DNA from: Agromyces bauzanensis
Lineage (GTDB): Bacteria > Actinomycetota > Actinomycetes > Actinomycetales > Microbacteriaceae
Assembly: GCF_014645655.1 (NCBI RefSeq)
Contig: NZ_BMMD01000007.1
Span: forward strand, 1 to 64,000
DNA: 64,000 nt
Direction of reading: 5' to 3'
How positions within the stretch are numbered: position 1 is the first letter of the stretch; the number at the start of each line of letters is the position of its first letter. Position numbers and translations under genes: made by a program. The notes beneath the pieces are model-generated. The model was not told the DNA's origin and ran no database searches. It saw only the letters and a program-made list of their open reading frames with translations. Below are positions 1 to 64,000 of the stretch, piece after piece.

Positions 1-1
1 A

Positions 2-64
2 CAGCAGGTCCTGGACCTCCTACACATCCCCACCAACGTCTACAACTCGACCGAAGCCCAGTGA
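2..64 (+). CDS. C-terminal tail of a gene cut by the window edge, possibly a transposase
   Basis: An open frame enters from the left edge and stops at a TGA at 62-64. The 20 visible residues read QQVLDLLHIPTNVYNSTEAQ. A QQxVLDLL segment just before the stop resembles the ends of some IS1634/IS4-type transposases, but 20 residues are too few to prove it. No terminal inverted repeat can be paired because the other end lies outside the window. It could equally be the tail of an unrelated protein. Confidence 0.35.
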   Translation, partial: QQVLDLLHIPTNVYNSTEAQ

Positions 65-486
65 AGCGGGGGCCCAAAACGCGATCGAGAAGTGCGGAAC
101 GTCAGCCGACAACACCCCCTCAACGGGGGATTGTGGAGTCCGGCAACGAGGCGCTCTCGGAAGTGGAGAGACATCGGGCCCCTCGCCCATGACCGGTTCG
201 CACGCCGTGCAATCGACCAAGAAATGCCAGTTCAGAGGATGTAATGATTGGTTTAGTGTGCCGGGTCTGCTCCGCCGATTCGGTTCGCATTCGCATCCGA
301 CTCGCGGCGCCGTGACCGTGGCGTTCCTTGGCGAGTTCATGACGATTCGTCACGGAATTAACCTGGCCGAAATCTGGGTCATCCGATCGGGCCCCCCAGT
401 CCGGGGGCGGGGAGTCGTGCGGCGCGCCGGTGTGATTCGGGGGACATCGCCCGGGTGCGGCCGGCCCCGGCGCCCGTCCGCCCGGG
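65..486. other. Gene-poor spacer between the left-edge gene and mutY
   Basis: About 420 bases hold no frame with a recognisable protein. Base composition is more AT-rich than the neighbouring genes around 225-370, which fits leftover mobile or transferred DNA next to a possible transposase end. A short GC hairpin (CCCCC and GGGGG runs near 385-410) lies downstream of mutY, which is read from the other strand, and could help end its transcript. I see no other structure. Confidence 0.4.
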
Positions 487-1377
487 TCAGGCGTCGGGCA
501 GCGCGAGCGCCCCGTCGTCCCCGGCAACCGCCAGCCCGTCGTCGACGAGGCCCGCGAGCGCCCGCGCGAGCTGTGCGGCATCCGACCACACCGCGTCGAG
601 CTCATCGCGGGGGACCGGTCGGTGCGCCGCACGCAGCTCCCGCATGACGAGCCCGCGTACCTGCCGGTCCGAACCCGCGAACCGGGACTGCACCGCGCGC
701 CGGGGCCCGGCGTACGACGGGTGGCCCGCACCGCGCCACGCGCACGCCGTCGCGATCGGGCACACGTCGCAGCGCGGGGATCGCGCCGTGCACACCGTGG
801 CGCCGAGCTCCATGGCGGCCGCGTTGAACACGCGCGCCGCGGCATCCGACTCCGGCAGCAACGCCGACATCGTCGCGATGTCGCGCGCCGCCGACGGCGG
901 CCCCGGCTCGGCCTGTCCGAGCGTCGCTCGCGCGATGACGCGCCGGGTGTTGGTGTCGACCACCGGATGCCGCATCCCGAACGCGAACGCCGCGACGGCC
1001 CGCGCGGTGTACGGGCCGACGCCCTGCAGGGCGAGGAGGTCGTCGAGTGCCGAGGGCACCTCGCCGCCGTGCCGCTCCACGACCTCGACGGCCGCGCGGT
1101 GCAGCCACAGCGCCCGCCGCGGGTAGCCGAGACGGTCCCACGCCCGCACCGCCTCGGCGGGCGGCTCGGCGGCGAGCGCGGCGGCCGTCGGCCACCGTGC
1201 GATCCACGCCTCCCAGCGCGGCACGACGCGTGCGACCTGGGTCTGCTGCAGCATGAACTCGCTCACGAGCACGGCCCACGGGGACACCTCCGCAGCCCGC
1301 CACGGCAGCGGACGCGCGGCATGTGCGAACCACGGGTTCAGGGCGGCCGAGAGGTCGGCGGTATCGGAACGCGGCAT
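487..1377 (-). CDS. mutY: A/G-specific adenine glycosylase MutY
   Basis: Base-excision repair enzyme that removes adenine mispaired with 8-oxoguanine. The 296 residues carry the MutY signature: SEFMLQQTQV with catalytic Glu40, a helix-hairpin-helix (LLALQGVGPYTA, about 115-126), HPVVDTN with catalytic Asp141, and a Cys-x6-Cys-x2-Cys-x5-Cys iron-sulfur loop at Cys196, 203, 206 and 212. It is shorter than the E. coli enzyme (350 aa) and has little of the C-terminal 8-oxoG-recognition domain, as in many actinobacteria. The ATG at 1377 follows a TAGGCT hexamer by 6 nt, suggesting a leaderless message. It is transcribed away from the kinase-like gene at 1426. Confidence 0.95.
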   Translation of the reverse strand: MPRSDTADLSAALNPWFAHAARPLPWRAAEVSPWAVLVSEFMLQQTQVARVVPRWEAWIARWPTAAALAAEPPAEAVRAWDRLGYPRRALWLHRAAVEVVERHGGEVPSALDDLLALQGVGPYTARAVAAFAFGMRHPVVDTNTRRVIARATLGQAEPGPPSAARDIATMSALLPESDAAARVFNAAAMELGATVCTARSPRCDVCPIATACAWRGAGHPSYAGPRRAVQSRFAGSDRQVRGLVMRELRAAHRPVPRDELDAVWSDAAQLARALAGLVDDGLAVAGDDGALALPDA

Positions 1378-1425
1378 CCACTCAGCCTATGTCGGGCCGG
1401 ATGCCGCGGAGCTAGGCTCCTTGGC

Positions 1426-2028
1426 ATGGAGCTCGTCACCACGCCGCGCGTCACGTTCCTCCGAGGGCTCGCCGACGAGATCCTGCAGCACTACGGGCGC
1501 GGACGCATGATCGTCGCGATCGACGGGCCGCTCCGGAGCGGAAAGACACGGTTCGCCGACGACCTCGCCGCGGTGCTCCGCGAGCGTGGGCACCGGGTGT
1601 TCCGCGCCAGCATGGAGGGCTTCCACCGATCACGCGAGGCGCAGGGCGACTTCGGTGAGGACACACCTGCCCGCTACTACCGCTACGGCTTCGACGAGTC
1701 GGCCCTGCGTCGCGTGCTCGTCGAGCCGTTCCGGATGGGCGGGTCGACGGCGTTCGTGACGAGCGTGTTCGACCCGTCGCGCGACGCCTGGGTCGAGCCG
1801 AAGTGGCTCACGGGACCGGCCGACGCGATCCTGGCGATCGACGGTCGCTTCCTGCTTCGGCCGCGGCTCAGCGACCTGTGGGACTTCCGCATCGCGCTCG
1901 ACGGCGAGCCCGTCGATCCCGCCGACGTGCTCGCGTACGCCGAGAGCGACCCGCGGCTCGTGGCGTCTGCGGTCGTCGACGACCGCGAACCCGAGCATCC
2001 GAGGCGGCGGTTCTTCGACAGCTGCTGA
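1426..2028 (+). CDS. P-loop kinase of the uridine kinase / phosphoribulokinase type
   Basis: Predicted 200-residue cytoplasmic nucleoside-kinase-like protein. Residues 29-41 form a Walker A loop (VAIDGPLRSGKT, Lys40), followed by a lid-like region rich in RYYRYGFDE and a later aspartate strand (ILAIDGRFLL) as in uridine kinases. Actinobacterial homologues are usually annotated as uridine kinase, but the substrate cannot be read from the sequence. ATG 1426 was chosen because TAGGCT at 1413-1418 sits 7 nt upstream, the leaderless pattern seen widely here. It is divergent from mutY and ends just before the convergent reductase gene. Confidence 0.75.
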   Translation: MELVTTPRVTFLRGLADEILQHYGRGRMIVAIDGPLRSGKTRFADDLAAVLRERGHRVFRASMEGFHRSREAQGDFGEDTPARYYRYGFDESALRRVLVEPFRMGGSTAFVTSVFDPSRDAWVEPKWLTGPADAILAIDGRFLLRPRLSDLWDFRIALDGEPVDPADVLAYAESDPRLVASAVVDDREPEHPRRRFFDSC

Positions 2029-2060
2029 GCCGTGCTCGTCACGCCGCGTCGGCGCCGCGG

Positions 2061-3056
2061 TCACGCCGAGAGGGCGGCGAGCACGCGCTCGACGGGGAGG
2101 CCCGTTCCGGACGCCTCGACCTCGTGCACGAGCGCCGTGAGCGCCGCGTTGACGGGCGCCTCCAGGCCGGCGGCGGATGCCTCGCGCACGACGGCCCCGT
2201 TGAGGTAGTCGACCTCAGTGGGCTGGCCGCGGCGCAGGCTCTGCTGCGTCGACCCCAGGTTGGGCACATTGCCCATGCGCACGCGCATGAGCCACGGCAG
2301 GAGCTGGCCGAGCGCGAGCGGCAGGCGCGCGAACAGCCGCAGCCGGCGGTCGCCGAGCCCCTGCAGCGACCCGAAGCGGATGCCGCGCGCGAGGCCCACC
2401 CGCACCGCCTCGCGCATCGACGCGGCGACGACCCGGCGCAGTCGCCGATGGTCGACGACGTCCTGCACGCTTCTGCCGACGATCGCGGGCACGGCGTTCA
2501 GCATGTTCACGATGAGCTTCGTCCACTGGGCGCCGCGGAAGCCGCCGATCGCGACGACGGGGACGGCCTCGGAGAGCACGGCGGCGGTGCGCCGGCTCTC
2601 GTCGTCGGGCGGGCCGTCGCCGCGGCCGAGGTAGCTCGTCGCGGGCGTCGTGACCCGCACGACCCCCGGCTCGGTGTAGTTCGCGGCGATGATCGACAGC
2701 AGGCCCATGCACGAGGAGCGCGGAAGCAGCCGGGATGCCGTCGCGACGCCCTCGAGGCCGTTCTGCACGACGACGACGGGCACGCCGTCGACGACCGCGG
2801 CGTTCGCCTCGATCGCGGCCGCGGCGTCCTGTGCCTTGGTGCACACGAGCACCAGGCCCGGGCGTGCGGCCAGCACCTCCGAGGCGGTGACGCGTGCGTG
2901 CGTCTCGCCGTACCCTCCCGTCAGCCGGATGCCGCCGGAGCGAATCGCCTCGAGCCCCGCACCGCGGGCCGTCACCTCGACCTCGTGCCCGGCCCGGACG
3001 AGCAGCGCCGCGAACGTGCCGCCGAGCGCGCCGGCGCCGATGATCCCGATCCTCAC
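2061..3056 (-). CDS. Ketopantoate reductase family protein (ApbA/PanE-like)
   Basis: Likely NADPH-dependent 2-dehydropantoate 2-reductase or a relative acting on another 2-keto acid. The 331-residue protein opens with the Rossmann motif MRIGIIGAGALGG and has an ApbA-type C-terminal helical domain containing QWTKLIVNMLNAVPA, whose lysine matches the catalytic position of the family. The GTG at 3056 is chosen because it starts exactly at the Rossmann strand; a GGGAGG stretch abuts it. No other pantothenate gene is adjacent, so the pathway role is an inference. It is divergent from truB across a 68-base gap. Confidence 0.85.
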   Translation of the reverse strand: MRIGIIGAGALGGTFAALLVRAGHEVEVTARGAGLEAIRSGGIRLTGGYGETHARVTASEVLAARPGLVLVCTKAQDAAAAIEANAAVVDGVPVVVVQNGLEGVATASRLLPRSSCMGLLSIIAANYTEPGVVRVTTPATSYLGRGDGPPDDESRRTAAVLSEAVPVVAIGGFRGAQWTKLIVNMLNAVPAIVGRSVQDVVDHRRLRRVVAASMREAVRVGLARGIRFGSLQGLGDRRLRLFARLPLALGQLLPWLMRVRMGNVPNLGSTQQSLRRGQPTEVDYLNGAVVREASAAGLEAPVNAALTALVHEVEASGTGLPVERVLAALSA

Positions 3057-3124
3057 CCTCCCAGCGTAGGGGGGCGCCGGCCTCCGGGGCGGTCGGCGGT
3101 GCACGGGCTGTTAGCCTGTACGGC

Positions 3125-4030
3125 GTGAACAGCGGCATCCTCCTCGTCGACAAGCCGAAGGGGATCACGAGCCACGACGTGGTGGCACGCACGCGCCGCC
3201 TCGCCGGCACCCGCAAGGTCGGGCACGCCGGCACCCTCGACCCCATGGCCACCGGCTTGCTCGTCCTCGGCGTGAACCACGCGACGAGGCTCCTGCACCA
3301 CCTCGTCGGCCTCGACAAGGAGTACCTCGCCACGATTCGGCTCGGGTGGGGCACGACGACCGACGACGCCGAGGGCGAACCGATCGCCGCGGCATCCGCC
3401 GACCGGCTCGACGCGGTGACCGAGGAGGCCATCGCCGCCGGCATGCGGCGGCTCACGGGCGTCATCGACCAGGTGCCGAGCGCCATCAGCGCGATCAAGG
3501 TGGACGGCCGGCGCGCGTATCAGCGCGTGCGCGACGGCGAACAGGTCGAGCTCGCGGCGCGCACGGTGACCGTGGCGGCGTTCGAGCTCCTCGCGATGCG
3601 CCGGGGTGACGGGTTCATCGATGCCGACGTGCGCGTCGAGTGCTCGTCGGGCACCTACGTGCGGGCGCTGGCGCGCGACCTCGGCGAGCACCTGGGAACA
3701 GGCGGCCACCTCACGGCGCTCCGGCGCACCAGGGTCGGCGCCTTCGACGTCGACGCGGCCGCGGAGCTCGAGGCCCTCGACGTCGGGGCCTCGCTGATGA
3801 GCCCGGCGGATGCCGCGAGCCGGGCGCTGCCCGTCGTGCGGCTCACCGCCCAGCAGGCGACCGACCTCGGACACGGCAAGCGCATCGAGGCATCCCGGGC
3901 CCTCGCCGCATCGCCCGGCGACGCCGTCGCCGCGATCGGCCCCGACGACCGGCTCGTCGCGATCGTCGAGCGGCGCGGGGAGGCGCTGAAGGTCGTGACG
4001 GGGTTCCCATCCGAGGAGGCCGGCGCATGA
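3125..4030 (+). CDS. truB: tRNA pseudouridine(55) synthase TruB
   Basis: Makes pseudouridine 55 in the T-loop of tRNAs. The 301-residue protein begins GILLVDKPKGITSHDVV and has the catalytic block HAGTLDPMATGLL with Asp39, plus the later VECSSGTYVRALARDLG segment typical of TruB. The GTG start is preceded by TAGCCT at 3112-3117 (7 nt gap), pointing to a leaderless transcript. It overlaps the next gene by 4 nt (ATGA) and belongs with ribF to the conserved truB-ribF group. rpsO and pnp, which often follow this group, are far downstream in this genome. Confidence 0.96.
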   Translation: MNSGILLVDKPKGITSHDVVARTRRLAGTRKVGHAGTLDPMATGLLVLGVNHATRLLHHLVGLDKEYLATIRLGWGTTTDDAEGEPIAAASADRLDAVTEEAIAAGMRRLTGVIDQVPSAISAIKVDGRRAYQRVRDGEQVELAARTVTVAAFELLAMRRGDGFIDADVRVECSSGTYVRALARDLGEHLGTGGHLTALRRTRVGAFDVDAAAELEALDVGASLMSPADAASRALPVVRLTAQQATDLGHGKRIEASRALAASPGDAVAAIGPDDRLVAIVERRGEALKVVTGFPSEEAGA

Positions 4031-4395
4031 TCGAGTGGTTCACGTGGGTGCAGCTCGCCGTCGCCGTCGCGGCGGGGCTCGTCTGCATCGTGCTCGGCCT
4101 CGCCGGACGCGCGCCGAACGATGTCACGAACGGCGCGCTCGCGCTCGTCGAGGTCCTGCTCGTCGTGCAGCTCGTCGTCGCCATCGCCGCGCCCGCGTTC
4201 GGAAACGAGGCCACCGGAAGCCTCCTCGAGTTCTACACGTACCTCGTCGGCGCACTGCTGCTCCCGCCCGGCGCGATCTTCTGGGGACTGCTCGAGCGCA
4301 GCCGCTGGTCGACCGTCGTGCTGGGGGTCGCCGCGCTCGCCGTCGCGGTCATGGTGTACCGCATGCTGCAGATCTGGACCGTGCAGCAGGCCTAG
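4027..4395 (+). CDS. Small integral membrane protein, function unknown
   Basis: A 122-residue protein with four predicted membrane-spanning stretches (about residues 6-26, 39-58, 66-88 and 95-112) and almost no soluble part. Actinobacterial genes of this kind often sit between truB and ribF, but no function is known to me. The ATG overlaps the truB stop (ATGA), so it is translationally coupled to truB and probably in the same transcript. I do not recognise a named domain. Confidence 0.75.
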   Translation: MIEWFTWVQLAVAVAAGLVCIVLGLAGRAPNDVTNGALALVEVLLVVQLVVAIAAPAFGNEATGSLLEFYTYLVGALLLPPGAIFWGLLERSRWSTVVLGVAALAVAVMVYRMLQIWTVQQA

Positions 4396-4419
4396 CCGCG
4401 TCTGAGAGAATCGATCGAC

Positions 4420-4893
4420 ATGACTGACGTGCAGAGTGCCCGGCCCGAGACCGAACGTGGGCGCCGGATGAGCGGCATCGGGCGTGTGCTCGTGGCCGTC
4501 TACGGCGTGCTCGCGCTCGCCGCGCTGGGCCGATCCTTCGTGCAGATCGTGGCCAAGTTCGACGAGGCGCCGCTCGCCTATACGCTCTCCGCGCTGGCAG
4601 CGACCGTCTACGTGCTCGCAACCGTGGCGCTCGTTCGCCCGGGCCGAGGCTGGTACCGCGTCGCGTGGGCGACGATCGTCTTCGAGTTCACGGGCGTCAT
4701 CGTCGTCGGCACGCTCAGCGTCGTGTACCCCGAGCTGTTCCCGCATGACGCGGTGTGGTCGTGGTTCGGACGCGGGTACCTGTTCATCCCGCTCGTGCTG
4801 CCCGTGCTCGGCATGTGGTGGCTCGCGAAGCACCGCCCGGCGGCCCCCGCGTCAGCGGCGCCGCAAGGTGCGAGCGGGGCGGATGCCGCGTGA
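4420..4893 (+). CDS. Four-helix membrane protein of unknown function
   Basis: A 157-residue protein with a short polar N-terminus, four predicted membrane helices (about 21-43, 53-72, 82-104 and 116-133) and an Ala/Pro-rich tail. It lies 24 nt after the previous membrane protein, and its stop overlaps the ribF GTG (GTGA), so it is the third member of the truB-ribF operon. A GAGAAT hexamer 8 nt before the ATG could give an extra leaderless start. Function is not recognisable. Confidence 0.75.
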   Translation: MTDVQSARPETERGRRMSGIGRVLVAVYGVLALAALGRSFVQIVAKFDEAPLAYTLSALAATVYVLATVALVRPGRGWYRVAWATIVFEFTGVIVVGTLSVVYPELFPHDAVWSWFGRGYLFIPLVLPVLGMWWLAKHRPAAPASAAPQGASGADAA

Positions 4894-5822
4894 GGACGTT
4901 CGAGGGCCTCGGCGCCGTCCCACCGGGCTTCGGCCCGAGCGTCGTCACGATCGGCAAGTTCGACGGGGTGCACACGGGTCACCGCGCGGTCATCGACCGG
5001 GTGCACGACATCGCCGCCGCCGAGGACCTGCGGTCGGTCGTCGTGACGTTCGACCGCAATCCGCTGGAGCTCCTCGCCCCCGAGAAGTGCCCCGACTCGC
5101 TCGTGAGCGTGCGGCAGAAGCTGGAGCTCCTCGGCTCGACGGGCGTGGACGCGACGCTGCTGCTTCCGTTCGACCGGGCGCTCGCCTCGGTGCCCGCCAC
5201 CGAGTTCGTCGAGCGCGTGCTCGTCGACGCGCTGCACGCGAAGGCCGTGCTCGTGGGCGCCGACTTCCGCTACGGGGCGCGTGGCGCCGGTGACGTCGAC
5301 CTCCTCGTCGACCTCGGCGCGACGTTCGGCTTCCGGGTCGAGGTCGTCGACGACGTGCGGCCCGAGTCGGGTCGTCGAGTCTCGTCGACGTGGATCCGCG
5401 AGCTCCTCGCCGAGGGCGACGTGCGGCACGCGACCGAGCTCCTCGGCCACGCGCCCACCGTCTCGGGCATCGTCGTGCACGGCGCGAAGCGCGGTCGCGG
5501 GCTCGGATTCCCGACCGCGAACCTGAGTCCCGAGTCCGAGGGATTGATTCCCGCCGACGGCGTCTACGCCGGGTGGCTCACCGATGCGGGCACGAGGTAT
5601 CCCGCGGCCATCTCGGTCGGCGACAACCCGACGTTCGAGGGGGTGCCGAAGAAGCAGGTCGAGGCCTACGTGCTCGATCGCGACCTCGACCTCTACGATC
5701 ACGTCGTCGACGTCGAGTTCGTCGAGCGACTGCGCGGCATGGTCGCCTTCACGAACATCCCCGATCTTGTCGAGACCATGCGCGGCGACGTCGACCAGGC
5801 CCGCGCGGTGCTCGTGGACTGA
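4890..5822 (+). CDS. ribF: Bifunctional riboflavin kinase / FAD synthetase RibF
   Basis: Phosphorylates riboflavin to FMN and adenylylates FMN to FAD. The 310 residues split into the N-terminal FAD synthetase nucleotidyltransferase domain (VVTIGKFDGVHTGHRAVI near 18-35) and the C-terminal riboflavin kinase domain (GRGLGFPTANL around residue 205, with the PTAN motif). The GTG start overlaps the stop of the upstream membrane gene by GTGA, so translation is coupled. It ends the truB operon; the next 600 bases hold only gene remnants. Confidence 0.95.
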   Translation: MRTFEGLGAVPPGFGPSVVTIGKFDGVHTGHRAVIDRVHDIAAAEDLRSVVVTFDRNPLELLAPEKCPDSLVSVRQKLELLGSTGVDATLLLPFDRALASVPATEFVERVLVDALHAKAVLVGADFRYGARGAGDVDLLVDLGATFGFRVEVVDDVRPESGRRVSSTWIRELLAEGDVRHATELLGHAPTVSGIVVHGAKRGRGLGFPTANLSPESEGLIPADGVYAGWLTDAGTRYPAAISVGDNPTFEGVPKKQVEAYVLDRDLDLYDHVVDVEFVERLRGMVAFTNIPDLVETMRGDVDQARAVLVD

Positions 5823-5847
5823 GCCGGCTCGACCGTCGCCGCTCTGC

Positions 5848-6006
5848 TCACTCCTCGCCGATCTCGCCGTCGCGAGCGGGCCGCGGCGCCTCCGTGCCGA
5901 TGCCGGCGAGGAAGCGGATGAGCTCGTGCGCCGTGCCGACGAGCGCGGGCCCGTGCCCGATCGTCCATCCGGCGTCAGTCGCGTGCAGATGGCGGTGCCG
6001 GTGGCG
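5848..6006 (-). pseudogene. C-terminal remnant of a maleylpyruvate isomerase / mycothiol-dependent family protein
   Basis: On the minus strand about 52 codons ending in a TGA at 5850-5848 read HLHATDAGWTIGHGPALVGT followed by AHELIRFLAGIG. This resembles the C-terminal sterol-carrier-like part of TIGR03083/TIGR03085 maleylpyruvate isomerase family proteins (HLHATD, then a GxA..LL..L block). Upstream the frame runs into an unrelated transporter fragment, so the N-terminal DinB-like domain is gone. Assignment rests on a short match and is tentative. Confidence 0.45.
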
Positions 6007-6013
6007 GATGCCG

Positions 6014-6408
6014 CGGGCTGGGCTCCTGGTCGGCATCGCCTCCGCGACGATCGTGGCGGGGTACTCGGGGCTCATCCTCGCCCCGACCGTGGCGACGTGG
6101 CTCTGGGTGGCGCTCGCGGGCATCGGCCCGCTCCTGTTCCCCCTCGCGCTCGTGATCGTCAACCTCCGCACCCGCACGCAACAGGGAGCGGTCGCGCTCT
6201 CGGGGGTCGTGCAGTCGGTGGGCTACCTGATGGTCGCGGTCGGGCCGTTCGCGGTCGGCGTGCTTCGAGACCTCACCGGCGGCTGGTTCTGGCCGCTCCT
6301 CGTCCTGCTCGGCTCCGCGGGGGTCGTCGCGATCGCGGGGGTCGTCGCGATCGCGGGGGTCGTCGCGTCGCGGCCGCGGTCTTCGAGGACGAGCGGTCTC
6401 GGACCTGA
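6014..6408 (+). pseudogene. C-terminal fragment of an MFS transporter (cyanate permease / CynX type)
   Basis: Roughly 115 codons resemble the last four membrane helices of a CynX/NimT-like major facilitator permease: PLLFPLALVIVNLRTRTQQG, then GVVQSVGYLMVAVGPFAVG and GVLRDLTGGWFWPLLVLL. The N-terminal half is missing. Near 6365-6380 the frame shifts: the expected tail RPRFVEDE is split between frame 2 (RPR) and frame 1 (VFEDERSRT, stop at 6406-6408). A 2.7-copy, 18-bp tandem repeat at 6319-6367 encodes VVAIAG repeats just before the shift. It faces the isomerase remnant, so two deletions met here. Confidence 0.6.
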
Positions 6409-6418
6409 CGTCGCCGGA

Positions 6419-7351
6419 TCAGGCGAGGAACTCGGGGCGGTGCACGAGCGCGGCCGCCCCGATGAGCGGCCCCTCGTCGGAGAGACCCGACGGCACGATC
6501 TGCACGCGCGAGACGAACGGGAACGCCGCGCGCTCGGCGACGGCGGTGCGGGCGTGCTCGAAGAGCGCGGGAGAGACGCGGGAGAACCCGCCGCCGATCG
6601 CGACGAGGTCGAGGTCGAGGAGGCTCGCGGCCGATGCCACGCCATGCCCGAGCGCGGAGCCTGCCCGGGCGACCGCGGCGACGGCGACGGGATCACCCGC
6701 TTCGTGCGCGCGGGCGAGCTCCTCGCCGGTGGAGCCGGTGAAGCCCCGTGTCCGCGCCCACGCCACGGTCCGCGGCCCCGAGGCGACCGCCTCGAGGCAG
6801 CCGCGTCCGCCGCACGGGCAGGCGTCGTCGAAGCCGCCGACCTCGATGTGTCCGATGTGCCCCGCGTTGCCGGTGGGGCTCGGGGCGGCACGCCCGCCGA
6901 GCACGAGGCCGCCGCCGACCCCCGTCGACACGACCATGCCGAGCAGGTTCGGGACGCCCTGGGCCGCGCCGACCCAGTACTCGGCGAGCGCGATGCACAG
7001 GCCGTCGATCCGAAGCGTCACGGGCGCGTCGGGCACGAGTCCGGCGATGGATGCCGCGAGCGGGTGATCGCGCCAGGCCGGCACGTTGAGCGGCGACACG
7101 AGGCCGTGCTCGGCGTCGACCGGACCGGCCGCCCCGACGCCCACCCCCGTGAGCACGGTGCCGTCGGGCACGGCTGCCCTCGAGGCCTCGACGACCTCGC
7201 GCACCGAGGCGTCGAGCTCGTCGCTCGTCGCGGCCGCGCCCGTGGGGCGTCGGTGCCGGGAACCGGGCAGGAGTCGCCCACGATCGTCGACGAGGGCGGC
7301 CTCGACCTTGGTGCCCCCGAAGTCGACCGAGAGTGCCAGGGCCCGCTGCAT
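6419..7351 (-). CDS. ROK family sugar kinase (glucokinase-like)
   Basis: Predicted cytoplasmic ATP-dependent hexose or N-acetylhexosamine kinase, 310 residues. It shows the phosphate-binding motif SVDFGGTKVEAALVD at the N-terminus, VSTGVGGGLVLGG in the middle, and the ROK zinc motif GHI followed by CPCGGRGCLE. ATG 7351 is preferred over the in-frame ATG at 7363 because TATGCT lies 7 nt before it. It diverges from the SorC regulator at 7465; the shared intergenic region carries a palindromic operator, so both may respond to the same sugar signal. Substrate cannot be assigned. Confidence 0.88.
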   Translation of the reverse strand: MQRALALSVDFGGTKVEAALVDDRGRLLPGSRHRRPTGAAATSDELDASVREVVEASRAAVPDGTVLTGVGVGAAGPVDAEHGLVSPLNVPAWRDHPLAASIAGLVPDAPVTLRIDGLCIALAEYWVGAAQGVPNLLGMVVSTGVGGGLVLGGRAAPSPTGNAGHIGHIEVGGFDDACPCGGRGCLEAVASGPRTVAWARTRGFTGSTGEELARAHEAGDPVAVAAVARAGSALGHGVASAASLLDLDLVAIGGGFSRVSPALFEHARTAVAERAAFPFVSRVQIVPSGLSDEGPLIGAAALVHRPEFLA

Positions 7352-7387
7352 GGCACCAAGCATAGGCGCGCGGCATCCCGGCCCCGT

Positions 7388-7401
7388 TGCTCATGTGAGC
7401 A
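7388..7401. promoter_or_regulatory. Palindromic operator, likely for the SorC-type regulator
   Basis: TGCTCA-TG-TGAGCA is a perfect 6-bp inverted repeat with a 2-bp centre. It lies between the divergent ROK kinase and SorC-family regulator genes. The TGnnCA/TGnnCA arms resemble sites of SorC/DeoR-type regulators. Its place upstream of the 7418-7446 promoter suggests autoregulation; binding is inferred. Confidence 0.5.
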
Positions 7402-7417
7402 GGATCACCCGCGAGCG

Positions 7418-7446
7418 TTGCCGATGCGCACCGGGCTGCCTACGCT
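7418..7446 (+). promoter_or_regulatory. Promoter of the SorC-deoC operon
   Basis: TTGCCG at 7418-7423 and TACGCT at 7441-7446 are separated by exactly 17 bp and match sigma-A type -35 and -10 elements of high-GC actinobacteria. The message would start about 12 nt before the ATG at 7465, which has a GGTGGAAGG ribosome-binding stretch. Confidence 0.5.
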
Positions 7447-7464
7447 GGAACTCGAGGTGGAAGG

Positions 7465-8415
7465 ATGCATGTGGACGAGGTCGACGAGCTGCTCTCGATC
7501 CGGGCGGCCGAGCTCTACTACGAGGAGAACAAGACGCAGGACGAGATCGGGCAGGCGCTGCGCCTGACCCGGTGGAAGGTCGGCCGACTCCTCGCACAGG
7601 CCAAGCAGCGCGGATTCATCCGCATCGAGATCCTGCACCCGCGGGCGCGACGGCTGCCCATCGAGCGGCGGCTCCGGGAGGAGCGCGGGCTCGCCGACGC
7701 GATCGTCGTCTCGACCGCGGGCGTGCAGTCGCCCGAAGAGCTGCAGGAGCGCACGGCTCAGGCCGCCGCCGACTACCTCACGGCCATCCGGCCGGTGCCA
7801 CGCACCCTCGGAGTGAGCTGGGGCCGCACCCTCTTCGAGATCTCGCAACACCTCCGCAGCGGCTGGGCCACGGGCGTCAACGTGGTGCAGATCAACGGGG
7901 GCGTGAGCCTCAACCGGCGCCCCGGCACCGCCGCCGCGACCGCCGTGGGCATCGCGCAGAAGGGCGGCGGCAGCGCCACGCTCCTGCCGAGCCCCGCCAT
8001 CCTCGAACGGCTCGCCACCAAGGAGGCCATCGAGTCCGATCGCGTCGTCGCGGCCGTCATCGAGCTCGCGCGCTCTGCCGACGCCTACCTGTTCAGTGCC
8101 GGCGCGGCCGACCACAGCTCGGTGCACGTCGAGAGCGGCTACCTCTCACCCGCCGACGTCGACGTACTGGTGCAGAAGGGCGCCGTCGGCGACATCGTGG
8201 GACGTTACATCGACTCCGACGGCAACATCGTCGACCCGGCGCTCGACGCGCGCACGGTCGGGCTCACGCTCGACGAGCTCCGCTCCGCCGAGCTCGCCGT
8301 CGCGGTCATCGCCGGCAGCGCCAAGCACGCCGTCGCCGACGCGGTCGTGCGCAGCGGCCTCTGCTCCGTCCTCGTCACCGATGAGGCCACCGCCCTCCAT
8401 CTGCTCAACGGCTGA
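7465..8415 (+). CDS. SorC/DeoR-type sugar-binding transcriptional regulator
   Basis: DNA-binding regulator of 316 residues, probably controlling the deoC operon that follows. Residues about 17-50 form the SorC helix-turn-helix (YYEENKTQDEIGQALRLTR then WKVGRLL). The rest is the phosphosugar-isomerase-like sugar-binding domain, with VSWGRTLFEIS and the effector loop around GDIVGRYIDSDGNIV. In the related B. subtilis DeoR the effector is deoxyribose-5-phosphate, the DeoC substrate, which fits this operon. It is 56 nt upstream of deoC and has its own promoter with a nearby palindrome. Confidence 0.9.
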   Translation: MHVDEVDELLSIRAAELYYEENKTQDEIGQALRLTRWKVGRLLAQAKQRGFIRIEILHPRARRLPIERRLREERGLADAIVVSTAGVQSPEELQERTAQAAADYLTAIRPVPRTLGVSWGRTLFEISQHLRSGWATGVNVVQINGGVSLNRRPGTAAATAVGIAQKGGGSATLLPSPAILERLATKEAIESDRVVAAVIELARSADAYLFSAGAADHSSVHVESGYLSPADVDVLVQKGAVGDIVGRYIDSDGNIVDPALDARTVGLTLDELRSAELAVAVIAGSAKHAVADAVVRSGLCSVLVTDEATALHLLNG

Positions 8416-8471
8416 CGCGCGTCGCCACCGTCCGCGCCAGTGCCACCAACACGGAAAGCCAGGTCGCAACC

Positions 8472-9494
8472 ATGCCAGCTCCGATCAGCGCAGGCACCTC
8501 CCTCGTCACCGCCCGGGAGCGCGCGCTCGCCGTGCTCGGGGGTGAATCCGACGACGCCACCCTTCGGCGCTACCTGCACGGCATCGCGGGCGTCGATGCG
8601 GTGGGACTCGAGCAGCGCGCCGCCGCGCTCGGCACGCGTTCCATCAAGACGACGTCCAAGAAGTGGGCGCTCGACCGCATCATCTCGCTCATCGACCTCA
8701 CCACCCTCGAGGGCGCCGACACCCCCGGCAAGGTGCGCTCGCTCGTCGCGAAGGCGTTGAACGCCGATCCGGCGGATGCCACAACGCCACGCGTCGCGGC
8801 CGTCTGCGTCTACGGCGACATGGTCCCGTCGGCCGTCGATGCGCTGGGCGCGGCCCACGGCGATCCCGATGACGGCGGCATCGCCGTCGCGGCGGTCGCC
8901 ACGGCGTTCCCGTCCGGGCGAGCCTCGCTCGACATCAAGCTCGCCGACACGGCCGAGGCCGTCGCGGCCGGTGCCGACGAGATCGACATGGTCATCGACC
9001 GCGGCGCGTTCCTCGCCGGGCGGTATGGGCTGGTCTTCGACCAGATCGCGGCCGTGAAGGAGGCCTGCCGCCGCCCCGACGGCACGAGCGCGAGTCTCAA
9101 GGTGATCCTCGAGACCGGCGAACTCATGACCTACGACAACGTCCGCCGCGCGTCGTGGCTCTCGATCCTCGCGGGCGGCGACTTCATCAAGACGTCCACC
9201 GGAAAGGTGCAGCCCGCCGCGACGCTGCCCGTCACGCTCCTCATGCTGGAGGTCGTGCGCGACTGGCACCTGATGACCGGTCAGCGCATCGGCGTGAAGC
9301 CCGCGGGCGGCATCCGCGCCTCGAAGGACGCCATCAAGTACCTCGTCACCGTCGCCGAGACGGCCGGCGAGGAGTGGCTCCAGCCGCACCTGTTCCGGTT
9401 CGGCGCATCGAGCCTCCTGAACGACGTGCTCCTTCAGCGCCAGAAGATCACGTCGGGGCACTACTCCGGCGCCGACTACGTGACGATCGACTGA
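8472..9494 (+). CDS. deoC: Deoxyribose-phosphate aldolase DeoC
   Basis: Class I aldolase cleaving 2-deoxyribose-5-phosphate to acetaldehyde and glyceraldehyde-3-phosphate. The 340 residues contain the Schiff-base lysine motif GGDFIKTSTGK, the second lysine motif IGVKPAGGIR, and the EIDMVIDRGAFLAG strand. At 340 residues it belongs to the long form (E. coli about 259) with an extra N-terminal region of about 70 residues. The acetaldehyde produced explains the two aldehyde-dehydrogenase genes that follow directly in the operon. RBS is weak (GAAAGCCAGG region upstream). Confidence 0.95.
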   Translation: MPAPISAGTSLVTARERALAVLGGESDDATLRRYLHGIAGVDAVGLEQRAAALGTRSIKTTSKKWALDRIISLIDLTTLEGADTPGKVRSLVAKALNADPADATTPRVAAVCVYGDMVPSAVDALGAAHGDPDDGGIAVAAVATAFPSGRASLDIKLADTAEAVAAGADEIDMVIDRGAFLAGRYGLVFDQIAAVKEACRRPDGTSASLKVILETGELMTYDNVRRASWLSILAGGDFIKTSTGKVQPAATLPVTLLMLEVVRDWHLMTGQRIGVKPAGGIRASKDAIKYLVTVAETAGEEWLQPHLFRFGASSLLNDVLLQRQKITSGHYSGADYVTID

Positions 9495-9523
9495 CCCTTC
9501 GATCGCATGAGACTGAGGACGAC

Positions 9524-11158
9524 ATGAGCTTTCTCGAATACGCCCCGGCCCCCGAGTCGCGAGCGATCCTCTCGCTCCGCGACCGGTACGGCCTCTTCAT
9601 CGACGGCGAGTTCGTCGACGGCCGCGGCACGCCCTTCCAGACCATCTCGCCCGCGACAGAGGAGCACATCGCCACGATCGCGAACGCGAACGAGGCGGAT
9701 GTCGCGGACGCCGTCGCCGCGGCCCGCCGCGCCTACGACCGCACCTGGTCGAGGATGAGCGGCCGCGACCGAGGCAAGTACCTCTTCCGCATCGCGCGAC
9801 TCGTGCAGGAGCGCTCACGCGAGCTCGCCGTCGCCGAGTCGCTCGACAACGGGAAGCCCATCAAGGAATCGCGCGATGTCGACGTCCCGCTCGTGGCCGC
9901 GTGGTTCTTCTACTACGCGGGCTGGGCCGACAAGCTCGACCATGCCGGCCTCGGCGGCGACCCCCGTTCGCTCGGCGTGGCCGCACAGGTGATCCCGTGG
10001 AACTTCCCGCTGCTCATGCTGGCGTGGAAGATCGCGCCGGCGCTCGCGGCCGGCAACACCGTGGTGCTGAAGCCCGCCGAGACCACCCCGCTCACGGCGT
10101 TGATCTTCGCCGAGATCCTGCAGCAGGCGGAGCTCCCGCCCGGCGTCGTGAACATCATCACGGGCGCGGGCGACACCGGGGCGGCGCTCGTCGCGCACGA
10201 CGGTGTCGACAAGGTGGCCTTCACGGGCTCGACCGCCGTCGGGCGCGCGATCGCCAAGCAGATCGCCGGCACCGACAAGAGGGTCACCCTCGAACTCGGC
10301 GGCAAGGCCGCGAACATCGTGTTCGACGACGCGCCCATGGACCAGGCGATCGAGGGCATCGTCAACGGCATCTTCTTCAACCAGGGCCACGTGTGCTGCG
10401 CAGGCTCGCGCCTGCTCGTGCAGGAGAACATCCACGACGAGGTCGTCGAGCGGCTGAAGCTTCGCCTGGCGACCCTCCGGCTCGGCGATCCGCTCGACAA
10501 GAACACCGACATCGGCGCGATCAACTCGAAGGAACAGCTCGAGCGCATCCACGAGCTCTCCGAGATCGGTGTCGCCGAGGGGGCCGACCGCTGGAGCGCG
10601 CCGTGCGAGATCCCCGAGAACGGGTTCTGGTACGCGCCGACCATCTTCACGAACGTGCAGACCTCGAGCCGCATCGCGCGTGACGAGATCTTCGGGCCGG
10701 TGCTCTCGGTGCTCACGTTCCGCACGCCCGCCGAGGCGATCGCGAAGGCCAACAACACGCCGTACGGCCTGTCCGCCGGCATCTGGACCGATAAGGGCAG
10801 TCGCATCCTCGCGGTCGCCGATCAGCTGCGTGCGGGCGTCGTCTGGGCCAACACGTTCAACCGCTTCGACCCCGCTTCGCCGTTCGGCGGCTACAAGGAG
10901 TCGGGCTACGGCCGCGAGGGCGGACGCCACGGCCTTGCCGCGTACCTCGCGCCGGCGGCGACCGTCGGTCGAGGAGGCGCGCAGTTCTCCACTGGTCGAG
11001 GAGGCGCGCAGCGCCGTCTCGAGACCGGTGCGGCCGCAGCACCCGCTGATCTCGATACGGCTTCCGAGCGGCCTACTCGATCAACCGAGACCGCAGCGAA
11101 GCCGGCGCGTCGCACCCGCCGAACCGCCAAGCCCGCGAAGAAGGGAGCCGCGAAGTGA
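9524..11158 (+). CDS. NAD(P)-dependent aldehyde dehydrogenase of the deoC operon
   Basis: Probably oxidises the acetaldehyde released by DeoC to acetate. The 544 residues contain the ALDH landmarks: [29 protein letters not shown], the general base in LELGGK, the catalytic cysteine region FNQGHVCCAGSR (about residue 291) and EIFGPVLSVL. ATG 9524 has TGAGGAC upstream. The core ends near residue 480. It is followed by about 40 residues encoded by a palindromic repeat inserted in frame (10967-11090), then a basic Lys/Arg/Ala-rich tail ending KPAKKGAAK. The stop overlaps the next gene's GTG (GTGA). Confidence 0.93.
   Translation: MSFLEYAPAPESRAILSLRDRYGLFIDGEFVDGRGTPFQTISPATEEHIATIANANEADVADAVAAARRAYDRTWSRMSGRDRGKYLFRIARLVQERSRELAVAESLDNGKPIKESRDVDVPLVAAWFFYYAGWADKLDHAGLGGDPRSLGVAAQVIPWNFPLLMLAWKIAPALAAGNTVVLKPAETTPLTALIFAEILQQAELPPGVVNIITGAGDTGAALVAHDGVDKVAFTGSTAVGRAIAKQIAGTDKRVTLELGGKAANIVFDDAPMDQAIEGIVNGIFFNQGHVCCAGSRLLVQENIHDEVVERLKLRLATLRLGDPLDKNTDIGAINSKEQLERIHELSEIGVAEGADRWSAPCEIPENGFWYAPTIFTNVQTSSRIARDEIFGPVLSVLTFRTPAEAIAKANNTPYGLSAGIWTDKGSRILAVADQLRAGVVWANTFNRFDPASPFGGYKESGYGREGGRHGLAAYLAPAATVGRGGAQFSTGRGGAQRRLETGAAAAPADLDTASERPTRSTETAAKPARRTRRTAKPAKKGAAK
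10967..11090. repeat. REP-like palindromic repeat inside the aldehyde dehydrogenase gene
   Basis: GGTCGAGGAGGCGCGCAG occurs at 10967-10984 and again at 10994-11011, where it continues to GTCTCGAGACC at 11016-11026 so that the ends pair (GGTCGAG with CTCGAGACC). A second palindromic block follows (CTCGATACG near 11051, CTACTCGATCAACC near 11074). A related element occurs at 21448-21474. The element stays in frame and adds about 40 residues to the enzyme's C-terminus. Confidence 0.65.
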
Positions 11159-12015
11159 GCCGCCTCGCCGTGCCGAAGACCTACAAGCTCTACATCGGCG
11201 GCGCATTCCCGCGCAGCGAATCCGGACGCACCTACGAGGTCGTCTCGGCTTCGGGTGCGTTCCTCGCGAATGCCGCGAAGGCATCGCGGAAGGACGCCCG
11301 CGATGCGGTGGTGGCCGCGCGCGCCGCCGTCTCGGGCTGGGGCGGAGCGACCGCCTACAACCGCGGCCAGGTGCTCTACCGTATCGCCGAGCTCCTCGAG
11401 GGGCGCCGGGCCCAGTTCATCGCGGAGATCGAGGAGGCCGAGGGCGTCACGCGCGCCGTGGCGTCCGCCCAGGTGGACGAGTCGATCGATCGCTGGGTCT
11501 GGTACGCGGGGTGGGCCGACAAGTTCGCCCAGGTCGCCGGCAATGCCAACCCGGTCGCCGGGCCGTACTTCAACATCTCGGTCCCCGAGCCGACCGGCGT
11601 CGTCGCCATCGTCGTGCCGCAGGACTCCTCCCTGCTCGGGTTCGTCTCCGCGGTCGCTCCCGCGCTCGTCGCGGGCAACTCGGTCGTGGCGGTCGCGAGC
11701 GAGCGGTTCCCGCTCTCGGCCATCAGCCTGGCCGAGGTGCTCGCGACGAGCGACGTGCCGAAGGGCGTCGTCAATGTGCTCACGGGCTCGCCGGCCGAGA
11801 TCGCGCCGTGGCTCGCGAGCCACGCCGACGTGAACGCGCTCGACCTCGTCGGCGCGGGCGACCTCGACTGGATCTCGCTCGAGATCGAGGCGGCCGACAC
11901 GCTGAAGCGGGTGCTCCGCCCCGAGCAGGGTCCGGATGCCGCGGCGCCGGCGCTCGGGCGCATCAGCGCGTTCACCGAGACGAAGACGGTCTGGCACACG
12001 AAGAGCCTGCGGTAG
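11155..12015 (+). CDS. Truncated aldehyde-dehydrogenase-like protein lacking the catalytic cysteine domain
   Basis: A 286-residue protein aligned with the N-terminal NAD-binding half of ALDHs (VPKTYKLYIGGAFPRSESGR, RGQVLYRIAELLEGR, PEPTGVVAIVVPQDSSLLGF). It has no FTGS loop, no ELGGK base and no Cys motif; instead of the catalytic domain it ends with a short segment ITAFTETKT-like (ISAFTETKTVWHTKSLR). It is coupled to the catalytic ALDH by a GTGA overlap. As I recall, deoC-ALDH-ALDH-like trios recur in actinobacteria, so this looks like a maintained non-catalytic partner rather than fresh decay. A role as a subunit or scaffold is inference. Confidence 0.8.
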   Translation: MSRLAVPKTYKLYIGGAFPRSESGRTYEVVSASGAFLANAAKASRKDARDAVVAARAAVSGWGGATAYNRGQVLYRIAELLEGRRAQFIAEIEEAEGVTRAVASAQVDESIDRWVWYAGWADKFAQVAGNANPVAGPYFNISVPEPTGVVAIVVPQDSSLLGFVSAVAPALVAGNSVVAVASERFPLSAISLAEVLATSDVPKGVVNVLTGSPAEIAPWLASHADVNALDLVGAGDLDWISLEIEAADTLKRVLRPEQGPDAAAPALGRISAFTETKTVWHTKSLR

Positions 12016-12051
12016 GCGGCGCGTGTCCGGGAGCAACGGCGCGTCGGACGA

Positions 12052-12123
12052 GTGAGCCGGCTGGTCTCCGACCCGTTCGACCACCGCGTCACGAAGCAGG
12101 GCGGGCTGATCGTCTCCCGCGGC
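12052..12123 (+). pseudogene. N-terminal stub of a small conserved actinobacterial protein
   Basis: A GTG-initiated frame encodes about 25 residues (SDPFDHRVTKQGGLIVSRGA). It resembles the first strands of a short actinobacterial hypothetical protein family (F.YRVTKDG..F.S..GR). After about 12120 the family pattern ends abruptly and the DNA continues into the 3' half of a glycerophosphodiesterase gene in another frame. The longer open frame that follows is not coding. Confidence 0.35.
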
Positions 12124-12571
12124 GCTCGCCCATCGGGAGACCGCCCGAGCACTCGTCGAGCTGAAGGCCGACTGGCGGGTCGAGGAGATCCGCCGGGTCG
12201 TCGACCTCGTCGAACGCCACGGACTGCGCGGCCGGGTGGTGCTGCAGAGCTTCAGCCTCGAGACGCTCTTCGCCGTGCAGCAGGTGTCGCCCACCACGCC
12301 GCGCATCATGCTCATCCGCGAGCTGCCCGCCGAGCCCGTGGCACTCGGCGAACGACTCGGCGTCATCGGGTTCGGCACGACCGCGGCATCCGTCACCGCC
12401 GTGCCGGGCGCGCTCGAGGCGCTGCTCGAGGCGGGCGTCGCGGTGCTCTGCTACACCCTGAACACGCACGAGACGTGGCAGGACGTGAGCGAGCTCGGCG
12501 TCGACGGCATCATCACCGACCAGCCGAGCGAGCTCGACGAGAGGCTCGCGGTCACCGCGCCCGGGACGTGA
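12122..12571 (+). pseudogene. 3' half of a glycerophosphodiester phosphodiesterase (GDPD) gene
   Basis: In frame 2 about 149 codons read ALVELKADWRVEEIRRVVDL, then GRVVLQSFSLETL and TLNTHETWQDVSELGVDGII with TDQP near the end. This is the second half of a GDPD TIM barrel (E-x-K active-site strand, QSF strand, final D-G-I-x-T-D-x-P). The N-terminal third with the catalytic GHRG...PENT is missing, replaced by the stub at 12052. A GTG at 12236 could give a 111-residue product but it would lack the active site. Confidence 0.7.
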
Positions 12572-12578
12572 TCGAGGC

Positions 12579-13121
12579 TCAGGCCACGTCGAGGCCGAGC
12601 CGATCGGCGGCCTCGTGGAATTCGTCGTGCATGCGCGCCGAGAACAGCACGAAGCGCACGAGGGCCGGTGCCCGCTCTGCCTCGGTCGCCGCGTCGAGCG
12701 CCACGACCGCGGTGTCGTCGGCGGGCCAGCCGTAGATCCCGGCCGAGATGGCCGGCATGGCGACGGAGGTCGCGCCGAGCTCGGCGGCGAGGTCGATCGA
12801 GTTGCGGTACGCGTTCGCGAGGAGCTTCCGCCGTTCGTCCGCCTCGGGGCCGGGCCCGGGCCAGACCGGGCCGACGGCGTGGATGACCCATCGCGCCGGC
12901 AGCCGTCCCGCCCTGGTCGCCACGGCCTCACCCGTGTGCACCCCGTTGGGGTGGGAGGTCGCGCGGAGCCGTCGGCACTCCTCGAGGATCGCCGGCCCGC
13001 CCGCGCGGTGGATCGCGCCGTCGACGCCACCGCCGCCGAGCAGGCTCGAGTTCGCGGCGTTCACGATGGCGTCGACGCGCTCGCGCGTGATGTCGCCGAG
13101 AACGATCTCGATGCGCCGCAT
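12579..13121 (-). CDS. Macro-domain protein, O-acetyl-ADP-ribose deacetylase (YmdB-like)
   Basis: Single macro domain of 180 residues that should bind ADP-ribose and hydrolyse O-acetyl-ADP-ribose or ADP-ribosyl esters. Key features: the DAIVNAANSSLLGGGGVDGAI block with the catalytic Asn-Ala-Ala-Asn and Asp, and PAISAGIYGWP near the distal ribose loop. ATG 13121 begins MRRIEIVLGDIT, the usual first strand. It lies 7 bases downstream of the CsoR-type gene on the same strand, so the two are probably co-transcribed. Confidence 0.92.
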   Translation of the reverse strand: MRRIEIVLGDITRERVDAIVNAANSSLLGGGGVDGAIHRAGGPAILEECRRLRATSHPNGVHTGEAVATRAGRLPARWVIHAVGPVWPGPGPEADERRKLLANAYRNSIDLAAELGATSVAMPAISAGIYGWPADDTAVVALDAATEAERAPALVRFVLFSARMHDEFHEAADRLGLDVA

Positions 13122-13128
13122 CCGCCGG

Positions 13129-13407
13129 CTATCCGCGGTTGTTGGAGAGCTCGAAGATGCGCAGCAGTTCGGCGACCGCGTCGTCGCGCTGGTCTCCGCC
13201 CGCCTCGTACATGTCGGTGACATGCGTGCGCAGGTGGTTCTCGACGAGCAGCTTGTTGAGCGAGCCCAGCGACTTCTGCACCGCGAGCGAGAGCGTGATG
13301 ATGTCGACGCAGTAGTCCTCGTTCTCGATCATCTTCTCGATGCCGCGGAGCTGACCCTCGATGATCTTCGTGCGGTGCAGGGCGCGCTTCTTGATGTCGT
13401 CGATCAC
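13129..13407 (-). CDS. CsoR/RcnR/FrmR-family metal- or aldehyde-sensing repressor
   Basis: All-helical 92-residue regulator (DUF156). RALHRTKIIEGQLRGIEKMI is the conserved DNA-binding first helix. The sensor residues are Cys33 (ENEDYC), His58 and His62 (ENHLRTH). Copper-sensing CsoR has Cys-His-Cys at the equivalent places, so the third ligand here is His, not Cys; the ligand may be nickel, cobalt, formaldehyde or another signal. It starts with GTG 13407, 6 nt after TATCCT. A palindrome at 13435-13449 lies in the short divergent region and is the likely operator. Confidence 0.9.
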   Translation of the reverse strand: MIDDIKKRALHRTKIIEGQLRGIEKMIENEDYCVDIITLSLAVQKSLGSLNKLLVENHLRTHVTDMYEAGGDQRDDAVAELLRIFELSNNRG

Positions 13408-13434
13408 TACAACAGGATACCGCGCGGGTCCATG

Positions 13435-13449
13435 TACCCCTCTGAGGTA
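13435..13449. promoter_or_regulatory. Candidate CsoR-type operator
   Basis: TACCCCTCTGAGGTA has TACC/GGTA arms around a C/G-rich core, as in CsoR/FrmR operators (TACCCCC..GGGTA). It sits in the 74-base divergent region between the CsoR-type gene and the DUF2207 gene, next to the TATCCT and TACCGT -10-like boxes of both. Binding is inferred. Confidence 0.5.
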
Positions 13450-13481
13450 TCACGCGGCGCGCGGGGCGATACCGTTGGGGC

Positions 13482-15344
13482 ATGGTCCGTGCCTCCGTTC
13501 GCGCCGTCCTCGCACTCGCCGTCCTCGCGCTCGCGCTGGGCCCCGCCGGGGCGGCCGCCGCGGTTCCGGTCGCATCGGCGGCCGCCGGGTCCGCGGCATC
13601 CGTCACGGCACTGCCCGCAGATGTCGACGACTTCTCGTTCGCGTCCTTCGACGCGGTGTACGAGCTGAGCCGCGACGAGAACCTGCGTTCGGTGCTCGAC
13701 ACGACCGAGACCCTCGTGGCCGTCTTCCCGGAGTTCGACCAGAATCGCGGCATCCGGCGGGCGATCCCGCTGCGCTACCAGGGGCACCCGACCGACATCC
13801 GGGTGGACTCGGTGACGGACGAGACCGGCACGCCGCGGCCGTTCGAGGTGGAGCGCGACGAGGAGGGCGTGTTCCTGCTCATCACGATCCGTGCCGACGA
13901 CTACGTGCACGGCGAGCAGACCTACGTCATCAGCTACCGCCAGCACAACGTCACGCTCGAGCCCGATGACGCGGACCTCGACGAGTTCTACTGGGACGTG
14001 AACGGAACCGGTTGGGCGCAGCCGTTCGGGCGCGTCCGCGCCGAGTTGCGGATGTCGGAGGAGGTCGCCGAGGGCTTCACGGGCGCCGTGGCGTGCTACC
14101 GCGGATGGGAGGGCTCCTCGACGCCCTGCGAGTCGCTCGAGGCCGCTGAGTCGATGCCGCCCGTCGTGACCGCGGAGGCGGCCGGCCTCGGACCGTACGA
14201 GAACCTCACGATCGCGGTCGGCTTCGACGCCGCCACGTTCGAGCCGCGCGACGAGTCGTTCGGCGCCTCGGCCGCGGCCGTCACGGGCGCGGTCGGCGCG
14301 GTCGGCGCCGTCGCGGCCATGGTCGCGGCGATCGTGCTGCGGCTCACGCGCTGGCGCGACCACCCCGGCCGCGGCACGATCATCGCGCAGTACGAGCCGC
14401 CGCGCGTGAGCGCCATGGTGTCGTCCGACCTCGTCGGCCAGTCGGGCAAGGGCGTGACGGCGACCATCCTCGAGCGGGCGGTCGACGGGGAGCTCCGGAT
14501 CGTCGAGACCGGCCGCAAGCGCTACGCCGTCGAGTTCATGGGCGGCGAGGCGGGCGACGCCGACGCCCGATCGGTCGTGTCGGCACTGTTCAGCGGCCTG
14601 CCGACGCGGGGCGCTCGCCGAGACCTGAAGACCCGCGACACGACGCTCGGCAAGCGCCTGCTCGCGATCCGCCAGCGCGTCGGGAAGGGCGTCGTCACCA
14701 TGGGCCTGCGCCGCAGGCCCGACCTGGGGATCCGCGTGCTGCTGGCGGTCGGCGCGGGGGCCTTCGCGACGCTCAGCCTCGTCTTCGGCATCGTCGCGAT
14801 CGACGACAACATGGGCGGCGCGTGGCCCGCGCTGCTGTTCATCGTCGCGATCGCCGCGGCGATCACGGCGATCATCGCGGTCGCCGTCGTACGCCCCCTC
14901 ACCGAGGCGGGCCGTGGGCTCCGTGATCACCTCGAGGGCCTCCGGCTGTACATCCGACTCGCCGAGGCAGACCGCCTCCGCGTGCTGCAGAGCCCGAGCG
15001 GCGCCCTGCGCGTCGACCGCCCAGGTGCGACGACGGCAACGGTCGATTCGGCCGTGGTATTGAAGCTCCACGAGCGACTCCTGCCCTACGCGGTGCTCTT
15101 CGGCCTTGAGCGGGAGTGGAGTCGCGAACTGGCGGCGCTGTACGAGCAGCGCGGCGAGAGCCCCTCGTGGTACGCCGGGCGCGACGGCTTCAACGCGGGG
15201 CTGTTCGCGGCATCCGTCTCCTCGTTCACGGCCGCATCGAGCGCCTCGTGGTCGGGATCGAGCTCGAGTTCGTCGTCGAGCGGATCGGGTGGCGGTGGCT
15301 CGTCGGGCGGCGGTGGCGGCGGTGGCGGCGGTGGCGGCGTCTGA
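13482..15344 (+). CDS. DUF2207 family membrane protein with glycine-rich tail
   Basis: A 620-residue exported membrane protein. Residues 1-35 form a signal sequence. The extracytoplasmic DUF2207 domain follows (DDFSFASFDAVYELSRDEN and ISYR, about 45-250). Membrane helices lie near 262-285, 420-445 and 450-475, with cytoplasmic regions between and after. The last 45 residues are Ser then Gly repeats (SGGGGGGGGGGGV), common in the family. Function is unknown. ATG 13482 follows TACCGT by 6 nt. It is divergent from the CsoR gene and may share its operator. Confidence 0.9.
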   Translation: MVRASVRAVLALAVLALALGPAGAAAAVPVASAAAGSAASVTALPADVDDFSFASFDAVYELSRDENLRSVLDTTETLVAVFPEFDQNRGIRRAIPLRYQGHPTDIRVDSVTDETGTPRPFEVERDEEGVFLLITIRADDYVHGEQTYVISYRQHNVTLEPDDADLDEFYWDVNGTGWAQPFGRVRAELRMSEEVAEGFTGAVACYRGWEGSSTPCESLEAAESMPPVVTAEAAGLGPYENLTIAVGFDAATFEPRDESFGASAAAVTGAVGAVGAVAAMVAAIVLRLTRWRDHPGRGTIIAQYEPPRVSAMVSSDLVGQSGKGVTATILERAVDGELRIVETGRKRYAVEFMGGEAGDADARSVVSALFSGLPTRGARRDLKTRDTTLGKRLLAIRQRVGKGVVTMGLRRRPDLGIRVLLAVGAGAFATLSLVFGIVAIDDNMGGAWPALLFIVAIAAAITAIIAVAVVRPLTEAGRGLRDHLEGLRLYIRLAEADRLRVLQSPSGALRVDRPGATTATVDSAVVLKLHERLLPYAVLFGLEREWSRELAALYEQRGESPSWYAGRDGFNAGLFAASVSSFTAASSASWSGSSSSSSSSGSGGGGSSGGGGGGGGGGGV

Positions 15345-15369
15345 CGCCGCAGAGGCCAGATCCCGGCGG

Positions 15370-15573
15370 TCAGTCCTCGTCGGCGGACGCGGGCTCGTCG
15401 GCGAGCGGCACCCGGCGTTCCTCGTCGACGCCGGGTACCTCGTCGTCGAGGCTGTCGTCGAGCGTGCGCTCGTCGTCCTCGAACGCGAGTTCGCCCTCCT
15501 CGAACTCGGTGTCCTGCGCGACCGTGAATTCGTCGTCCTCGGGCGTGACGTCCGCCCCCGCGAGATCGTCCAT
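15370..15573 (-). CDS. Small very acidic protein, function unknown
   Basis: A 67-residue protein with over 40% Asp/Glu and one short basic patch (EERRV), no membrane segment and probably intrinsically disordered. Support for being real: ATG 15573 lies 6 nt after TATGCT, the leaderless signature of this genome, and the composition is not what an antisense frame gives. It is convergent with the DUF2207 gene, 25 bases apart. No family recognised. Confidence 0.65.
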   Translation of the reverse strand: MDDLAGADVTPEDDEFTVAQDTEFEEGELAFEDDERTLDDSLDDEVPGVDEERRVPLADEPASADED

Positions 15574-15871
15574 GCCTGAAGCATAGGCGGAGACGCGGCC
15601 CTCCGCACCGTGCGCCAGACGCCCGGCCTCGCCGCTGGCGGCGCGCTCGCGGCCGCGGCGTTCGGATCCGCGTCGCCGACCGCGCCGCGGAACCGCTAGA
15701 ATGGCAGGGCGCCCGACGAATCCGTTCTTCGGCCGACCGCGTGGACTCAGTCCATGTGCTGCTCGGTTCGGGATTCGGCGTACCGCGAGCTGGGCTCCGA
15801 TGCCCCGAGCGGCCCGGCCACCGCGACCCGGTGCAGGAGGCGCGCAGCAGTCGGCCAGAAACGGGAGGACC
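15574..15871 (+). promoter_or_regulatory. Upstream region and promoter of the SNF2-type helicase
   Basis: About 300 bases without a recognisable gene. GCTAGAAT gives a good -10 (TAGAAT, 15697-15702), which would leave a leader of about 165 nt before the ATG at 15872. The rpsO and pnp promoters have a similar GCTAGAGT box. No riboswitch structure was recognised. Confidence 0.4.
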
Positions 15872-18001
15872 ATGGCCCAGCAGACGAGGCAGCGTCAGCG
15901 CACTCGATCGCGTGACGACGACGCGCCCATCATCCCGATCCTCGCGCGCAAGGTGCGCGAAGTCGAGACCAAGGCCCAGAAGGGCAGGCTCGGACCGACG
16001 AACCGCACGAAGTTCCAGGTGATCGCGCTCCTCATGCGGGAGGAGCGTGCCCGAGTGAAGGCCGACCCCGACCTCACCGACGCCGCCCGTGCCGAGCTCC
16101 TCAAGCGCCTCGACGGCATCGCGCAGATCCTCGCGAAGACGGCCGCACGCGACACGAGCCTCATCTCGCTGCTCGAGCCCGATGCCTCGATCTCGACGGT
16201 CGCGCAGCGCTTCCGCCGCGACTGGCTGCTCGAGTCGGGGGCTGAGCTCAGTCCCGACGAGCTCATCATCACGCGCGAGATCGCCGCGCCCGCACCCGAA
16301 CTTGCCGAGAACCAGGTCATCCCGGCGTCCGTGCGGGCACGCCAGCTCGCGAACCCGTTCCTCCCGCCGGACTTCTCGCGCGCCGCGTCGCCCATGGTGC
16401 CCGTGCGCCGGCTCGCGAACTGGGAGCTGCTCGGCCCGCTGTTCAAGTCGTTCGAGATCGGTTCCGGGGGCCAGGCCGCTTCGATGGATCTGCCGGAGGC
16501 GCCCGCGGTCGACCGGCTCTCCCCACGCGGCCTCGAGCTCATGAAGCACCAGGCCCGATTCATCGAGGCGGCACGGCTCGGCCACCGCTCGTTCCTGCTG
16601 GCGGACGAGCCGGGTCTCGGCAAGACCGCCCAGTCGGTGCTGGCGGCATCCGTCGCCGACGCGTATCCGCTGCTCGCGGTCGTGCCCAATGTCGTGAAGA
16701 TGAACTGGGCGCGCGAAGTGGAGCGCTGGACCCCGCACCGCAGGGCCACCGTCATCCACGGCGACGGCGACACCCTCGACGCGTTCGCCGACGTGGTCGT
16801 GGTGAACTACGACGTGCTCGACCGGCACATGGCGTGGCTGTCGACGCTCGGCTTCCGCGGCATGGTCGTCGACGAGGCGCACTTCATCAAGAACCTGCAG
16901 TCGCAGCGCTCGCGGAACGTGCTCGCGCTCGCCGACCGGATCCGTCGCACGACGCCCGGCGGCGACCCGCTGCTGCTCGCGCTCACCGGCACGCCGCTCA
17001 TCAACGACGTCGACGACTTCCGGGCGATCTGGCAGTTCCTCGGCTGGATCGAGGGCGACAAGCCGTCTCCGGCGCTCCTCGGCAGGCTCGAGGAGACGGG
17101 CCTCACGCCCGCCGACCTCGGGTTCTACCCCGAGGCCCGGCGCATCGTGATCGACCTCGGCATCGTGCGTCGCCGCAAGGTCGACGTCGCCGCAGACCTG
17201 CCGGCCAAGCGCATCGCCGACCTGCCCGTGGAGCTCGACGACGAACTCGGGCGCTCGGTGCGCGCCGCCGAGCGCGAGCTCGGCAATCGGCTCGTGGGCC
17301 GTTTCCGTGCGCTCGTCGAGTCGCGGAACCTCCGCATCGGCAGCCTCGACGACGACCTGCGCGACCAGTTCATCCGCACCGTCGCACACGCCGAGCTCGA
17401 GGAGTCGAAGTCGGCGAAGTCGGGAGAGAACGTCTTCACCATGGTGCGGAAGATCGGTCAGGCGAAGGCGGGCCTCGCGGCTGACTACGCCGCCCAGCTC
17501 GCGCGGTCGGTGGGCAAGGTCGTGTTCTTCGCCAAGCACATCGACGTCATGGACCAGGCCGAGGCCGCCCTCGCCGCCCGTGAGCTCCGCACGGTCTCGC
17601 TGCGCGGCGACCAGACGGCGCTGCAGCGCCAGGCCGCGATCGACGCGTTCAACAAGGACCCCGAGGTCGCCGTGGCCGTCTGCTCGCTCACGGCCGCCGG
17701 CGTCGGCGTCAACCTGCAGGCCGCCTCGAACGTGGTGCTCGCCGAGCTCAGCTGGACCGCGGCCGAGCAGACGCAGGCGATCGACCGCGTGCACCGCATC
17801 GGCCAGGACGAGCCGGTCACGGCGTGGCGCATCATCGCGGCGCACACCATCGACGCGCGCATCGCCGAGCTCATCGACTCGAAGCAGGGCCTCGCCCTGC
17901 GAGCGCTCGACGGAAGCGACGTCGAGCCCGGCTCCGCCGACTCGGTGCAGCTCGACTCGTTGCAGCACCTGTTGCGCTCGGCCCTCGACGACACCCTCTA
18001 G
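15872..18001 (+). CDS. SNF2-type DEAD/DEAH-box helicase
   Basis: Superfamily 2 ATPase of 709 residues. After a basic N-terminus and a helical region it shows Walker A LLADEPGLGKTAQS, DEAH box MVVDEAHFIKN, motif III LALTGTPLIND, and C-terminal helicase motifs VVFFAKHIDVMDQAE, VAVCSLTAAGVGVNLQAASN and QAIDRVHRIGQ. This is a Swi2/Snf2-like DNA translocase common in Microbacteriaceae; its role, perhaps in repair or nucleoprotein remodelling, is not established. ATG 15872 has GGGAGGAC immediately upstream and is preferred over in-frame upstream starts. Confidence 0.9.
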   Translation: MAQQTRQRQRTRSRDDDAPIIPILARKVREVETKAQKGRLGPTNRTKFQVIALLMREERARVKADPDLTDAARAELLKRLDGIAQILAKTAARDTSLISLLEPDASISTVAQRFRRDWLLESGAELSPDELIITREIAAPAPELAENQVIPASVRARQLANPFLPPDFSRAASPMVPVRRLANWELLGPLFKSFEIGSGGQAASMDLPEAPAVDRLSPRGLELMKHQARFIEAARLGHRSFLLADEPGLGKTAQSVLAASVADAYPLLAVVPNVVKMNWAREVERWTPHRRATVIHGDGDTLDAFADVVVVNYDVLDRHMAWLSTLGFRGMVVDEAHFIKNLQSQRSRNVLALADRIRRTTPGGDPLLLALTGTPLINDVDDFRAIWQFLGWIEGDKPSPALLGRLEETGLTPADLGFYPEARRIVIDLGIVRRRKVDVAADLPAKRIADLPVELDDELGRSVRAAERELGNRLVGRFRALVESRNLRIGSLDDDLRDQFIRTVAHAELEESKSAKSGENVFTMVRKIGQAKAGLAADYAAQLARSVGKVVFFAKHIDVMDQAEAALAARELRTVSLRGDQTALQRQAAIDAFNKDPEVAVAVCSLTAAGVGVNLQAASNVVLAELSWTAAEQTQAIDRVHRIGQDEPVTAWRIIAAHTIDARIAELIDSKQGLALRALDGSDVEPGSADSVQLDSLQHLLRSALDDTL

Positions 18002-18009
18002 GCGCGGAA

Positions 18010-18024
18010 CCGAGCACCGCTCGG
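18010..18024. terminator. Short hairpin between the helicase and pfkA genes
   Basis: CCGAGC-acc-GCTCGG forms a perfect 6-bp stem 9 bases after the helicase stop and just before the pfkA promoter. There is no T tract, so a terminator function is only possible. Confidence 0.25.
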
Positions 18025-18030
18025 CAACGC

Positions 18031-18047
18031 TATAGACTGCGGCAGTC
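18031..18047 (+). promoter_or_regulatory. pfkA promoter with overlapping palindrome
   Basis: TATAGACT provides a strong -10. The following GACTGC-G-GCAGTC (18035-18047) is a palindrome with 6-bp arms that overlaps the -10 and the expected transcription start, a natural repressor site. The leader to the pfkA ATG is about 75 nt. Confidence 0.4.
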
Positions 18048-18116
18048 GAAGCGCCCCGCCGCAGTGGCCCCGACAGCACCCATGTTCGAGTCGAGCACCC
18101 TGGAGTCGTCCACACC

Positions 18117-19145
18117 ATGAAGATCGGGATCCTCACGAGCGGCGGCGACTGCCCCGGCCTCAACGCGGTCATCCGCGGGGCCGTGCTGAAGGGCGTCATC
18201 TCGCACGACACCGAGTTCGTCGGGTTCCGGTGGGGCTGGAAGGGTGTCGTCGAGGGCGACTTCACGTCCATCACGCGCCACGACGTGCGCGGCCTCTCGA
18301 AGCAGGGCGGCACCATCCTCGGCTCGAGCCGCACGAACCCGTTCGAGGGCGAGCACGGCGGCCCCGAGAACATCCAGCGGATGCTCGACGAGAACGGAAT
18401 CGAGGCGATCATCGCGATCGGCGGCGAGGGAACGCTGGCGGCCGCGCAGCGGCTCACCGACGCGGGGCTGAGGATCATCGGGGTCCCGAAGACCATCGAC
18501 AACGACCTCGCGGCGACCGACTACTCGTTCGGCTTCGAGACGGCCGTCGAGATCGCCACCGAGGCGATCGACCGACTGCGCACGACCGCCGAGTCGCACA
18601 ACCGGTGCATGGTGCTCGAGGTCATGGGCCGCCACGTCGGCTGGATCGCGCTGCACTCGGGCATGGCAGGTGGCGCGCATGCCATCCTCATCCCCGAGCA
18701 ACCGATGGGCATCGAAGAGATCTGCCATTACGTCGACTCGGTGCGGGAGCGCGGCCGGGCCCCCCTCATCGTGGTCGCCGAGGGCTTCAAGCTCGACACG
18801 ATGGAGGAGGCGCACTCGCACCTCGGCCTCGACGCGTTCAACCGTCCGCGACTGGGCGGCATCGCCGAGAAGCTCGCCCCCATGATCGAGGAGCGCACCG
18901 GCATCGAGTCGCGCCACACCGTGCTCGGCCACATCCAGCGCGGCGGGGCGCCGAGCGCCTACGACCGGGTGCTCGCGACGCGCCTGGGCATGCACGCGGT
19001 CGACGCCGCCTACGACGGCGCGTGGGGATCCATGGTCACCCTCCGCGGCACCGACATCGAGACCGTGTCGATCGCCGAGGCCGTCGGGAGCCTGAACCGC
19101 GTCCCGCAGCACCGCTACGACGAGGCGAAGATCCTCTTCGGCTGA
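18117..19145 (+). CDS. pfkA: 6-phosphofructokinase
   Basis: Key glycolytic enzyme making fructose-1,6-bisphosphate, 342 residues. It shows ILTSGGDCPGLNAVIRG (phosphoryl donor binding), IGGEGT, PKTIDNDL with the catalytic aspartates, and MGRHVGWIAL. Gly in GGEGT rather than the Asp of GGDDT points to ATP use. The Lys of PKTIDND is typical of PPi enzymes and of the mixed group III that includes actinobacterial ATP-PFKs. So ATP dependence is likely but should be stated as inferred. The NUDIX gene starts 25 nt downstream. Confidence 0.94.
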   Translation: MKIGILTSGGDCPGLNAVIRGAVLKGVISHDTEFVGFRWGWKGVVEGDFTSITRHDVRGLSKQGGTILGSSRTNPFEGEHGGPENIQRMLDENGIEAIIAIGGEGTLAAAQRLTDAGLRIIGVPKTIDNDLAATDYSFGFETAVEIATEAIDRLRTTAESHNRCMVLEVMGRHVGWIALHSGMAGGAHAILIPEQPMGIEEICHYVDSVRERGRAPLIVVAEGFKLDTMEEAHSHLGLDAFNRPRLGGIAEKLAPMIEERTGIESRHTVLGHIQRGGAPSAYDRVLATRLGMHAVDAAYDGAWGSMVTLRGTDIETVSIAEAVGSLNRVPQHRYDEAKILFG

Positions 19146-19170
19146 CCTTCGGCGAGTTCAGGGAACACGG

Positions 19171-19698
19171 ATGCCGCTGCCACAGGTCTGCGTCTGCTAC
19201 CTCCTGCGCGAGCACGCGGGCGGCACCGAGGTGCTCCTCGGACGCAAGAAGAAGGGCCTCGGCATCGGCAACTTCGTGGGACTCGGCGGCAAGCTCGAGC
19301 CGGGGGAGTCCGCGGTCGACGCGGCCGTGCGGGAGGTCCTCGAGGAGTCCGGGCTCGTGGTCGCGGCATCCGACCTCGAACCGCGCGGGCTCCTGAGCTA
19401 CCATTTCCCGCACCGCGAGTCGTGGAGCCAGGAGTCGAGCGTCTTCGTCTGCCACACGTGGGCGGGGGCGCCGCGCGGCTCCGACGAGCTCGATCCCGAG
19501 TGGTTCCCGATCGAGCTCGTGCCGTATTCGGAGATGTGGGACGATGCGCGCCGCTGGCTGCCCGGTGTGCTCGTCGGGGCATCCGTGCGTCGCACCTTCG
19601 TGTTCGGCGCCGACCTCGCGACCGTGGTGGAGGAGCGGGAGTCGGTCGCGGGCACCGGACCCACCGAGGTCTTTCCCACGCCGGGATGCGGGGGATAG
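19171..19698 (+). CDS. MTH1-like NUDIX hydrolase (8-oxo-dGTP diphosphatase type)
   Basis: Likely removes oxidised purine nucleotides from the pool. The 175-residue protein has a complete NUDIX box GGKLEPGESAVDAAVREVLE followed by ESG, and the preceding LLGRKKKGLGIGNFVGLGGK is close to the MTH1/NUDT1 nucleotide-binding segment (LLG.KKRGFG.G.W.G.GGK), unlike MutT. The C-terminal 25 residues are beyond the fold. It lies 25 nt after pfkA, probably in the same transcript. Confidence 0.88.
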   Translation: MPLPQVCVCYLLREHAGGTEVLLGRKKKGLGIGNFVGLGGKLEPGESAVDAAVREVLEESGLVVAASDLEPRGLLSYHFPHRESWSQESSVFVCHTWAGAPRGSDELDPEWFPIELVPYSEMWDDARRWLPGVLVGASVRRTFVFGADLATVVEERESVAGTGPTEVFPTPGCGG

Positions 19699-19701
19699 CA
19701 C

Positions 19702-19866
19702 CATGAGCGCAAGCCCGCGTCGCGCACCATGGCGATCTGGGGCATCGTCCTCAACGCCGTGATGCTCGGCGGTGCCGTGCTCATGACGCTCGGCGCCCCG
19801 GCCTTCGGACTCGCGTTCCTGCCGTTCGCATGCGCCGACGACGGCGGCGGATGCCACGGCCCCCGT
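19702..19866 (+). pseudogene. Remnant of a small membrane protein
   Basis: After the NUDIX stop, a frame without a good start reads ERKPASRTMAIWGIVLNAVM, LGGAVLMTLGAPAFG and LAFLPFACADD, a hydrophobic stretch typical of a membrane helix or helix pair. An ATG at 19729 lies inside the hydrophobic part with no ribosome-binding site, and the frame then runs, without a proper end, into the antisense of the FadR-type regulator. It is probably the tail of a DUF4190-like or similar membrane protein. Confidence 0.35.
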
Positions 19867-20631
19867 TCAGGCGTAGAAGCCGCGCAGCAGCGCCTCGGTG
19901 CCCTCGACGTGCTCCGCCATGGCGGCCGCGGCCTCGTCGGGGTTGCCTCGCAGGATGGCGCCGACGATGACCCGATGCTGTTCGTCGGAGTGCGCGATGT
20001 TCGGCGCGAGCAGCGGGATGCCGTCGAGGAGTTCGTTCACGCGCATGCGCACGTCGGCGACGAGCGGGATGAGGCTCGGGGCACCCAGCACCTCGGCGAT
20101 GAGCAGGTGCAGCCGGGAGTCCGCCATGCGGTACTGCGTGCCCGGCGCGGACCGGCACTCCTCGTACGCCTGCCAGAGCCGCTCGCGGTCGGCGGCGCTC
20201 AGCTCGCTCTCCGCGGCGCGACGCGCGGTGCCGACCTCGATCACGGCGCGAAGCGCGAGCGTGTCCTCGAGGTGCGTGGCCTGCGCGAGCCGATCGCCCT
20301 CGACGCCGACCGGCCTGGGGGAGGGCGACGGCAGTTCGGGGGCGACGAACGTCCCGCCGCTTCGTCCGCGGCGCGAGACCACCCACCCGGCCTCGGCGAG
20401 CGACGCGAGCGCCTCACGGAGCGTGTCGCGGCTCACCTCGAGCATGCCGGCGAGCTCGCGTTCGGGCGGGAGCCGGTCGCCCGGCCCGATGAGTCCCAGC
20501 CGGATCGACTGGAGCAGGCGCTGCACCGTCTCCTCGAACGCGTTGGCGGGCCGGGCGGGCGTCAGCAGGAGGCCCGCACTCAGCACCTCTGCTGTGGCAT
20601 CCGCGTCGCCTTCGTCCCCCTGTCGAGCCAT
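19867..20631 (-). CDS. FadR/GntR-family transcriptional regulator of the gamma-glutamylation locus
   Basis: A 254-residue regulator with an N-terminal winged helix (LLQSIRLGLIGPGDRLPPER and ELAGMLEVSRDTLREALASL, about 35-75) and a C-terminal FCD all-helical effector domain whose His residues (HLLIAEVLG, HRVIVGAI, MAEHV) can bind metal and ligand. It is transcribed from a TAGGCT box 6 nt before ATG 20631, and lies 9 bases after the SDR gene on the same strand. It is the obvious candidate to bind the paired 23-bp operators at 25002 and 25099. Effector unknown; ethanolamine-derived gamma-glutamyl compounds are plausible. Confidence 0.9.
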   Translation of the reverse strand: MARQGDEGDADATAEVLSAGLLLTPARPANAFEETVQRLLQSIRLGLIGPGDRLPPERELAGMLEVSRDTLREALASLAEAGWVVSRRGRSGGTFVAPELPSPSPRPVGVEGDRLAQATHLEDTLALRAVIEVGTARRAAESELSAADRERLWQAYEECRSAPGTQYRMADSRLHLLIAEVLGAPSLIPLVADVRMRVNELLDGIPLLAPNIAHSDEQHRVIVGAILRGNPDEAAAAMAEHVEGTEALLRGFYA

Positions 20632-20640
20632 GCGTCGAGC

Positions 20641-21432
20641 CTAGAGGGGCGTGACGTATGCGGAGCTGATGCCCCCGTCGACGAGGAAGGTGGAACCCGT
20701 GATGAACGACGCGTCGTCGCTCGCGAGGAAGGCGACCGCGGCGGCGAGCTCCTCGGGCTGGGCGAACCGGCCGACGGGGATGTGCACGAGCCGGCGTTGC
20801 GCTCGCTCGGGGTCCTTCGCGAAGAGCTCCTGCAGGAGCGGTGTGTTCACCGGTCCGGGGCAGAGCGCGTTCACGCGGATGCCCTGCCGGGCGAACTGCA
20901 CGCCGAGCTCGCGGCTCATGGCGAGCACGCCGCCCTTCGACGCCGTGTACGAGATCTGCGACGTCGCCGACCCGAGCACCGCCACGAACGAGGCGGTGTT
21001 GATGATCGACCCGCGGCCCTGCGCCACCATGTGCCGAAGCGCCGCGCGCGAGCACAGGTAGACCGACTTCAGGTTCACGTCCTGAACCCTCTGCCAGGCG
21101 GGCAGCTCGGTCGTCTCGATCGAGTCGTCGTCGGGCGGCGAGATGCCGGCGTTGTTGAAGGCGATGTCGACCGACCCGTAGGCGCGGGCCGCCTCGTCGA
21201 ACAGGTGGTCCACCTGCTCCTCGTCGGTCACGTTCACCTGCACGAAGAGGCCCCCGACGAGCTCGGCGGCGGCGGGGCCCGCCGTGGCATCCATGTCGCC
21301 GATGACGATGTGGGCGCCCTCGGCGGTGAGGCGCTTCGCGGTGGCGAGGCCGATGCCGGAGGCGCCGCCGGTGATCACGGCGACGCGGCCCGCGAGCCGC
21401 TGGGTCAGGTCGATGCGGGGGAGATCGGTCAT
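20641..21432 (-). CDS. Short-chain dehydrogenase/reductase in the gamma-glutamylation locus
   Basis: NAD(P)-dependent SDR of 263 residues: cofactor motif ITGGASGIG, structural NNAG, catalytic Ser in INTASF and YTASK (Tyr-x3-Lys). Start ATG 21432 has AGGAG 5 nt upstream. In this operon it sits downstream of an aldehyde dehydrogenase, a gamma-glutamyl amide hydrolase and a glutamine-synthetase-like ligase. An SDR rather than a PuuB-type amine oxidase suggests that the step before the aldehyde is oxidation of an alcohol group, as needed for gamma-glutamylethanolamide. Typical automated label: 3-oxoacyl-ACP reductase, which this context does not support. Confidence 0.9.
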   Translation of the reverse strand: MTDLPRIDLTQRLAGRVAVITGGASGIGLATAKRLTAEGAHIVIGDMDATAGPAAAELVGGLFVQVNVTDEEQVDHLFDEAARAYGSVDIAFNNAGISPPDDDSIETTELPAWQRVQDVNLKSVYLCSRAALRHMVAQGRGSIINTASFVAVLGSATSQISYTASKGGVLAMSRELGVQFARQGIRVNALCPGPVNTPLLQELFAKDPERAQRRLVHIPVGRFAQPEELAAAVAFLASDDASFITGSTFLVDGGISSAYVTPL

Positions 21433-21447
21433 GGTGCTCCTGTTCGT

Positions 21448-21474
21448 GGTCTCGAGACGCTGCGCTACTCGACC
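21448..21474. repeat. REP-like palindrome overlapping the end of an aldehyde dehydrogenase gene
   Basis: GGTCTCGAG and CTCGACC arms flank ACGCTGCGCTA. On the minus strand it reads GGTCGAGTAGCGCAGCG then TCTCGAGACC, the same family as the element at 10994-11026. It supplies the last two codons and the TAG stop of the aldehyde dehydrogenase and fills the gap to the SDR gene. Confidence 0.65.
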
Positions 21475-22835
21475 ACCGGCTGGTCGACGGCGATGAAGAC
21501 GTTCTTCGTCTCGGTGAAGGCGAGGGGTGCGTCGGGGCCGAGCTCGCGGCCGAGTCCCGACTGCTTGAACCCGCCGAACGGCGTGGCGTAGCGCACCGAC
21601 GAGTGCGAGTTGACGCTCAGGTTGCCGGACTCCACGGCACGAGCCACGCGGACGCCGCGGCTGAGGTCGCGGGTCCAGATCGAGCCCGACAGGCCGTACT
21701 CGCTCGCGTTCGCGAACCCGATCGCGTCGCCCTCGTCGTCGAACGGGAACACCGATACGACCGGGCCGAAGATCTCCTCGCGCGCGGCGCGCGAGTCCCG
21801 GGCCGGCGTCAGCACGGTGGGTGCGAACCAGAAGCCGGGACCAGCGGGGGCTGTGCCGCGGAACGCCACGTCGGCGTCGTCGGGCACGAACGAGCGCACC
21901 CGTTCGAGGTGCTGACGCGCCACGAGCGGCCCCATCTCGGTGGTCTCGTCGGCGGGGTCGCCGACCTTGACGCCCTGCACGGCCGGCTCGAGGAGCTCCA
22001 TGAACCGCTCGTAGGCGCTCCGCTCCACGAGGATGCGGCTGCGGGCGCAGCAGTCCTGTCCGGCGTTCTCGAACACGCCGTAGGGCGCGGTGGCCGCTGC
22101 GCGCTCGAGGTCGGCGTCGGCGAACACGATGTTGGCACTCTTGCCGCCGAGTTCGAGGGTCACGCGTTTCACCTGCGCCGCGCAGCCTGCCATGATGTGC
22201 CTGCCGACCTCGGTCGAGCCCGTGAACACCACCTTGCGCACCGTCTCGTTCGTCACGAAGCGCTCGCCGACGACCGATCCCTTGCCGGGGATCACCTGGA
22301 ACAGTCCCTCGGGGAGCCCGGCCTCGAGGGCGAGCTCGGCAAGGCGCATGCTCGTGAGGGGCGTCCACTCGGCCGGCTTCAGCACGACGGCGTTGCCGGC
22401 CGCGAGCGCCGGCGCGAAGCCCCACGACGCGATGGTCATGGGGAAGTTCCACGGTGTGATGACGCCGACGACGCCGAGCGGCTCCTGGAACGTGACGTCG
22501 AGTCCGCCCGCGACGGGGATCTGGCGGCCGAAGAGGCGTTCCGGTGCGGCCGAGTAGTACTCGAGCACGTCGCGCACGTGTCCCGCCTCCCACCGGGCCT
22601 GACCGATCGGATGTCCCGAGTTGCGCACCTCGATGGCCGCGAGCTCCTCGACCGCGCCGTCGACGGCCGCGGCGAACCGGCGCAGCCTGCGCGCCCGGTC
22701 GGAGGGGGCGACGGCCGCCCAGTCGCGCTGTGCGACGGCGGCGCGCGCGATCGCGGCATCCGTCTCCTCGATCGACGACGCCGTGACGGTCGTGACGACC
22801 GCTCCGTCGGCGGGGTTCACGATCGTGTGGCTCAC
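21465..22835 (-). CDS. Aldehyde dehydrogenase (PuuC-like, gamma-glutamyl aldehyde)
   Basis: A 456-residue NAD(P)-dependent ALDH predicted to oxidise a gamma-glutamyl aldehyde to the acid. Motifs: VITPWNFPMTIASWGFAPAL, VFTGSTEVGRHI, base in LELGGKSANIVF, nucleophile in FENAGQDCCARSRI, and [13 protein letters not shown]. The GTG at 22835 is preceded by AAGGAG at 6 nt and overlaps the stop of the hydrolase gene (GTGA), so it is firmly inside the operon. The last residues VVE and the stop are supplied by a REP-like palindrome. Confidence 0.93.
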   Translation of the reverse strand: MSHTIVNPADGAVVTTVTASSIEETDAAIARAAVAQRDWAAVAPSDRARRLRRFAAAVDGAVEELAAIEVRNSGHPIGQARWEAGHVRDVLEYYSAAPERLFGRQIPVAGGLDVTFQEPLGVVGVITPWNFPMTIASWGFAPALAAGNAVVLKPAEWTPLTSMRLAELALEAGLPEGLFQVIPGKGSVVGERFVTNETVRKVVFTGSTEVGRHIMAGCAAQVKRVTLELGGKSANIVFADADLERAAATAPYGVFENAGQDCCARSRILVERSAYERFMELLEPAVQGVKVGDPADETTEMGPLVARQHLERVRSFVPDDADVAFRGTAPAGPGFWFAPTVLTPARDSRAAREEIFGPVVSVFPFDDEGDAIGFANASEYGLSGSIWTRDLSRGVRVARAVESGNLSVNSHSSVRYATPFGGFKQSGLGRELGPDAPLAFTETKNVFIAVDQPVVE

Positions 22836-23626
22836 GAACGGCTCCTTCTCATGCGGTGGGTGCGCGCGGCGTCGACGAGACCGGCGAAGAGCCGGCGATC
22901 GGCTGCGTTCTCCTCGGGGTGCCACTGCACGGCGAGCCCGAACGGCACCGAGTCGAGCTCGACGGCCTCGATGACGCCGTCCTCGCTGCGGGCGGTGACG
23001 GTGAGCCCGTCGGCGACCTCGTCGAGCGCCTGGTGGTGGTAGAAGTGCACAGGCAGCGACCGTGAGCCGGGGCCGAGCACCGACGCGAGGCGCGACCCGG
23101 GCTCGACGGCGACGTCGCCCTCGCCGAAGACGGCGGGCGCCGGCTGGTACTTCTCACTGCCGACCACGTCGGGCAGATGCTGGGTCAGCGTGCCGCCGAG
23201 GGCGACGTTGAGCACCTGCGCGCCGCGGCAGATGCCGAGGAACGGCAGTTCCACGGCGATCGCCTCGGTGAGCAGCGCGTGCTCCCAGGCATCGCGGTCG
23301 GTGCGTGGTGCGCCGGTGCGGGGGTGTGCCTCCTGGCCGTAGCGGGCCGGGTCCACGTCGGCGCCGCCCGCCACGATCAGTCCATCGAGGGTCGCGACGA
23401 CCGAGCGGGCGATCTCGCGGGAGACGGGCTGCGGCGGCAGCAGCACGGCGATGCCGCCGGCGTCGGTCACGGCGTCGAGGTAGACCTTCGGCAGGAACGA
23501 CGCGGGCACGTCCCAGACGCCGGTCTGCGCCTGTTCGAGGTAGGTGGTGACGCCGATGACCGGCGCCGCCCCGTGGCGCGCGACGATCTCGTCGTGCTCG
23601 TCGCGGTCAGAGTCGTTCGAAGCCAC
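22832..23626 (-). CDS. Gamma-glutamyl amide hydrolase, class I glutamine amidotransferase-like (PuuD-like, peptidase C26)
   Basis: Expected to cleave the gamma-glutamyl group at the end of the pathway, regenerating glutamate. The 264 residues have the nucleophile elbow FLGICRGAQVLN and the His-Glu pair in QWHPEE, plus GGADVDPARYG as in PuuD. GTG 23626 (VASNDSD) has a GGAG-like site and overlaps the ligase gene by 20 nt; its stop overlaps the ALDH start. With an SDR in place of PuuB, the natural substrate may be gamma-glutamylglycine rather than gamma-glutamyl-GABA; this is inference. Confidence 0.9.
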   Translation of the reverse strand: MASNDSDRDEHDEIVARHGAAPVIGVTTYLEQAQTGVWDVPASFLPKVYLDAVTDAGGIAVLLPPQPVSREIARSVVATLDGLIVAGGADVDPARYGQEAHPRTGAPRTDRDAWEHALLTEAIAVELPFLGICRGAQVLNVALGGTLTQHLPDVVGSEKYQPAPAVFGEGDVAVEPGSRLASVLGPGSRSLPVHFYHHQALDEVADGLTVTARSEDGVIEAVELDSVPFGLAVQWHPEENAADRRLFAGLVDAARTHRMRRSRS

Positions 23627-24974
23627 GCACCCGCTCCCAGTCCGTGACGGCCGTGTCATACGCGGCGAGCTCGACGTCGGCGTTGGTGAGGTAGTGGTCG
23701 ACGACCTCGTCGCCGAAGGCTTCGCGCGCGAGTGCGGATCCGGCGAAGAGGTCGGCCGACTCGCGCAGCGTCGCGGGCACGCGGGCCACGTCGCTCTCGT
23801 AGGCGTTGCCCATGAACACGTCGCCCGGCTCGAGCTCGTTGTCGATGCCGTGCAGGCCGGCCGCGATGAGCGCGGCGACCGCGAGGTACTGGTTCACGTC
23901 CCCGCCGGGCACGCGGTTCTCGACGCGCATGCTGTGCCCGTGGCCGACGACGCGGAGCGCACACGTGCGGTTGTCGAGGCCCCACGCGATGGCGGTCGGT
24001 GCGAAGCTGCCTGGCACGTAGCGCTTGTACGAGTTGATGTTCGGCGCCGAGAACAGGGTGAGCTCGCGCATCGCGGCCACCTGCCCGCCGAGGAAGTGGC
24101 GGAACAGCTTCGAGATGCCGTGCGGGGCATCCGAGTCGCTGAAGACCGCGCCGTCGTCGTCACTGCGCAGCGAGATGTGGATGTGGCAGCTGTTGCCCTC
24201 GCGCTCGTTGAACTTCGCCATGAACGTGAGCGACTTGCCGTGGTGGTCGGCGATCTCCTTCGCCCCGTTCTTGTAGATCGAGTGGTTGTCGCACGTGCCG
24301 AGGGCGTCGGTGTAGCGGAACGCGATCTCCTGCTGGCCGAGATTGCACTCGCCCTTCACGCCCTCGCAGTACATGCCGGCGCCGTCCATGGCGTTGCGGA
24401 TGTCGCGCAGCAGCGGCTCCATGCGGGTCGACGCGAGCAGGGCGTAGTCGATGTTGTAGTCGCTCGCGGGAGTGAGATCGCGATAGCCCTTGCGCCAGGC
24501 GTCGCGGTACGAGTCGTCGAAGACGATGAACTCGAGCTCGGTGCCGACGTAGGCCGTGAGGCCGCGCTCGGCGAGGCGCTCGAGCTGCCGCTGCAGGATG
24601 CGACGTGGAGACGCCTCGACCGGGCGTGCGTCGAGCCACCGCAGGTCGGCCGTGACGAGCGCCGTGGCATCGAGCCAGGGCGCCATTCGGAGCGTCGGGA
24701 GGTCGGGGACGAGCGCCATGTCGCCGTAGCCGCGCTCCCAGCTCGACATCTCGTAGCCGTCGACGGTGTTCATCTCGACGTCGACGGCGAGCAGGTAGTT
24801 GCACGCCTCGGCGCCGTGCTGGGCGATCTCCTCGAGGAAGAGCCTCGCCGAGGAGCGCTTGCCGACGAGTCGGCCCTGCATGTCGGTGAAGGCCACCACC
24901 ACGGTGTCGACGTGGCCGTCGGCCACGGCGCTGCGGAGCTGGTCGAGCGAGAGGTATCCGGTCGGTGCCGACAT
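23607..24974 (-). CDS. Glutamine-synthetase-like gamma-glutamyl amine ligase (GlnA4/PuuA type)
   Basis: ATP-dependent ligase joining glutamate to an amine, the first step of the locus. The 455-residue protein has the GS catalytic fold: LTAYVGTELEFIVFD, GQQEIAFRY, NSCHIHISL (the His/Ile replaces the ammonium-site pattern of true GS), INSYKRYVPGSFAP and the ENRVPGGDVN C-terminal strand. Such GlnA-like enzymes act on putrescine (PuuA), polyamines (GlnA3) or ethanolamine (GlnA4 of Streptomyces coelicolor). The neighbouring ethanolamine-type permease and SDR favour ethanolamine. ATG 24974 has GAGGAGGAG upstream. Confidence 0.9.
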   Translation of the reverse strand: MSAPTGYLSLDQLRSAVADGHVDTVVVAFTDMQGRLVGKRSSARLFLEEIAQHGAEACNYLLAVDVEMNTVDGYEMSSWERGYGDMALVPDLPTLRMAPWLDATALVTADLRWLDARPVEASPRRILQRQLERLAERGLTAYVGTELEFIVFDDSYRDAWRKGYRDLTPASDYNIDYALLASTRMEPLLRDIRNAMDGAGMYCEGVKGECNLGQQEIAFRYTDALGTCDNHSIYKNGAKEIADHHGKSLTFMAKFNEREGNSCHIHISLRSDDDGAVFSDSDAPHGISKLFRHFLGGQVAAMRELTLFSAPNINSYKRYVPGSFAPTAIAWGLDNRTCALRVVGHGHSMRVENRVPGGDVNQYLAVAALIAAGLHGIDNELEPGDVFMGNAYESDVARVPATLRESADLFAGSALAREAFGDEVVDHYLTNADVELAAYDTAVTDWERVRGFERL

Positions 24975-25001
24975 CCGTGAGCTCCTCCTCGAGCGGGTTT
25001 G

Positions 25002-25024
25002 AATGGTCTGCTACGGCGACCATT
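25002..25024. promoter_or_regulatory. Operator copy 1 of the gamma-glutamylation locus
   Basis: AATGGTC and GACCATT form a perfect 7-bp inverted repeat with a 9-bp spacer. It sits 28 bases before the ligase ATG, where it would cover that gene's promoter or start site. TGGTC/GACCA arms suit a FadR-subfamily GntR protein. Confidence 0.65.
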
Positions 25025-25098
25025 ACATCACAGCCGCGGGTGCCCGCGACAGCGCGAAGGTGCCGCAGTTCGACGGTCTCCGTCGGCCGTCCCGAAAA

Positions 25099-25135
25099 AA
25101 AGGTCTGTACGGGCGACCATTGTGCGCCCTATAGT
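25099..25135. promoter_or_regulatory. Operator copy 2 and permease promoter
   Basis: AAAGGTC (25099-25105), a 9-bp spacer and GACCATT (25115-25121) repeat the architecture of copy 1 exactly, with one arm mismatch. TATAGT at 25130-25135 is the permease -10, so the operator covers the -35 region. Both divergent promoters would be controlled together. Confidence 0.65.
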
Positions 25136-25203
25136 CGGGGCCAACCGCATCGCACCCCGCGCCCGCCCCCAAGGCCGCGCGATGAGAGCAAGGGAGCCAT
25201 CGA

Positions 25204-26762
25204 TGGCGAAAGACACCCTCAGGGTCTCGGGAGTGAAGTACACGACCGCCGACTCCGGATACTTCGAGAAACGCGGACTCACCCGCGCCGCGGGCGTGTG
25301 GGGTCTCTGGGGCCTCGCCGTCGCCGCGGTCATCTCCGGCGACTTCTCGGGCTGGAACTTCGGTATCGAATTCGCCGGGTTCGGCGGCATGCTGATCGCC
25401 TTCGTCATCCTCGTCGCCATGTACTACGGCCTCATCTTCTCGATCGGGGAGATGGCCTCGGCCATGCCGCACACGGGCGGGGCGTACTCGTTCTCGCGCG
25501 CGGCGATGGGACCGTGGGGCGGATTCATCACGGGCCTCGCCGAGACGATCGAGTACGTGGCGACGACCGCGGTCATCGTGTACTTCTCCGCGGCGTACGC
25601 GGACGGCATCACGAGCGAGCTGCTCGGCTTCTCCATGGCGCCGTGGATCTGGTGGGTCATCCTCTACCTGGTCTTCATCGGCCTGAACTCGGCGGGCGCG
25701 AACATCTCCTTCAAGTTCGCGATCGTCGTGTCGATCATCTCGATCGGGATCCTGCTCGTCTTCTCGGCCATGGCGCTGTTCTCCGGGCAGTTCGCCTGGG
25801 ACAACCTCTTCGACATCGCCCCTGATGCCGGCCAGACCGCGTTCCTGCCGCACGGCGTATTGCCGATCCTCTTCGCACTGCCGTTCGCGATGTGGTTCTT
25901 CCTCGGCATCGAGGAACTGCCGCTCGCCGCGGAGGAGTCGCACGACCCGGTGCGCGACATCCCGCGTGCCGGCCTCTGGGCACGTGGCACCCTCATCGTC
26001 ACGGGCCTGCTCGTGCTGTTCCTCAACACCGGCGTCATCGGCGCGGAGGCCACGGGCACAGCGGGGGAACCGCTCCTCGACGGATTCCGGGCGATCGTCG
26101 GCGACCAGCTCGCCGCGCTCCTCGCGCTCTTCGCCCTCGTCGGCCTGCTGGCGTCGCTGCAGGGCATCATGTTCGCCTACGGTCGCAACATGTACTCGCT
26201 CTCTCGCGCCGGGTACTACCCGAAGTTCCTCTCCCTCACCGGGGCGCGCCGGACGCCGTGGCTCGCCCTCCTCGCGGGCGGACTCATCGGCTTCGTCGCG
26301 CTCGTCGTGGTGGACGCGGCAGGCGGCGCGGGCGGGGTTGCCGGCGCGATCGTGCTGAACATCGCGGTGTGGGGCGCAGTGCTCGCGTACCTGCTGCAGA
26401 TGGTGGCGTTCGTGATCCTGCGACGTAAGTACCCGAACGCGAAGCGGCCGTACGTGAGCCCGTGGGGCATCCCGGGCGCGGTCGTGGCCGCCGTGATCGC
26501 TGCGCTCATCTTCCTCGGATTCCTGTTGAACCCGACGTTCCTGCCCGCCATCGTCGCGATCATCGTGGTCTACGCGGTCATGCTGCTCGTCTTCGCGCTC
26601 TGGGGCCGGCACCGGCTCATCCTCTCGCCCGAAGAGGAGTACGCGGTCTCGGGCGGCCTGCACGGCGACCCGCAGGCGGAGGGCTACGGCGGCGAGGTCG
26701 AGGCGGAACTCCTCGCAGCCGACGGCGTCGACACGCCGGAAGCCGAGTCCGACAAGGTCTGA
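25204..26762 (+). CDS. Ethanolamine-type APC-family permease
   Basis: Inner-membrane amino acid/polyamine/organocation transporter of 519 residues with 12 predicted helices. The N-terminal third closely follows the ethanolamine permease pattern (VISGDFSGWNFGIEFAGFGG, MPHTGGAYSFSRAAMGPWGG, FITGLAETIEYV), and helix 6-7 has the family's EELPLAAEESHDPVRDIPR. A hydrophilic acidic tail of about 50 residues follows the last helix. It is divergent from the ligase operon and shares its operators. Substrate ethanolamine is inferred from family resemblance and context. Confidence 0.88.
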
Positions 26763-26770
26763 GCAGTGCC

Positions 26771-26803
26771 GACGGGCGGCGAGCGGATGTCTCGCCGCCC
26801 GTC
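26771..26803 (+). terminator. Hairpin terminator after the permease gene
   Basis: GACGGGCGGCGAG and CTCGCCGCCCGTC form a perfect 13-bp stem with a 7-nt loop, 9 bases after the permease stop. There is no T tract, as is common in high-GC actinobacteria. Confidence 0.7.
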
Positions 26804-26884
26804 TCCGCGCGCCCTCGGCGGTAGGCTCGAATCGAATACCAGGCGCGGCGATCCCGCGCGTAACGAGGCAATGGAGCCAACACC

Positions 26885-28405
26885 GTGTCGATGACCCGAC
26901 CCGACCACCTTCCCGAGCACACCATCGCGGAGGAGCATGTGACGAAGCCCGACGAACCGAAGCCGGCCACCCGAATGGAGACCGACTCGCTCGGCACCGT
27001 CGCGGTCCCGGTCGACGCGTACTGGGGCGTGCACACCATGCGCGCACTCGAGAACTTCCCGATCTCGAAGCGTCCGATCTCGGTCTACCCCGAGCTCATC
27101 GTGGCGCTCGCGTCGGTGAAGCAGGCCGCGGCCCGCGCCAATCGCGAGGTCGGCGTCCTGAACGCCGAGAAGGCGGCGTGGATCGACGAGGCATGCCAGC
27201 GCGTCATCGACGGCGATCATCACGACCAGTTCGTCGTGGGCGTGATCCAGGGCGGCGCGGGCACCTCGACCAACATGAACGCGAACGAGGTCATCACGAA
27301 CCTCGCGCTCGAGCTCGCGGGCTACGCCAAGGGCCGCTACGACATCCTGCACCCGATCGACGATGTCAATCGCAGCCAGTCGACGAACGACACGTATCCG
27401 ACCGCCCTGAAGATCTCGCTCGCGTTCTCGCTGAAGACCCTGCTGGCCGAGCTGGAGCTCCTGCGCCAGTCGTTCGGCCGCAAGGCAGACGAGTTCCACG
27501 GCATCCTCAAGGTCGGACGCACCCAGATGCAGGACGCCGTGCCGATGACGCTCGGCCAGGAGTTCCACGGATACGCGACGACCCTGGGTGAGGACCACGC
27601 CCGGCTCACCGAGACGATCTGGCTGCTCTCCGAGATCAACCTCGGCGCCACCGCGATCGGTACGGGCATCACCGCGGATCCGGGCTACGCCGCGGCAGTC
27701 GTGCGGCACCTCCGCGAGATCACGGGACTGGACCTCGAGACTGCACCCGACCTCATCGAGTCGACGAGCGACGCCGGGGTGTTCATGTCGTTCTCGGGCT
27801 CGCTGAAGCGCAGCGCCATCAAGCTCTCGAAGATCTGCAACGACCTGCGCCTGCTCTCCTCGGGGCCGCAGGCGGGACTGGGCGAGATCAACCTGCCGCC
27901 GCGGCAGGCGGGCTCGAGCATCATGCCGGGCAAGGTCAATCCCGTCATCCCCGAGGCGGTGAGCCAGGTGGCCTACGCCATCGCGGGCACGGATGTCACG
28001 GTGACCATGGCCGCCGAGGCCGGCCAGCTGCAGCTCAACGCCTTCGAACCCGTCATCGCGCATTCGCTGCTGCAGTCGATCACGTGGATGCGCCAGGCTT
28101 GCTGGACGCTTCGCGTCAACTGCGTCGACGGCATCACCGCGAACGTCGATCGCCTGAACGCCATGGTCGCGTCGAGCGTCGGCGTCATCACCGCGCTCAT
28201 CCCGTTCATCGGATACACCGCGGCGGCCTCGCTCGCCAAGCAGGCGCTGGCGACAGGCCGGCCGGTGGCAGACCTCGTCGTTGAGGCGGGCCTGATGACG
28301 CGTCACGACGTCGAGCGGCAGCTCGCGCCGTCGCGGCTCTCGGGCATCCACCCGGTCACTCAGGCGATCCCGGTCATCGACCTGCACGGCGAGCCCTCGG
28401 AGTAG
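26885..28405 (+). CDS. aspA: Aspartate ammonia-lyase
   Basis: Converts aspartate to fumarate and ammonia. The 506-residue protein belongs to the class II fumarase/aspartase superfamily: DAYWGVHTMRALENFPIS (AspA-like), VIQGGAGTSTNMNANEV, NRSQSTNDTYP and the signature GSSIMPGKVNPVIPE. The AspA-like N-terminal block supports aspartase over fumarase. GTG 26885 follows ATGGAGCC; an N-terminal extension of about 30 residues precedes the core, so a later start is possible. Its promoter is probably TAGGCT at 26822-26827, with a leader of about 55 nt. Confidence 0.9.
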   Translation: MSMTRPDHLPEHTIAEEHVTKPDEPKPATRMETDSLGTVAVPVDAYWGVHTMRALENFPISKRPISVYPELIVALASVKQAAARANREVGVLNAEKAAWIDEACQRVIDGDHHDQFVVGVIQGGAGTSTNMNANEVITNLALELAGYAKGRYDILHPIDDVNRSQSTNDTYPTALKISLAFSLKTLLAELELLRQSFGRKADEFHGILKVGRTQMQDAVPMTLGQEFHGYATTLGEDHARLTETIWLLSEINLGATAIGTGITADPGYAAAVVRHLREITGLDLETAPDLIESTSDAGVFMSFSGSLKRSAIKLSKICNDLRLLSSGPQAGLGEINLPPRQAGSSIMPGKVNPVIPEAVSQVAYAIAGTDVTVTMAAEAGQLQLNAFEPVIAHSLLQSITWMRQACWTLRVNCVDGITANVDRLNAMVASSVGVITALIPFIGYTAAASLAKQALATGRPVADLVVEAGLMTRHDVERQLAPSRLSGIHPVTQAIPVIDLHGEPSE

Positions 28406-28426
28406 CGCCGGGGCCATCCGGCGTCA

Positions 28427-28490
28427 GGTGTTTCCGTTCCCGCGGGGGGTTGCCCTTGCAGTGGCAACCTGGCGCGCGAATGGAAACACC
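28427..28490. repeat. Long imperfect palindrome downstream of aspA
   Basis: Two 28-nt arms (23 of 28 positions pair by my alignment) surround an 8-nt loop. The outer arms are GGTGTTTCC (28427-28435) and GGAAACACC (28482-28490); the inner arms are GGTTGCC (28448-28454) and GGCAACC (28463-28469). It lies between convergent genes (aspA and the small secreted protein), so a bidirectional terminator is possible, but its length also suits a palindromic repeat element. Confidence 0.6.
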
Positions 28491-28617
28491 GGGCGAGGTT
28501 CGGTTCACGCTGGCGCCGGTGAGCGAGCGGATGCCGCGCCGACGTGTGGCAGCCGCCGGTTCGCCCGGGCCCTGAGGGCCGAGCGGTGACCGACGGCCAC
28601 CGCGCGGAGTGGGCGGG

Positions 28618-29028
28618 TCAGCTCGTCGCGTCGTCCGCCTCGACGTCGTCGGAGCCGGTGTCGCCGGCGTGGTCGCACTCGTGCTCGCCGTCGCCACCCG
28701 CACCGCGCTCACCGCCGATCCTGCCGGCGCCGTCCCCCATGCGCGCCTGGTCGCCATCGCCCGTGCCCTCGCCGTGCGCACCCGACGTGTCATCCGACGC
28801 GCCGGACCCGTATCGGTACTGGTGCTGGCTCTGGTGCTGTGTCTCGGTCGTCGCCGACTCGGCGGCGACCTCCGACGTGCCCGCATCGGCGGCGGCCGCA
28901 CCCATGGTGAGGGTGCCGACGACGGCGGCGCCGGCCAGGCCGGCCATGATCAGGCCGGCCCGCCGTGCGCGGCCGCCTCGCCGCGGCGACATCGCCGCGG
29001 TGGTCGTGGAGTTGCCTTGGTCGTTCAT
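28618..29028 (-). CDS. Small secreted Asp/Gly/His-rich protein, function unknown
   Basis: A 136-residue protein with a basic N-terminus, a hydrophobic segment (AGLIMAGLAGAAVVGTLTMG, about 25-45) that looks like a signal or anchor, and a low-complexity exported part rich in Gly, Asp, Glu, His and Gln (QHQSQHQYRYG). ATG 29028 has AAAGGA at 8 nt, which supports a true gene. The acidic/His content could bind metal ions, but no family is recognised. It is convergent with aspA. Confidence 0.6.
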   Translation of the reverse strand: MNDQGNSTTTAAMSPRRGGRARRAGLIMAGLAGAAVVGTLTMGAAAADAGTSEVAAESATTETQHQSQHQYRYGSGASDDTSGAHGEGTGDGDQARMGDGAGRIGGERGAGGDGEHECDHAGDTGSDDVEADDATS

Positions 29029-29197
29029 GAGGGATCCTTTCGTCCACGGCAGCGGGGAGTTGCCGTGTCTCCACGATCGCGACCTCCGCTATGCGCGACC
29101 AATGGCGACGCGGCGGAAACGCTGGATATCAGGTGGGGACTACCTGAGTCGGAGCCCGCGACTGCGGTCCGACCTCGAGTCGGCTCGAGTCGGCGTG

Positions 29198-29245
29198 CCG
29201 AGTGTGCACTTGGCGCCCCGCGTCGGGCGCCAAGTGCACACTCGG
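29198..29245. repeat. Perfect 20-bp inverted repeat
   Basis: Arms CCGAGTGTGCACTTGGCGCC (29198-29217) and its exact reverse complement (29226-29245) enclose an 8-nt loop. It lies downstream of the FAH gene and upstream of the small secreted gene, both on the minus strand. It could terminate FAH transcription; the perfect pairing and length also suggest a dispersed palindromic element. Confidence 0.65.
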
Positions 29246-29319
29246 CGGAGGGCGGCGCCGAGGCGACCCGGCGGAACCGCCGCACGTCGCGTGGCAGACC
29301 GGGCGCGAGCGCCGTCCCG

Positions 29320-30195
29320 CTAGATCACGCGGCAGTGCGTGGTGAGCGAGCCGATGCCCTCGATGCTGACCGTGACGGTCGAGCCGTCGCGCAGGAACAC
29401 CTGGGGGCTTCGGGAGTATCCCGCGCCGCCGGGGCTGCCCGTGGAGATGAGCGTGCCGGCCGGGATCGTCGCCGATCGCGACAGGTAGGAGATGATCTCG
29501 GCCACCGTGCGCACCATCTCGTTCGTCGAGGCATCCTGCAGGATGCGCCCGTCGAGGTTCGTGGTGAGCCAGAGGTCCTGCGGATCGGGGATCTCGTCGG
29601 CGGTGACCACGACGGGGCCCGTGGGCGTGAAGCCGTCGAACGACTTGCACCGCGACCACTGCGCCTCACTGAACTGCAGGTCGCGCGCCGTGATGTCGTT
29701 GACGACGGTGTAGCCCCACACGTAGTCCAGCGCGTCGCGGACATGCACGCCGCGCGCCGGGCGACCGATGATCACGCCGAGCTCCGCCTCGTAGTCGACC
29801 TGCTTCGTCAGGTCGTCGGGCCAGGTGGTGGTGGCGCCGTGACCGGCGAGCGAGTTCGGCCACAGCGAGAAGACGGTCATGGCCGTCTCGCTTCGGAGCT
29901 TCAGCTCCGAGGCGTGCGCAGCGTAGTTGGCGCCGATCGCGATGACCTGGGCCGGCCGCAGCACGGCCGATGAGTGCCGCACCTCGTGCACGGGCGTGAG
30001 CGAGGCGCCCGCGGCGAGCGCCGTGTCGACGGCCTCGCGCACCTCGGCGAGGCCGCTCGGGCCTTGCTCGATGAGGTCCTGCAGGTCGCGCGGCGGGGTC
30101 TCCATGACCTCGTCGAGGAACAGCGCCGCCTCAGCCACGACCGCCGAGAGTCGAGGGGTCATCTGGCCTTCGACTCTCAGGTGCGCGAACTTCAC
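29320..30195 (-). CDS. Fumarylacetoacetate hydrolase family protein
   Basis: Metal-dependent C-C hydrolase or isomerase of the FAH superfamily, 291 residues. VIAIGANYAAHASEL, then the metal-binding acidic residues in VDYEAELGVIIGR, and VWGYTVVNDITARDLQ and TGSPGGAGYSR are typical of 2-keto-hydroxy acid hydrolases and ureidoglycolate-lyase-like members. The exact substrate is not readable. GTG 30195 lies 6 nt after TAGCCT. No aromatic-degradation cluster is adjacent. Confidence 0.88.
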   Translation of the reverse strand: MKFAHLRVEGQMTPRLSAVVAEAALFLDEVMETPPRDLQDLIEQGPSGLAEVREAVDTALAAGASLTPVHEVRHSSAVLRPAQVIAIGANYAAHASELKLRSETAMTVFSLWPNSLAGHGATTTWPDDLTKQVDYEAELGVIIGRPARGVHVRDALDYVWGYTVVNDITARDLQFSEAQWSRCKSFDGFTPTGPVVVTADEIPDPQDLWLTTNLDGRILQDASTNEMVRTVAEIISYLSRSATIPAGTLISTGSPGGAGYSRSPQVFLRDGSTVTVSIEGIGSLTTHCRVI

Positions 30196-30292
30196 CTCTT
30201 CAGGCTATCGAGCGCCGATCGGGCGAAGCCGTGCGGTATCCACAACGAAGCCGGGTGAGGCCGCGATGGCGTCGACAGCGCCGGCGCGGGGC

Positions 30293-31855
30293 TCAGGACT
30301 GCGCGGGCGTCGCGGCCGCACGCCAGAGGTGCATCGACGCGTAGCTGCGCCACGGGGCCCACCGCAGGCCGGCGACGTCGAGTTCCCTCGCCGTGGCCGG
30401 GAGCCCGAGTCGGGCGGCGCCGTTGCGGAGCGCGAGGTCGCTCGTGAGCAGGATGTCGGGGGCCCGGGTGACCCGCATGGCGAGGTACCCGGCCGTCCAC
30501 GGGCCGATGCCCGGCACCGCGAGCAGGTCGGCGACGAGCTCGTCGCGGTCACGCTCGGGCGCCACCACGAGGTCACCCGAATCGAGCCGGCGCGCCACGT
30601 CGACGATCGTGCGGATGCGCGCCCGGGGCCCGCGCAGCACGGCCTCGCCGCCCTCGGCGATCGCGCCGGCGGTCGGGAAGTGGAGGTCGGGTTCATCGCC
30701 CGAAGCCGACGGCATCCGCTCGCCGAGCTCGGCTGCGAGCCGACCGAGCGCGGTGCGTGCCGATGCCACCGACACCTGCTGCCCGACGAGCGCCCGGAAC
30801 ACGAGCTCGTGCGCGTCGAGGCTTCCGGGCACGCGCATGCCGGGCACCGCCGCGACGGATGCCGCGAGCGCGGGGTCGCCGGAGAGGGCCGCGTCGATCG
30901 CCACGGCGTCGGCATCGAGGTCGAACAGCCGCCGCACCCGCGCCACGAGCGGCGCCAGGTCGGCGAGCGTGGAGAGCCTCGCCTCGACGTCGATGGCCGG
31001 CGCGTGGGCATCGTCGTGCGCCGTGAAGCCGACCAGGGCGGGGCCCCCGGGCAGGCCAAGGGTGCGCCGGTAGGTGCCGGCGTCGGTCGTCTCGACGCCA
31101 GGGAGCATCCGTGCCCGGAGCCAGGCGAACACGCCCGCGGCATCGAACGGCGCCCGCGCGGGCAGGCGCAGCCGCACGATGCCGACCGGATCGGCGGTGG
31201 GGTCCGCCGACGGAGCACCGGGCCCGGTCGACCGTCCGTGCCGGCGAAGCCGCGCCGCTGCCCGCAGCTCGAGGGGGCTGCGCTCGTAGACCTCGCGGAT
31301 GGTGTCGTTGAACTGGCGGACGCTGCCGAAGCCCGACGCGAAGGCGACATCGGCCACTGGCAGCGTCGTGCCGGTGAGCAGCGACCGGGCGGTCTGCGCG
31401 CGGTGCGCGCGCGAGAGGGCGAGCGGCCCGGCACCCAGCTCGGCCGTGAGCACGCGGGCGAGGTGACGCGGCGTGTAGCCGAGGCGTGCCGCGAGCCCAG
31501 GCACCCCTTCGCGCTCGACGACGCCGTCGGCGATGAGGCGCATGGCTCGAGCGGTGAGGTCGTCGCGCAGGTCCCACTGGGGCGATCCGGGCACCGCATC
31601 GGGCAGGCATCGCTTGCACGCGCGGAGGCCCGCCTCGTGCGCTGCGGCGGCCGTGAGGTAGAAGCTCACGTTCGTGGGCTTGGGCGCGACCGCGGGGCAG
31701 CTCGGCCGGCAGTAGATCCCGGTCGAGTGCACGCCCGTGATGAACTGGCCGTCGAAGCGGGCGTCGCGCGACTGCATGGCGCGGTACCGCTCGGCGAACA
31801 CCGGGTCGTCGAGCGGATCGGCGGTGGAGCGAAGGGGGCGCGGTGCCGGAGTCAT
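30293..31855 (-). CDS. Ada-AlkA fusion: methylation-responsive regulator and 3-methyladenine DNA glycosylase
   Basis: A 520-residue repair protein in four parts: an Ada zinc domain (Cys residues in STGIYCRPSCPAV and ACKRCLP, about 45-85; the methyl-phosphotriester acceptor), an AraC-type helix-turn-helix (GVPGLAARLGYTPRHLAR and FASGFGSVRQFNDTIREVY), an AlkA N-terminal domain, and an HhH-GPD glycosylase domain ending VPGIGPWTAGYLAMR with the catalytic Asp in TSDLALRNG. This fusion is well known in actinobacteria. It should remove alkylated purines and activate its own expression. ATG 31855 has GGAGG just before it. Confidence 0.94.
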   Translation of the reverse strand: MTPAPRPLRSTADPLDDPVFAERYRAMQSRDARFDGQFITGVHSTGIYCRPSCPAVAPKPTNVSFYLTAAAAHEAGLRACKRCLPDAVPGSPQWDLRDDLTARAMRLIADGVVEREGVPGLAARLGYTPRHLARVLTAELGAGPLALSRAHRAQTARSLLTGTTLPVADVAFASGFGSVRQFNDTIREVYERSPLELRAAARLRRHGRSTGPGAPSADPTADPVGIVRLRLPARAPFDAAGVFAWLRARMLPGVETTDAGTYRRTLGLPGGPALVGFTAHDDAHAPAIDVEARLSTLADLAPLVARVRRLFDLDADAVAIDAALSGDPALAASVAAVPGMRVPGSLDAHELVFRALVGQQVSVASARTALGRLAAELGERMPSASGDEPDLHFPTAGAIAEGGEAVLRGPRARIRTIVDVARRLDSGDLVVAPERDRDELVADLLAVPGIGPWTAGYLAMRVTRAPDILLTSDLALRNGAARLGLPATARELDVAGLRWAPWRSYASMHLWRAAATPAQS

Positions 31856-31929
31856 TCCTCCAGCGTCGCATGCGCCGCCGACATCGACTGGCGGAAATCG
31901 GACATCGCCGGCCTCGCTAGGGTGGATGG

Positions 31930-33327
31930 ATGCCGCAGTCCACGCTCGCCCGCCTGCAGGACGACCTCGGAGTCGCCGTCTCCACCGATGCCGACGTGCT
32001 CGATGCCAGCCGCGAAGACAGGTCGGGCTGGCGCAGCGCGACGCCGCCGCTCGCGGTCGTGCACGCGGCATCCGTCGCCGAGGTGCAGCAGGTCATGCGC
32101 ATCGCGTACGCGACCGGGACGCCCGTGGTGCCCCGCGGCGCGGGCACCGGCCTCGCGGGCGGCGCCATCGCGAGCCCCGGGGCCATCGTGCTCGACCTGT
32201 CTCGGATGAACCGGATCCTCGAGATCTCCGAGGCCGACGAGCTCGCCGTCGTCGAGCCCGGCGTGCTGAACGGCGACCTCAACGACGCGCTCGCCCCGCT
32301 CGGCCTCTGGTTCGCGCCCGACCCCGCGAGCCGTGCGATCTCCACGATCGGCGGCAACATCGCCACGAACGCGGGCGGGCTGCTCTGCGCGAAGTACGGC
32401 GTGACCCGCGAGGCCGTGCTCGGGCTCGCGGTCGTGCTCGCGGACGGCCGTCTCCTGCGCACCGGTCACCGCACCGTGAAGGGCGTCACGGGCTACGACC
32501 TCACCGCGCTCATGACGGGATCAGAGGGTACCCTCGGCGTCATCGTCGAGGCCACTTTGCGCCTGCGCCCGATCGCCCGGGGCGAGGTGGTCACGGTCGC
32601 CGCGGCGTTCTCGGGCGTCGACGCGGCGGCCGCGGCATCCGCCGCCGTCGCCGCCGCCCGCATCCGCCCGGCGGTGCTCGAGCTCATCGACGCGGCCGGA
32701 CTCGCCCGGGTCGCCGCCCACCTCGGGCCTCACGGCATCGCCGGCACCCCGATCGAGCACATCGCGCCCGGCGAGACGTTCCTGCTCGCGCAGAGCGACG
32801 CCGAGGGCGCCGGCATCGAGGCCGACCTGATCGCCGAGATCTTCGCCGCCACGGGCGGCCGGGTCTCGCGATCGGCGGATGCCGCGGCCGGCGAGCGCCT
32901 GCTCGACATCCGCCGCGCCATGCATCCCGCGCTCGCCGCCTCGGGTCAGGTGCTCATCGAGGACGTCGCCGTGCCGCGCTCGCGGCTGCCCGAGATGTTC
33001 CGCGCGATCGAGGAGATCGGCCGCCGCTACGACATCGAGATCCCCACCATCGCGCACGCGGGCGACGGCAACCTGCACCCGAATTTCGTGTTCACGGGCG
33101 ACGAGGTGCCGGACCACGTGTGGGCCGCCGCCGACGACATGTTCCGCACCGCGGTCGCCCTCGGTGGGACCCTGACGGGCGAGCACGGCGTCGGTGTCCT
33201 GAAGCGGCGATGGCTCGCCGATGAGCTCGGCGACGACTCGTACGAGCTGCAGCGGGGCATCAAGGCGTTGTTCGACCCGACCGGCATCCTCAACCCGGGC
33301 GTCATGTTCGAGGCATCCGCCCGCTGA
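31930..33327 (+). CDS. FAD-linked oxidase (GlcD / D-lactate dehydrogenase type)
   Basis: Flavoprotein of 465 residues that oxidises a 2-hydroxy acid such as glycolate or D-lactate. It has the PCMH FAD-binding domain (PVVPRGAGTGLAGGA, ISTIGGNIATNAGGL, KGVTGYDLTALMTGSEGTLG) and the FAD-oxidase C-terminal domain (HAGDGNLHPNFVF, GTLTGEHGVGVLK). The partner GlcE/GlcF subunits are not nearby, favouring a stand-alone D-lactate-type enzyme. ATG 31930 follows TAGGGT by 6 nt. It is divergent from ada-alkA. Confidence 0.92.
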   Translation: MPQSTLARLQDDLGVAVSTDADVLDASREDRSGWRSATPPLAVVHAASVAEVQQVMRIAYATGTPVVPRGAGTGLAGGAIASPGAIVLDLSRMNRILEISEADELAVVEPGVLNGDLNDALAPLGLWFAPDPASRAISTIGGNIATNAGGLLCAKYGVTREAVLGLAVVLADGRLLRTGHRTVKGVTGYDLTALMTGSEGTLGVIVEATLRLRPIARGEVVTVAAAFSGVDAAAAASAAVAAARIRPAVLELIDAAGLARVAAHLGPHGIAGTPIEHIAPGETFLLAQSDAEGAGIEADLIAEIFAATGGRVSRSADAAAGERLLDIRRAMHPALAASGQVLIEDVAVPRSRLPEMFRAIEEIGRRYDIEIPTIAHAGDGNLHPNFVFTGDEVPDHVWAAADDMFRTAVALGGTLTGEHGVGVLKRRWLADELGDDSYELQRGIKALFDPTGILNPGVMFEASAR

Positions 33328-33363
33328 CCGCCCGCTGACCGCCGCGGTCGATATGCTGCGCGA

Positions 33364-34518
33364 GTGAGCTCTCCGCAGTCGTCGCCCACGCCGAACCCGT
33401 CGCCCGCGCCACCGATCTGGACCGCGCCGCCCGCAGCGCGCCCACGCGGCGGGGCGTTCGCCGCGGTCGGCATCGTGCTGGCGGGAATCGTGGGCCTGCT
33501 CGTGGTCGCGTACCTCGCGCCGGCGCTGGGAGTGTCGACGCTCGTCATCGGATCGGTGCTCGCATTCGTGCCGCTCATGATCGTGCTCCTCGCCGTGCGC
33601 TGGGTCGATCGATGGGAGCCCGAGCCGAGGTGGGCGCTGTGGTTCGCCTTCCTCTGGGGCGCGGCGGTCTCGGTCGCGGTGGCGCTGGTCGTCGACCTCG
33701 GGGTGCAACTGGTGTTCGCCTTCGCCGCATCGGGGCGCCCGGGCGAGGGCATGCAGGCCGTCGTGCAGGCTCCCCTCGTCGAAGAGTCAGCGAAGGGCGC
33801 GGGCGTGCTCCTGCTCTTCGCGTTTCGGCGCTCGCACTTCGACGGCCCCGTCGACGGGCTGGTGTACGGCGCGACCGTCGCCGCCGGGTTCGCGTTCACC
33901 GAGAACGTGCTCTACTTCGGCGCCGCGCTCGCCGAGGGCGGCGCCGACGAACTCGGCACCACCTTCGTCGTGCGCGGACTCTTCTCGCCGTTCGCTCACG
34001 TGCTGTTCACGGCCTGCACCGGCCTCGCCATCGGCATCGGCGCCCGTCGCGGGGGCCGTGCGGGTGTCGTCGGCTGGTTCCTCGGCGGCCTTCTCGCCGC
34101 CGTGCTCCTGCATGCCTTCTGGAACGGGTCGCTCGTCTTCGCCAGCGACGCCGTCGGCCTCTACTTCACCGTGCAGGTGCCGATCTTCATCGGATTCATC
34201 CTCCTCACGTGGTTCCTCCGTCGCGAGGAGATGCGCGTCACCCGCACGCGGCTCGCCGAATACGGCGCGGCGGGCTGGTTCAGCCCGACCGAGGTCGAGA
34301 TGCTCGCGTCGCCCGCGGGTCGCCGCCAGGCGGTGGCGTGGGCGCGCAGGCAGACCCCTCCCCGCACGGCCGCGATGCGGAAGATGATCACGGATGCCAC
34401 GCACCTGGCGTTCACCCGTCACCGGCTGCTCACCGGCCGTGGTGACGTGCGGACGGCCGCCGACGAACGGGCGCTGCTCGCCGCCGTCACGGCCGACCGG
34501 GCGGTGCTGCTGCGGTGA
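33364..34518 (+). CDS. PrsW-family intramembrane metalloprotease
   Basis: Integral membrane protein of 384 residues with a proline-rich N-terminus and about eight helices. The PrsW/glutamic motifs are present: VEESAKG (EExxK), FAFTENVLY (ExxxY), a His in FSPFAHVLF and HAFWNGS. PrsW cleaves anti-sigma factors in Bacillus; the target here is unknown. The C-terminal 120 residues are a cytoplasmic helical extension common in actinobacterial members. GTG 33364 follows TATGCT by 6 nt. Confidence 0.9.
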   Translation: MSSPQSSPTPNPSPAPPIWTAPPAARPRGGAFAAVGIVLAGIVGLLVVAYLAPALGVSTLVIGSVLAFVPLMIVLLAVRWVDRWEPEPRWALWFAFLWGAAVSVAVALVVDLGVQLVFAFAASGRPGEGMQAVVQAPLVEESAKGAGVLLLFAFRRSHFDGPVDGLVYGATVAAGFAFTENVLYFGAALAEGGADELGTTFVVRGLFSPFAHVLFTACTGLAIGIGARRGGRAGVVGWFLGGLLAAVLLHAFWNGSLVFASDAVGLYFTVQVPIFIGFILLTWFLRREEMRVTRTRLAEYGAAGWFSPTEVEMLASPAGRRQAVAWARRQTPPRTAAMRKMITDATHLAFTRHRLLTGRGDVRTAADERALLAAVTADRAVLLR

Positions 34519-34591
34519 TGCCGCCGGGTGGGCGCCAGCTCGCCGCGGCTATACTGGCCGCATCCCTGAATCGACGGCGATCGGAGACGAC

Positions 34592-35884
34592 ATGTCTGCG
34601 CCGGAGCGGCATCCGCAGTGGGGCGACGCGAGCTCGCTGCGCGACCGCCTGCTGCGCGCCCAGCAGGACGCCATCGAGACGGGCGAGGTGCCGCTCAGCC
34701 TGCGCCCGGTGGTGCGCGCCTCGTGGGAGCGCGCCATCCGCGGTGCGATCGACCCCGACCGCGCGCTGCCGCGCATCGAACTCGACGAGCACGAGTTCCG
34801 CGAGTACCGCGCGACGCACGCCCTGACCCCGGTGATGCCGGTCATCCGTCGTCTGCTCGTCGACGGCGCGGATGACGCGGGCCTCGTCGTCGCCGTCGGC
34901 GACGCGCACGGGCGACTGCTCTGGGTGGAGGGCGACCCGGGACTCCGCCGGCGCGCCGAGGACATGCTCTTCATCGCGGGCGCCGACTGGTCGGAGGCGA
35001 GCATCGGCACGAGCGCGCCCGGCACCGCGCTCGAGCTCGGCCGCGCCGTGCAGATCCGGGGCGCCGAGCACTACAACCGCATCGTGCACCCGTGGAGCTG
35101 CACCGCCGCCCCCGTGCACGACCCTGCCACCGGCGCGATCCTCGGCGTCATCGACATCACGGGCACCGACCTCGCCGTCGCCCCGCACACCATGTCGCTC
35201 GTCTCGGCGACGGTCGCCGCGGTGGAGGCCGAACTTCGTATCGCGAACCTCGAATCCGCGGTGCGCGCGACGATCCGCCGGTCGCACATCCGGGCCGTCG
35301 CCCCCGTGCGCACGTCGCTCACGGTGCTCGGCGAACGCCGGCCGCGCCTCGGTGAGCAGGAGCTCAGCCCGCGGCACGCCGAGATTCTCACGCTCCTCGC
35401 ATGGCATCGGCGCGGCATCGGGGCCGAGCGGCTCGCGGCGCTCCTCCACGAGGGCGACGTGTCGCCCGTCACGCTCCGCGCCGAAGTCGTGCGCCTGCGT
35501 CGCCTGCTCGAGGCCGCGGGGGAGCCGCAGCTCGAGTCGCGCCCGTACCGCCTCGGTCGCGAGGTCGATCTCGACGCGGCATCCGTCGCCCGGCTCCTCG
35601 GGCAGGGATCGCTGCGACGCGCCGCCGAGCGCTACCCGGGTCCCGTGCTGCCCTCATCGACCGCGCCCGGCATCGTCGAGATCCGCGAGGAGCTCGCCGG
35701 CCGGATTCGCGAGTCGATGTTGTCGGATGCCCCGCCCGACCTGCTGCTCGAGTTCGCCGAGCGGGACGAGCACCGCTACGACGTCGTGCTGTGGCGGGCG
35801 CTCCTCGAGATCCTGCCGCCGCGTTCGCCGCGACGGGCGTCGGTCGTGGCGCACCTGGAGCGCATCGAGTCCGCGCTGCGCTGA
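34592..35884 (+). CDS. GAF-domain transcriptional regulator of the aldehyde dehydrogenase next door
   Basis: A 430-residue regulator. The N-terminal region ([31 protein letters not shown]) and the GAF sensor (about 80-220, with [20 protein letters not shown] and [15 protein letters not shown]) match AcoR-type activators, but there is no AAA+ domain; a C-terminal winged-helix-like DNA-binding part ([28 protein letters not shown]) follows. GAF regulator, aldehyde dehydrogenase and DUF779 form a recurrent actinobacterial trio. Promoter TATACT at 34550-34555; ATG 34592 has GGAG 6 nt upstream. It probably binds the phased GCAAC repeats at 35903-35940. Confidence 0.88.
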
Positions 35885-35902
35885 GCCGACGCATCCGTGA
35901 CT

Positions 35903-35940
35903 GCAACCTGACTGCAACCCCCGGGCAACGGGTACGCAAC
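35903..35940. promoter_or_regulatory. Four direct GCAAC repeats spaced exactly 11 bp, probable operator
   Basis: GCAAC starts at 35903, 35914, 35925 and 35936, so each copy is one helical turn from the next. They lie between the GAF regulator and the aldehyde dehydrogenase gene, 80 bases before its ATG. Same-face repeats fit cooperative binding by an oligomeric activator, most simply the GAF regulator. Confidence 0.6.
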
Positions 35941-36021
35941 GGCTCCCCGCCTACCGTGATGATCACCCCGCACTGCGCCTGCGGTGCGGGGACCCAGACA
36001 ACGACGTCACGAGGAGACACG

Positions 36022-37545
<1,524 letters not shown>

Positions 37546-37557
37546 TCGGAGGATGTC

Positions 37558-37995
37558 ATGTCGATCGGATTCACCGACGGCCGGGTGGTCGCATCGGTCA
37601 CGGTGGCGGGGGAGGCCTCGCCGCGCGTGGAGCTCTCACCCGCGGCGGGCGCCCTGCTCGCACGGCTCTGGGCCCAGCACGGGCCGCTCATGTTCCACCA
37701 GTCGGGCGGATGCTGCGACGGCAGCGCTCCCATGTGCTACCCCGCGGGCGACTTCGTCACGAGCGATGCCGACGTGCTGCTCGGCGAGCTCGACCTCGGG
37801 CCGGATGCCTCGGGGGAGCCCCGGATCGCGCCGTTCTGGATGTCGGCGGAGCAATTCGCCTACTGGCGGCACACCTACCTCACCGTCGACGTCGTGCCGG
37901 GGCGGGGGAGCGGCTTCTCGGTCGAGGCGCCGGAGGGCGTGCGGTTCCTCATCCGGTCGCGGCTCATGGAGCCGACGGGGGCCCGCCTCACGTGA
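37558..37995 (+). CDS. DUF779 family protein
   Basis: A 145-residue cytoplasmic protein starting 13 nt after the aldehyde dehydrogenase. It has the DUF779 core FHQSGGCCDGSAPMCYPAGD with a conserved Cys-Cys and third Cys, and WRHTYLTVDVVPGRGSGFS. DUF779 genes consistently accompany this type of aldehyde dehydrogenase, so it may be an accessory or electron/cysteine-handling partner; its biochemistry is not established. RBS GGAGG lies 5-9 nt upstream. Confidence 0.9.
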   Translation: MSIGFTDGRVVASVTVAGEASPRVELSPAAGALLARLWAQHGPLMFHQSGGCCDGSAPMCYPAGDFVTSDADVLLGELDLGPDASGEPRIAPFWMSAEQFAYWRHTYLTVDVVPGRGSGFSVEAPEGVRFLIRSRLMEPTGARLT

Positions 37996-38167
37996 TCGCC
38001 CGCACAGGACGTCGCACACAAGGAGACTCGCCGCCCTGTGGTGTGGCACTGCCGACATCGCTACCAGACGACGAGTTCTCGGGTTCCAGCGTGCAGGCTG
38101 TTCGCAGTCAGCGCAAGAGCGCGGTGGACGGTTGTCCCGGCGGGCGGCGTCGGTTTGGATGGAGGGC

Positions 38168-38539
38168 ATGACTGACACCAACAGCAAGCCCGAGGTCGAC
38201 GCGCCCGTGGGCCCGGCCCCCGCAGACCTCGTGGTCGAGGACATCGTCGGGGGCACGGGCGCCGAGGCGACGCCCGGCTCGACCGTCGACGTGCACTACC
38301 TCGGCATCGAGTACGAGACCGGCGAGGAGTTCGACTCGTCGTGGAGCCGCGGCCAGTCCATCAACTTCCCGCTGCAGGCCCTCATCGCCGGATGGCAGGA
38401 GGGCATCCCGGGCATGAAGGTCGGCGGTCGTCGCCAGCTCACGGTCCCGCCGCAGAAGGCCTACGGGCCCGCGGGCGGCGGCCACCAGCTCTCGGGCAAG
38501 ACGCTGATCTTCGTGATCGACCTGCTCGGCGTGAGCTGA
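38168..38539 (+). CDS. FKBP-type peptidyl-prolyl cis-trans isomerase
   Basis: A 123-residue single-domain FKBP: VDVHYLGIEYETGEEFDSSW, FPLQALIAGWQEGIPGMKVG, GRRQLTVPPQKAYG and the closing strand TLIFVIDLLGVS. There is no signal peptide, so it acts in the cytoplasm. ATG 38168 is the likely start; an in-frame ATG at 38159 would add MEG. About 160 bases upstream hold no gene. A strong hairpin follows. Confidence 0.92.
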   Translation: MTDTNSKPEVDAPVGPAPADLVVEDIVGGTGAEATPGSTVDVHYLGIEYETGEEFDSSWSRGQSINFPLQALIAGWQEGIPGMKVGGRRQLTVPPQKAYGPAGGGHQLSGKTLIFVIDLLGVS

Positions 38540-38557
38540 GCCCCGCCACCCGATCGA

Positions 38558-38594
38558 GGAGGCCGCCGGTGAACCCGGCGGCCTCCCACCCTTT
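38558..38594 (+). terminator. Rho-independent terminator of the FKBP gene
   Basis: GGAGGCCGCCGG (38558-38569) pairs perfectly with CCGGCGGCCTCC (38575-38586) around a 5-nt loop, followed by CACCCTTTT. It is one of the few hairpins in the window with a T run. Confidence 0.85.
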
Positions 38595-38649
38595 TCCGTG
38601 CAATGGATGACGGCGGCGAAGGGGGCGGCGTCAGGGGGTTAGCATCGAA

Positions 38650-39150
38650 ATGCCTATCCCGAGGCACGACGACGTGACCCAGACCATGACGCCCACGCGC
38701 AGCACCTCAACCCGCGCGATGCTCGCGGCGTTCGCGCCGTACCTCATCGCGTCGGCGGCGCACCTCGTCATCCTCGGCGGCGGGCCGGGCTGGGCGATCA
38801 CCGCCACGAAGGCGCTGCTCATGCCGCTCCTGGTGCTGGCGGTCGCGATCGTCGCCCGCCCGCTCGCGGGCGCCACCGCTCGATACCTCGTGCTCGCGAT
38901 AGTCCTCTCCTGGGCCGGCGACATCGCGCTCTCGTTCCCGGGCACGATCGGGTTCGTCGTGGGCCTCGGCTGCTTCCTCGGCGCCCACGTCGTCTACATC
39001 GCACTGTTCCTCGGGATGCCTCGGGCCCGGCGTCGCCCGCCGGCCTGGACGCTCGGCTACCTCGCCTGGTACGCGGGGTTCCTCGCGCTCCTCGGCCCGC
39101 ACTCCGGCGCGCTCCTCGTGCCCGTCGCCCTCTACGGCCTGGTGCTCGCC
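38650..39150 (+). pseudogene. YhhN-family membrane protein, 3' end lost by fusion
   Basis: About 167 codons encode the first six helices of a YhhN/TMEM86 (lysoplasmalogenase-like) protein: ITATKALLMPLLVLAVAI, SWAGDIALSFPG, GLGCFLGAHVVYIALF. The last two helices are absent. Around 39148-39151 the reading frame passes without a stop into a DUF4397 protein fragment (NDEPTLDDFAPGDLAG), so the open frame ending at 39312 would make a chimera. Start ATG 38650 is near a TTAGCAT box. Likely non-functional. Confidence 0.6.
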
Positions 39151-39854
39151 GCGAACGACGAACCGACGCTCGACGACTTCGCGCCCGGCGACCTCGCCGG
39201 ACCGCTCGAGCTCCCGGCAGGAACCTACACGGTCGCCATCACGGCGGCGGATGCCGCGGATGCCTCGTCGCCCGCGATCGGGCCCATCACCTGCCGCTCG
39301 AGGCGGGCGTGAACGACACCGCGGTCGCCCACCTGAACGAGGCAGGCGATCCCACCGCGACGCTCTTCACGAACGACACGGCGCAGCTGGCGGCAGGCGA
39401 GGGCCGGCTGACGGTGCGCCACGTCGCCGCGGCGCCGGCCGTCGACGTGCTCGCGGGCGGCAGCCCTGTGATCACCGCGCTGGCGAACCCGGAGGAGGCG
39501 AAGCTTGACCTCGCGGCCGGCACTGTCTCTGCGGCGGTCGCGGCGACCGGCACGACCGATCCCGTGATCGGGCCCGCCGATGTCGAGGTCGCGGAGGGAG
39601 CCAACACGATCGTGTACGCGTGGGGCAGCCTCGAGGCCGACAACCTCGCGCTCGCCGTGCAGACCGTCGCGGTCGCAGGCATGCACTCCAGCCCCGACGG
39701 CGTCCCCGCGGGCTCCACGGGCCTCGTCGCGACGAACGGTCCCGACTCGGGCGCCTGCGTCTGGGCCGCGGTGATCGGCGGCTCGCTGCTCGCGGCGGTC
39801 GAGCTCATCTGGGTCGCGGTACGTCGCCGGGTCGCGGCGGGTGCGGAGCGCTGA
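39151..39854 (+). pseudogene. DUF4397 surface protein remnant with frameshift
   Basis: The DUF4397 repeats are clear: LELPAGTYTVAITAADAADA in the first frame, then VNDTAVAHLNEAGDPTATLF, LTVRHVAAAPAVDVLAGGSP and a C-terminal membrane helix (WAAVIGGSLLAAVELIWVAV) in a second frame. The change of frame at about 39290-39293 fits loss of one base in a CC(C)TG run. The signal peptide and N-terminus are missing, replaced by YhhN sequence. In intact genomes such a protein is often followed by a class F sortase, and a sortase fragment does follow here. Confidence 0.7.
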
Positions 39855-39859
39855 TCAGG

Positions 39860-40315
39860 ATGCTGCGGGCGAGGGTCTCGGTCGTGGGGGGCCCGGCCGC
39901 CGGCCCGTCGTCATCGGAGGCGCCGGCCGTCTCCGCGCCGCCTTCGCCGCAGGCCGCCGTGCCCGACATCCCGCGCTCATCGGCCGCCCTCTCCGACCGG
40001 CCACCGCTGGCGGCTCCGGCGCCGGTGCGCCTGGTGGTGCCCGACCTCGGCATCGACGTGCCCGTCGAGGCCGTCGGGCTCGATGACCAGGGCCGGATGG
40101 GCCTGCCGGCGAATCCGGCGGTCGCCGCGTGGTACCGCTTCGGCTCCGCGCCGGGCAGTGCGACGGGCTCGACCGCGATCGCCGCGGCGGAGCCGCTGGA
40201 CGGCGAGCCCGCGCAGTCGGGCGACTCGATCGTGCGCGGCGAGCTGCACGAGGACGACGGGGGCCTGAACGCGGGCGTCAGGCGTCGCGACCCGGCGGCG
40301 TCGCCGGTCGCTTGA
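39860..40315 (+). pseudogene. Class F sortase remnant
   Basis: A frame of 151 codons contains PVRLVVPDLGIDVPVEAVGL and GLPANPAVAAWYRFGSAPGS, then ATGSTAIAA, the start of a class F sortase catalytic domain. The next residue should be the active-site His of the sortase, but the similarity breaks at about 40190 and neither the catalytic His, Cys nor Arg is present. The N-terminal membrane anchor is also reduced. The 3' part overlaps the tail of the emfourin-like gene on the other strand. Confidence 0.65.
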
Positions 40316-40616
40316 GCCCTCGGTCGGACCCGTTCGCGGGCCGGGCCCGTTCGGGCTCGGACGTCTCCTGCACCCGGTCGACGAGCCGCCGCCACGGACC
40401 CGTGAGCTGGCGTTCCGCGAGGGTCGCCTCGTGCGGCTCGCACCGGATGCGATAGACGTACCGGTCGGGCTCAGGCGGCACGGGCGGCACCTGCTCCCAC
40501 GGCACCTGCCGGATGAGCAGGTACCAGTCGTCGCGGTCGGGCTGCTCGTCGACGTGGACGTGCCACACGAGCCGGAGCCCCGCCAGTCCGCCGCTCCGCG
40601 ACACGAAGACGTCCAT
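40278..40616 (-). CDS. Emfourin-type inhibitor of M4 metalloprotease
   Basis: A 112-residue protein beginning MDVFVSRSGGLAGLRLVWHV and containing WYLLIRQVPWEQ and YVYRIRCEPHEATLAERQLT, with GPWRRLVDRV at the end of the fold, as in the protealysin inhibitor family (emfourin). The gene follows directly after the M4 protease gene on the same strand, the standard arrangement of the pair. ATG 40616 lies 6 nt after TAGCAT. The last 25 residues are an extra tail overlapping the sortase remnant. Role: keep cytoplasmic protease activity in check. Confidence 0.85.
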   Translation of the reverse strand: MDVFVSRSGGLAGLRLVWHVHVDEQPDRDDWYLLIRQVPWEQVPPVPPEPDRYVYRIRCEPHEATLAERQLTGPWRRLVDRVQETSEPERARPANGSDRGLKRPATPPGRDA

Positions 40617-40677
40617 GTCGCGATGCTACTCCGGTGCGTGGGCGCGGGGTCGGGGTGGCACCGGAGCCGAGGATCCG

Positions 40678-41802
40678 CTACGGGGCCGGCGGCACCCCGA
40701 GGCCGACCTCCGCCCACCCGGCCGCGATGGCCCGCGCCTCACGCGAGGTCGCCCCGTAGCGATCGTTCGCGGCGCGCACGATCTCGCTGGCGAACGCCCG
40801 GAAGTCGCTGGTGGGCCGCAGGCGTCCGGACGTGAGCACGTCGTACCAGACGCGGCCGGCGTGCTCCCACGCGAATCCGCCGAGTTCGACCGCGGCGAGC
40901 GCGAACGCGCGATTCGGGATGCCCGAGTTCAGGTGCACGCCGCCGTTGTCCTCGTCGGTGTCGATGTAGCGGTCGAAGTGGGCGGGCTGCGGGTCGCGGC
41001 CGAGCACGTCGTCGTCGTAGGCGGTGCCGGGCTCGATCATGGAGCGGATGGCGCGGCCCTCGACGGCGTCGGTGAATACCCCCTCGCCGATGAGCCACGT
41101 GGCCGACTCGGCGTCTTGACCCATGGAGTACTGCTCGACGAGCGCGCCGAACACGTCGGAGACGTGTTCGTTGAGTGCGCCCGACTGCCCCTGGTAGCGG
41201 AGCCTGGCCGTGCGCTCGGTGACGCCGTGTGCGAGCTCGTGGCCGACCACGCTCAGCGAACTCGTGAAGCTGCGGAAGATCTCGCCGTCGCCGTCGCCGA
41301 ACACCATGCGCTCGCCGTCCCAGAAGGCGTTGTCGTAGTGATCGCCGAAGTGCACGGTCGCCTCGAGGGGCATGCCCGCGTCGTCGATCGAGTCACGGGC
41401 GAACACGCGGGCGAACATCTCGAAGGTGTCGCCGAGGCCGTCGTACGCCTCGTCGACCGCCCGGTCGCCCGTGTCGGGCTGGCCCTCGCGGCGTACGAGG
41501 CGGCCGGGCAGCACGTCGTCGTTCTCGGCGTCGGAGATGCGCCGGTCGGGTCGGGGGCCGGTGCCGGGGGCCGCGGCCGGGCGTTCGTCGCGCGCAGCGT
41601 GGTCGTGGATGACGAACGTCGGCGGTTCGCCGGTGATGCGCCATTCGAGCATCGACCAGTCGCGCACGAGCGAGCGACGGGCGGCGTCGGCCGCCACGTC
41701 GAATCGCGGGTCGTCGCTCGCGGCGATGCGCGCGAGCAGGTAGGGCGGCACGATCGCCGCGTGCCGCGACGGATGGGGGGAGGGCCGGGGCATCCGCGTC
41801 AT
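40678..41802 (-). CDS. Protealysin-like M4 (thermolysin family) metalloprotease
   Basis: Zinc protease of 374 residues. The short N-terminal precursor has the protealysin PPL-type motif (IVPPYLLARIAASDD, about 17-31) and there is no signal peptide, as in protealysin. Catalytic domain: VVGHELAHGVTE (HExxH), the third zinc ligand in GALNEHVSDVFGALVEQ, and GGVHLNSGIPNRAF with the downstream His region. ATG 41802 begins MTRMPRPSPHPSRH. It forms a unit with the emfourin gene 61 bases downstream and is divergent from the CPBP gene. Confidence 0.93.
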   Translation of the reverse strand: MTRMPRPSPHPSRHAAIVPPYLLARIAASDDPRFDVAADAARRSLVRDWSMLEWRITGEPPTFVIHDHAARDERPAAAPGTGPRPDRRISDAENDDVLPGRLVRREGQPDTGDRAVDEAYDGLGDTFEMFARVFARDSIDDAGMPLEATVHFGDHYDNAFWDGERMVFGDGDGEIFRSFTSSLSVVGHELAHGVTERTARLRYQGQSGALNEHVSDVFGALVEQYSMGQDAESATWLIGEGVFTDAVEGRAIRSMIEPGTAYDDDVLGRDPQPAHFDRYIDTDEDNGGVHLNSGIPNRAFALAAVELGGFAWEHAGRVWYDVLTSGRLRPTSDFRAFASEIVRAANDRYGATSREARAIAAGWAEVGLGVPPAP

Positions 41803-41849
41803 GCACCGATCGTGGCATGATCCGCCGGCAGCCATGGGAAGCTGAAGGG

Positions 41850-42692
41850 GTGTCCGCCACGCTTGTCGCCCCATCCGAGGTGCGAACCCACCCGATTGGC
41901 CTCGTGCCGGCCGCGTTGGTGTGCGGTGCGGCCGTGCTGCTGTTCGGCTTCATGCTGCCGATCCCGGGCTACGTGATGCTGGCGGCGGGGCTCCTCGCCG
42001 CGTGGCTGACCGACCGGTCGGGCCGCACCAGCCGGCTGCTCGCCGACCTCGCGCTCATCGCGCTCGGCCAGGTGATCATCTCGACGATCTCACTCCGGGC
42101 CGACATCAGCTATCCCAGCATGATGCGCTTCGCGGTGGTGCTCGGGTCCGCGGTGGCGGTGCCGTACCTGATCTCGCGCTACGTCTACGGCGACCGGGTC
42201 ATCCGATTCCCGTGGCGCACCGGGCGCCGGTGGACGCGAACGCAGTGGCTCTACCTCATCGGAGTGATCGCGGCCGGATGGCTCATCCTGCCGTTCTACT
42301 TCATCACCTCGGGCGTCTACCAGAACTGGCCCACGGTCACCGCGCCCGATGAGATCGTGCGCCTGTTCATCGGCGTCAACGCCGTGGGCACGTGGGACGA
42401 GCTGTTCTTCATCTGCACGGTCTTCGCGTTGCTTCGGCGCCACTTCCCGACGTGGCAGGCGAACATCCTGCAGGCCGTCGTGTTCGTGTCGTTCCTCTGG
42501 GAGCTCGGCTACCAGTCGTGGGGGCCGCTCCTCACGATCCCGTTCGCGCTGATCCAGGGCTACACGTTCAAGCTCACGAAGTCGCTCACCTACGTGCTCG
42601 TGGTGCACCTGCTCTTCGACGCGATCGTGTTCGCGGTGATCGTGTACGCGCACAACGGGTGGCCGGCGATCTTCCCCCTCGTGCCGGTGTGA
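41850..42692 (+). CDS. CPBP-family (CAAX protease-like) membrane protein
   Basis: A 280-residue protein with about eight membrane helices. The CPBP/Abi motif region is present but altered: WDELFFICTVFALLRR where EExxxR is usual (first Glu is Asp), with FVSFLWELGYQSWG and HLLFDAIVF supplying the further acidic and His residues. Proteolytic activity is therefore uncertain. GTG 41850 is a tentative start (an AGGGG stretch is too close); ATG 41817 is an alternative. It is divergent from the M4 protease gene. Confidence 0.75.
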   Translation: MSATLVAPSEVRTHPIGLVPAALVCGAAVLLFGFMLPIPGYVMLAAGLLAAWLTDRSGRTSRLLADLALIALGQVIISTISLRADISYPSMMRFAVVLGSAVAVPYLISRYVYGDRVIRFPWRTGRRWTRTQWLYLIGVIAAGWLILPFYFITSGVYQNWPTVTAPDEIVRLFIGVNAVGTWDELFFICTVFALLRRHFPTWQANILQAVVFVSFLWELGYQSWGPLLTIPFALIQGYTFKLTKSLTYVLVVHLLFDAIVFAVIVYAHNGWPAIFPLVPV

Positions 42693-42830
42693 GCGAGGGC
42701 GAGCGGATGCCGCGAGCCGACGACGGCTCGTCCGCCGACGCCGTGCAACTCGACCGCGTGCTCGACGTGGTCGAACGTGTGCTCGGCGACCGCGTGGTCT
42801 CGGCGGTGCTGTACGGCTCGGCCGCAAGAA
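42689..42830 (+). pseudogene. 5' stub of a nucleotidyltransferase gene
   Basis: GTG 42689 overlaps the CPBP stop and opens a frame reading LDRVLDVVERVLGDRVVSAV then LYGSAA, the start of an aminoglycoside-adenylyltransferase-like domain (LYGSxxxG). The similarity ends at about 42828, before the catalytic Asp-x-Asp, and a stop follows at 42874. The bases after the break read, in another frame, KNIRLIDGRELARRDV, which is reminiscent of the end of Mrr-type restriction proteins but too short to assign. Confidence 0.5.
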
Positions 42831-42895
42831 CATCCGACTCATCGACGGACGCGAGCTCGCCCGACGTGACGTGACACGCCAGCCCGAAACAATCT

Positions 42896-42969
42896 GTTCA
42901 ATAGGATGACTAACTGCCGAGTAGGTCCACTAAACTGAACATCTTGCTAAACTGTCCAGTGTATTGAAC
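42896..42969 (+). promoter_or_regulatory. AT-rich repeat-bearing promoter of the HTH-Fic operon
   Basis: GTTCAATA (42896-42903) and TATTGAAC (42962-42969) form a perfect 8-bp inverted repeat enclosing the promoter. Inside are CTAACTG (42910), CTAAACTG (42930) and CTAAACTG (42947), near-direct repeats about 17-20 bp apart, which also provide TAAACT -10 candidates. The right arm ends 5 bases before the GGAGGT ribosome-binding site. Autoregulation by the HTH protein is the simplest reading. Confidence 0.6.
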
Positions 42970-42987
42970 GTACCGGAGGTGGTTGTG

Positions 42988-43707
42988 ATGCGGGCGAACG
43001 TCCTGAGTGACGCGATCGCACGCGCCCAGAAGGCAGAGCTCGCGCGTCGCGCGGGTATCTCCCGCACGACTGCGTTGCACCTCCGTGACGACATCTCACG
43101 AGCACGCGTATCCACGTTACGCGAGTTGGCGCTCGCCCTCGGGTACGACATCCGCATCGACCTCGAGCGGGCGAGCGATCCCCTTGCGTCGGCCGCGGCC
43201 CGATCCCTGCTTGGCGACCTCGATGAGTCAGCCGAGTATCGCGAGTGGGTGGAACGACTGCAGCGGTACTGCCCGAGCGGTGAGCCGCTGGGCATCGTCG
43301 ATGAGGCCGCCAGGGTCTCTGCGCCGCAGCACCGCGGCGGGAGTGTGATGCTCAGCGGACGCAACGACGCCGACCGGTTGGTCTCCGCCGGTGTCGCATC
43401 CGGTGCGCGCTGGGCACTCTCGGGTGCTGCGGCACTCGAAGCCCTCGGCTCAAACGGCGGAGGCACCGTGCTCATGTGGTCAGAGGATGTGACGCGAGCT
43501 GCGCAGCTCCTCGGTGGCACCCACCGTCGAGTGAAGGCTGAAGCAGCCGCTGACGTCGTCATCGCTCCGGCGCATCCGAGCGTGTTTGAGGGCTCTACCC
43601 AGGTCGACGACGTCGTGCTCGTGAGTCCGGTGCAGGCGATCATCGACTCGTTCGGGCTCGGTGGCGAGGTCGGGGCCACGGCCCGACGCGTTGCGGAGGC
43701 GTGGTGA
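42988..43707 (+). CDS. HTH regulator / putative antitoxin-like partner of a Fic protein
   Basis: A 239-residue protein. Residues about 5-45 form a helix-turn-helix (DAIARAQKAELARRAGISRT, STLRELALALGYDIRIDL). The C-terminal half (GARWALSGAAALEALG, ADVVIAPAHPSVFEGS and VDDVVLVSPVQAIIDSFG) resembles AbiEi-type antitoxin C-terminal regions, a weak match. ATG 42988 has a perfect GGAGGT at 7 nt and is preferred over upstream TTG/GTG codons. Only 3 bases separate it from the fic gene. Codon use is less GC-biased than the neighbours, which suggests transfer. Confidence 0.7.
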   Translation: MRANVLSDAIARAQKAELARRAGISRTTALHLRDDISRARVSTLRELALALGYDIRIDLERASDPLASAAARSLLGDLDESAEYREWVERLQRYCPSGEPLGIVDEAARVSAPQHRGGSVMLSGRNDADRLVSAGVASGARWALSGAAALEALGSNGGGTVLMWSEDVTRAAQLLGGTHRRVKAEAAADVVIAPAHPSVFEGSTQVDDVVLVSPVQAIIDSFGLGGEVGATARRVAEAW

Positions 43708-43710
43708 ACG

Positions 43711-44556
43711 ATGGCGAACCGACGGAAATGGGGCGTGGGCTCCGATCAGTACGTGAAGCGCCCGGGGAGCAATGAGGCCACGAGGCGCGAGCGTCGGGAG
43801 GCTGAAGATCAGGACGAACAGCTCGCCCTGACCGGAATCACCTGGGCCTGGTCGGGAATCGACCTCGACGTGATCGGGGGAACGGGAGACGTGGAACGGG
43901 TACGCCATCGCTTCCGTGCGAACCTGCCGACAATCGTGTGGGATGCGGCGAGGCTGGAAGGGAATACCTTCACACTTCCCGAGGTGCAGACCCTGCTCGA
44001 CGGGGTGACGGTCGAGGGCAAACGCCTGGAGGAGCAGCAACAGGTGCTCGCCCTGAACGACGCCTACAACGAACTCGACCGCATGGTCGGCGCGGGCGAG
44101 TTCACGTTGAGCAAGGAGACATCCGATCGGCTGCACGCGCTCGTGGCCCGGTATGAAGCGATCGAGGCCGGCAACTTCCGTGGCGAAGGCAGCGTCACCG
44201 GCGGCGGGTCAGTTCGACTCTCCACGGGTGGCGTCGTCGATGGCCGGCCCCATGGGGAGGGCGGCGAGCTGCTCCGGACTGCCTACCAGGATCTCCTTGA
44301 CTACCTCCGCGGGATCGACGACCCGAGGCAGCGGGCGCTCGTCTACGCGGCGGCCACGACGCGGCATCAGCTGTACTTCGACGGCAACAAGCGCACGGCG
44401 AAGCTGATGGCGTCGGGCGAACTCATGAAACACGGGTTCGATGCGATCTCCGTGCCGTATTCACGGCTACACGAGCAGAACCGCGCGCTCGACCGGATGT
44501 TCGAGACCGACGACGCGACCGCCTACATGCGCCTACTGGCGGACTGCGCACGCTGA
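43711..44556 (+). CDS. Fic-domain protein with an atypical active-site motif
   Basis: A 281-residue Fic/Doc-superfamily protein. The core reads TRHQLYFDGNKRTAKLMASG (His219 to Arg228). The DGNKR half is canonical, but His219 is one residue too far from Asp224 and the usual catalytic-His position holds Gln220. An inhibitory-helix-like motif ARLEGNTFTL with Glu83 lies in the N-terminal half, as in self-inhibited class II Fic proteins. It may be an NMP transferase under internal inhibition, a variant chemistry or an inactive form. Translation is coupled to the HTH gene. Confidence 0.8.
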   Translation: MANRRKWGVGSDQYVKRPGSNEATRRERREAEDQDEQLALTGITWAWSGIDLDVIGGTGDVERVRHRFRANLPTIVWDAARLEGNTFTLPEVQTLLDGVTVEGKRLEEQQQVLALNDAYNELDRMVGAGEFTLSKETSDRLHALVARYEAIEAGNFRGEGSVTGGGSVRLSTGGVVDGRPHGEGGELLRTAYQDLLDYLRGIDDPRQRALVYAAATTRHQLYFDGNKRTAKLMASGELMKHGFDAISVPYSRLHEQNRALDRMFETDDATAYMRLLADCAR

Positions 44557-44583
44557 GGCACGGCGCGCCGCTCACACGCAACG

Positions 44584-45993
44584 TCAGAACGGCACCGGGT
44601 CGTACAGTTCGATCAACGACCGCCACTCATCTTCGAACGAGTCGAGCGGATCGGGTGGAATCGGCGGGTCGTCGATGAACGACTCCGCTTGAGCGACCGG
44701 CGGATCCACCCCTTCACCCGCGCCCACCGGCATGAACGGCCGCTCGGGCAGGGTTCGCAGCACATGCCCGGCAGGCGAGGTCCACCGCATGACGCCGCCC
44801 TCCTCTTGCACGACGCGCCAGCCGCTCTCGTGCTTGAGCCGATGGTGGTGTCGACACAAGGCTCCGAGATTCGTGTCGGCGGTCTCGCCGCCGTGGGCGC
44901 GCGCCACGGTGTGGTCGAGATCCGCGTATTCGGCGCGGCGGGAGCAGCCCGGGAAGCGGCACCGCCCGTCGCGCACCCGCACGAACCCGTCGAGGTCGGC
45001 CGGTGCGCGATAGTGGTCGCGGCCGTAGCTGAGCGCTGTGCCGATCTCTGGGTGCACGAGGATACGGCGCAGCGACGGGGCGTGCGCGGCGAGCCGCAGG
45101 GCACTGTCTCGGTCGATCGGGCCGTACCCTTCGAGTTCGGCGGGCTCATCGTCGAGGCCGAGCAACGTGAGCATCGGCACGGTCACGTTGATGCACGGCC
45201 GCACGGCCCCGGTCGCGCCCGCCACACCCCATCGCGTGCGCTCGTCGTCGGCGAGCACGCCGCCGAGCAGCAGGTCGGCGGCGAGGTCGGCGGCCCGCTG
45301 TGCGGTCGTGCGGGTGTCGCCGGACGCCTCGCGCGCGGCCAGCACCGTGAGGCGGGCGTCGATCGCGACTGCGCGCTCGGCCTCAACGTAGAGCCCGAAC
45401 CAGGCCATTCCGTCGGGCGCGGGATCGACGCAGACGTGTCGCTCGGCGACGGCGCGCGCATGCCGGTCGGCGAGGGGCTCTGGATGCATGCGCTCGCGCA
45501 CTCGGCGCATGCGGCGACGGAGGTCGGCGTTCGTCGACACGATGCCGAGGGCCGTCGCGTCGGATGCCGCATCGAGGGCGACCCGTTCGACGGCGTCGGC
45601 GACCTCGGCCGGCAAGTCCTGCGTGAGTTCGAGCACGGACCGCACCTGCGTGAGCGCCAGTTCGCCGGCCGCGAGCGCGTCGAGTGTCGCCCTGCGCGGC
45701 CCGGTGAGACGCTCGGCCTCGGCGACCAGGCGCGACGCGGATGCCTCGTGTTGGCCGAGCGTGGTGGCGAGCTCGGCCACGAACGAGCGGGTGGCCATGT
45801 CGCGCTCGCGCGACGTGCTCGCGGCCGTGACCCCCTCGACCACGGCCGCGAGCTCACGCGCCCGCTGGACGCGGCGGTACTGGTCAGCGTGGATCCGCCG
45901 GATGGCACTCTCGCGCGCGGAGATCGCTGCCAACTCACGCTCGAGCGCCGCGTGCGGCATGGCGTCGGGGGTGGCTGGCATGGGTCCATTCAA
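44584..45993 (-). CDS. DUF222 / HNH endonuclease (13E12 repeat family)
   Basis: A 469-residue protein with the N-terminal DUF222 helical region (about 30-290) and a C-terminal HNH nuclease domain: RVRDGRCRFPGCSRRAEY, ADLDHTVARAHGG, TNLGALCRHHHRLKHESGW. The zinc-binding Cys pairs and the DH catalytic pair are intact. These genes are multicopy in many actinobacteria and behave like selfish or repeat elements. A TTG start at 45993 has AGGGGG at 6 nt; ATG 45981 is the alternative. It converges on the fic gene. Confidence 0.88.
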   Translation of the reverse strand: MNGPMPATPDAMPHAALERELAAISARESAIRRIHADQYRRVQRARELAAVVEGVTAASTSRERDMATRSFVAELATTLGQHEASASRLVAEAERLTGPRRATLDALAAGELALTQVRSVLELTQDLPAEVADAVERVALDAASDATALGIVSTNADLRRRMRRVRERMHPEPLADRHARAVAERHVCVDPAPDGMAWFGLYVEAERAVAIDARLTVLAAREASGDTRTTAQRAADLAADLLLGGVLADDERTRWGVAGATGAVRPCINVTVPMLTLLGLDDEPAELEGYGPIDRDSALRLAAHAPSLRRILVHPEIGTALSYGRDHYRAPADLDGFVRVRDGRCRFPGCSRRAEYADLDHTVARAHGGETADTNLGALCRHHHRLKHESGWRVVQEEGGVMRWTSPAGHVLRTLPERPFMPVGAGEGVDPPVAQAESFIDDPPIPPDPLDSFEDEWRSLIELYDPVPF

Positions 45994-46205
45994 GCAGGAC
46001 CCCCTGACATTGGTAGGGCGCCGAAAGCGCTGGTCATCGAGAGCATCGAAGCCCCCAAGCCCTTCAGAATAACGTGGAAGACAAACCCCTCGAACCGGGG
46101 GTGAACGTCGCGTCGCGACATCCGCCGACCGCGCCCTTCGATTCGCTCTGACCGAGCGCCGACCCGACCCAGCACCCGGCGTCCCCGAGAAACGAACGCC
46201 CTGAA

Positions 46206-47147
46206 GTGGGCAACTTCGACTTCATCAAGGCCGACTGGCCCGGGATCGCCACCGAAGCCGCGCGCGCCGAGTTCTACACGTTCTGCGTCCTGCGGTCGAG
46301 CCTCTTCCACGCCCGCCGCACCGTCGAGCTCGCCGTCTACTGGCTCTACCGAGCGGATGCCTCGCTGCAGAAGCCGTACGAGAACGACCTCGCCTCCCTC
46401 CTGCACGAACCGACCTTCAAACGGCTCGTCGGCCCCGCGGTGTTCACGAAGATGAACCTGATCCGCAAACGCGGCAACGACGCCGTGCACAAGACGTTCA
46501 AACTCTCCGGCCATGAAGGCGCACCCAACGGCGTCGGCCGGGTCGACTACGTGCTCTGGGGCGACGACGGGCTGCCCCTCGGCATCGTGGAGGCCAAGCG
46601 CACCAAGCGCGACGCCCGCAACGGACAGCACCAGGCGAAGCTGTACGCCGATGCCCTCGAGCGGAAGTACGGGCAGCGACCCGTCATCTTCACCTCGAAC
46701 GGGTACGAGCACACCGAGACCGACCTGGAGGAACTCAAGCGCATGCTCACGGAGAGCGGCGAGTGCGGCGTGGAGGAGCTTGCGCCTGCCATCGAGTCGG
46801 CGCATGGGCTCGGGCGATTCATCCGCTCGAACATCTGGCTGGTGCGCTCCGTCGCCCAAGAAGCGCTGGCGAGTCTCGTGACGCAGAACCGACTCGGCTC
46901 ACCGCAGATCTCGTTCGTCGACCTCATCGTCAACCGGCTGGCGCAGACCGGGTCGGTTCCGATCGGCGCACTATATGGCGATCGGCGCAATATGGCGATC
47001 GGCGCACTATATGGTCGGCCGTTCTCGGAGAAGGCGCCCGGCGGGCCCGAAGACCTCTTCACCGAGGCGGAGATCGTCGACCTCGAGGCCGTGCTGAACG
47101 CGGTGGACGCCACCGCAGAACCGGCGGACGCAGCCCGCACCGCGTGA
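46206..47147 (+). pseudogene. HsdR (type I restriction subunit) shrunk by in-frame deletions
   Basis: An open frame of 313 codons holds three separate pieces of an about 1,100-residue HsdR. Residues 1-97 are the N-terminal DUF4145-like part (LVGPAVFTKMNLIRKRGNDA). Residues 110-170 are the nuclease core (RVDYVLWGDDGLPLGIVEAK, with Asp114 and Glu129-x-Lys131). Residues 171-300 are the C-terminal helical domain (ISFVDLIVNRLAQTG, FSEKAPGGPEDLF). The whole ATP-dependent helicase motor is gone and no HsdM or HsdS is nearby. The frame stays open through both junctions, so a product could still be made. GTG start at 46206. Confidence 0.75.
46960..47014 (+). repeat. Short tandem triplication inside the HsdR remnant
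   Basis: CGATCGGCGCACTATATGG occurs at 46960-46978 and 46996-47014, with a 17-bp variant (CGATCGGCGCAATATGG) between at 46979-46995. The net 36-bp insertion keeps the frame and adds 12 residues (GALYG twice). Confidence 0.8.
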
Positions 47148-47171
47148 CGCCGACCCGCCGGCCGACGCCCG

Positions 47172-47630
47172 TTACTTCAGCTGACCGCGGATCTCCCCGG
47201 GCTGGTTGTTTGCATTGTGCACGTTGACGTAGTAGTCGCCGGGGTTCGCCTCGATCGCCGCGAGCAGCGCGGCATCGGCCGTCGTGCAGGTGCTCACCTC
47301 GAAGCTCGTCTCGTTCTCGACCATGAGCGGCACGACGACGGGCCCGGGCACGTTGCGCGCTCCGACGTGGATGTGCGCAGCGGCGGCGGGCGACGAGAGC
47401 CCAGTGACCTCGAGCGTGTAGCAGAGCTCGTTGCCGTCGATGTCGTACGAGAACCAGCCGTGCGCGCCGCCGATGGTCGGAGCGGGCACCTCCTGGCCGG
47501 TGTTCAGCGGGATCGCCGGGCTGCCCGGCGGCGTGGCCTGCGCGGCGCCGGCGGCGCCCAGCGTCAGGGCTGCGGCGGCGGCAACGGCGAGAGCAATGCG
47601 GGAGCGCCGGGTGGTCATCATGATGTTCAC
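47172..47630 (-). CDS. Secreted CHRD-domain protein
   Basis: A 152-residue exported protein: residues 1-33 are a signal peptide ending AGAAQATP, and the rest is one CHRD domain (GWFSYDIDGNELCYTLEVTG, AAHIHVGA, PLMVENETSFEV, YYVNVHNANNQPGEIRGQL) with two cysteines likely to form a disulfide. Function of such proteins in bacteria is unknown. GTG 47630 has AGGAGG at 6 nt. It is convergent with the HsdR remnant. Confidence 0.88.
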   Translation of the reverse strand: MNIMMTTRRSRIALAVAAAAALTLGAAGAAQATPPGSPAIPLNTGQEVPAPTIGGAHGWFSYDIDGNELCYTLEVTGLSSPAAAAHIHVGARNVPGPVVVPLMVENETSFEVSTCTTADAALLAAIEANPGDYYVNVHNANNQPGEIRGQLK

Positions 47631-47686
47631 TCACTTCCTCCTACGGATGCCCCGCACGCTACGCCGACCGTCCACGGCCCACAAGG

Positions 47687-48052
47687 TCACGACTCGACGG
47701 ATGCCCCGTGGTCGCCGAGCCACGCGAGCAGCACCGCCGCGTGGTTGACCTGCTCGTCGCGAGCGCCGAAGAGCAGGGTCACGCGGTCGTGCTCTGCACC
47801 GAGCCCGAGGAGTGCCTCGGCCGCGGCATTCCGGTCGAGCTCCTCGCGGTAGCGCGCCGCGAACTCGTCGAAGCGCTCGCGGTGGTGGTGCCATTCGGTG
47901 CGCAGGTCGGGCGAGGGTGAGACGTCCTTCGCCCACTCGTCGAGCTCGGCCCGCTCCTTGCGCACGCCGCGCGGCCAGAGCCGGTCGACCAGCACCCGGT
48001 AGCCGTCGGATGCCTCGGCCGGTTCGTAGACGCGCTTGATCCGGTAGCCCAT
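47687..48052 (-). CDS. DUF488 family protein
   Basis: A 121-residue cytoplasmic protein: IKRVYEPAEASDGYRVLVDR then LWPRGVRKERAELDEWAKDV, SPSPDLRTEWHHHRERFDEF, and VTLLFGARDEQVNHAAVLLAW. This is the short DUF488 form that lies in many bacteria near uroporphyrin-III or stress genes; its activity is not established. ATG 48052 lies 6 nt after CAGACT. It diverges from the quinone oxidoreductase gene. Confidence 0.88.
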   Translation of the reverse strand: MGYRIKRVYEPAEASDGYRVLVDRLWPRGVRKERAELDEWAKDVSPSPDLRTEWHHHRERFDEFAARYREELDRNAAAEALLGLGAEHDRVTLLFGARDEQVNHAAVLLAWLGDHGASVES

Positions 48053-48129
48053 GGGGCCAGTCTGGTCGTCTTCGCGGGGAATGTCACCGAGGTGGCATGG
48101 CCGTCGGGTCGCATCGATACGCTCGATCC

Positions 48130-49086
48130 ATGCGCGCGATCGTGCTCGACAGCTACGGACCGCCCGGGCGGGTGATGCACCTCGTCGAGGTTCCGCGCCC
48201 GGCGCCCGGCCCTGGCGAGGTGCTGGTGCGGGTGCGCGCCGTGTCAGTGAACTCGTGGGACGTCGACGTCGTGATCGGTGGAGTATTCAACCGCATGGCG
48301 GCGCCGTTCCGCCCGAAACATCGCATCATCGGGTCGGATGTCGCGGGCGAGGTCGTCGCGGTCGGCGAGGGTGTCACCCGTCATCGGGTGGGCGACTGCG
48401 TGTTCGGCGAGCTCACCGCGGCAGGGTGGGGCGGCTTCGCCGACTTCGTCGCGGGCCCAGTGGACGCCCTCGTGCCGCTGCCCGCCGCCGTCGACGACCT
48501 CACCGCGGCGGCAATGCCGCAGGCGGCGAGCATGGCGCTCCAGGCCCTCGGCGATCGCCGAGCGCTCGAGGGTCGCCGAGTGCTCATCGTCGGCGCCGGC
48601 GGCGGAGTCGGCACGTTCGCGCTCCAACTGGCGACCGGTGCCGGGGCGCGGGTCGCCGTCGTCGATCGCGCGGCGAAGCTGGACCGGCTGCGTGAGCTCG
48701 GGGCATCCGACGTCTTCGAAGCCGGCGCGATCCCCGCCGCGGCGGGCCCGTTCGATCGGATTCTCGACGTGGTCGGCGCGCTGTCCGCCGCGGAGCTCCG
48801 GCGCCTCCTCGCACCCGATGGCCACGCCGTCGCGATCGGCGGTCGCCCGCGGCGCATCCTCGGCTATGCGCTCGCGGGTGCGCGCAGTGCCCAGCGAGAC
48901 GGGGGTCGCACCGTGCGCCTCCTCGCAGCGGTGCCGAACCGCGACCTGCCGGAGCTTGCGGCGCTCGTCGCCGCAGGATCGCTGCGCGCGATCGTCGACG
49001 GTCCGCACCCGCTCGACACCGTGCCCCACCAGCTCGAACGGCTCCGCGCCGGCGAGGTGTTCGGCAAGGTCGTCATCGTGCCGTGA
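48130..49086 (+). CDS. Zinc-independent quinone oxidoreductase-like MDR protein
   Basis: NADP-dependent medium-chain reductase of 318 residues: GroES-like domain (PAPGPGEVLVRVRAVSVNSW, GSDVAGEVVAVGEGV) and Rossmann domain (VLIVGAGGGVGTFALQLA). Catalytic zinc ligands of alcohol dehydrogenases are absent, pointing to the quinone reductase/enone reductase branch. ATG 48130 follows TACGCT by 6 nt, so it is probably leaderless. It is followed by rpsO, without an obvious link. Confidence 0.88.
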   Translation: MRAIVLDSYGPPGRVMHLVEVPRPAPGPGEVLVRVRAVSVNSWDVDVVIGGVFNRMAAPFRPKHRIIGSDVAGEVVAVGEGVTRHRVGDCVFGELTAAGWGGFADFVAGPVDALVPLPAAVDDLTAAAMPQAASMALQALGDRRALEGRRVLIVGAGGGVGTFALQLATGAGARVAVVDRAAKLDRLRELGASDVFEAGAIPAAAGPFDRILDVVGALSAAELRRLLAPDGHAVAIGGRPRRILGYALAGARSAQRDGGRTVRLLAAVPNRDLPELAALVAAGSLRAIVDGPHPLDTVPHQLERLRAGEVFGKVVIVP

Positions 49087-49131
49087 CGTCGGTGCGCACT
49101 GCGACCGGCGGCCCCGAGGCATCCGCTCTGC

Positions 49132-49137
49132 TAGAGT
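49132..49137 (+). promoter_or_regulatory. rpsO promoter -10
   Basis: TAGAGT within CTGCTAGAGT (49128-49137). The identical 10-mer forms the pnp promoter at 62326-62335. The transcript would have a leader of about 85 nt before the rpsO ATG. Confidence 0.55.
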
Positions 49138-49227
49138 ATGGAGGTTGCCGTGAAACGGCCGCGCATCAAGAGAGCCCAGGCACAAGGCCCCGGGCAGCGC
49201 GCAACGAAGAGGAAGGGGATCCCATCT

Positions 49228-49497
49228 ATGGCACTCGAAGCAGATGTCAAGAAGGCGATCATCGAAGAGTACGCGACGCACCCCGGTGACACTGGATCCC
49301 CCGAGGTCCAGATCGCGCTCCTCACGAAGCGAATCAAGGACCTCACCGAGCACCTGAAGGAGCACAAGCACGACCACCACTCGCGTCGCGGCCTGCTGCT
49401 CCTCGTCGGTCAGCGTCGTCGTCTGCTCGGCTACCTCGCCGACGTCGACATCAACCGCTACCGCTCGCTCATCGAGCGTCTCGGTTTGCGTCGCTAG
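49228..49497 (+). CDS. rpsO: 30S ribosomal protein S15
   Basis: The 89-residue protein has the full S15 fold and signature: [39 protein letters not shown] and [20 protein letters not shown], ending GLRR. It binds 16S rRNA early in 30S assembly. ATG 49228 follows a GAGGAAGGGG purine-rich site. In many bacteria pnp lies directly downstream; here pnp begins 13 kb away, after a strong hairpin and many unrelated genes. Confidence 0.98.
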
Positions 49498-49572
49498 GCG
49501 TGTGTCGGCGCCGCACTCGTGCGGCGCGTGACGGCATTCCGCGCGGCTCTCGCTGACACCGCGATCTTCTTG

Positions 49573-49605
49573 CGAAGGCCCCCTGCCCCCGGCAGGGGGC
49601 CTTCG
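49573..49605 (+). terminator. Strong hairpin terminator downstream of rpsO
   Basis: CGAAGGCCCCCTGCC (49573-49587) and GGCAGGGGGCCTTCG (49591-49605) pair perfectly over 15 bp with a 3-nt loop. It lies 75 bases after the rpsO stop; the T run is absent. Confidence 0.8.
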
Positions 49606-49866
49606 TCATGTCACGACCGGATGCCCCGAGCGGACGCCCCGGCGGATGCTCCGACCGGACGCCCGGCCGGAGGTCACGGACTGGATGCTCCGAGCGCCCG
49701 CCCGGCCGTGACGGCTCGCCAGGAACAGGATGAGCGTAGTGGGGACCACGAGCAGGATGCCGACCGCTCCGCCGGCCTCGGGCCGGACCTCGAACGGCAC
49801 GCCGACGGCCCGGCCCACGCCCCAGTTCACGGCGTTGACGGCCATGGCGATCACGGCGTCGATCAG
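49606..49866 (-). pseudogene. Fragment of a DUF6069-like membrane protein
   Basis: On the minus strand the translation reads VIAMAVNAVNWGVGRAVGVP, FEVRPEAGGAVGILLVVPTT and LILFLA, matching the first two helices of DUF6069-type small membrane proteins. The start is missing: upstream (above 49866) the frame is antisense to another membrane fragment. The downstream part is replaced by short GC repeats (GGATGCCCCGA / GGACGCCC units, 49618-49700). Confidence 0.45.
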
Positions 49867-49869
49867 CGC

Positions 49870-50136
49870 CTCGCGTCGGCGTGGCTCCTCGGCGGCGCGT
49901 GGGTCGTGCTGCTCCTCGAGATCCTCGTCATCCGGCCGCCGCTGAACGCGCGCATCGACCTCGTCATCGCCGGCGCCGAGCCCGGGCAGTCGCCGTTCCA
50001 CTACCTCTACATCGCCGCCGACGTGGTGCTCGTGCTGCTGCTCGCGACCCTCACGGTCGTGAACGCCCGGCGCACGATCCCGCGTGCCGTCGCCCATCGG
50101 GAAGCACCGGTTCGCTCTTCTCCGGTCGAAGGATGA
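49870..50136 (+). pseudogene. C-terminal fragment of a membrane protein
   Basis: Eighty-eight codons read AWLLGGAWVVLLLEILVI, then a polar loop and FHYLYIAADVVLVLLLATLT followed by a basic tail, i.e. two membrane helices at the end of some larger protein. No start codon or ribosome-binding site is suitably placed; the piece abuts the oppositely oriented fragment at 49866. The family is not recognised. Confidence 0.45.
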
Positions 50137-50291
50137 TGTCGGCGACACGCCGACCGCACACGGCGTGTCGCCCCGATCATCCTGCGACTCGTCACGCCGC
50201 AGCACGCCGAACCCCGCGAGCCGACGTGTCAACCCCGTAGCGGACCGGGGAGCCTCCCCGTAGCGTCGCTCGCAGACGAGAGGAGAGCCGC

Positions 50292-50855
50292 ATGGCAGCG
50301 CAGCTGGCGGGCCGCAAGGTCGCCTTCCTCATGACCGACGGCTTCGAGCAGGTCGAGTTCACCGAGCCCTGGGAGGCGGTGAAGCAGGCGGGCGCCGAGG
50401 TCGCGCTTGTCTCGCCCATCGAGGGCACCGTGCTCGGCTTCCACCACACCGACAAGGCCGACACGTTCGACGTCGACCTCGACATCGCCACGGCCGACGC
50501 GTCCGCGTTCGACGCCCTCGTGCTGCCGGGTGGCGTCGTGAACGCCGACCACCTGCGCATGGACGTGCACGCCGTCGCGTTCGTGCGGGCGTTCTTCGAG
50601 CAGCACAAGCCCGTCGCCGCCATCTGCCACGCCCCGTGGCTCCTCATCGAGGCCGACGTCGTACGGGGCCGTCAACTCACGTCGTATCCGAGCCTCAAGA
50701 CCGACCTCGTGAACGCGGGGGCCGACTGGAGCGACGAGCAGGTCGTCGTCGATCAGGGCCTCGTGACGAGCCGCCGACCCGCCGACCTGCCCGCCTTCAT
50801 CGGCAAGATGATCGAGGAGATCGCCGAGGGCGAGCACGCCGGGCAGACGACCTAG
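50292..50855 (+). CDS. DJ-1/PfpI family protein (general stress / deglycase type)
   Basis: A 187-residue class I glutamine-amidotransferase-like protein: VAFLMTDGFEQVEFTEPWEA with the conserved Glu, VLPGGVVNADHLR and the nucleophile elbow AAICHAPWLLIEA with Cys and His. Length and motifs match PfpI/YhbO-type stress proteins proposed to be proteases, deglycases or chaperones; which activity applies is not known. ATG 50292 has AGAGGAGAG upstream. Confidence 0.92.
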   Translation: MAAQLAGRKVAFLMTDGFEQVEFTEPWEAVKQAGAEVALVSPIEGTVLGFHHTDKADTFDVDLDIATADASAFDALVLPGGVVNADHLRMDVHAVAFVRAFFEQHKPVAAICHAPWLLIEADVVRGRQLTSYPSLKTDLVNAGADWSDEQVVVDQGLVTSRRPADLPAFIGKMIEEIAEGEHAGQTT

Positions 50856-50865
50856 GCGGACGCGA

Positions 50866-51411
50866 TCACGCGGTGCGCGCCCGGTAGGCCCGCACCGCCA
50901 TCCGGTTGCCGCAGCGCGTGCTGCAGAACCGGCGGGACGCGTTCTTCGACAGGTCGACGAAGATACCCTCGCAGTCCTCGGCGTCGCACTCGCGCAACCG
51001 GTCCATCCGGTCGTAGCGGATGACGTCGACGAACGCCATGGCCGCCTCGACGAGGATGCGCCGGGAGAGCGGCGCGTCGGGCTCTGTGGCGTGGATGTGC
51101 CAGTCGATGTCATCGTGGCGCACCAACCGGGGCAGCGCCCGCGCCTCGGCGAGCAGGTCGTTGACGGCCGCGGCCGCGTCGTCGCGCTCGAGCAGCCACA
51201 GCCCACGCAGCCGGGTGCGCGCGTCGCGCACCTCGGCGAGCTCGCGCTCGTCGCCGTCGCGGCGCCCGGAGTACTTCCACGTGTCGAGCAGGCGGGCGAG
51301 CTGCGCCGGATCGCCGAGCTCGTCGTCGCCGGAATCGGATGCCCCGGGCGCGGTGTCCGCGAGCGCGGCGACGAACGCCAGGCCGGCCTCCGTGTCATGG
51401 GTGAAAATCAT
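50866..51411 (-). CDS. CGNR zinc-finger / ABATE-domain regulator
   Basis: A 181-residue protein with an N-terminal ABATE domain (TEAGLAFVAALADTAPG, ELAEVRDARTRLRGLWLLER) and a C-terminal CGNR zinc finger (CDAEDCEGIFVDLSKNASRR then FCSTRCGNRMAVRAYRAR, four Cys). It probably regulates the divergent EamA transporter gene, the usual neighbour of such regulators. ATG 51411 has AGGAG at 5 nt and a TATGCT -10 further up. The 53-base divergent region holds imperfect TGACA/TGTCA arms that could be its site. It converges on the DJ-1 gene. Confidence 0.9.
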   Translation of the reverse strand: MIFTHDTEAGLAFVAALADTAPGASDSGDDELGDPAQLARLLDTWKYSGRRDGDERELAEVRDARTRLRGLWLLERDDAAAAVNDLLAEARALPRLVRHDDIDWHIHATEPDAPLSRRILVEAAMAFVDVIRYDRMDRLRECDAEDCEGIFVDLSKNASRRFCSTRCGNRMAVRAYRARTA

Positions 51412-51464
51412 TTGACTCCTGACACTCGATGAGAGTACTGTCACGAGCATAACCACTTTCGGGC

Positions 51465-52414
51465 ATGACAGGGGGCAATGACGTGGGCGGTACACGCGGC
51501 ATCATCGGCATCGTGCTGGGCCTTGCGGCCGGCCTGGCGTTCGGGGCGGGCGGCGCCATCGTCAAGCCGCTGCTCGAGTCCCCGGGCTCGTCGCGCTGAA
51601 GTTCGACCTGCGTCCGCTCTGGCGCGCGAAGTGGACCGTGCTCGTCTACGCCGTCATCGCAGTCGCCGGCGTCCAGCTCGCCTTCTACACCGCGATCGCG
51701 CGCATCCCGGTGAGCACGGCCCTCCTCATCGAGTACCTCGCCCCGGTCGCGCTCGTGCTGTTCGCGTGGGTGCGCACGAGGCGCGTGCCCCAGCTCGTCG
51801 TGCTCGCGGGCTCGGTGGTGGCGATCGCCGGCCTCGTGCTGGTGGTGGGTCCCGCCGGCGGCGCACTCGACCCCTTCGGCGTCGTGATCGCGGGCGTCGC
51901 GATGCTCGGCGTCGCCGTGTACTACCTGCTCGGCGAGCGCGACGACCTCGGCGTACCGCCGATCGCACTCGCCGCATCCGGGCTCCTCATCGGCGCCGTC
52001 GTGCTCGGCATCGCGGCCCTCAGCGGCCTCGTGCCGTTCGAGGCCGCGTTCACCGACGTCGACTTCCTCGGCGGCACCGCGCCGTGGTGGGTGCCGGTGT
52101 TGATGGTCGCCGCCATCTCGACGGCCTTCGCGTACGTCGCCGGCATCCAGGCGATCCGCATGCTCGGCACCCGGCTCTCCTCGTTCCTGGGCCTCTCCGA
52201 GGTGGTCTTCGCCGCCGTCGTGGCGTGGGCGCTCCTCGGCGAGGCGATCGGCCCGGCGCAGCTCATCGGCGGCCTGCTCATCCTCGGCGGCATCGTGCTC
52301 GTGCGGCTCGAACGGCGGGCATCCGACACCGCGGCGATCGCCCTCGACGTCGACCTCGTGCCGGTCCCCGTCCGTGCCGGAGCGGCCGACGAGCGGCCCA
52401 ACCTCGCGCAGTAG
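51465..52414 (+). pseudogene. EamA (DMT) transporter gene broken by a small deletion
   Basis: The N-terminus from ATG 51465 reads GIVLGLAAGLAFGAGGAIVK then PLLE, helix 1 of an EamA transporter, but the frame ends at TGA 51597-51599. The rest continues in another frame: LVALKFDLRPLWRAKWTVLV, then eight more helices (YAVIAVAGVQLAFYTAIARI, VSTALLIEYLAPVALVLFAW) to 52414. About 20-30 residues of helix 2 are missing at 51580-51590, so a deletion caused the shift. A GTG at 51638 could start a shorter product without the first helices; activity is doubtful. Confidence 0.75.
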
Positions 52415-52423
52415 GCTCGGCCC

Positions 52424-53314
52424 ATGCGCTTCGGCATCGTCATCCTCCCGCAGGCCGACTGGCCCGAGGCCGCCAGGCGGTGGCGCGCCGCCGACGAGTA
52501 CGGCTTCGACCACGCGTGGACCTACGACCACCTCGCGTGGCGCGGGCTGGCCGGCGAACGTTGGCATGCCACCGTGCCGACGCTCACAGCCGCGGCGACC
52601 GTGACGAGCCGAATCCGCCTCGGCACCTTCGTCGCCTCCCCGAACTACCGGCACCCTGTGCCGTTCGCGAAGGACATCGCCACGGTCGACCAGATCTCGG
52701 GCGGCCGCATGCTCCTCGGCGTCGGCTCCGGGGGCACCGGATTCGATGCGTTCGTGCTCGGGCAACCCGAGCTCATCCCGCGGCAGCGCTTCGAGCGCTT
52801 CGCGGAGTTCGCGGAGGCGCTCGACGTGCTGCTGCGCTTCGAGCCGCCCGGCTCCGACGGGATCTCGTTCGAGGGCACGTGGTACACGGCCGTCGGCGCA
52901 CGCATGGTCGGAGAGCCGTCGCAGCATCCGCGGATGCCGCTGCACCTCGCCGCCGACGGACCCAGGGCGCTCGCCCTCGCGGTGCGCATCGCCGACGGCT
53001 GGGTCACCACCGCCGGCGCCGCCGACGACCCGGCGGCGTGGTGGCGCCGGGCGGGCGAGCTCATCCGCCGTCTCGACGACGCGTGCGCCGACCCCGGACG
53101 CGAGCCGACGTCGGTCAGCCGGACGCTCCTGCTCGACGGCGAGGGGCGGTACAGCCTCGCGAGCGTCGACGCGTTCGACGAGGCGGTCGGGCGCGCTGCA
53201 GAGCTGGGCTACACCGACGTCGTCTCGCACTGGCCGCGCGAGCACGGCATCTACGCCGGCGACGAGTCGGTGCTCGACGAGGTGGCGGGTCGGCTGGCCC
53301 GACGCAACGGATAG
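52424..53314 (+). CDS. LLM-class flavin/F420-dependent oxidoreductase
   Basis: A 296-residue luciferase-like TIM barrel: MRFGIVILPQADWPEAARRW, FDHAWTYDHLAWRGL, LGTFVASPNYRHPVPFAKDI and SGGRMLLGVGSGGTGFDA are the standard LLM strands. The actinobacterial sub-type usually uses F420, but cofactor choice cannot be proven. ATG 52424 follows TAGGCT by 6 nt and the gene lies 9 bases after the broken EamA frame. Confidence 0.9.
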   Translation: MRFGIVILPQADWPEAARRWRAADEYGFDHAWTYDHLAWRGLAGERWHATVPTLTAAATVTSRIRLGTFVASPNYRHPVPFAKDIATVDQISGGRMLLGVGSGGTGFDAFVLGQPELIPRQRFERFAEFAEALDVLLRFEPPGSDGISFEGTWYTAVGARMVGEPSQHPRMPLHLAADGPRALALAVRIADGWVTTAGAADDPAAWWRRAGELIRRLDDACADPGREPTSVSRTLLLDGEGRYSLASVDAFDEAVGRAAELGYTDVVSHWPREHGIYAGDESVLDEVAGRLARRNG

Positions 53315-53324
53315 CCTGAGGCGC

Positions 53325-53942
53325 ATGCCCGCTCGACGTTCGAAGCCCCTCGCCAGCTGGGAGCCCCTGCCATACCTCGTGCTGCTGGTGCTGCTGCTGC
53401 TCACGGGAGTCGTGCGTCCCGACGCGCTGCCCGTGCTGTTCTGGGGCCTGATGGTGCTCGTCGTCGCGGCGCTCGGCTGGCTCGTCGCCGCGCTCGTGCG
53501 TTCTGGCCGACACGAGAATCCCGACCGTTGGGGCGACCTGTCGTCGCTCGACGGACTCGACCTCGTCGACACCGCCCGCCGTGAGCGCGTCGTGCGCTCG
53601 GTGGTGCCCGTCGACGACACGCAACGGCACCAGCCGGCCATCGAGCTGGCGCGGCTGCACGGCGGCGCCGAGCAGTACGCCGTGCTCGTGCCCCGATCGA
53701 GCCGCTGGCTCTCCCGCAGGTACCGCATCGGCGTGCAGCTCGTGGGCGGCGACCGTCCGCGGCACGCGGGGTTCCTGGGCCGGGCGGCCGAGGAACGCTG
53801 GACGGAAGTGCTCGACGACCTCCGCGAGCAGGGTCGCTTCGTGCGCGTCCCGACGCTCGTCACGGGTGCATCGCGCCCCTTCGGCGTCGATCTCGACCTC
53901 AGCGGCCTCGAGGGCCTCGCGGACGCCGGCCGCGACGGGTGA
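53325..53942 (+). CDS. Membrane-anchored protein of unknown function
   Basis: A 205-residue protein with two adjacent N-terminal membrane helices (about 16-31 and 35-57) and a soluble C-terminal part (PAIELARLHGGAEQYAVLVP, RPRHAGFLGRAAEERWTEVL) of no recognised family. ATG 53325 lies 7 nt after TAGCCT. It is 10 bases after the LLM gene, convergent with thioredoxin. Confidence 0.75.
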   Translation: MPARRSKPLASWEPLPYLVLLVLLLLTGVVRPDALPVLFWGLMVLVVAALGWLVAALVRSGRHENPDRWGDLSSLDGLDLVDTARRERVVRSVVPVDDTQRHQPAIELARLHGGAEQYAVLVPRSSRWLSRRYRIGVQLVGGDRPRHAGFLGRAAEERWTEVLDDLREQGRFVRVPTLVTGASRPFGVDLDLSGLEGLADAGRDG

Positions 53943-53967
53943 CTGCGGCTCGCGGCATCCCGCTCGA

Positions 53968-54366
53968 TCAGGACTCGGTGGCCTCGCTGGAGGCGACGGC
54001 CTGCTCGGTCTCCTGGCGTGCGAGCTCGGCGCGCACACGATCCATGTCGAGCGCCCGCACCTGGGAGATGAGGTCGTCGAGCATCGCGCGGGGGAGCGCT
54101 CCGGCCTGTGCGAAGACGCCGATTCCGTCCTTGAAGGCCATGATCGTCGGGATCGACGTGATGTTCATCGCGGCGGCCAGCTGCTGCTGGGCCTCCGTGT
54201 CGACCTTCGCGAACACGAGGTCGGGGTTCGCCTCCGACGCCGCCTCGTAGTTCGGGGCGAACTGCAGGCACGGGCCGCACCATGCGGCCCAGAAGTCGAC
54301 GAACACGGTTCCGCCGTCGAGGATGGTCGTCTCGAAGTCGTCGAGGGTCAGCGCAACGGTAGCCAT
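53968..54366 (-). CDS. trxA: Thioredoxin
   Basis: A 132-residue thioredoxin with the active site FWAAWCGPCLQFAP (Cys30 and Cys33 by count), the cis-proline in ITSIPTIMAFKDG and no signal peptide, so a cytoplasmic disulfide reductase. The last 25 residues are an acidic/helical tail beyond the usual fold (about 107 aa). ATG 54366 follows TAGGCT by 6 nt. Confidence 0.93.
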   Translation of the reverse strand: MATVALTLDDFETTILDGGTVFVDFWAAWCGPCLQFAPNYEAASEANPDLVFAKVDTEAQQQLAAAMNITSIPTIMAFKDGIGVFAQAGALPRAMLDDLISQVRALDMDRVRAELARQETEQAVASSEATES

Positions 54367-54419
54367 GCCACCAGCCTACGTGCGGTTCCGATGGCGGGAT
54401 CCGCCGGTATCGTGAAGAA

Positions 54420-55376
54420 GTGGTCGCTTTCGGTGGGGCATTGGGATCCTTCCGCCGCCGCGGTGCGCCCGAGGCGGCGTACGCGGAGGCCGACGAGGCG
54501 CGCGCGCTCGACTCGGCCATCCCCGACCTCGACTGGCGCGCGTTCCCGCGCGGCACCGAGACCACGCGCTTCGACGCGCCGAGCGGCGCACTCGCCCGGG
54601 TGGCGCTCGGGCCGGCCTCCGGTCCCCGGGTCGTGCTCGTGCCGGGCGCCACCGGCTCGAAGGAGGATTTCGTGCTGATGATGCCGCTCTTCGCGGCATC
54701 CGGGTACCGGGTCGAGTCCTTCGACCTCGCGGGGCAGTACGAATCCGCCGACGCGGGCCCGTGGAACCTCGAGCCGCCGCGGGCGGGTTACGACGAGCGC
54801 CTGTTCCTCGACGACCTCCTCGCCGTGCTCGACGACGGCCCCGGCCCGGCCCACGTGCTCGGCTACAGCTTCGCCGGCACCCTGGCCCAGTTGGCGCTCC
54901 TCGAGCGACCCGACCGGTTCGCGAGCCTCACGCTGCTGAGCGCCCCGCCCGAGCCCGGGCAGGCGTTCCGCTCCATCAAGCGCATCGGGCCGATCAGCGG
55001 CATCACGTCAGCGCGCCGGGCAGCGGCGCTCATGCTGTGGGGCATCCGCAACAACCTCAATCGCGTGCCGCCGGGCCGGCTCGCGTTCGTGCGCGACCGG
55101 TTCGCGCTCACTCGACGCGAGAGCGTCGACGACATCATCGGGCTGATGATGCGCACCCCCGATGTCCGCGCGGCCGTCGCCGCCTCGCCCGTGCCGAAGC
55201 TCGTCGCGGTGGGAGAGCACGACCTGTGGCCGCGCGAGTTGCACGCGCGGTTCGCGGTCGAGATCGGCGCCCGCTTCGCCGTGTATCCGACCGGGCACAG
55301 CCCATGCGAGACGGCGCCGCACCAGCTCGTGCGCGACATGGAGGCGCTGTTCGCCGAGACCGACGTCACGCCCTGA
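54420..55376 (+). CDS. Alpha/beta hydrolase
   Basis: A 318-residue alpha/beta-hydrolase: oxyanion-region VVLVPGATGSKEDFVLMMPL, nucleophile elbow VLGYSFAGTLAQ (Ser in GxSxG), acid in VAVGEHDLWPREL and catalytic His in TGHSPCETAP. No signal peptide is evident. Substrate unknown. GTG 54420 lies 6 nt after TATCGT; it is divergent from thioredoxin across 53 bases. Confidence 0.9.
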   Translation: MVAFGGALGSFRRRGAPEAAYAEADEARALDSAIPDLDWRAFPRGTETTRFDAPSGALARVALGPASGPRVVLVPGATGSKEDFVLMMPLFAASGYRVESFDLAGQYESADAGPWNLEPPRAGYDERLFLDDLLAVLDDGPGPAHVLGYSFAGTLAQLALLERPDRFASLTLLSAPPEPGQAFRSIKRIGPISGITSARRAAALMLWGIRNNLNRVPPGRLAFVRDRFALTRRESVDDIIGLMMRTPDVRAAVAASPVPKLVAVGEHDLWPRELHARFAVEIGARFAVYPTGHSPCETAPHQLVRDMEALFAETDVTP

Positions 55377-55409
55377 CGCTCGCGGCCTGAGTGACGATGC
55401 TGCGCGCCG

Positions 55410-56201
55410 TTAGGCGGGCACCGGCTCCTCGCCGTCGGCGGACCCATCGGCCTCGTCGGCCGCGCCCCAGTGCTCATGCGCGCGCCGATGCGCCGCGCGA
55501 CGCTCGAGCGGCGACCACGCCCGGAACTCGATGGCCAGCGTGTGGAACGCGATCCGCACCCGCCGCCAGAGCCCCTCGATGCTGTCGAAGGGTCGTGCCG
55601 ACACCCCGACGATCAGGAGGTCGTCGCGGACCACCGTCATGCCGGGCCGGATCCACCACGACAGGTCGAGGTCGTCGTGCACGTCGGCGCGATCGCGGTG
55701 CACGAGGTCGCGCAGCTCCAGCCAGGCGTCGCGACGCATGGCGTAGTTGGAGCCGAAGATCGGCGGGTGTCCGAGCAGCGGGCCGATGACGCCGAAGTAC
55801 CCGCCGATGTACACGTTGCGGGCGATCCACCGCACCAGCGCGTTGCCGCCGTAGAAGACGCCGGAACCGGTGACGACCGTCGGGCGGTCGGTCCGGGACA
55901 TCCGGTGCTCGACCTCCGCGAGCCAGCCGGGCCCCGGCACGGAGTCGGCGTCGAGGCGGGCGAGCACGTCGCCGGTCGCGGCGTCGAAGCCGGCCGCGGT
56001 CGCCGGCCAGATGCCGCGCAGCGGTTCGGCGATGAGCCGCGCCCCAGCTGCGAGCGCCACCTCGGCCGTGGCATCCGTCGAGCCGTTGTCCACCACGATG
56101 ACCTCGTCGGCGTGCCGCGTCTGCTGTGCGAGCGCATCGAGGCAGGAGGCGAGGAATCCCGCATCGTTGTAGCTCGGAACGATGACCGAAATCGTGCCCA
56201 T
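55410..56201 (-). CDS. Family 2 glycosyltransferase
   Basis: A 263-residue GT-A enzyme: MGTISVIVPSYNDAGFLASC, DEVIVVDNGSTDATAEVA, the metal-binding DxD in VLARLDADSVPGPGW, and DVHDDLDLSWWIRPG with the ED-like acceptor motif. A hydrophobic stretch around GNALVRWIARNVYIGGYFGVI may contact the membrane. Probably adds sugars to cell-envelope material. ATG 56201 lies 7 nt after TAGACT. It is divergent from the fructosamine-kinase-like gene. Confidence 0.9.
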   Translation of the reverse strand: MGTISVIVPSYNDAGFLASCLDALAQQTRHADEVIVVDNGSTDATAEVALAAGARLIAEPLRGIWPATAAGFDAATGDVLARLDADSVPGPGWLAEVEHRMSRTDRPTVVTGSGVFYGGNALVRWIARNVYIGGYFGVIGPLLGHPPIFGSNYAMRRDAWLELRDLVHRDRADVHDDLDLSWWIRPGMTVVRDDLLIVGVSARPFDSIEGLWRRVRIAFHTLAIEFRAWSPLERRAAHRRAHEHWGAADEADGSADGEEPVPA

Positions 56202-56258
56202 CACGGGGAGTCTAGCGAGCGGCAGCCCCCGCCACCGCCGGTGCGGCACACTGGGCGG

Positions 56259-57035
56259 GTGGAGACGATCGTCAAGCGCTGGGCCGACGCCCCCGAACAC
56301 TTCTTCGAGGCCGAGGTGGCGGGCCTCGCGTGGCTCGCTGCGGCCGGCGGCGCGCGCACCGTCGGGGTCGTGGCGGTCTCGCCGGGCCGGATCGAGCTCG
56401 AGCGGGTCGACGAGTTGCGACCGGATGCCGCGGCGGCCGCGGCCTTCGGCGCAGCGCTCGCCCGGACGCACGCCGCCCGTGCGGCTGCCTTCGGTGCCCC
56501 GCCCGACGGATGGTACGGGCCGCTCTTCATCGGCCGACGGCAGATGCCGGCCGCCGCCGAGTCCTCGTGGGGCGCGTTCTACGCGCGCGACCGGGTTCTT
56601 CCGTTCCTGCCGATCGCCGAGGACGCGGGGAACGTCACGCCCGCGGAGGCGGACCTCGTCCGCCGGGCGGCGGCGATCACGGCCGCCGGCGCCTTCGACG
56701 ACGACGAGCCCCCGGCCCGGATCCATGGCGACCTCTGGAACGGCAACGTGCTGTGGTCCGCCGGCGGGGTCGTGCTGATCGACCCCGCGGCCCACGGCGG
56801 CCATCGTGAGACCGACCTCGCCATGCTCGCGCTGTTCGGCTGCCCGTTCCTGCGCGACATCCTCGAGTCGTACGACCGGGCGGCGCCGCTGCGCTCCGGC
56901 TGGCGTGAGCGCGTGCCGGTGCACCAGTTGCACCCGCTGGCGGTGCACGCGGCGGGGCACGGCCGGGGCTACGGCGTGGCCCTGGCCGACGCCGCGGAGG
57001 CGGTGCTGGGACTCGCGCGCCGGATGCGGGAATAG
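56259..57035 (+). CDS. Fructosamine kinase family protein
   Basis: A 258-residue APH/protein-kinase-fold phosphotransferase: FFEAEVAGLAWLAAAGGA, ESSWGAFYARDRVLPFLPIA, catalytic loop ARIHGDLWNGNVLW, and metal Asp in VVLIDPAAHGGHRETDLAML. This is the fructosamine kinase family, which initiates repair of glycated proteins or metabolises ketosamines. GTG 56259 lies 6 nt after CACACT and defines the leaderless start. Confidence 0.9.
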   Translation: METIVKRWADAPEHFFEAEVAGLAWLAAAGGARTVGVVAVSPGRIELERVDELRPDAAAAAAFGAALARTHAARAAAFGAPPDGWYGPLFIGRRQMPAAAESSWGAFYARDRVLPFLPIAEDAGNVTPAEADLVRRAAAITAAGAFDDDEPPARIHGDLWNGNVLWSAGGVVLIDPAAHGGHRETDLAMLALFGCPFLRDILESYDRAAPLRSGWRERVPVHQLHPLAVHAAGHGRGYGVALADAAEAVLGLARRMRE

Positions 57036-57057
57036 TTCAGGCGGGTCATCCGTCCGA

Positions 57058-57072
57058 TACACTTGCATGCAA
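57058..57072 (+). promoter_or_regulatory. Promoter and palindromic operator of the CE1758/CE1759 operon
   Basis: TACACT (57058-57063) is the -10, and the perfect palindrome TTGCATGCAA (57063-57072) covers the expected transcription start. GCATG is repeated just after (57074 on). A MarR-like repressor site is plausible; no regulator gene is adjacent. Confidence 0.5.
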
Positions 57073-57108
57073 ACGCATGGAACAGGAAGAACAGCCCAGG
57101 AGGGCGAG

Positions 57109-58329
57109 ATGCAGTTCGGAATCTTCACCGTCAGCGACATCACGCAGGACCCGACCACCGGCCATACGCCGAGCGAGGCCGAGCGCATCCAGGCGACGCT
57201 GACGATCGCCAAGCACGCGGAGGAGGTCGGCCTCGAGGTCTTCGCGCTCGGCGAGCACCACAACCCGCCGTTCTGGTCGTCCTCGCCGACCACGACGCTC
57301 GCCTACATCGCCGGGCAGACGTCGACGCTGCAGCTCTCGACCGCCACGACCCTCATCACGACCAACGACCCGGTGAAGCTCGCCGAGGAGTATGCGATGC
57401 TCCAGCACGTCTCGGGCGGTCGCGTCGACCTCATGCTGGGCCGCGGGAACACCGGTCCGGTCTACCCGTGGTTCGGCAAGGACATCCGTCAGGGGCTGCC
57501 GATCAGCATCGAGAGCTACGAGCTGCTCCACCGCCTCTGGCGCGAGGACGTCGTCGACTGGGAGGGCGAGTTCCGCACTCCGTTGCAGGGCTTCACCGCA
57601 ACGCCCCGGCCGCTGGACGGCGTGCCGCCGTTCGTGTGGCACGGATCGATCCGCACCCCAGAGATCGCCGAGCAGGCCGCGTTCTACGGCGACGGCTTCT
57701 TCGCGAACCACATCTTCTGGCCGGCCTCGCACACGCAGCGCATGATCGCGCTGTACCGCCAGCGCTACGAGCACCACGGCCACGGCACCGCCGCGCAGGC
57801 GATCGTCGGCCTCGGCGGGCAGGTGTTCATGCGCAAGAACTCGCAGGACGCGGTCAGGGACTTCCGCCCCTACTTCGACAACGCCCCCGTGTACGGTCTC
57901 GGCCCGAGCCTCGAGGAGTTCACCCAGCAGACCCCGCTCACGGTCGGCAGCCCGCAAGAGGTCATCGACAAGACGCTCGGCTTCCGCGACTACGTGGGCG
58001 ACTACCAGCGGCAGCTGTGGCTCACGGACCACGCGGGCCTGCCGCTGAAGACGGTGCTCGAGCAGCTGGACCTGCTCGGCGAAGAGGTCGTGCCGGTGCT
58101 CCGCAGGGAGTTCGCGAAGAACCGCCCGGCCGACGTGCCCGACGCCCCGACCCACGCGAGCCTCGTGACGGCGAAGTACGGCGACCGGCCGCCCCGCCAG
58201 GCCACGCCGAATGCGAACCGCGGCGACAACCTGACGGTCGGCTCGCCCTACCTGGACACCGAGGCGGCCACCACGACATCCGGCGCGGCCTTCGGACCCG
58301 CCGCCACCCGGAAGGCGGTCGTGCGATGA
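57109..58329 (+). CDS. LLM-class FMN-dependent monooxygenase (CE1758 family)
   Basis: A 406-residue luciferase-like monooxygenase: MQFGIFTVSDITQDPTTGHT, FALGEHHNPPFWSSSPTTTL, LSTATTLITTNDPVKLAEEY, VSGGRVDLMLGRGNTGPVYP. It matches the CE1758 family, which is always paired with a dedicated FMN reductase. The C-terminal 40 residues are a low-complexity tail. ATG 57109 has CCCAGGAGGG at 5-8 nt. The stop overlaps the reductase ATG (ATGA). Natural substrate unknown. Confidence 0.92.
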   Translation: MQFGIFTVSDITQDPTTGHTPSEAERIQATLTIAKHAEEVGLEVFALGEHHNPPFWSSSPTTTLAYIAGQTSTLQLSTATTLITTNDPVKLAEEYAMLQHVSGGRVDLMLGRGNTGPVYPWFGKDIRQGLPISIESYELLHRLWREDVVDWEGEFRTPLQGFTATPRPLDGVPPFVWHGSIRTPEIAEQAAFYGDGFFANHIFWPASHTQRMIALYRQRYEHHGHGTAAQAIVGLGGQVFMRKNSQDAVRDFRPYFDNAPVYGLGPSLEEFTQQTPLTVGSPQEVIDKTLGFRDYVGDYQRQLWLTDHAGLPLKTVLEQLDLLGEEVVPVLRREFAKNRPADVPDAPTHASLVTAKYGDRPPRQATPNANRGDNLTVGSPYLDTEAATTTSGAAFGPAATRKAVVR

Positions 58330-58955
58330 CCACCAAGCGCATCGTCGTGATCTCATCCGGCCTCTCGACGCCGAGCTCGACCCGCCAGCTGGCGGACCGG
58401 CTCGCCGCCGACGCCGATGGGATCCTCCGGGAGCGCGGCTTCGACGTGGAGGTGCGGACGTATGAACTGCGCGACCTCGCGCACGACATCACGAACCACC
58501 TGCTCATGGGCTTCGCCCCGCCGAAGCTGGAGGAGGTGCTCGACGCCGTGTCGAAGGCCGACGGGCTCATCGCCGTCACGCCGATCTTCACGACGAGCTA
58601 CGCCGGCCTCTTCAAGTCGTTCATCGACGTGGTCGACACGCAGGCGCTCACCGACCTGCCCGTGCTCATCGGCGCGACGGGCGGCACGCCCCGCCACTCG
58701 CTCGCGATCGATTACGCGATCCGTCCGCTGTTCACCTACCTGCACGCGATCCCCGTCACGACCGGTGTCTATGCCGCCACGAGCGACTGGGGCGACGGCG
58801 GCGACGGCGTGCGCTCCCTGCCCGACCGCATCTTCCGCGGTGCGAAGGAGTTCGCCGACCTCGTCGAGCGCACGGACCGGTCCGAGCTCGTCAACGACCC
58901 GTTCGCGCTCGACCGACCCGCCGGTCACCTCATCGGCGGGCTGACGGGGGAGTAA
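58326..58955 (+). CDS. NADPH-dependent FMN reductase (CE1759 family)
   Basis: A 209-residue flavodoxin-fold reductase: VVISSGLSTPSSTRQLADRL (FMN phosphate loop), ADGLIAVTPIFTTSYAGLFK and VLIGATGGTPRHSLAIDY. It supplies reduced FMN to the monooxygenase encoded directly upstream; the ATGA overlap implies coupled synthesis. MsuE-like enzymes are the nearest characterised relatives. Confidence 0.92.
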   Translation: MTTKRIVVISSGLSTPSSTRQLADRLAADADGILRERGFDVEVRTYELRDLAHDITNHLLMGFAPPKLEEVLDAVSKADGLIAVTPIFTTSYAGLFKSFIDVVDTQALTDLPVLIGATGGTPRHSLAIDYAIRPLFTYLHAIPVTTGVYAATSDWGDGGDGVRSLPDRIFRGAKEFADLVERTDRSELVNDPFALDRPAGHLIGGLTGE

Positions 58956-58988
58956 TCCCGAAGCCGGGCGCGGCTCGGCCCGGCCGGG

Positions 58989-59591
58989 TCAGGGGCTCGG
59001 CGTCCGACGGGCGTCGAGCCCCGCCACGATCCGGTCCACCACGAGGCCGAGCGTGATCGCGACGGGGATCGAGATCACGACGGCCGCCAACGGTGCCTCG
59101 TCGAGGGCGGTGCCCACGACGGCGCCGATCGCGACGTTGTACGCCGCCCAGGCGACGCCGGCGCTGAGCGAGAGCGGCAGGTAGCGCCGGAGCGGCACGC
59201 GTCCCGCTCCCGCGGCGAGGTTCACCGCGATGCGCGCGAACGGCACGTACCGCGCCGTGAACACGAGCACCGCCGTGCGGCGGTGCACACCGGCGCGGGC
59301 GCGATGGAGCGCGGCGCCGACCCGGCCCTCGCGCTGCCAACGCCAGCGCTCGAGTCCGATGCCGCGGCCGATGAGGTAGCAGAGCCCGTCGCCGACGACG
59401 GCGCCCGCCGCGGCGACGGGGATGACCGCGACCGGGTCGGGCGCCCCTGTCGAGGCCGCGAGGGCGCCGAAGGCGACGACGACGGTCTCGCTCGGCAGCA
59501 CGACGAGGAAGGCGTCGGCCACGACGAGCCCGAAGAGCGCGGGCAGGAGCCATGGCGACGCCGCGAGCGTCGAGAGCCACGCGTCATCCAC
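58989..59591 (-). CDS. DedA-family membrane protein
   Basis: A 200-residue polytopic protein: LFGLVVADAFLVVLPSETVV, VGDGLCYLIGRGIGLERWRW, FTARYVPFARIAVNLAAGAG with the family's R-x3-P motif, and helices to the end. DedA/VTT proteins scramble or flip phospholipids or undecaprenyl phosphate. ATG 59591 follows TAGAAC by 8 nt. It converges on the FMN reductase gene. Confidence 0.9.
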   Translation of the reverse strand: MDDAWLSTLAASPWLLPALFGLVVADAFLVVLPSETVVVAFGALAASTGAPDPVAVIPVAAAGAVVGDGLCYLIGRGIGLERWRWQREGRVGAALHRARAGVHRRTAVLVFTARYVPFARIAVNLAAGAGRVPLRRYLPLSLSAGVAWAAYNVAIGAVVGTALDEAPLAAVVISIPVAITLGLVVDRIVAGLDARRTPSP

Positions 59592-59634
59592 CCGGCCGTT
59601 CTACCCGGCCCGGGTGAACGGCCGGCGACGAGGC

Positions 59635-59841
59635 TCAGTCGTCCAGGACGAACGTGACCTCGAGCGTGACCGACCACTCGATGACGTGATCGCCCTCGAC
59701 CTTGACCTTCTGCTCCTTCACCCAGGCGCCTTTCACGCCACGCAGCGTGGCCGCCGCGCGCGCGATGCCGACGGTGACGGCGTCATCGAAGCTCGTCTCG
59801 GAGAAGGCGGTGATGGTGGTGACCCTTGCGACGGATGACAT
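59635..59841 (-). CDS. Dodecin flavoprotein
   Basis: A 68-residue dodecin: ARVTTITAFSETSFDDAVTV, ARAAATLRGVKGAWVKEQKV and VEWSVTLEVTFVL-type last strand (HVIEWSVTLEVTFVLDD). Dodecins form 12-mers that store or buffer FMN or CoA-type ligands. The conserved Trp (GAWVKEQ) that stacks on flavin is present. ATG 59841 has GAGGAACACC upstream. Confidence 0.93.
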   Translation of the reverse strand: MSSVARVTTITAFSETSFDDAVTVGIARAAATLRGVKGAWVKEQKVKVEGDHVIEWSVTLEVTFVLDD

Positions 59842-59920
59842 GGTGTTCCTCCTCGAACCCTGGGGTGTTCCATTCGGCCCCATCCTCCGCCCATACGCTC
59901 GGGATTGCGAGGGGTTGACG

Positions 59921-59973
59921 GTCGGATGCCGCGCGCCGACCCTGCGGCGACGCGTCGGCAAACGGCATCCGAC
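59921..59973. repeat. Nested inverted repeat upstream of the dodecin and glycosyltransferase genes
   Basis: GTCGGATGCCG (59921-59931) pairs exactly with CGGCATCCGAC (59963-59973). Inside, GCCGAC (59935-59940) pairs with GTCGGC (59954-59959). It lies in the divergent region between dodecin and the fused glycosyltransferase gene. It also contains two copies of the window-wide GGATGCC motif in opposite orientation. Confidence 0.5.
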
Positions 59974-60045
59974 GATTCGATGAATCCTCGGTGGACGGGC
60001 CGAGATCCGTCGCCGACTCCGCCCGGCTGCGCCCACGCTGGAGTC

Positions 60046-62046
60046 GTGAAGGTCGCCCTCCTCGCAGAATCGTTCCTCCCGCACATGAACGGCGTGACGC
60101 ATTCGCTCCTGCAGGCGCTGCGCCACCTCGAGCGCCGCGGCCACGAGGCGCTCGTCATCGCCCCCCGCTCGGGGCCCATCGAACAGCCCCTGCACGGCGC
60201 GCGTACCGTGCTCCTGCCATCGGTGCCGCTGCCGAGCTACCCCGACGTCCGCGTGGTGCTGTCGGGCGCGCACCGGCTCGCCGCGATCATGCGCGGACAC
60301 GGCGCCGACGTGCTGCACCTCGCCTCGCCGTTCGTGCTCGGCTGGCGGGGACTCGTGGCCGCCGAGCCGCTGGGGATCCCGTCGGTCGCGGTGTACCAGA
60401 CCGACATCCCCTCGTATGCCGAGCGCTACGGCGTTCCGGGCGCGGCGCCCGCGCTCGCGAGGCACCTCGCCCGGCTCCACCGCCGCGCCACGCTCACGCT
60501 CGCGCCGTCGACCTCAGCCCTCCACCGGCTCGGCGAGCTCGGCGTCGATGCCGACCGGCTTCGACTCTGGCGGCGCGGCGTCGACACCGAGCGCTTCGCT
60601 CCGAGCCGGCGCAGCGAACGCTGGCGGCGCGGCATCGCACGCGACGGCGAGGTGCTCGTCGGCTACGTCGGTCGGCTCGCGCCCGAGAAGCAGGTGGAGG
60701 ACCTGCTGGCGATCGCCGACCTGCCCCGCACGCGCCTCGTCGTCATCGGCGATGGGCCGTCGCGGCCGGCGCTCGAGCGGCTGCTTCCCGAGGCGCATTT
60801 CACCGGCTTCCTCGGCGGCGACGCGCTCGCCGAGGCGATGGCGAGCCTCGACGTGTTCGTGCATCCCGGTGAGAGCGAGACGTTCTGCCAGACCATCCAG
60901 GAGTCGCTCGCGAGCGGCGTGCCGGTGGTGGCCACCGGACGAGGAGGCCCACTCGACCTCGTGCACTCGAGCGTCGACGGCTGGCTGTACCGGCCGGGCG
61001 ATCTCGCCGAGCTCCGCGAGCGCGTGCGCGACCTCGTCGGCGACCACGCCAAGCGTCGCGCGTTCGGCGCGCGAGCGCGACACGCCGTTCGCGGACGCGG
61101 CTGGGACGTGCTGGGCGACGAGCTCATCGCCCACTACGAGGACGCCGTCGCGACGCGGGCCACGGACCGACGCACGACGCTCGACCTCGCGGACCGGCCG
61201 CCGCAGGCACCCGAGCCGTCGCATGCGAACGCACTCCCGGCGCCGCCGTGGCGGCGCTACGTGGCCGTCGGCGACTCGCTCACCGAGGGCCTGTGCGACA
61301 CGTCCCGGATGCCGGCGGGCCGGTATCGCGGCTGGGCCGACCGGCTCGCGATGCTCCTCGCGCTGACCGCACCGGCGACCGATCCGGTCGCGTACGCGAA
61401 CGTGGCGGTGCGCAGTCGCAAGGTCGCCGACGCCGTCGACGTGCAACTGCCGGCGGCGGCTCGGCTCGGAGCCGACCTGGTCACCGTGCTCATCGGTGCG
61501 AACGACCTGGTCGGGCCTCGCATCGATCCCGGTCGCCTCGCGGCCTCGCTCGACGCGGCGGTCGGCCGGGTCCGGGATGCCGGAAGCGACGTGCTTCTCA
61601 TCACGCCGTTCCTGCCTCGGCGGCCGGCGTCGAGGTGGTTCGAGTCGCGCTTCGCAGCCTTCGCAGATCGCCTCGACGTGATCGCGCGGGATCGGGGCGC
61701 CATGCTCCTCGACGTGCGTGAGCTCGACGAACTCGTCGATCCGGCCGTCTGGGCCGAGGACCGCGTGCACCTCAACTCGGCCGGGCATCGCGTGCTCGCC
61801 TACCGGGCCGCGGAGGTGCTCGGGGTGCGCGACGCGGGCGAACTCGGCCTCCTCGAGCAGGCGATGCACGACGACGACAGCGTCGACCGGCACCTTCGCG
61901 ACGGCGCATGGCTCGTCCGGCACGCCGCGCCGTGGGTTCTCCGCCGCGCGCGGGGCAGGACCGCGGGCGACGGCATGCACCCGAAGCATGCCGAGCTCAC
62001 GCGCGTGCTCGACGACCCGGGGCTCCACGGCGTGCGAGTGGGTTAG
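60046..62046 (+). CDS. Fused GT4 glycosyltransferase and SGNH/GDSL hydrolase
   Basis: A 666-residue two-domain protein. Residues 1-375 are a GT-B retaining glycosyltransferase like mannosyltransferase PimB/MgtA types: ALLAESFLPHMNGVTHSLLQ, AVYQTDIPSYAERYGVPGAA, LVGYVGRLAPEKQVEDLL and HPGESETFCQTIQESLASGV. After a linker of about 30 residues (RPPQAPEPSHANALPAPPW) comes an SGNH hydrolase: RYVAVGDSLTEGLCDT (block I Ser), VTVLIGANDLVG (block III Asn) and DRVHLNSAGHRVLAY (catalytic Asp-His). It may glycosylate and deacylate an envelope lipid or glycan. GTG 60046 is 6 nt after CACGCT. Confidence 0.9.
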   Translation: MKVALLAESFLPHMNGVTHSLLQALRHLERRGHEALVIAPRSGPIEQPLHGARTVLLPSVPLPSYPDVRVVLSGAHRLAAIMRGHGADVLHLASPFVLGWRGLVAAEPLGIPSVAVYQTDIPSYAERYGVPGAAPALARHLARLHRRATLTLAPSTSALHRLGELGVDADRLRLWRRGVDTERFAPSRRSERWRRGIARDGEVLVGYVGRLAPEKQVEDLLAIADLPRTRLVVIGDGPSRPALERLLPEAHFTGFLGGDALAEAMASLDVFVHPGESETFCQTIQESLASGVPVVATGRGGPLDLVHSSVDGWLYRPGDLAELRERVRDLVGDHAKRRAFGARARHAVRGRGWDVLGDELIAHYEDAVATRATDRRTTLDLADRPPQAPEPSHANALPAPPWRRYVAVGDSLTEGLCDTSRMPAGRYRGWADRLAMLLALTAPATDPVAYANVAVRSRKVADAVDVQLPAAARLGADLVTVLIGANDLVGPRIDPGRLAASLDAAVGRVRDAGSDVLLITPFLPRRPASRWFESRFAAFADRLDVIARDRGAMLLDVRELDELVDPAVWAEDRVHLNSAGHRVLAYRAAEVLGVRDAGELGLLEQAMHDDDSVDRHLRDGAWLVRHAAPWVLRRARGRTAGDGMHPKHAELTRVLDDPGLHGVRVG

Positions 62047-62055
62047 CCCACGGCC

Positions 62056-62247
62056 TCAGCCGCTCTTGCGCCGGAACTCGCGCTTGTGCTCGGCGGGGCC
62101 CTGGCTGTGCTGGGCGCCGCCGCCGCCGTCGAGGTGGGACTCGCCCTCGCGCTGCTTGGCCGCATCGTTCTTGCGGTCGAGTGCTTCGCGGAACTTGCGC
62201 TTCGTCTCCTCGGAGGGGCCCGTGGTGCTCTGCTCGTCGGACGTCAT
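62056..62247 (-). CDS. DUF5302 small hydrophilic protein
   Basis: A 63-residue protein: SEETKRKFREALDRKNDAAK then QREGESHLDGGG and KREFRRKSG. The pattern EE.K.KFREALDRK...... G..H....G is that of DUF5302, a short actinobacterial family of unknown function and probably disordered. ATG 62247 lies 7 nt after CAGACT. It converges on the fused glycosyltransferase gene with only 9 bases between stops. Confidence 0.85.
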   Translation of the reverse strand: MTSDEQSTTGPSEETKRKFREALDRKNDAAKQREGESHLDGGGGAQHSQGPAEHKREFRRKSG

Positions 62248-62644
62248 GCCTCCGAGTCTGGCACGGATGCCGCGGTCACGGCGCCGGCGCGACATCCGAC
62301 ATCCGCGAGGTGGAGAATGCGGCACCTGCTAGAGTTGACACGGTTGTCCGATGGACGCCGTCGTCTGATGTGCCGCGAAGCGGTACGACATCCCTTCGGA
62401 TGCAGGCCACAACCGAACATCGAGCACCCATGGAGCAGGCCGGCAGGAAGCTGGTCCCCTGTGGTGGATCACCGAATCGAGGGTCTCCAGACGCGCTTCG
62501 CGCTCCTCGACCAGCGAATGCGGTGGACTTCTACTGGTGGCCAGCGTGAGCGTGTCGACTGATGCGTTTCGTAATGCCTGTTCCTGCTCCCGACGTTGAG
62601 TCGCGCCCACACGGGGTGCGACGGTAAACAAAGGAGACGACCTC
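62248..62644 (+). promoter_or_regulatory. Promoter and long leader of pnp
   Basis: About 400 bases without a protein gene. CTGCTAGAGT (62326-62335) repeats the rpsO promoter 10-mer; transcription from it would give a leader of about 300 nt. The leader contains several short hairpins (CATCC-cttc-GGATG at about 62390-62403; GCGC-ttc-GCGC near 62493-62504). Long structured pnp leaders are targets of RNase III and PNPase autoregulation in other bacteria; that role is inference here. Confidence 0.45.
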
Positions 62645-64000
62645 TTGGAAGGTCCTGAAATCACATTCGCCGAAACCGTGATCGACAACGGTCGCTTCGG
62701 CACCCGCACTGTCCGCTTCGAGACCGGGCGCCTCGCCCAGCAGGCGCAGGGCTCCGCCGTCGCCTACCTCGACGAGGAGACCATGCTGCTCTCGGCCACC
62801 TCGGTCTCGAAGCAGCCGAAGGAGCACTTCGACTTCTTCCCGCTCACGATCGACGTCGAAGAGCGGATGTACGCCGCCGGCCGCATCCCCGGTTCGTTCT
62901 TCCGTCGCGAGGGCCGCCCCTCCACCGAGGCGATCCTCACCTGCCGTCTCATCGACCGCCCGCTGCGTCCCTCGTTCGTCGAGGGCCTCCGCAACGAGGT
63001 GCAGGTCGTCGTCACGGTGCTCGCCATCGAGCCCGACGAGTACTACGACGTCCTCGCGATCAACGCGGCGTCGCTCTCGACGCAGCTCTCGGGGCTGCCG
63101 TTCTCGGGTCCGGTCGGAGGCGTGCGCGTCGCCCTCATCGACGGCCAGTGGGTCGGCTTCCCGAAGTACTCGCAGATCGAGGAGGCCGTGTTCAGCATGG
63201 TCGTCGCCGGCCGCGTGGTGACCGAGGCCGACGGCTCGCAGGATGTCGCGATCATGATGATCGAGGCCGAGGCCCCCGACAACGCGTGGAACCTCATCCG
63301 GGCCGGCGCGGTGAAGCCCGACGAGGCGATCATCGCGCAGGGCATCGAGGCGTCCAAGCCGTTCATCAAGCAGCTCGTCGAGGCGCAGCAGCAGGTCGCC
63401 GCCACCGCGGCGAAGGAGACCGTCGACTACCCGACCTTCCCGCCGTACCAGCAGTCGACGTACGACGTCGTCGCCGCGTACGCGTACGAGGAGCTCAAGG
63501 GCATCTACCAGATCGCCGGCAAGACCGAGCGGCAGGACGCCGACGACGCGCTCAAGGCCCGGGTCAGGGAGGAGGTCGCCGCGAAGGTCGCCGGCGGCGA
63601 GCTTCCCGAGTCCGCCAACGCCGAGGTCTCGGCCGCCTACAAGTCGGTCACCAAGCTCGTGGTGCGCTCGCGCGTGCTCGACGACGGCGTGCGCATCGAC
63701 GGTCGTGGCCTGCGCGACATCCGTCCGCTCGACGCCGAGGTGCAGGTCGTGCCCCGCGTGCACGGCTCGGCCATCTTCCAGCGCGGCGAGACGCAGATCC
63801 TCGGCGTCACGACGCTGAACATGCTGAAGCTCGAGCAGCAGATCGACTCGCTGAGCCCGGTCACCAAGAAGCGCTACATGCACAACTACAACTTCCCGCC
63901 GTACTCGACGGGTGAGACGGGTCGTGTCGGTTCGCCGAAGCGTCGCGAGATCGGCCACGGTGCGCTCGCCGAGCGCGCCCTCGTGCCCGTGCTGCCCACG
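62645..64000 (+). CDS. pnp: Polyribonucleotide nucleotidyltransferase, N-terminal part (runs off the window)
   Basis: Phosphorolytic 3'-5' exoribonuclease of RNA decay. The 452 visible codons cover the first RNase PH domain ([60 protein letters not shown]), the all-helical linker and the start of the second RNase PH domain ([35 protein letters not shown]). The start is TTG 62645 ([12 protein letters not shown]), with AAAGGAGACG upstream at 8 nt; no ATG or GTG fits. The KH and S1 domains lie beyond the window edge. Confidence 0.97.

Follow-up and report, generated by a model that had tools for sequence, protein, structure and literature searches.

This locus raises the question of which protein reads a run of four GCAAC pentamers lying between a regulator gene and an aldehyde dehydrogenase gene of Agromyces bauzanensis, in a stretch of 64,000 nucleotides analysed as a whole (hereafter, the window). 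Our answer, which we consider very likely, is that the regulator whose gene lies upstream, a one-component GAF-SARP activator, uses the array as its operator; its protomers would bind side by side and replace a missing −35 element. The four direct repeats described in the earlier note are present as described on the forward strand, with consecutive starts 11, 11 and 11 bp apart, and they do sit in the 137 bp that separate the two genes (Table 1).

Table 1. Features of the locus, with positions in the window.
Feature	Position	Strand	Basis
GAF-SARP regulator gene (430 aa; P0003)	34592..35884	+	ORF and translation, partial DhaR match, AlphaFold2 model, structure matches
GCAAC copy 1 (most upstream)	35903..35907	+	read from sequence
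GCAAC copy 2	35914..35918	+	read from sequence
GCAAC copy 3 (first repeat of the conserved two-copy core)	35925..35929	+	sequence
GCAAC copy 4 (second repeat of that core; the −10 hexamer follows after 11 nt)	35936..35940	+	
Predicted −10 element TACCGT	35952..35957	+	N11 after the last GCAAC, as in relatives
Hairpin in the predicted mRNA leader (CCCCGCACTGC/GCGGTGCGGGG)	35966..35991	+	inverted repeat, predicted fold
ExaC-type acetaldehyde dehydrogenase gene (507 aa)	36022..37545	+	NCBIfam NF050026, Pfam Aldedh
DUF779 gene	37558..37995	+	Pfam DUF779, E = 1.4e-44

The pentamer alone is no more common in the window than in shuffled sequences (83 matches on both strands vs. a mean of 90.4). None of 2000 simulated stretches of 137 bp and none of 6 simulated 64-kb sequences, all drawn from a first-order Markov model of the window, contained the same pentamer four times in a row at one fixed period of 6-20 bp; the longest constant-period run in the simulations was three, vs. 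four in the real window, and an origin of the array by chance was rejected because a run of four is absent from all simulations. Within the 3.72 Mb searched of the same genome, the three-copy pattern, with one mismatch tolerated, matches at the array alone (the reversed control gave 1 match), and only one site carries the strict two-copy core that is shared with relatives (GCAAC-N5/6-GCAAC-N11-TANNNT, with variable spacers). No Rfam element was found around the array at E <= 1 (positions 35800-36100 searched).

Downstream of the array, the hexamer 17 bp upstream of the predicted −10 element is CGGGTA and does not resemble a −35 element. The dehydrogenase scores 928 bits against the NCBIfam model of acetaldehyde dehydrogenase ExaC (cut-off 900); the DUF779 gene starts 12 bp past its stop codon, and the two genes are probably carried on one transcript. 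At the start of the predicted leader, a hairpin is predicted in most Agromyces relatives too, with different letters (by eye). A separate leader element, GACRAYGNNGTC, at 35997-36008, near the ribosome-binding site and 13 nt before the ATG, recurs in 74 of 166 upstream regions and, by eye, also at a few places where the regulator is missing.

The earlier note took the neighbouring regulator for a GAF protein without an AAA+ domain. The latter part agrees with our searches, which found no AAA+ domain in the window regulator (Pfam, E <= 0.1) or among the families of 23 aligned members; the view of a GAF-only protein has to be revised, because the C-terminal half is predicted to fold like a SARP module. 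In the window regulator Pfam reported no family at E <= 0.1, and a receiver domain was found neither there nor among the 23 members, for which 15 families were listed and of which 21/23 match GAF and 7/23 match Trans_reg_C (Pfam, E <= 1). The match to the NCBIfam DhaR model is partial (E = 2.5e-16, 59 bits, cut-off 551). In the AlphaFold2 model (mean pLDDT 90.1; pTM 0.53, too low to fix how the two halves lie relative to each other) a DhaR-type GAF half at the N-terminus is predicted to be followed by a winged helix and a BTA-like helical domain at the C-terminus. Residues 37-234 align with E. coli DhaR(N) (4lrx_C: Z 25.0, 195 residues, 1.8 Å). Residues 239-430 align with the AfsR SARP module (8k60_I: Z 13.4, 188 residues, 3.8 Å), again with AfsR (8hvr_I, Z 13.3) and with EmbR (2ff4_A, Z 12.8), values to be read with the tool's warning that in this half-helical segment a Z up to about 13 may reflect a mere common arrangement, and with its caution that the structure-comparison list barely tests residues outside 68-221. 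Foldseek placed DhaR, AfsR and EmbR chains at ranks first to fifth for the whole model (8hvr_I, E = 2.3e-5). By sequence, phmmer found no SARP for the C-terminal half, and a profile search with the regulator gave weak PhoB matches (E = 0.0034); PhoB as the closest relative was rejected, because these sequence matches are weak and the fold match reaches over the BTA domain. The modelled order of an OmpR-type winged helix and then a BTA helical domain is that of a SARP. Strong matches to the regulator (E <= 1e-50) are found in 95 of the 249 genomes of the window's family, and at looser thresholds, which also admit matches to the GAF half only, in 123/248 genomes of the order and 103/246 of the class.

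Among 60 Agromyces genomes, the regulator is found in 31 at E <= 0.001 (29 strong and 2 weak GAF matches) and the dehydrogenase in 28 at E <= 1e-180. The exact three-copy pattern occurs in 22 of the 60, all 22 of which encode the regulator (reversed control: 1 match). Across 29 Agromyces loci the number of GCAAC copies is four in 21, three in 2 and two in 5, and the four-copy loci are spaced 11-11-11 in 20 cases and 11-10-11 in one; the spacer letters vary among loci. By eye, the third of four copies is damaged at one locus (L022), and another (L008) carries, besides four copies at 11 bp, seven further GCAAC at 17-bp steps, a tandem amplification.

For relatives at large, the earlier note had suggested a comparison for GCAAC-N6 arrays. 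The repeats are indeed kept, the unit being two copies at 10 or 11 bp instead of four. Leaving out regions fetched by the motif itself, 127 of 140 distinct dehydrogenase upstream regions carry the strict core, with a repeat spacing of 11 bp in 89 and 10 bp in 38; the distance from the last GCAAC to TANNNT, for which 10-12 was allowed, is N11 in 126/127. (The wider set of 166 upstream regions, 153 of them strict, includes some fetched via the motif.) By eye, most of the 13 regions lacking the strict core differ from it by one base, space the repeats more widely or have just one GCAAC. At class level, 41 loci were sampled (L186-L226), of which 11 have no dehydrogenase in range; of the other 30, 25 have the strict motif and five do not (L186, L187, L188, L192 and L224). 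Among species whose regulators share about 69-85% identity with that of the window, the 6-bp spacers vary whereas GCAAC persists, and the core is kept in relatives with regulators at about 40-57% identity. In six operators (L064, L068, L069, L119, L132 and L133) the spacer is GTTGC, so that GCAACGTTGC reads as a perfect palindrome inside the direct repeat.

We compared the presence of the strict motif (N10-12 allowed) to that of the regulator at all 102 dehydrogenase places (E <= 1e-200) in 98 of the 249 family genomes, a tally that joins 46 places (31 strict) and 56 places (56 strict). Where the regulator is present (E <= 1e-50), the strict motif occurs at 87/92 places; where it was not found, that is, with none among at most 7 candidates scored per genome, it occurs at 0/10 places, which belong to six genera and include four genomes of one genus with weak GAF matches (E of 1e-12 to 1e-29). 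Fisher's test gives p = 1.4e-10, treating relatives as independent and ignoring shared ancestry. Of the five exceptions among the 92, two deviate by a single mismatch (G110, G179), one lies at the start of a contig (G229:C95) and two are second copies that have diverged (G078:C3, G148:C16). Places with and without the regulator also contrast cleanly within two genera (g21: G079 and G158 vs. G218 and G267; g84: G142 vs. G204). The motif stays at the dehydrogenase promoter where the regulator is distant or downstream (G062, G078, G163 and G151); in G062 and G078 the motif-bearing dehydrogenase gene lies kilobases from it. A blind search for the core in the 249 family genomes returned 59 sites in 55 genomes, vs. 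6 sites in 5 genomes for the reversed control, and the regulator is encoded in 53 of the 55. Conservation in orthologous promoters, on which the earlier note had let its proposal stand or fall, was thus looked for and found, and the array tracks the GAF regulator; both support that note's reading of the array as the regulator's operator for the dehydrogenase. Judged by these sequence comparisons, the array is very probably an ancestral and widely conserved operator.

Of the 59 blind sites, 49 lie in front of the dehydrogenase gene and 8 in front of an AdhP-like gene; the remaining 2 fall within long reading frames of genomes that lack the regulator, as expected by chance. The putative AdhP-type targets occur in 8/249 family genomes, with the site just before a zinc alcohol dehydrogenase gene; the eight proteins match one AdhP protein at 73-100% identity, and this reference protein, the one of the eight so named, scores 370.5 bits against NCBIfam AdhP (cut-off 344). 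From these two kinds of target, alcohol and aldehyde oxidation is the likely regulon. For Agromyces itself, AdhP was rejected as a target, since no GCAAC pair was found within 300 nt upstream of AdhP-like genes at 8 loci in Agromyces genomes and the genome of the window has no AdhP match at E <= 1e-80. In another family of the class, 15 of 22 genomes carry the core, with one site each (reversed control: 0). There, 13 of the 15 sites (L323-L335; similarly L193, L195, L200, L205 and L206) are followed by an almost invariant stretch that has a predicted 13-bp stem (CGACCGGGCGGGC / GCCCGCCCGGTCG) and lies near no reading frame with an obvious start; at L206 a methyltransferase-like frame follows the stretch (by eye). 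It has no Rfam match, and covariation says nothing because the stem hardly varies in 11 aligned sequences. The stretch may be a small RNA or leader driven by the GAF-SARP regulator.

How the regulator might act is suggested by the SARP AfsR. PMC10936776 describes SARP targets as direct repeats spaced by 11 or 22 bp, of which the 3' one lies 8 bp from the −10 element; AfsR binds as two protomers side by side on two 11-bp repeats (−40 to −19) and contacts the first 8 bp of each, and sigma region 4 rests on the protomers rather than in the −35 groove. The window has the same layout, with repeats at 11 bp just upstream of the −10 element (N11 to TACCGT), and the 10-bp class of relatives (38/127) departs from the rule as given there. 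If the −10 hexamer is taken to span −12 to −7, the two GCAAC of the core fall at −39/−35 and −28/−24, inside both stretches that AfsR contacts according to that text. From this AfsR-like register and the lack of a −35 element, we infer that the regulator activates as AfsR does. Its SARP module (winged helix and BTA) would bind head to tail on neighbouring GCAAC, one per helical turn, and sit directly upstream of the −10 element; as there is no usable −35, sigma region 4 would dock on the regulator instead, and the aldehyde dehydrogenase-DUF779 operon would thereby be activated. The ligand of the GAF domain is presumably a small molecule of the pathway (aldehyde, alcohol or a derivative). In most Agromyces, the two further copies would extend the site upstream for a second pair of protomers and tune occupancy. 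The filament-like binding envisaged in the earlier note goes beyond these results: the nearest precedent (PMC10936776) is the side-by-side dimer on two repeats, which by analogy suggests at most two adjacent dimers on the four copies.

The same protein could instead repress, covering the promoter until aldehyde or alcohol releases it. The repeats overlap the −35 position, where a repressor would also block; yet CGGGTA at 17 bp leaves unaided RNA polymerase no recognisable −35, and the site has the register of an activator, AfsR. Repression is therefore improbable, and we give even less weight to a different DNA-binding protein that recognises GCAAC while the neighbouring regulator is a mere genomic companion. 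Binding of GCAAC by the regulator is deduced from sequence and a model, and in Agromyces regulator and dehydrogenase occur almost one to one (29 strong vs. 28 matches in 60 genomes), so that neighbourhood could explain part of the link. This does not account for the absence of the motif from every one of the 10 dehydrogenase places where no regulator match was found, for the contrasts within g21 and g84, or for the persistence of the motif where the regulator is distant. That the repeats are a tandem array born of slippage and devoid of function can practically be dismissed: slippage does occur here, as the amplification at L008 indicates, but conservation of GCAAC amid differing spacers, and of the core in far more divergent relatives, led us to reject it as the sole explanation. 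Activation by the GAF-SARP regulator remains the reading that we prefer.

SARPs are known mainly as activators of antibiotic pathways. That the class binds 11-bp direct repeats is known already (PMC10936776), whereas titles and abstract openings in the literature searched, which lacks most subscription journals, describe neither this GAF-SARP regulator nor the GCAAC motif. New, if sequence and model are read correctly, would be SARP-type activation coupled to a GAF sensor, the GCAAC code, the tie to primary metabolism and a lineage-specific doubling of the site. Taken further, and as a tentative proposal that we think somewhat less likely to hold than to fail, the regulators would form an undescribed, class-wide branch of GAF-sensing SARPs that controls primary aldehyde and alcohol oxidation via one GCAAC code, whose strength evolves by whole helical turns (from two copies to four in Agromyces, where two adjacent SARP dimers would act together), and whose code possibly drives a small RNA in one other family. 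The locus offers an operator that can be put to the test directly, for a regulator family that is common; it would connect SARPs, by way of a likely one-component sensor, with the housekeeping oxidation of aldehydes and alcohols, and natural promoters that carry two, three or four sites provide a gauge of site number vs. cooperativity.

Compared with known systems, the regulator resembles AfsR and other Streptomyces SARPs in the predicted winged helix and BTA fold of its C-terminal half, and its promoter resembles theirs (PMC10936776) in having 11-bp direct repeats close to the −10 element and a poor or missing −35. It differs in the sensor, a DhaR-type GAF half at the N-terminus vs. the C-terminal NOD and TPR domains of AfsR, and in the GCAAC repeat, the aldehyde and alcohol oxidation target, the additional 10-bp spacing and the four copies in the window. 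EmbR of Mycobacterium tuberculosis shares the predicted C-terminal fold (2ff4_A) and carries a C-terminal FHA domain (PMC10936776) in contrast to the N-terminal GAF of our regulator. Response regulators of the PhoB/OmpR type have a receiver domain where the regulator has its GAF half. Activators of the DhaR/AcoR type, AcoR being the regulator of a related dehydrogenase, are similar in the N-terminal half, which aligns with 4lrx_C and covers part of the DhaR model, but they possess a central AAA+ domain, none of which was found in the regulator, and they act at sigma-54 promoters with −24/−12 elements, whereas the window has TANNNT at a fixed distance from the repeats.
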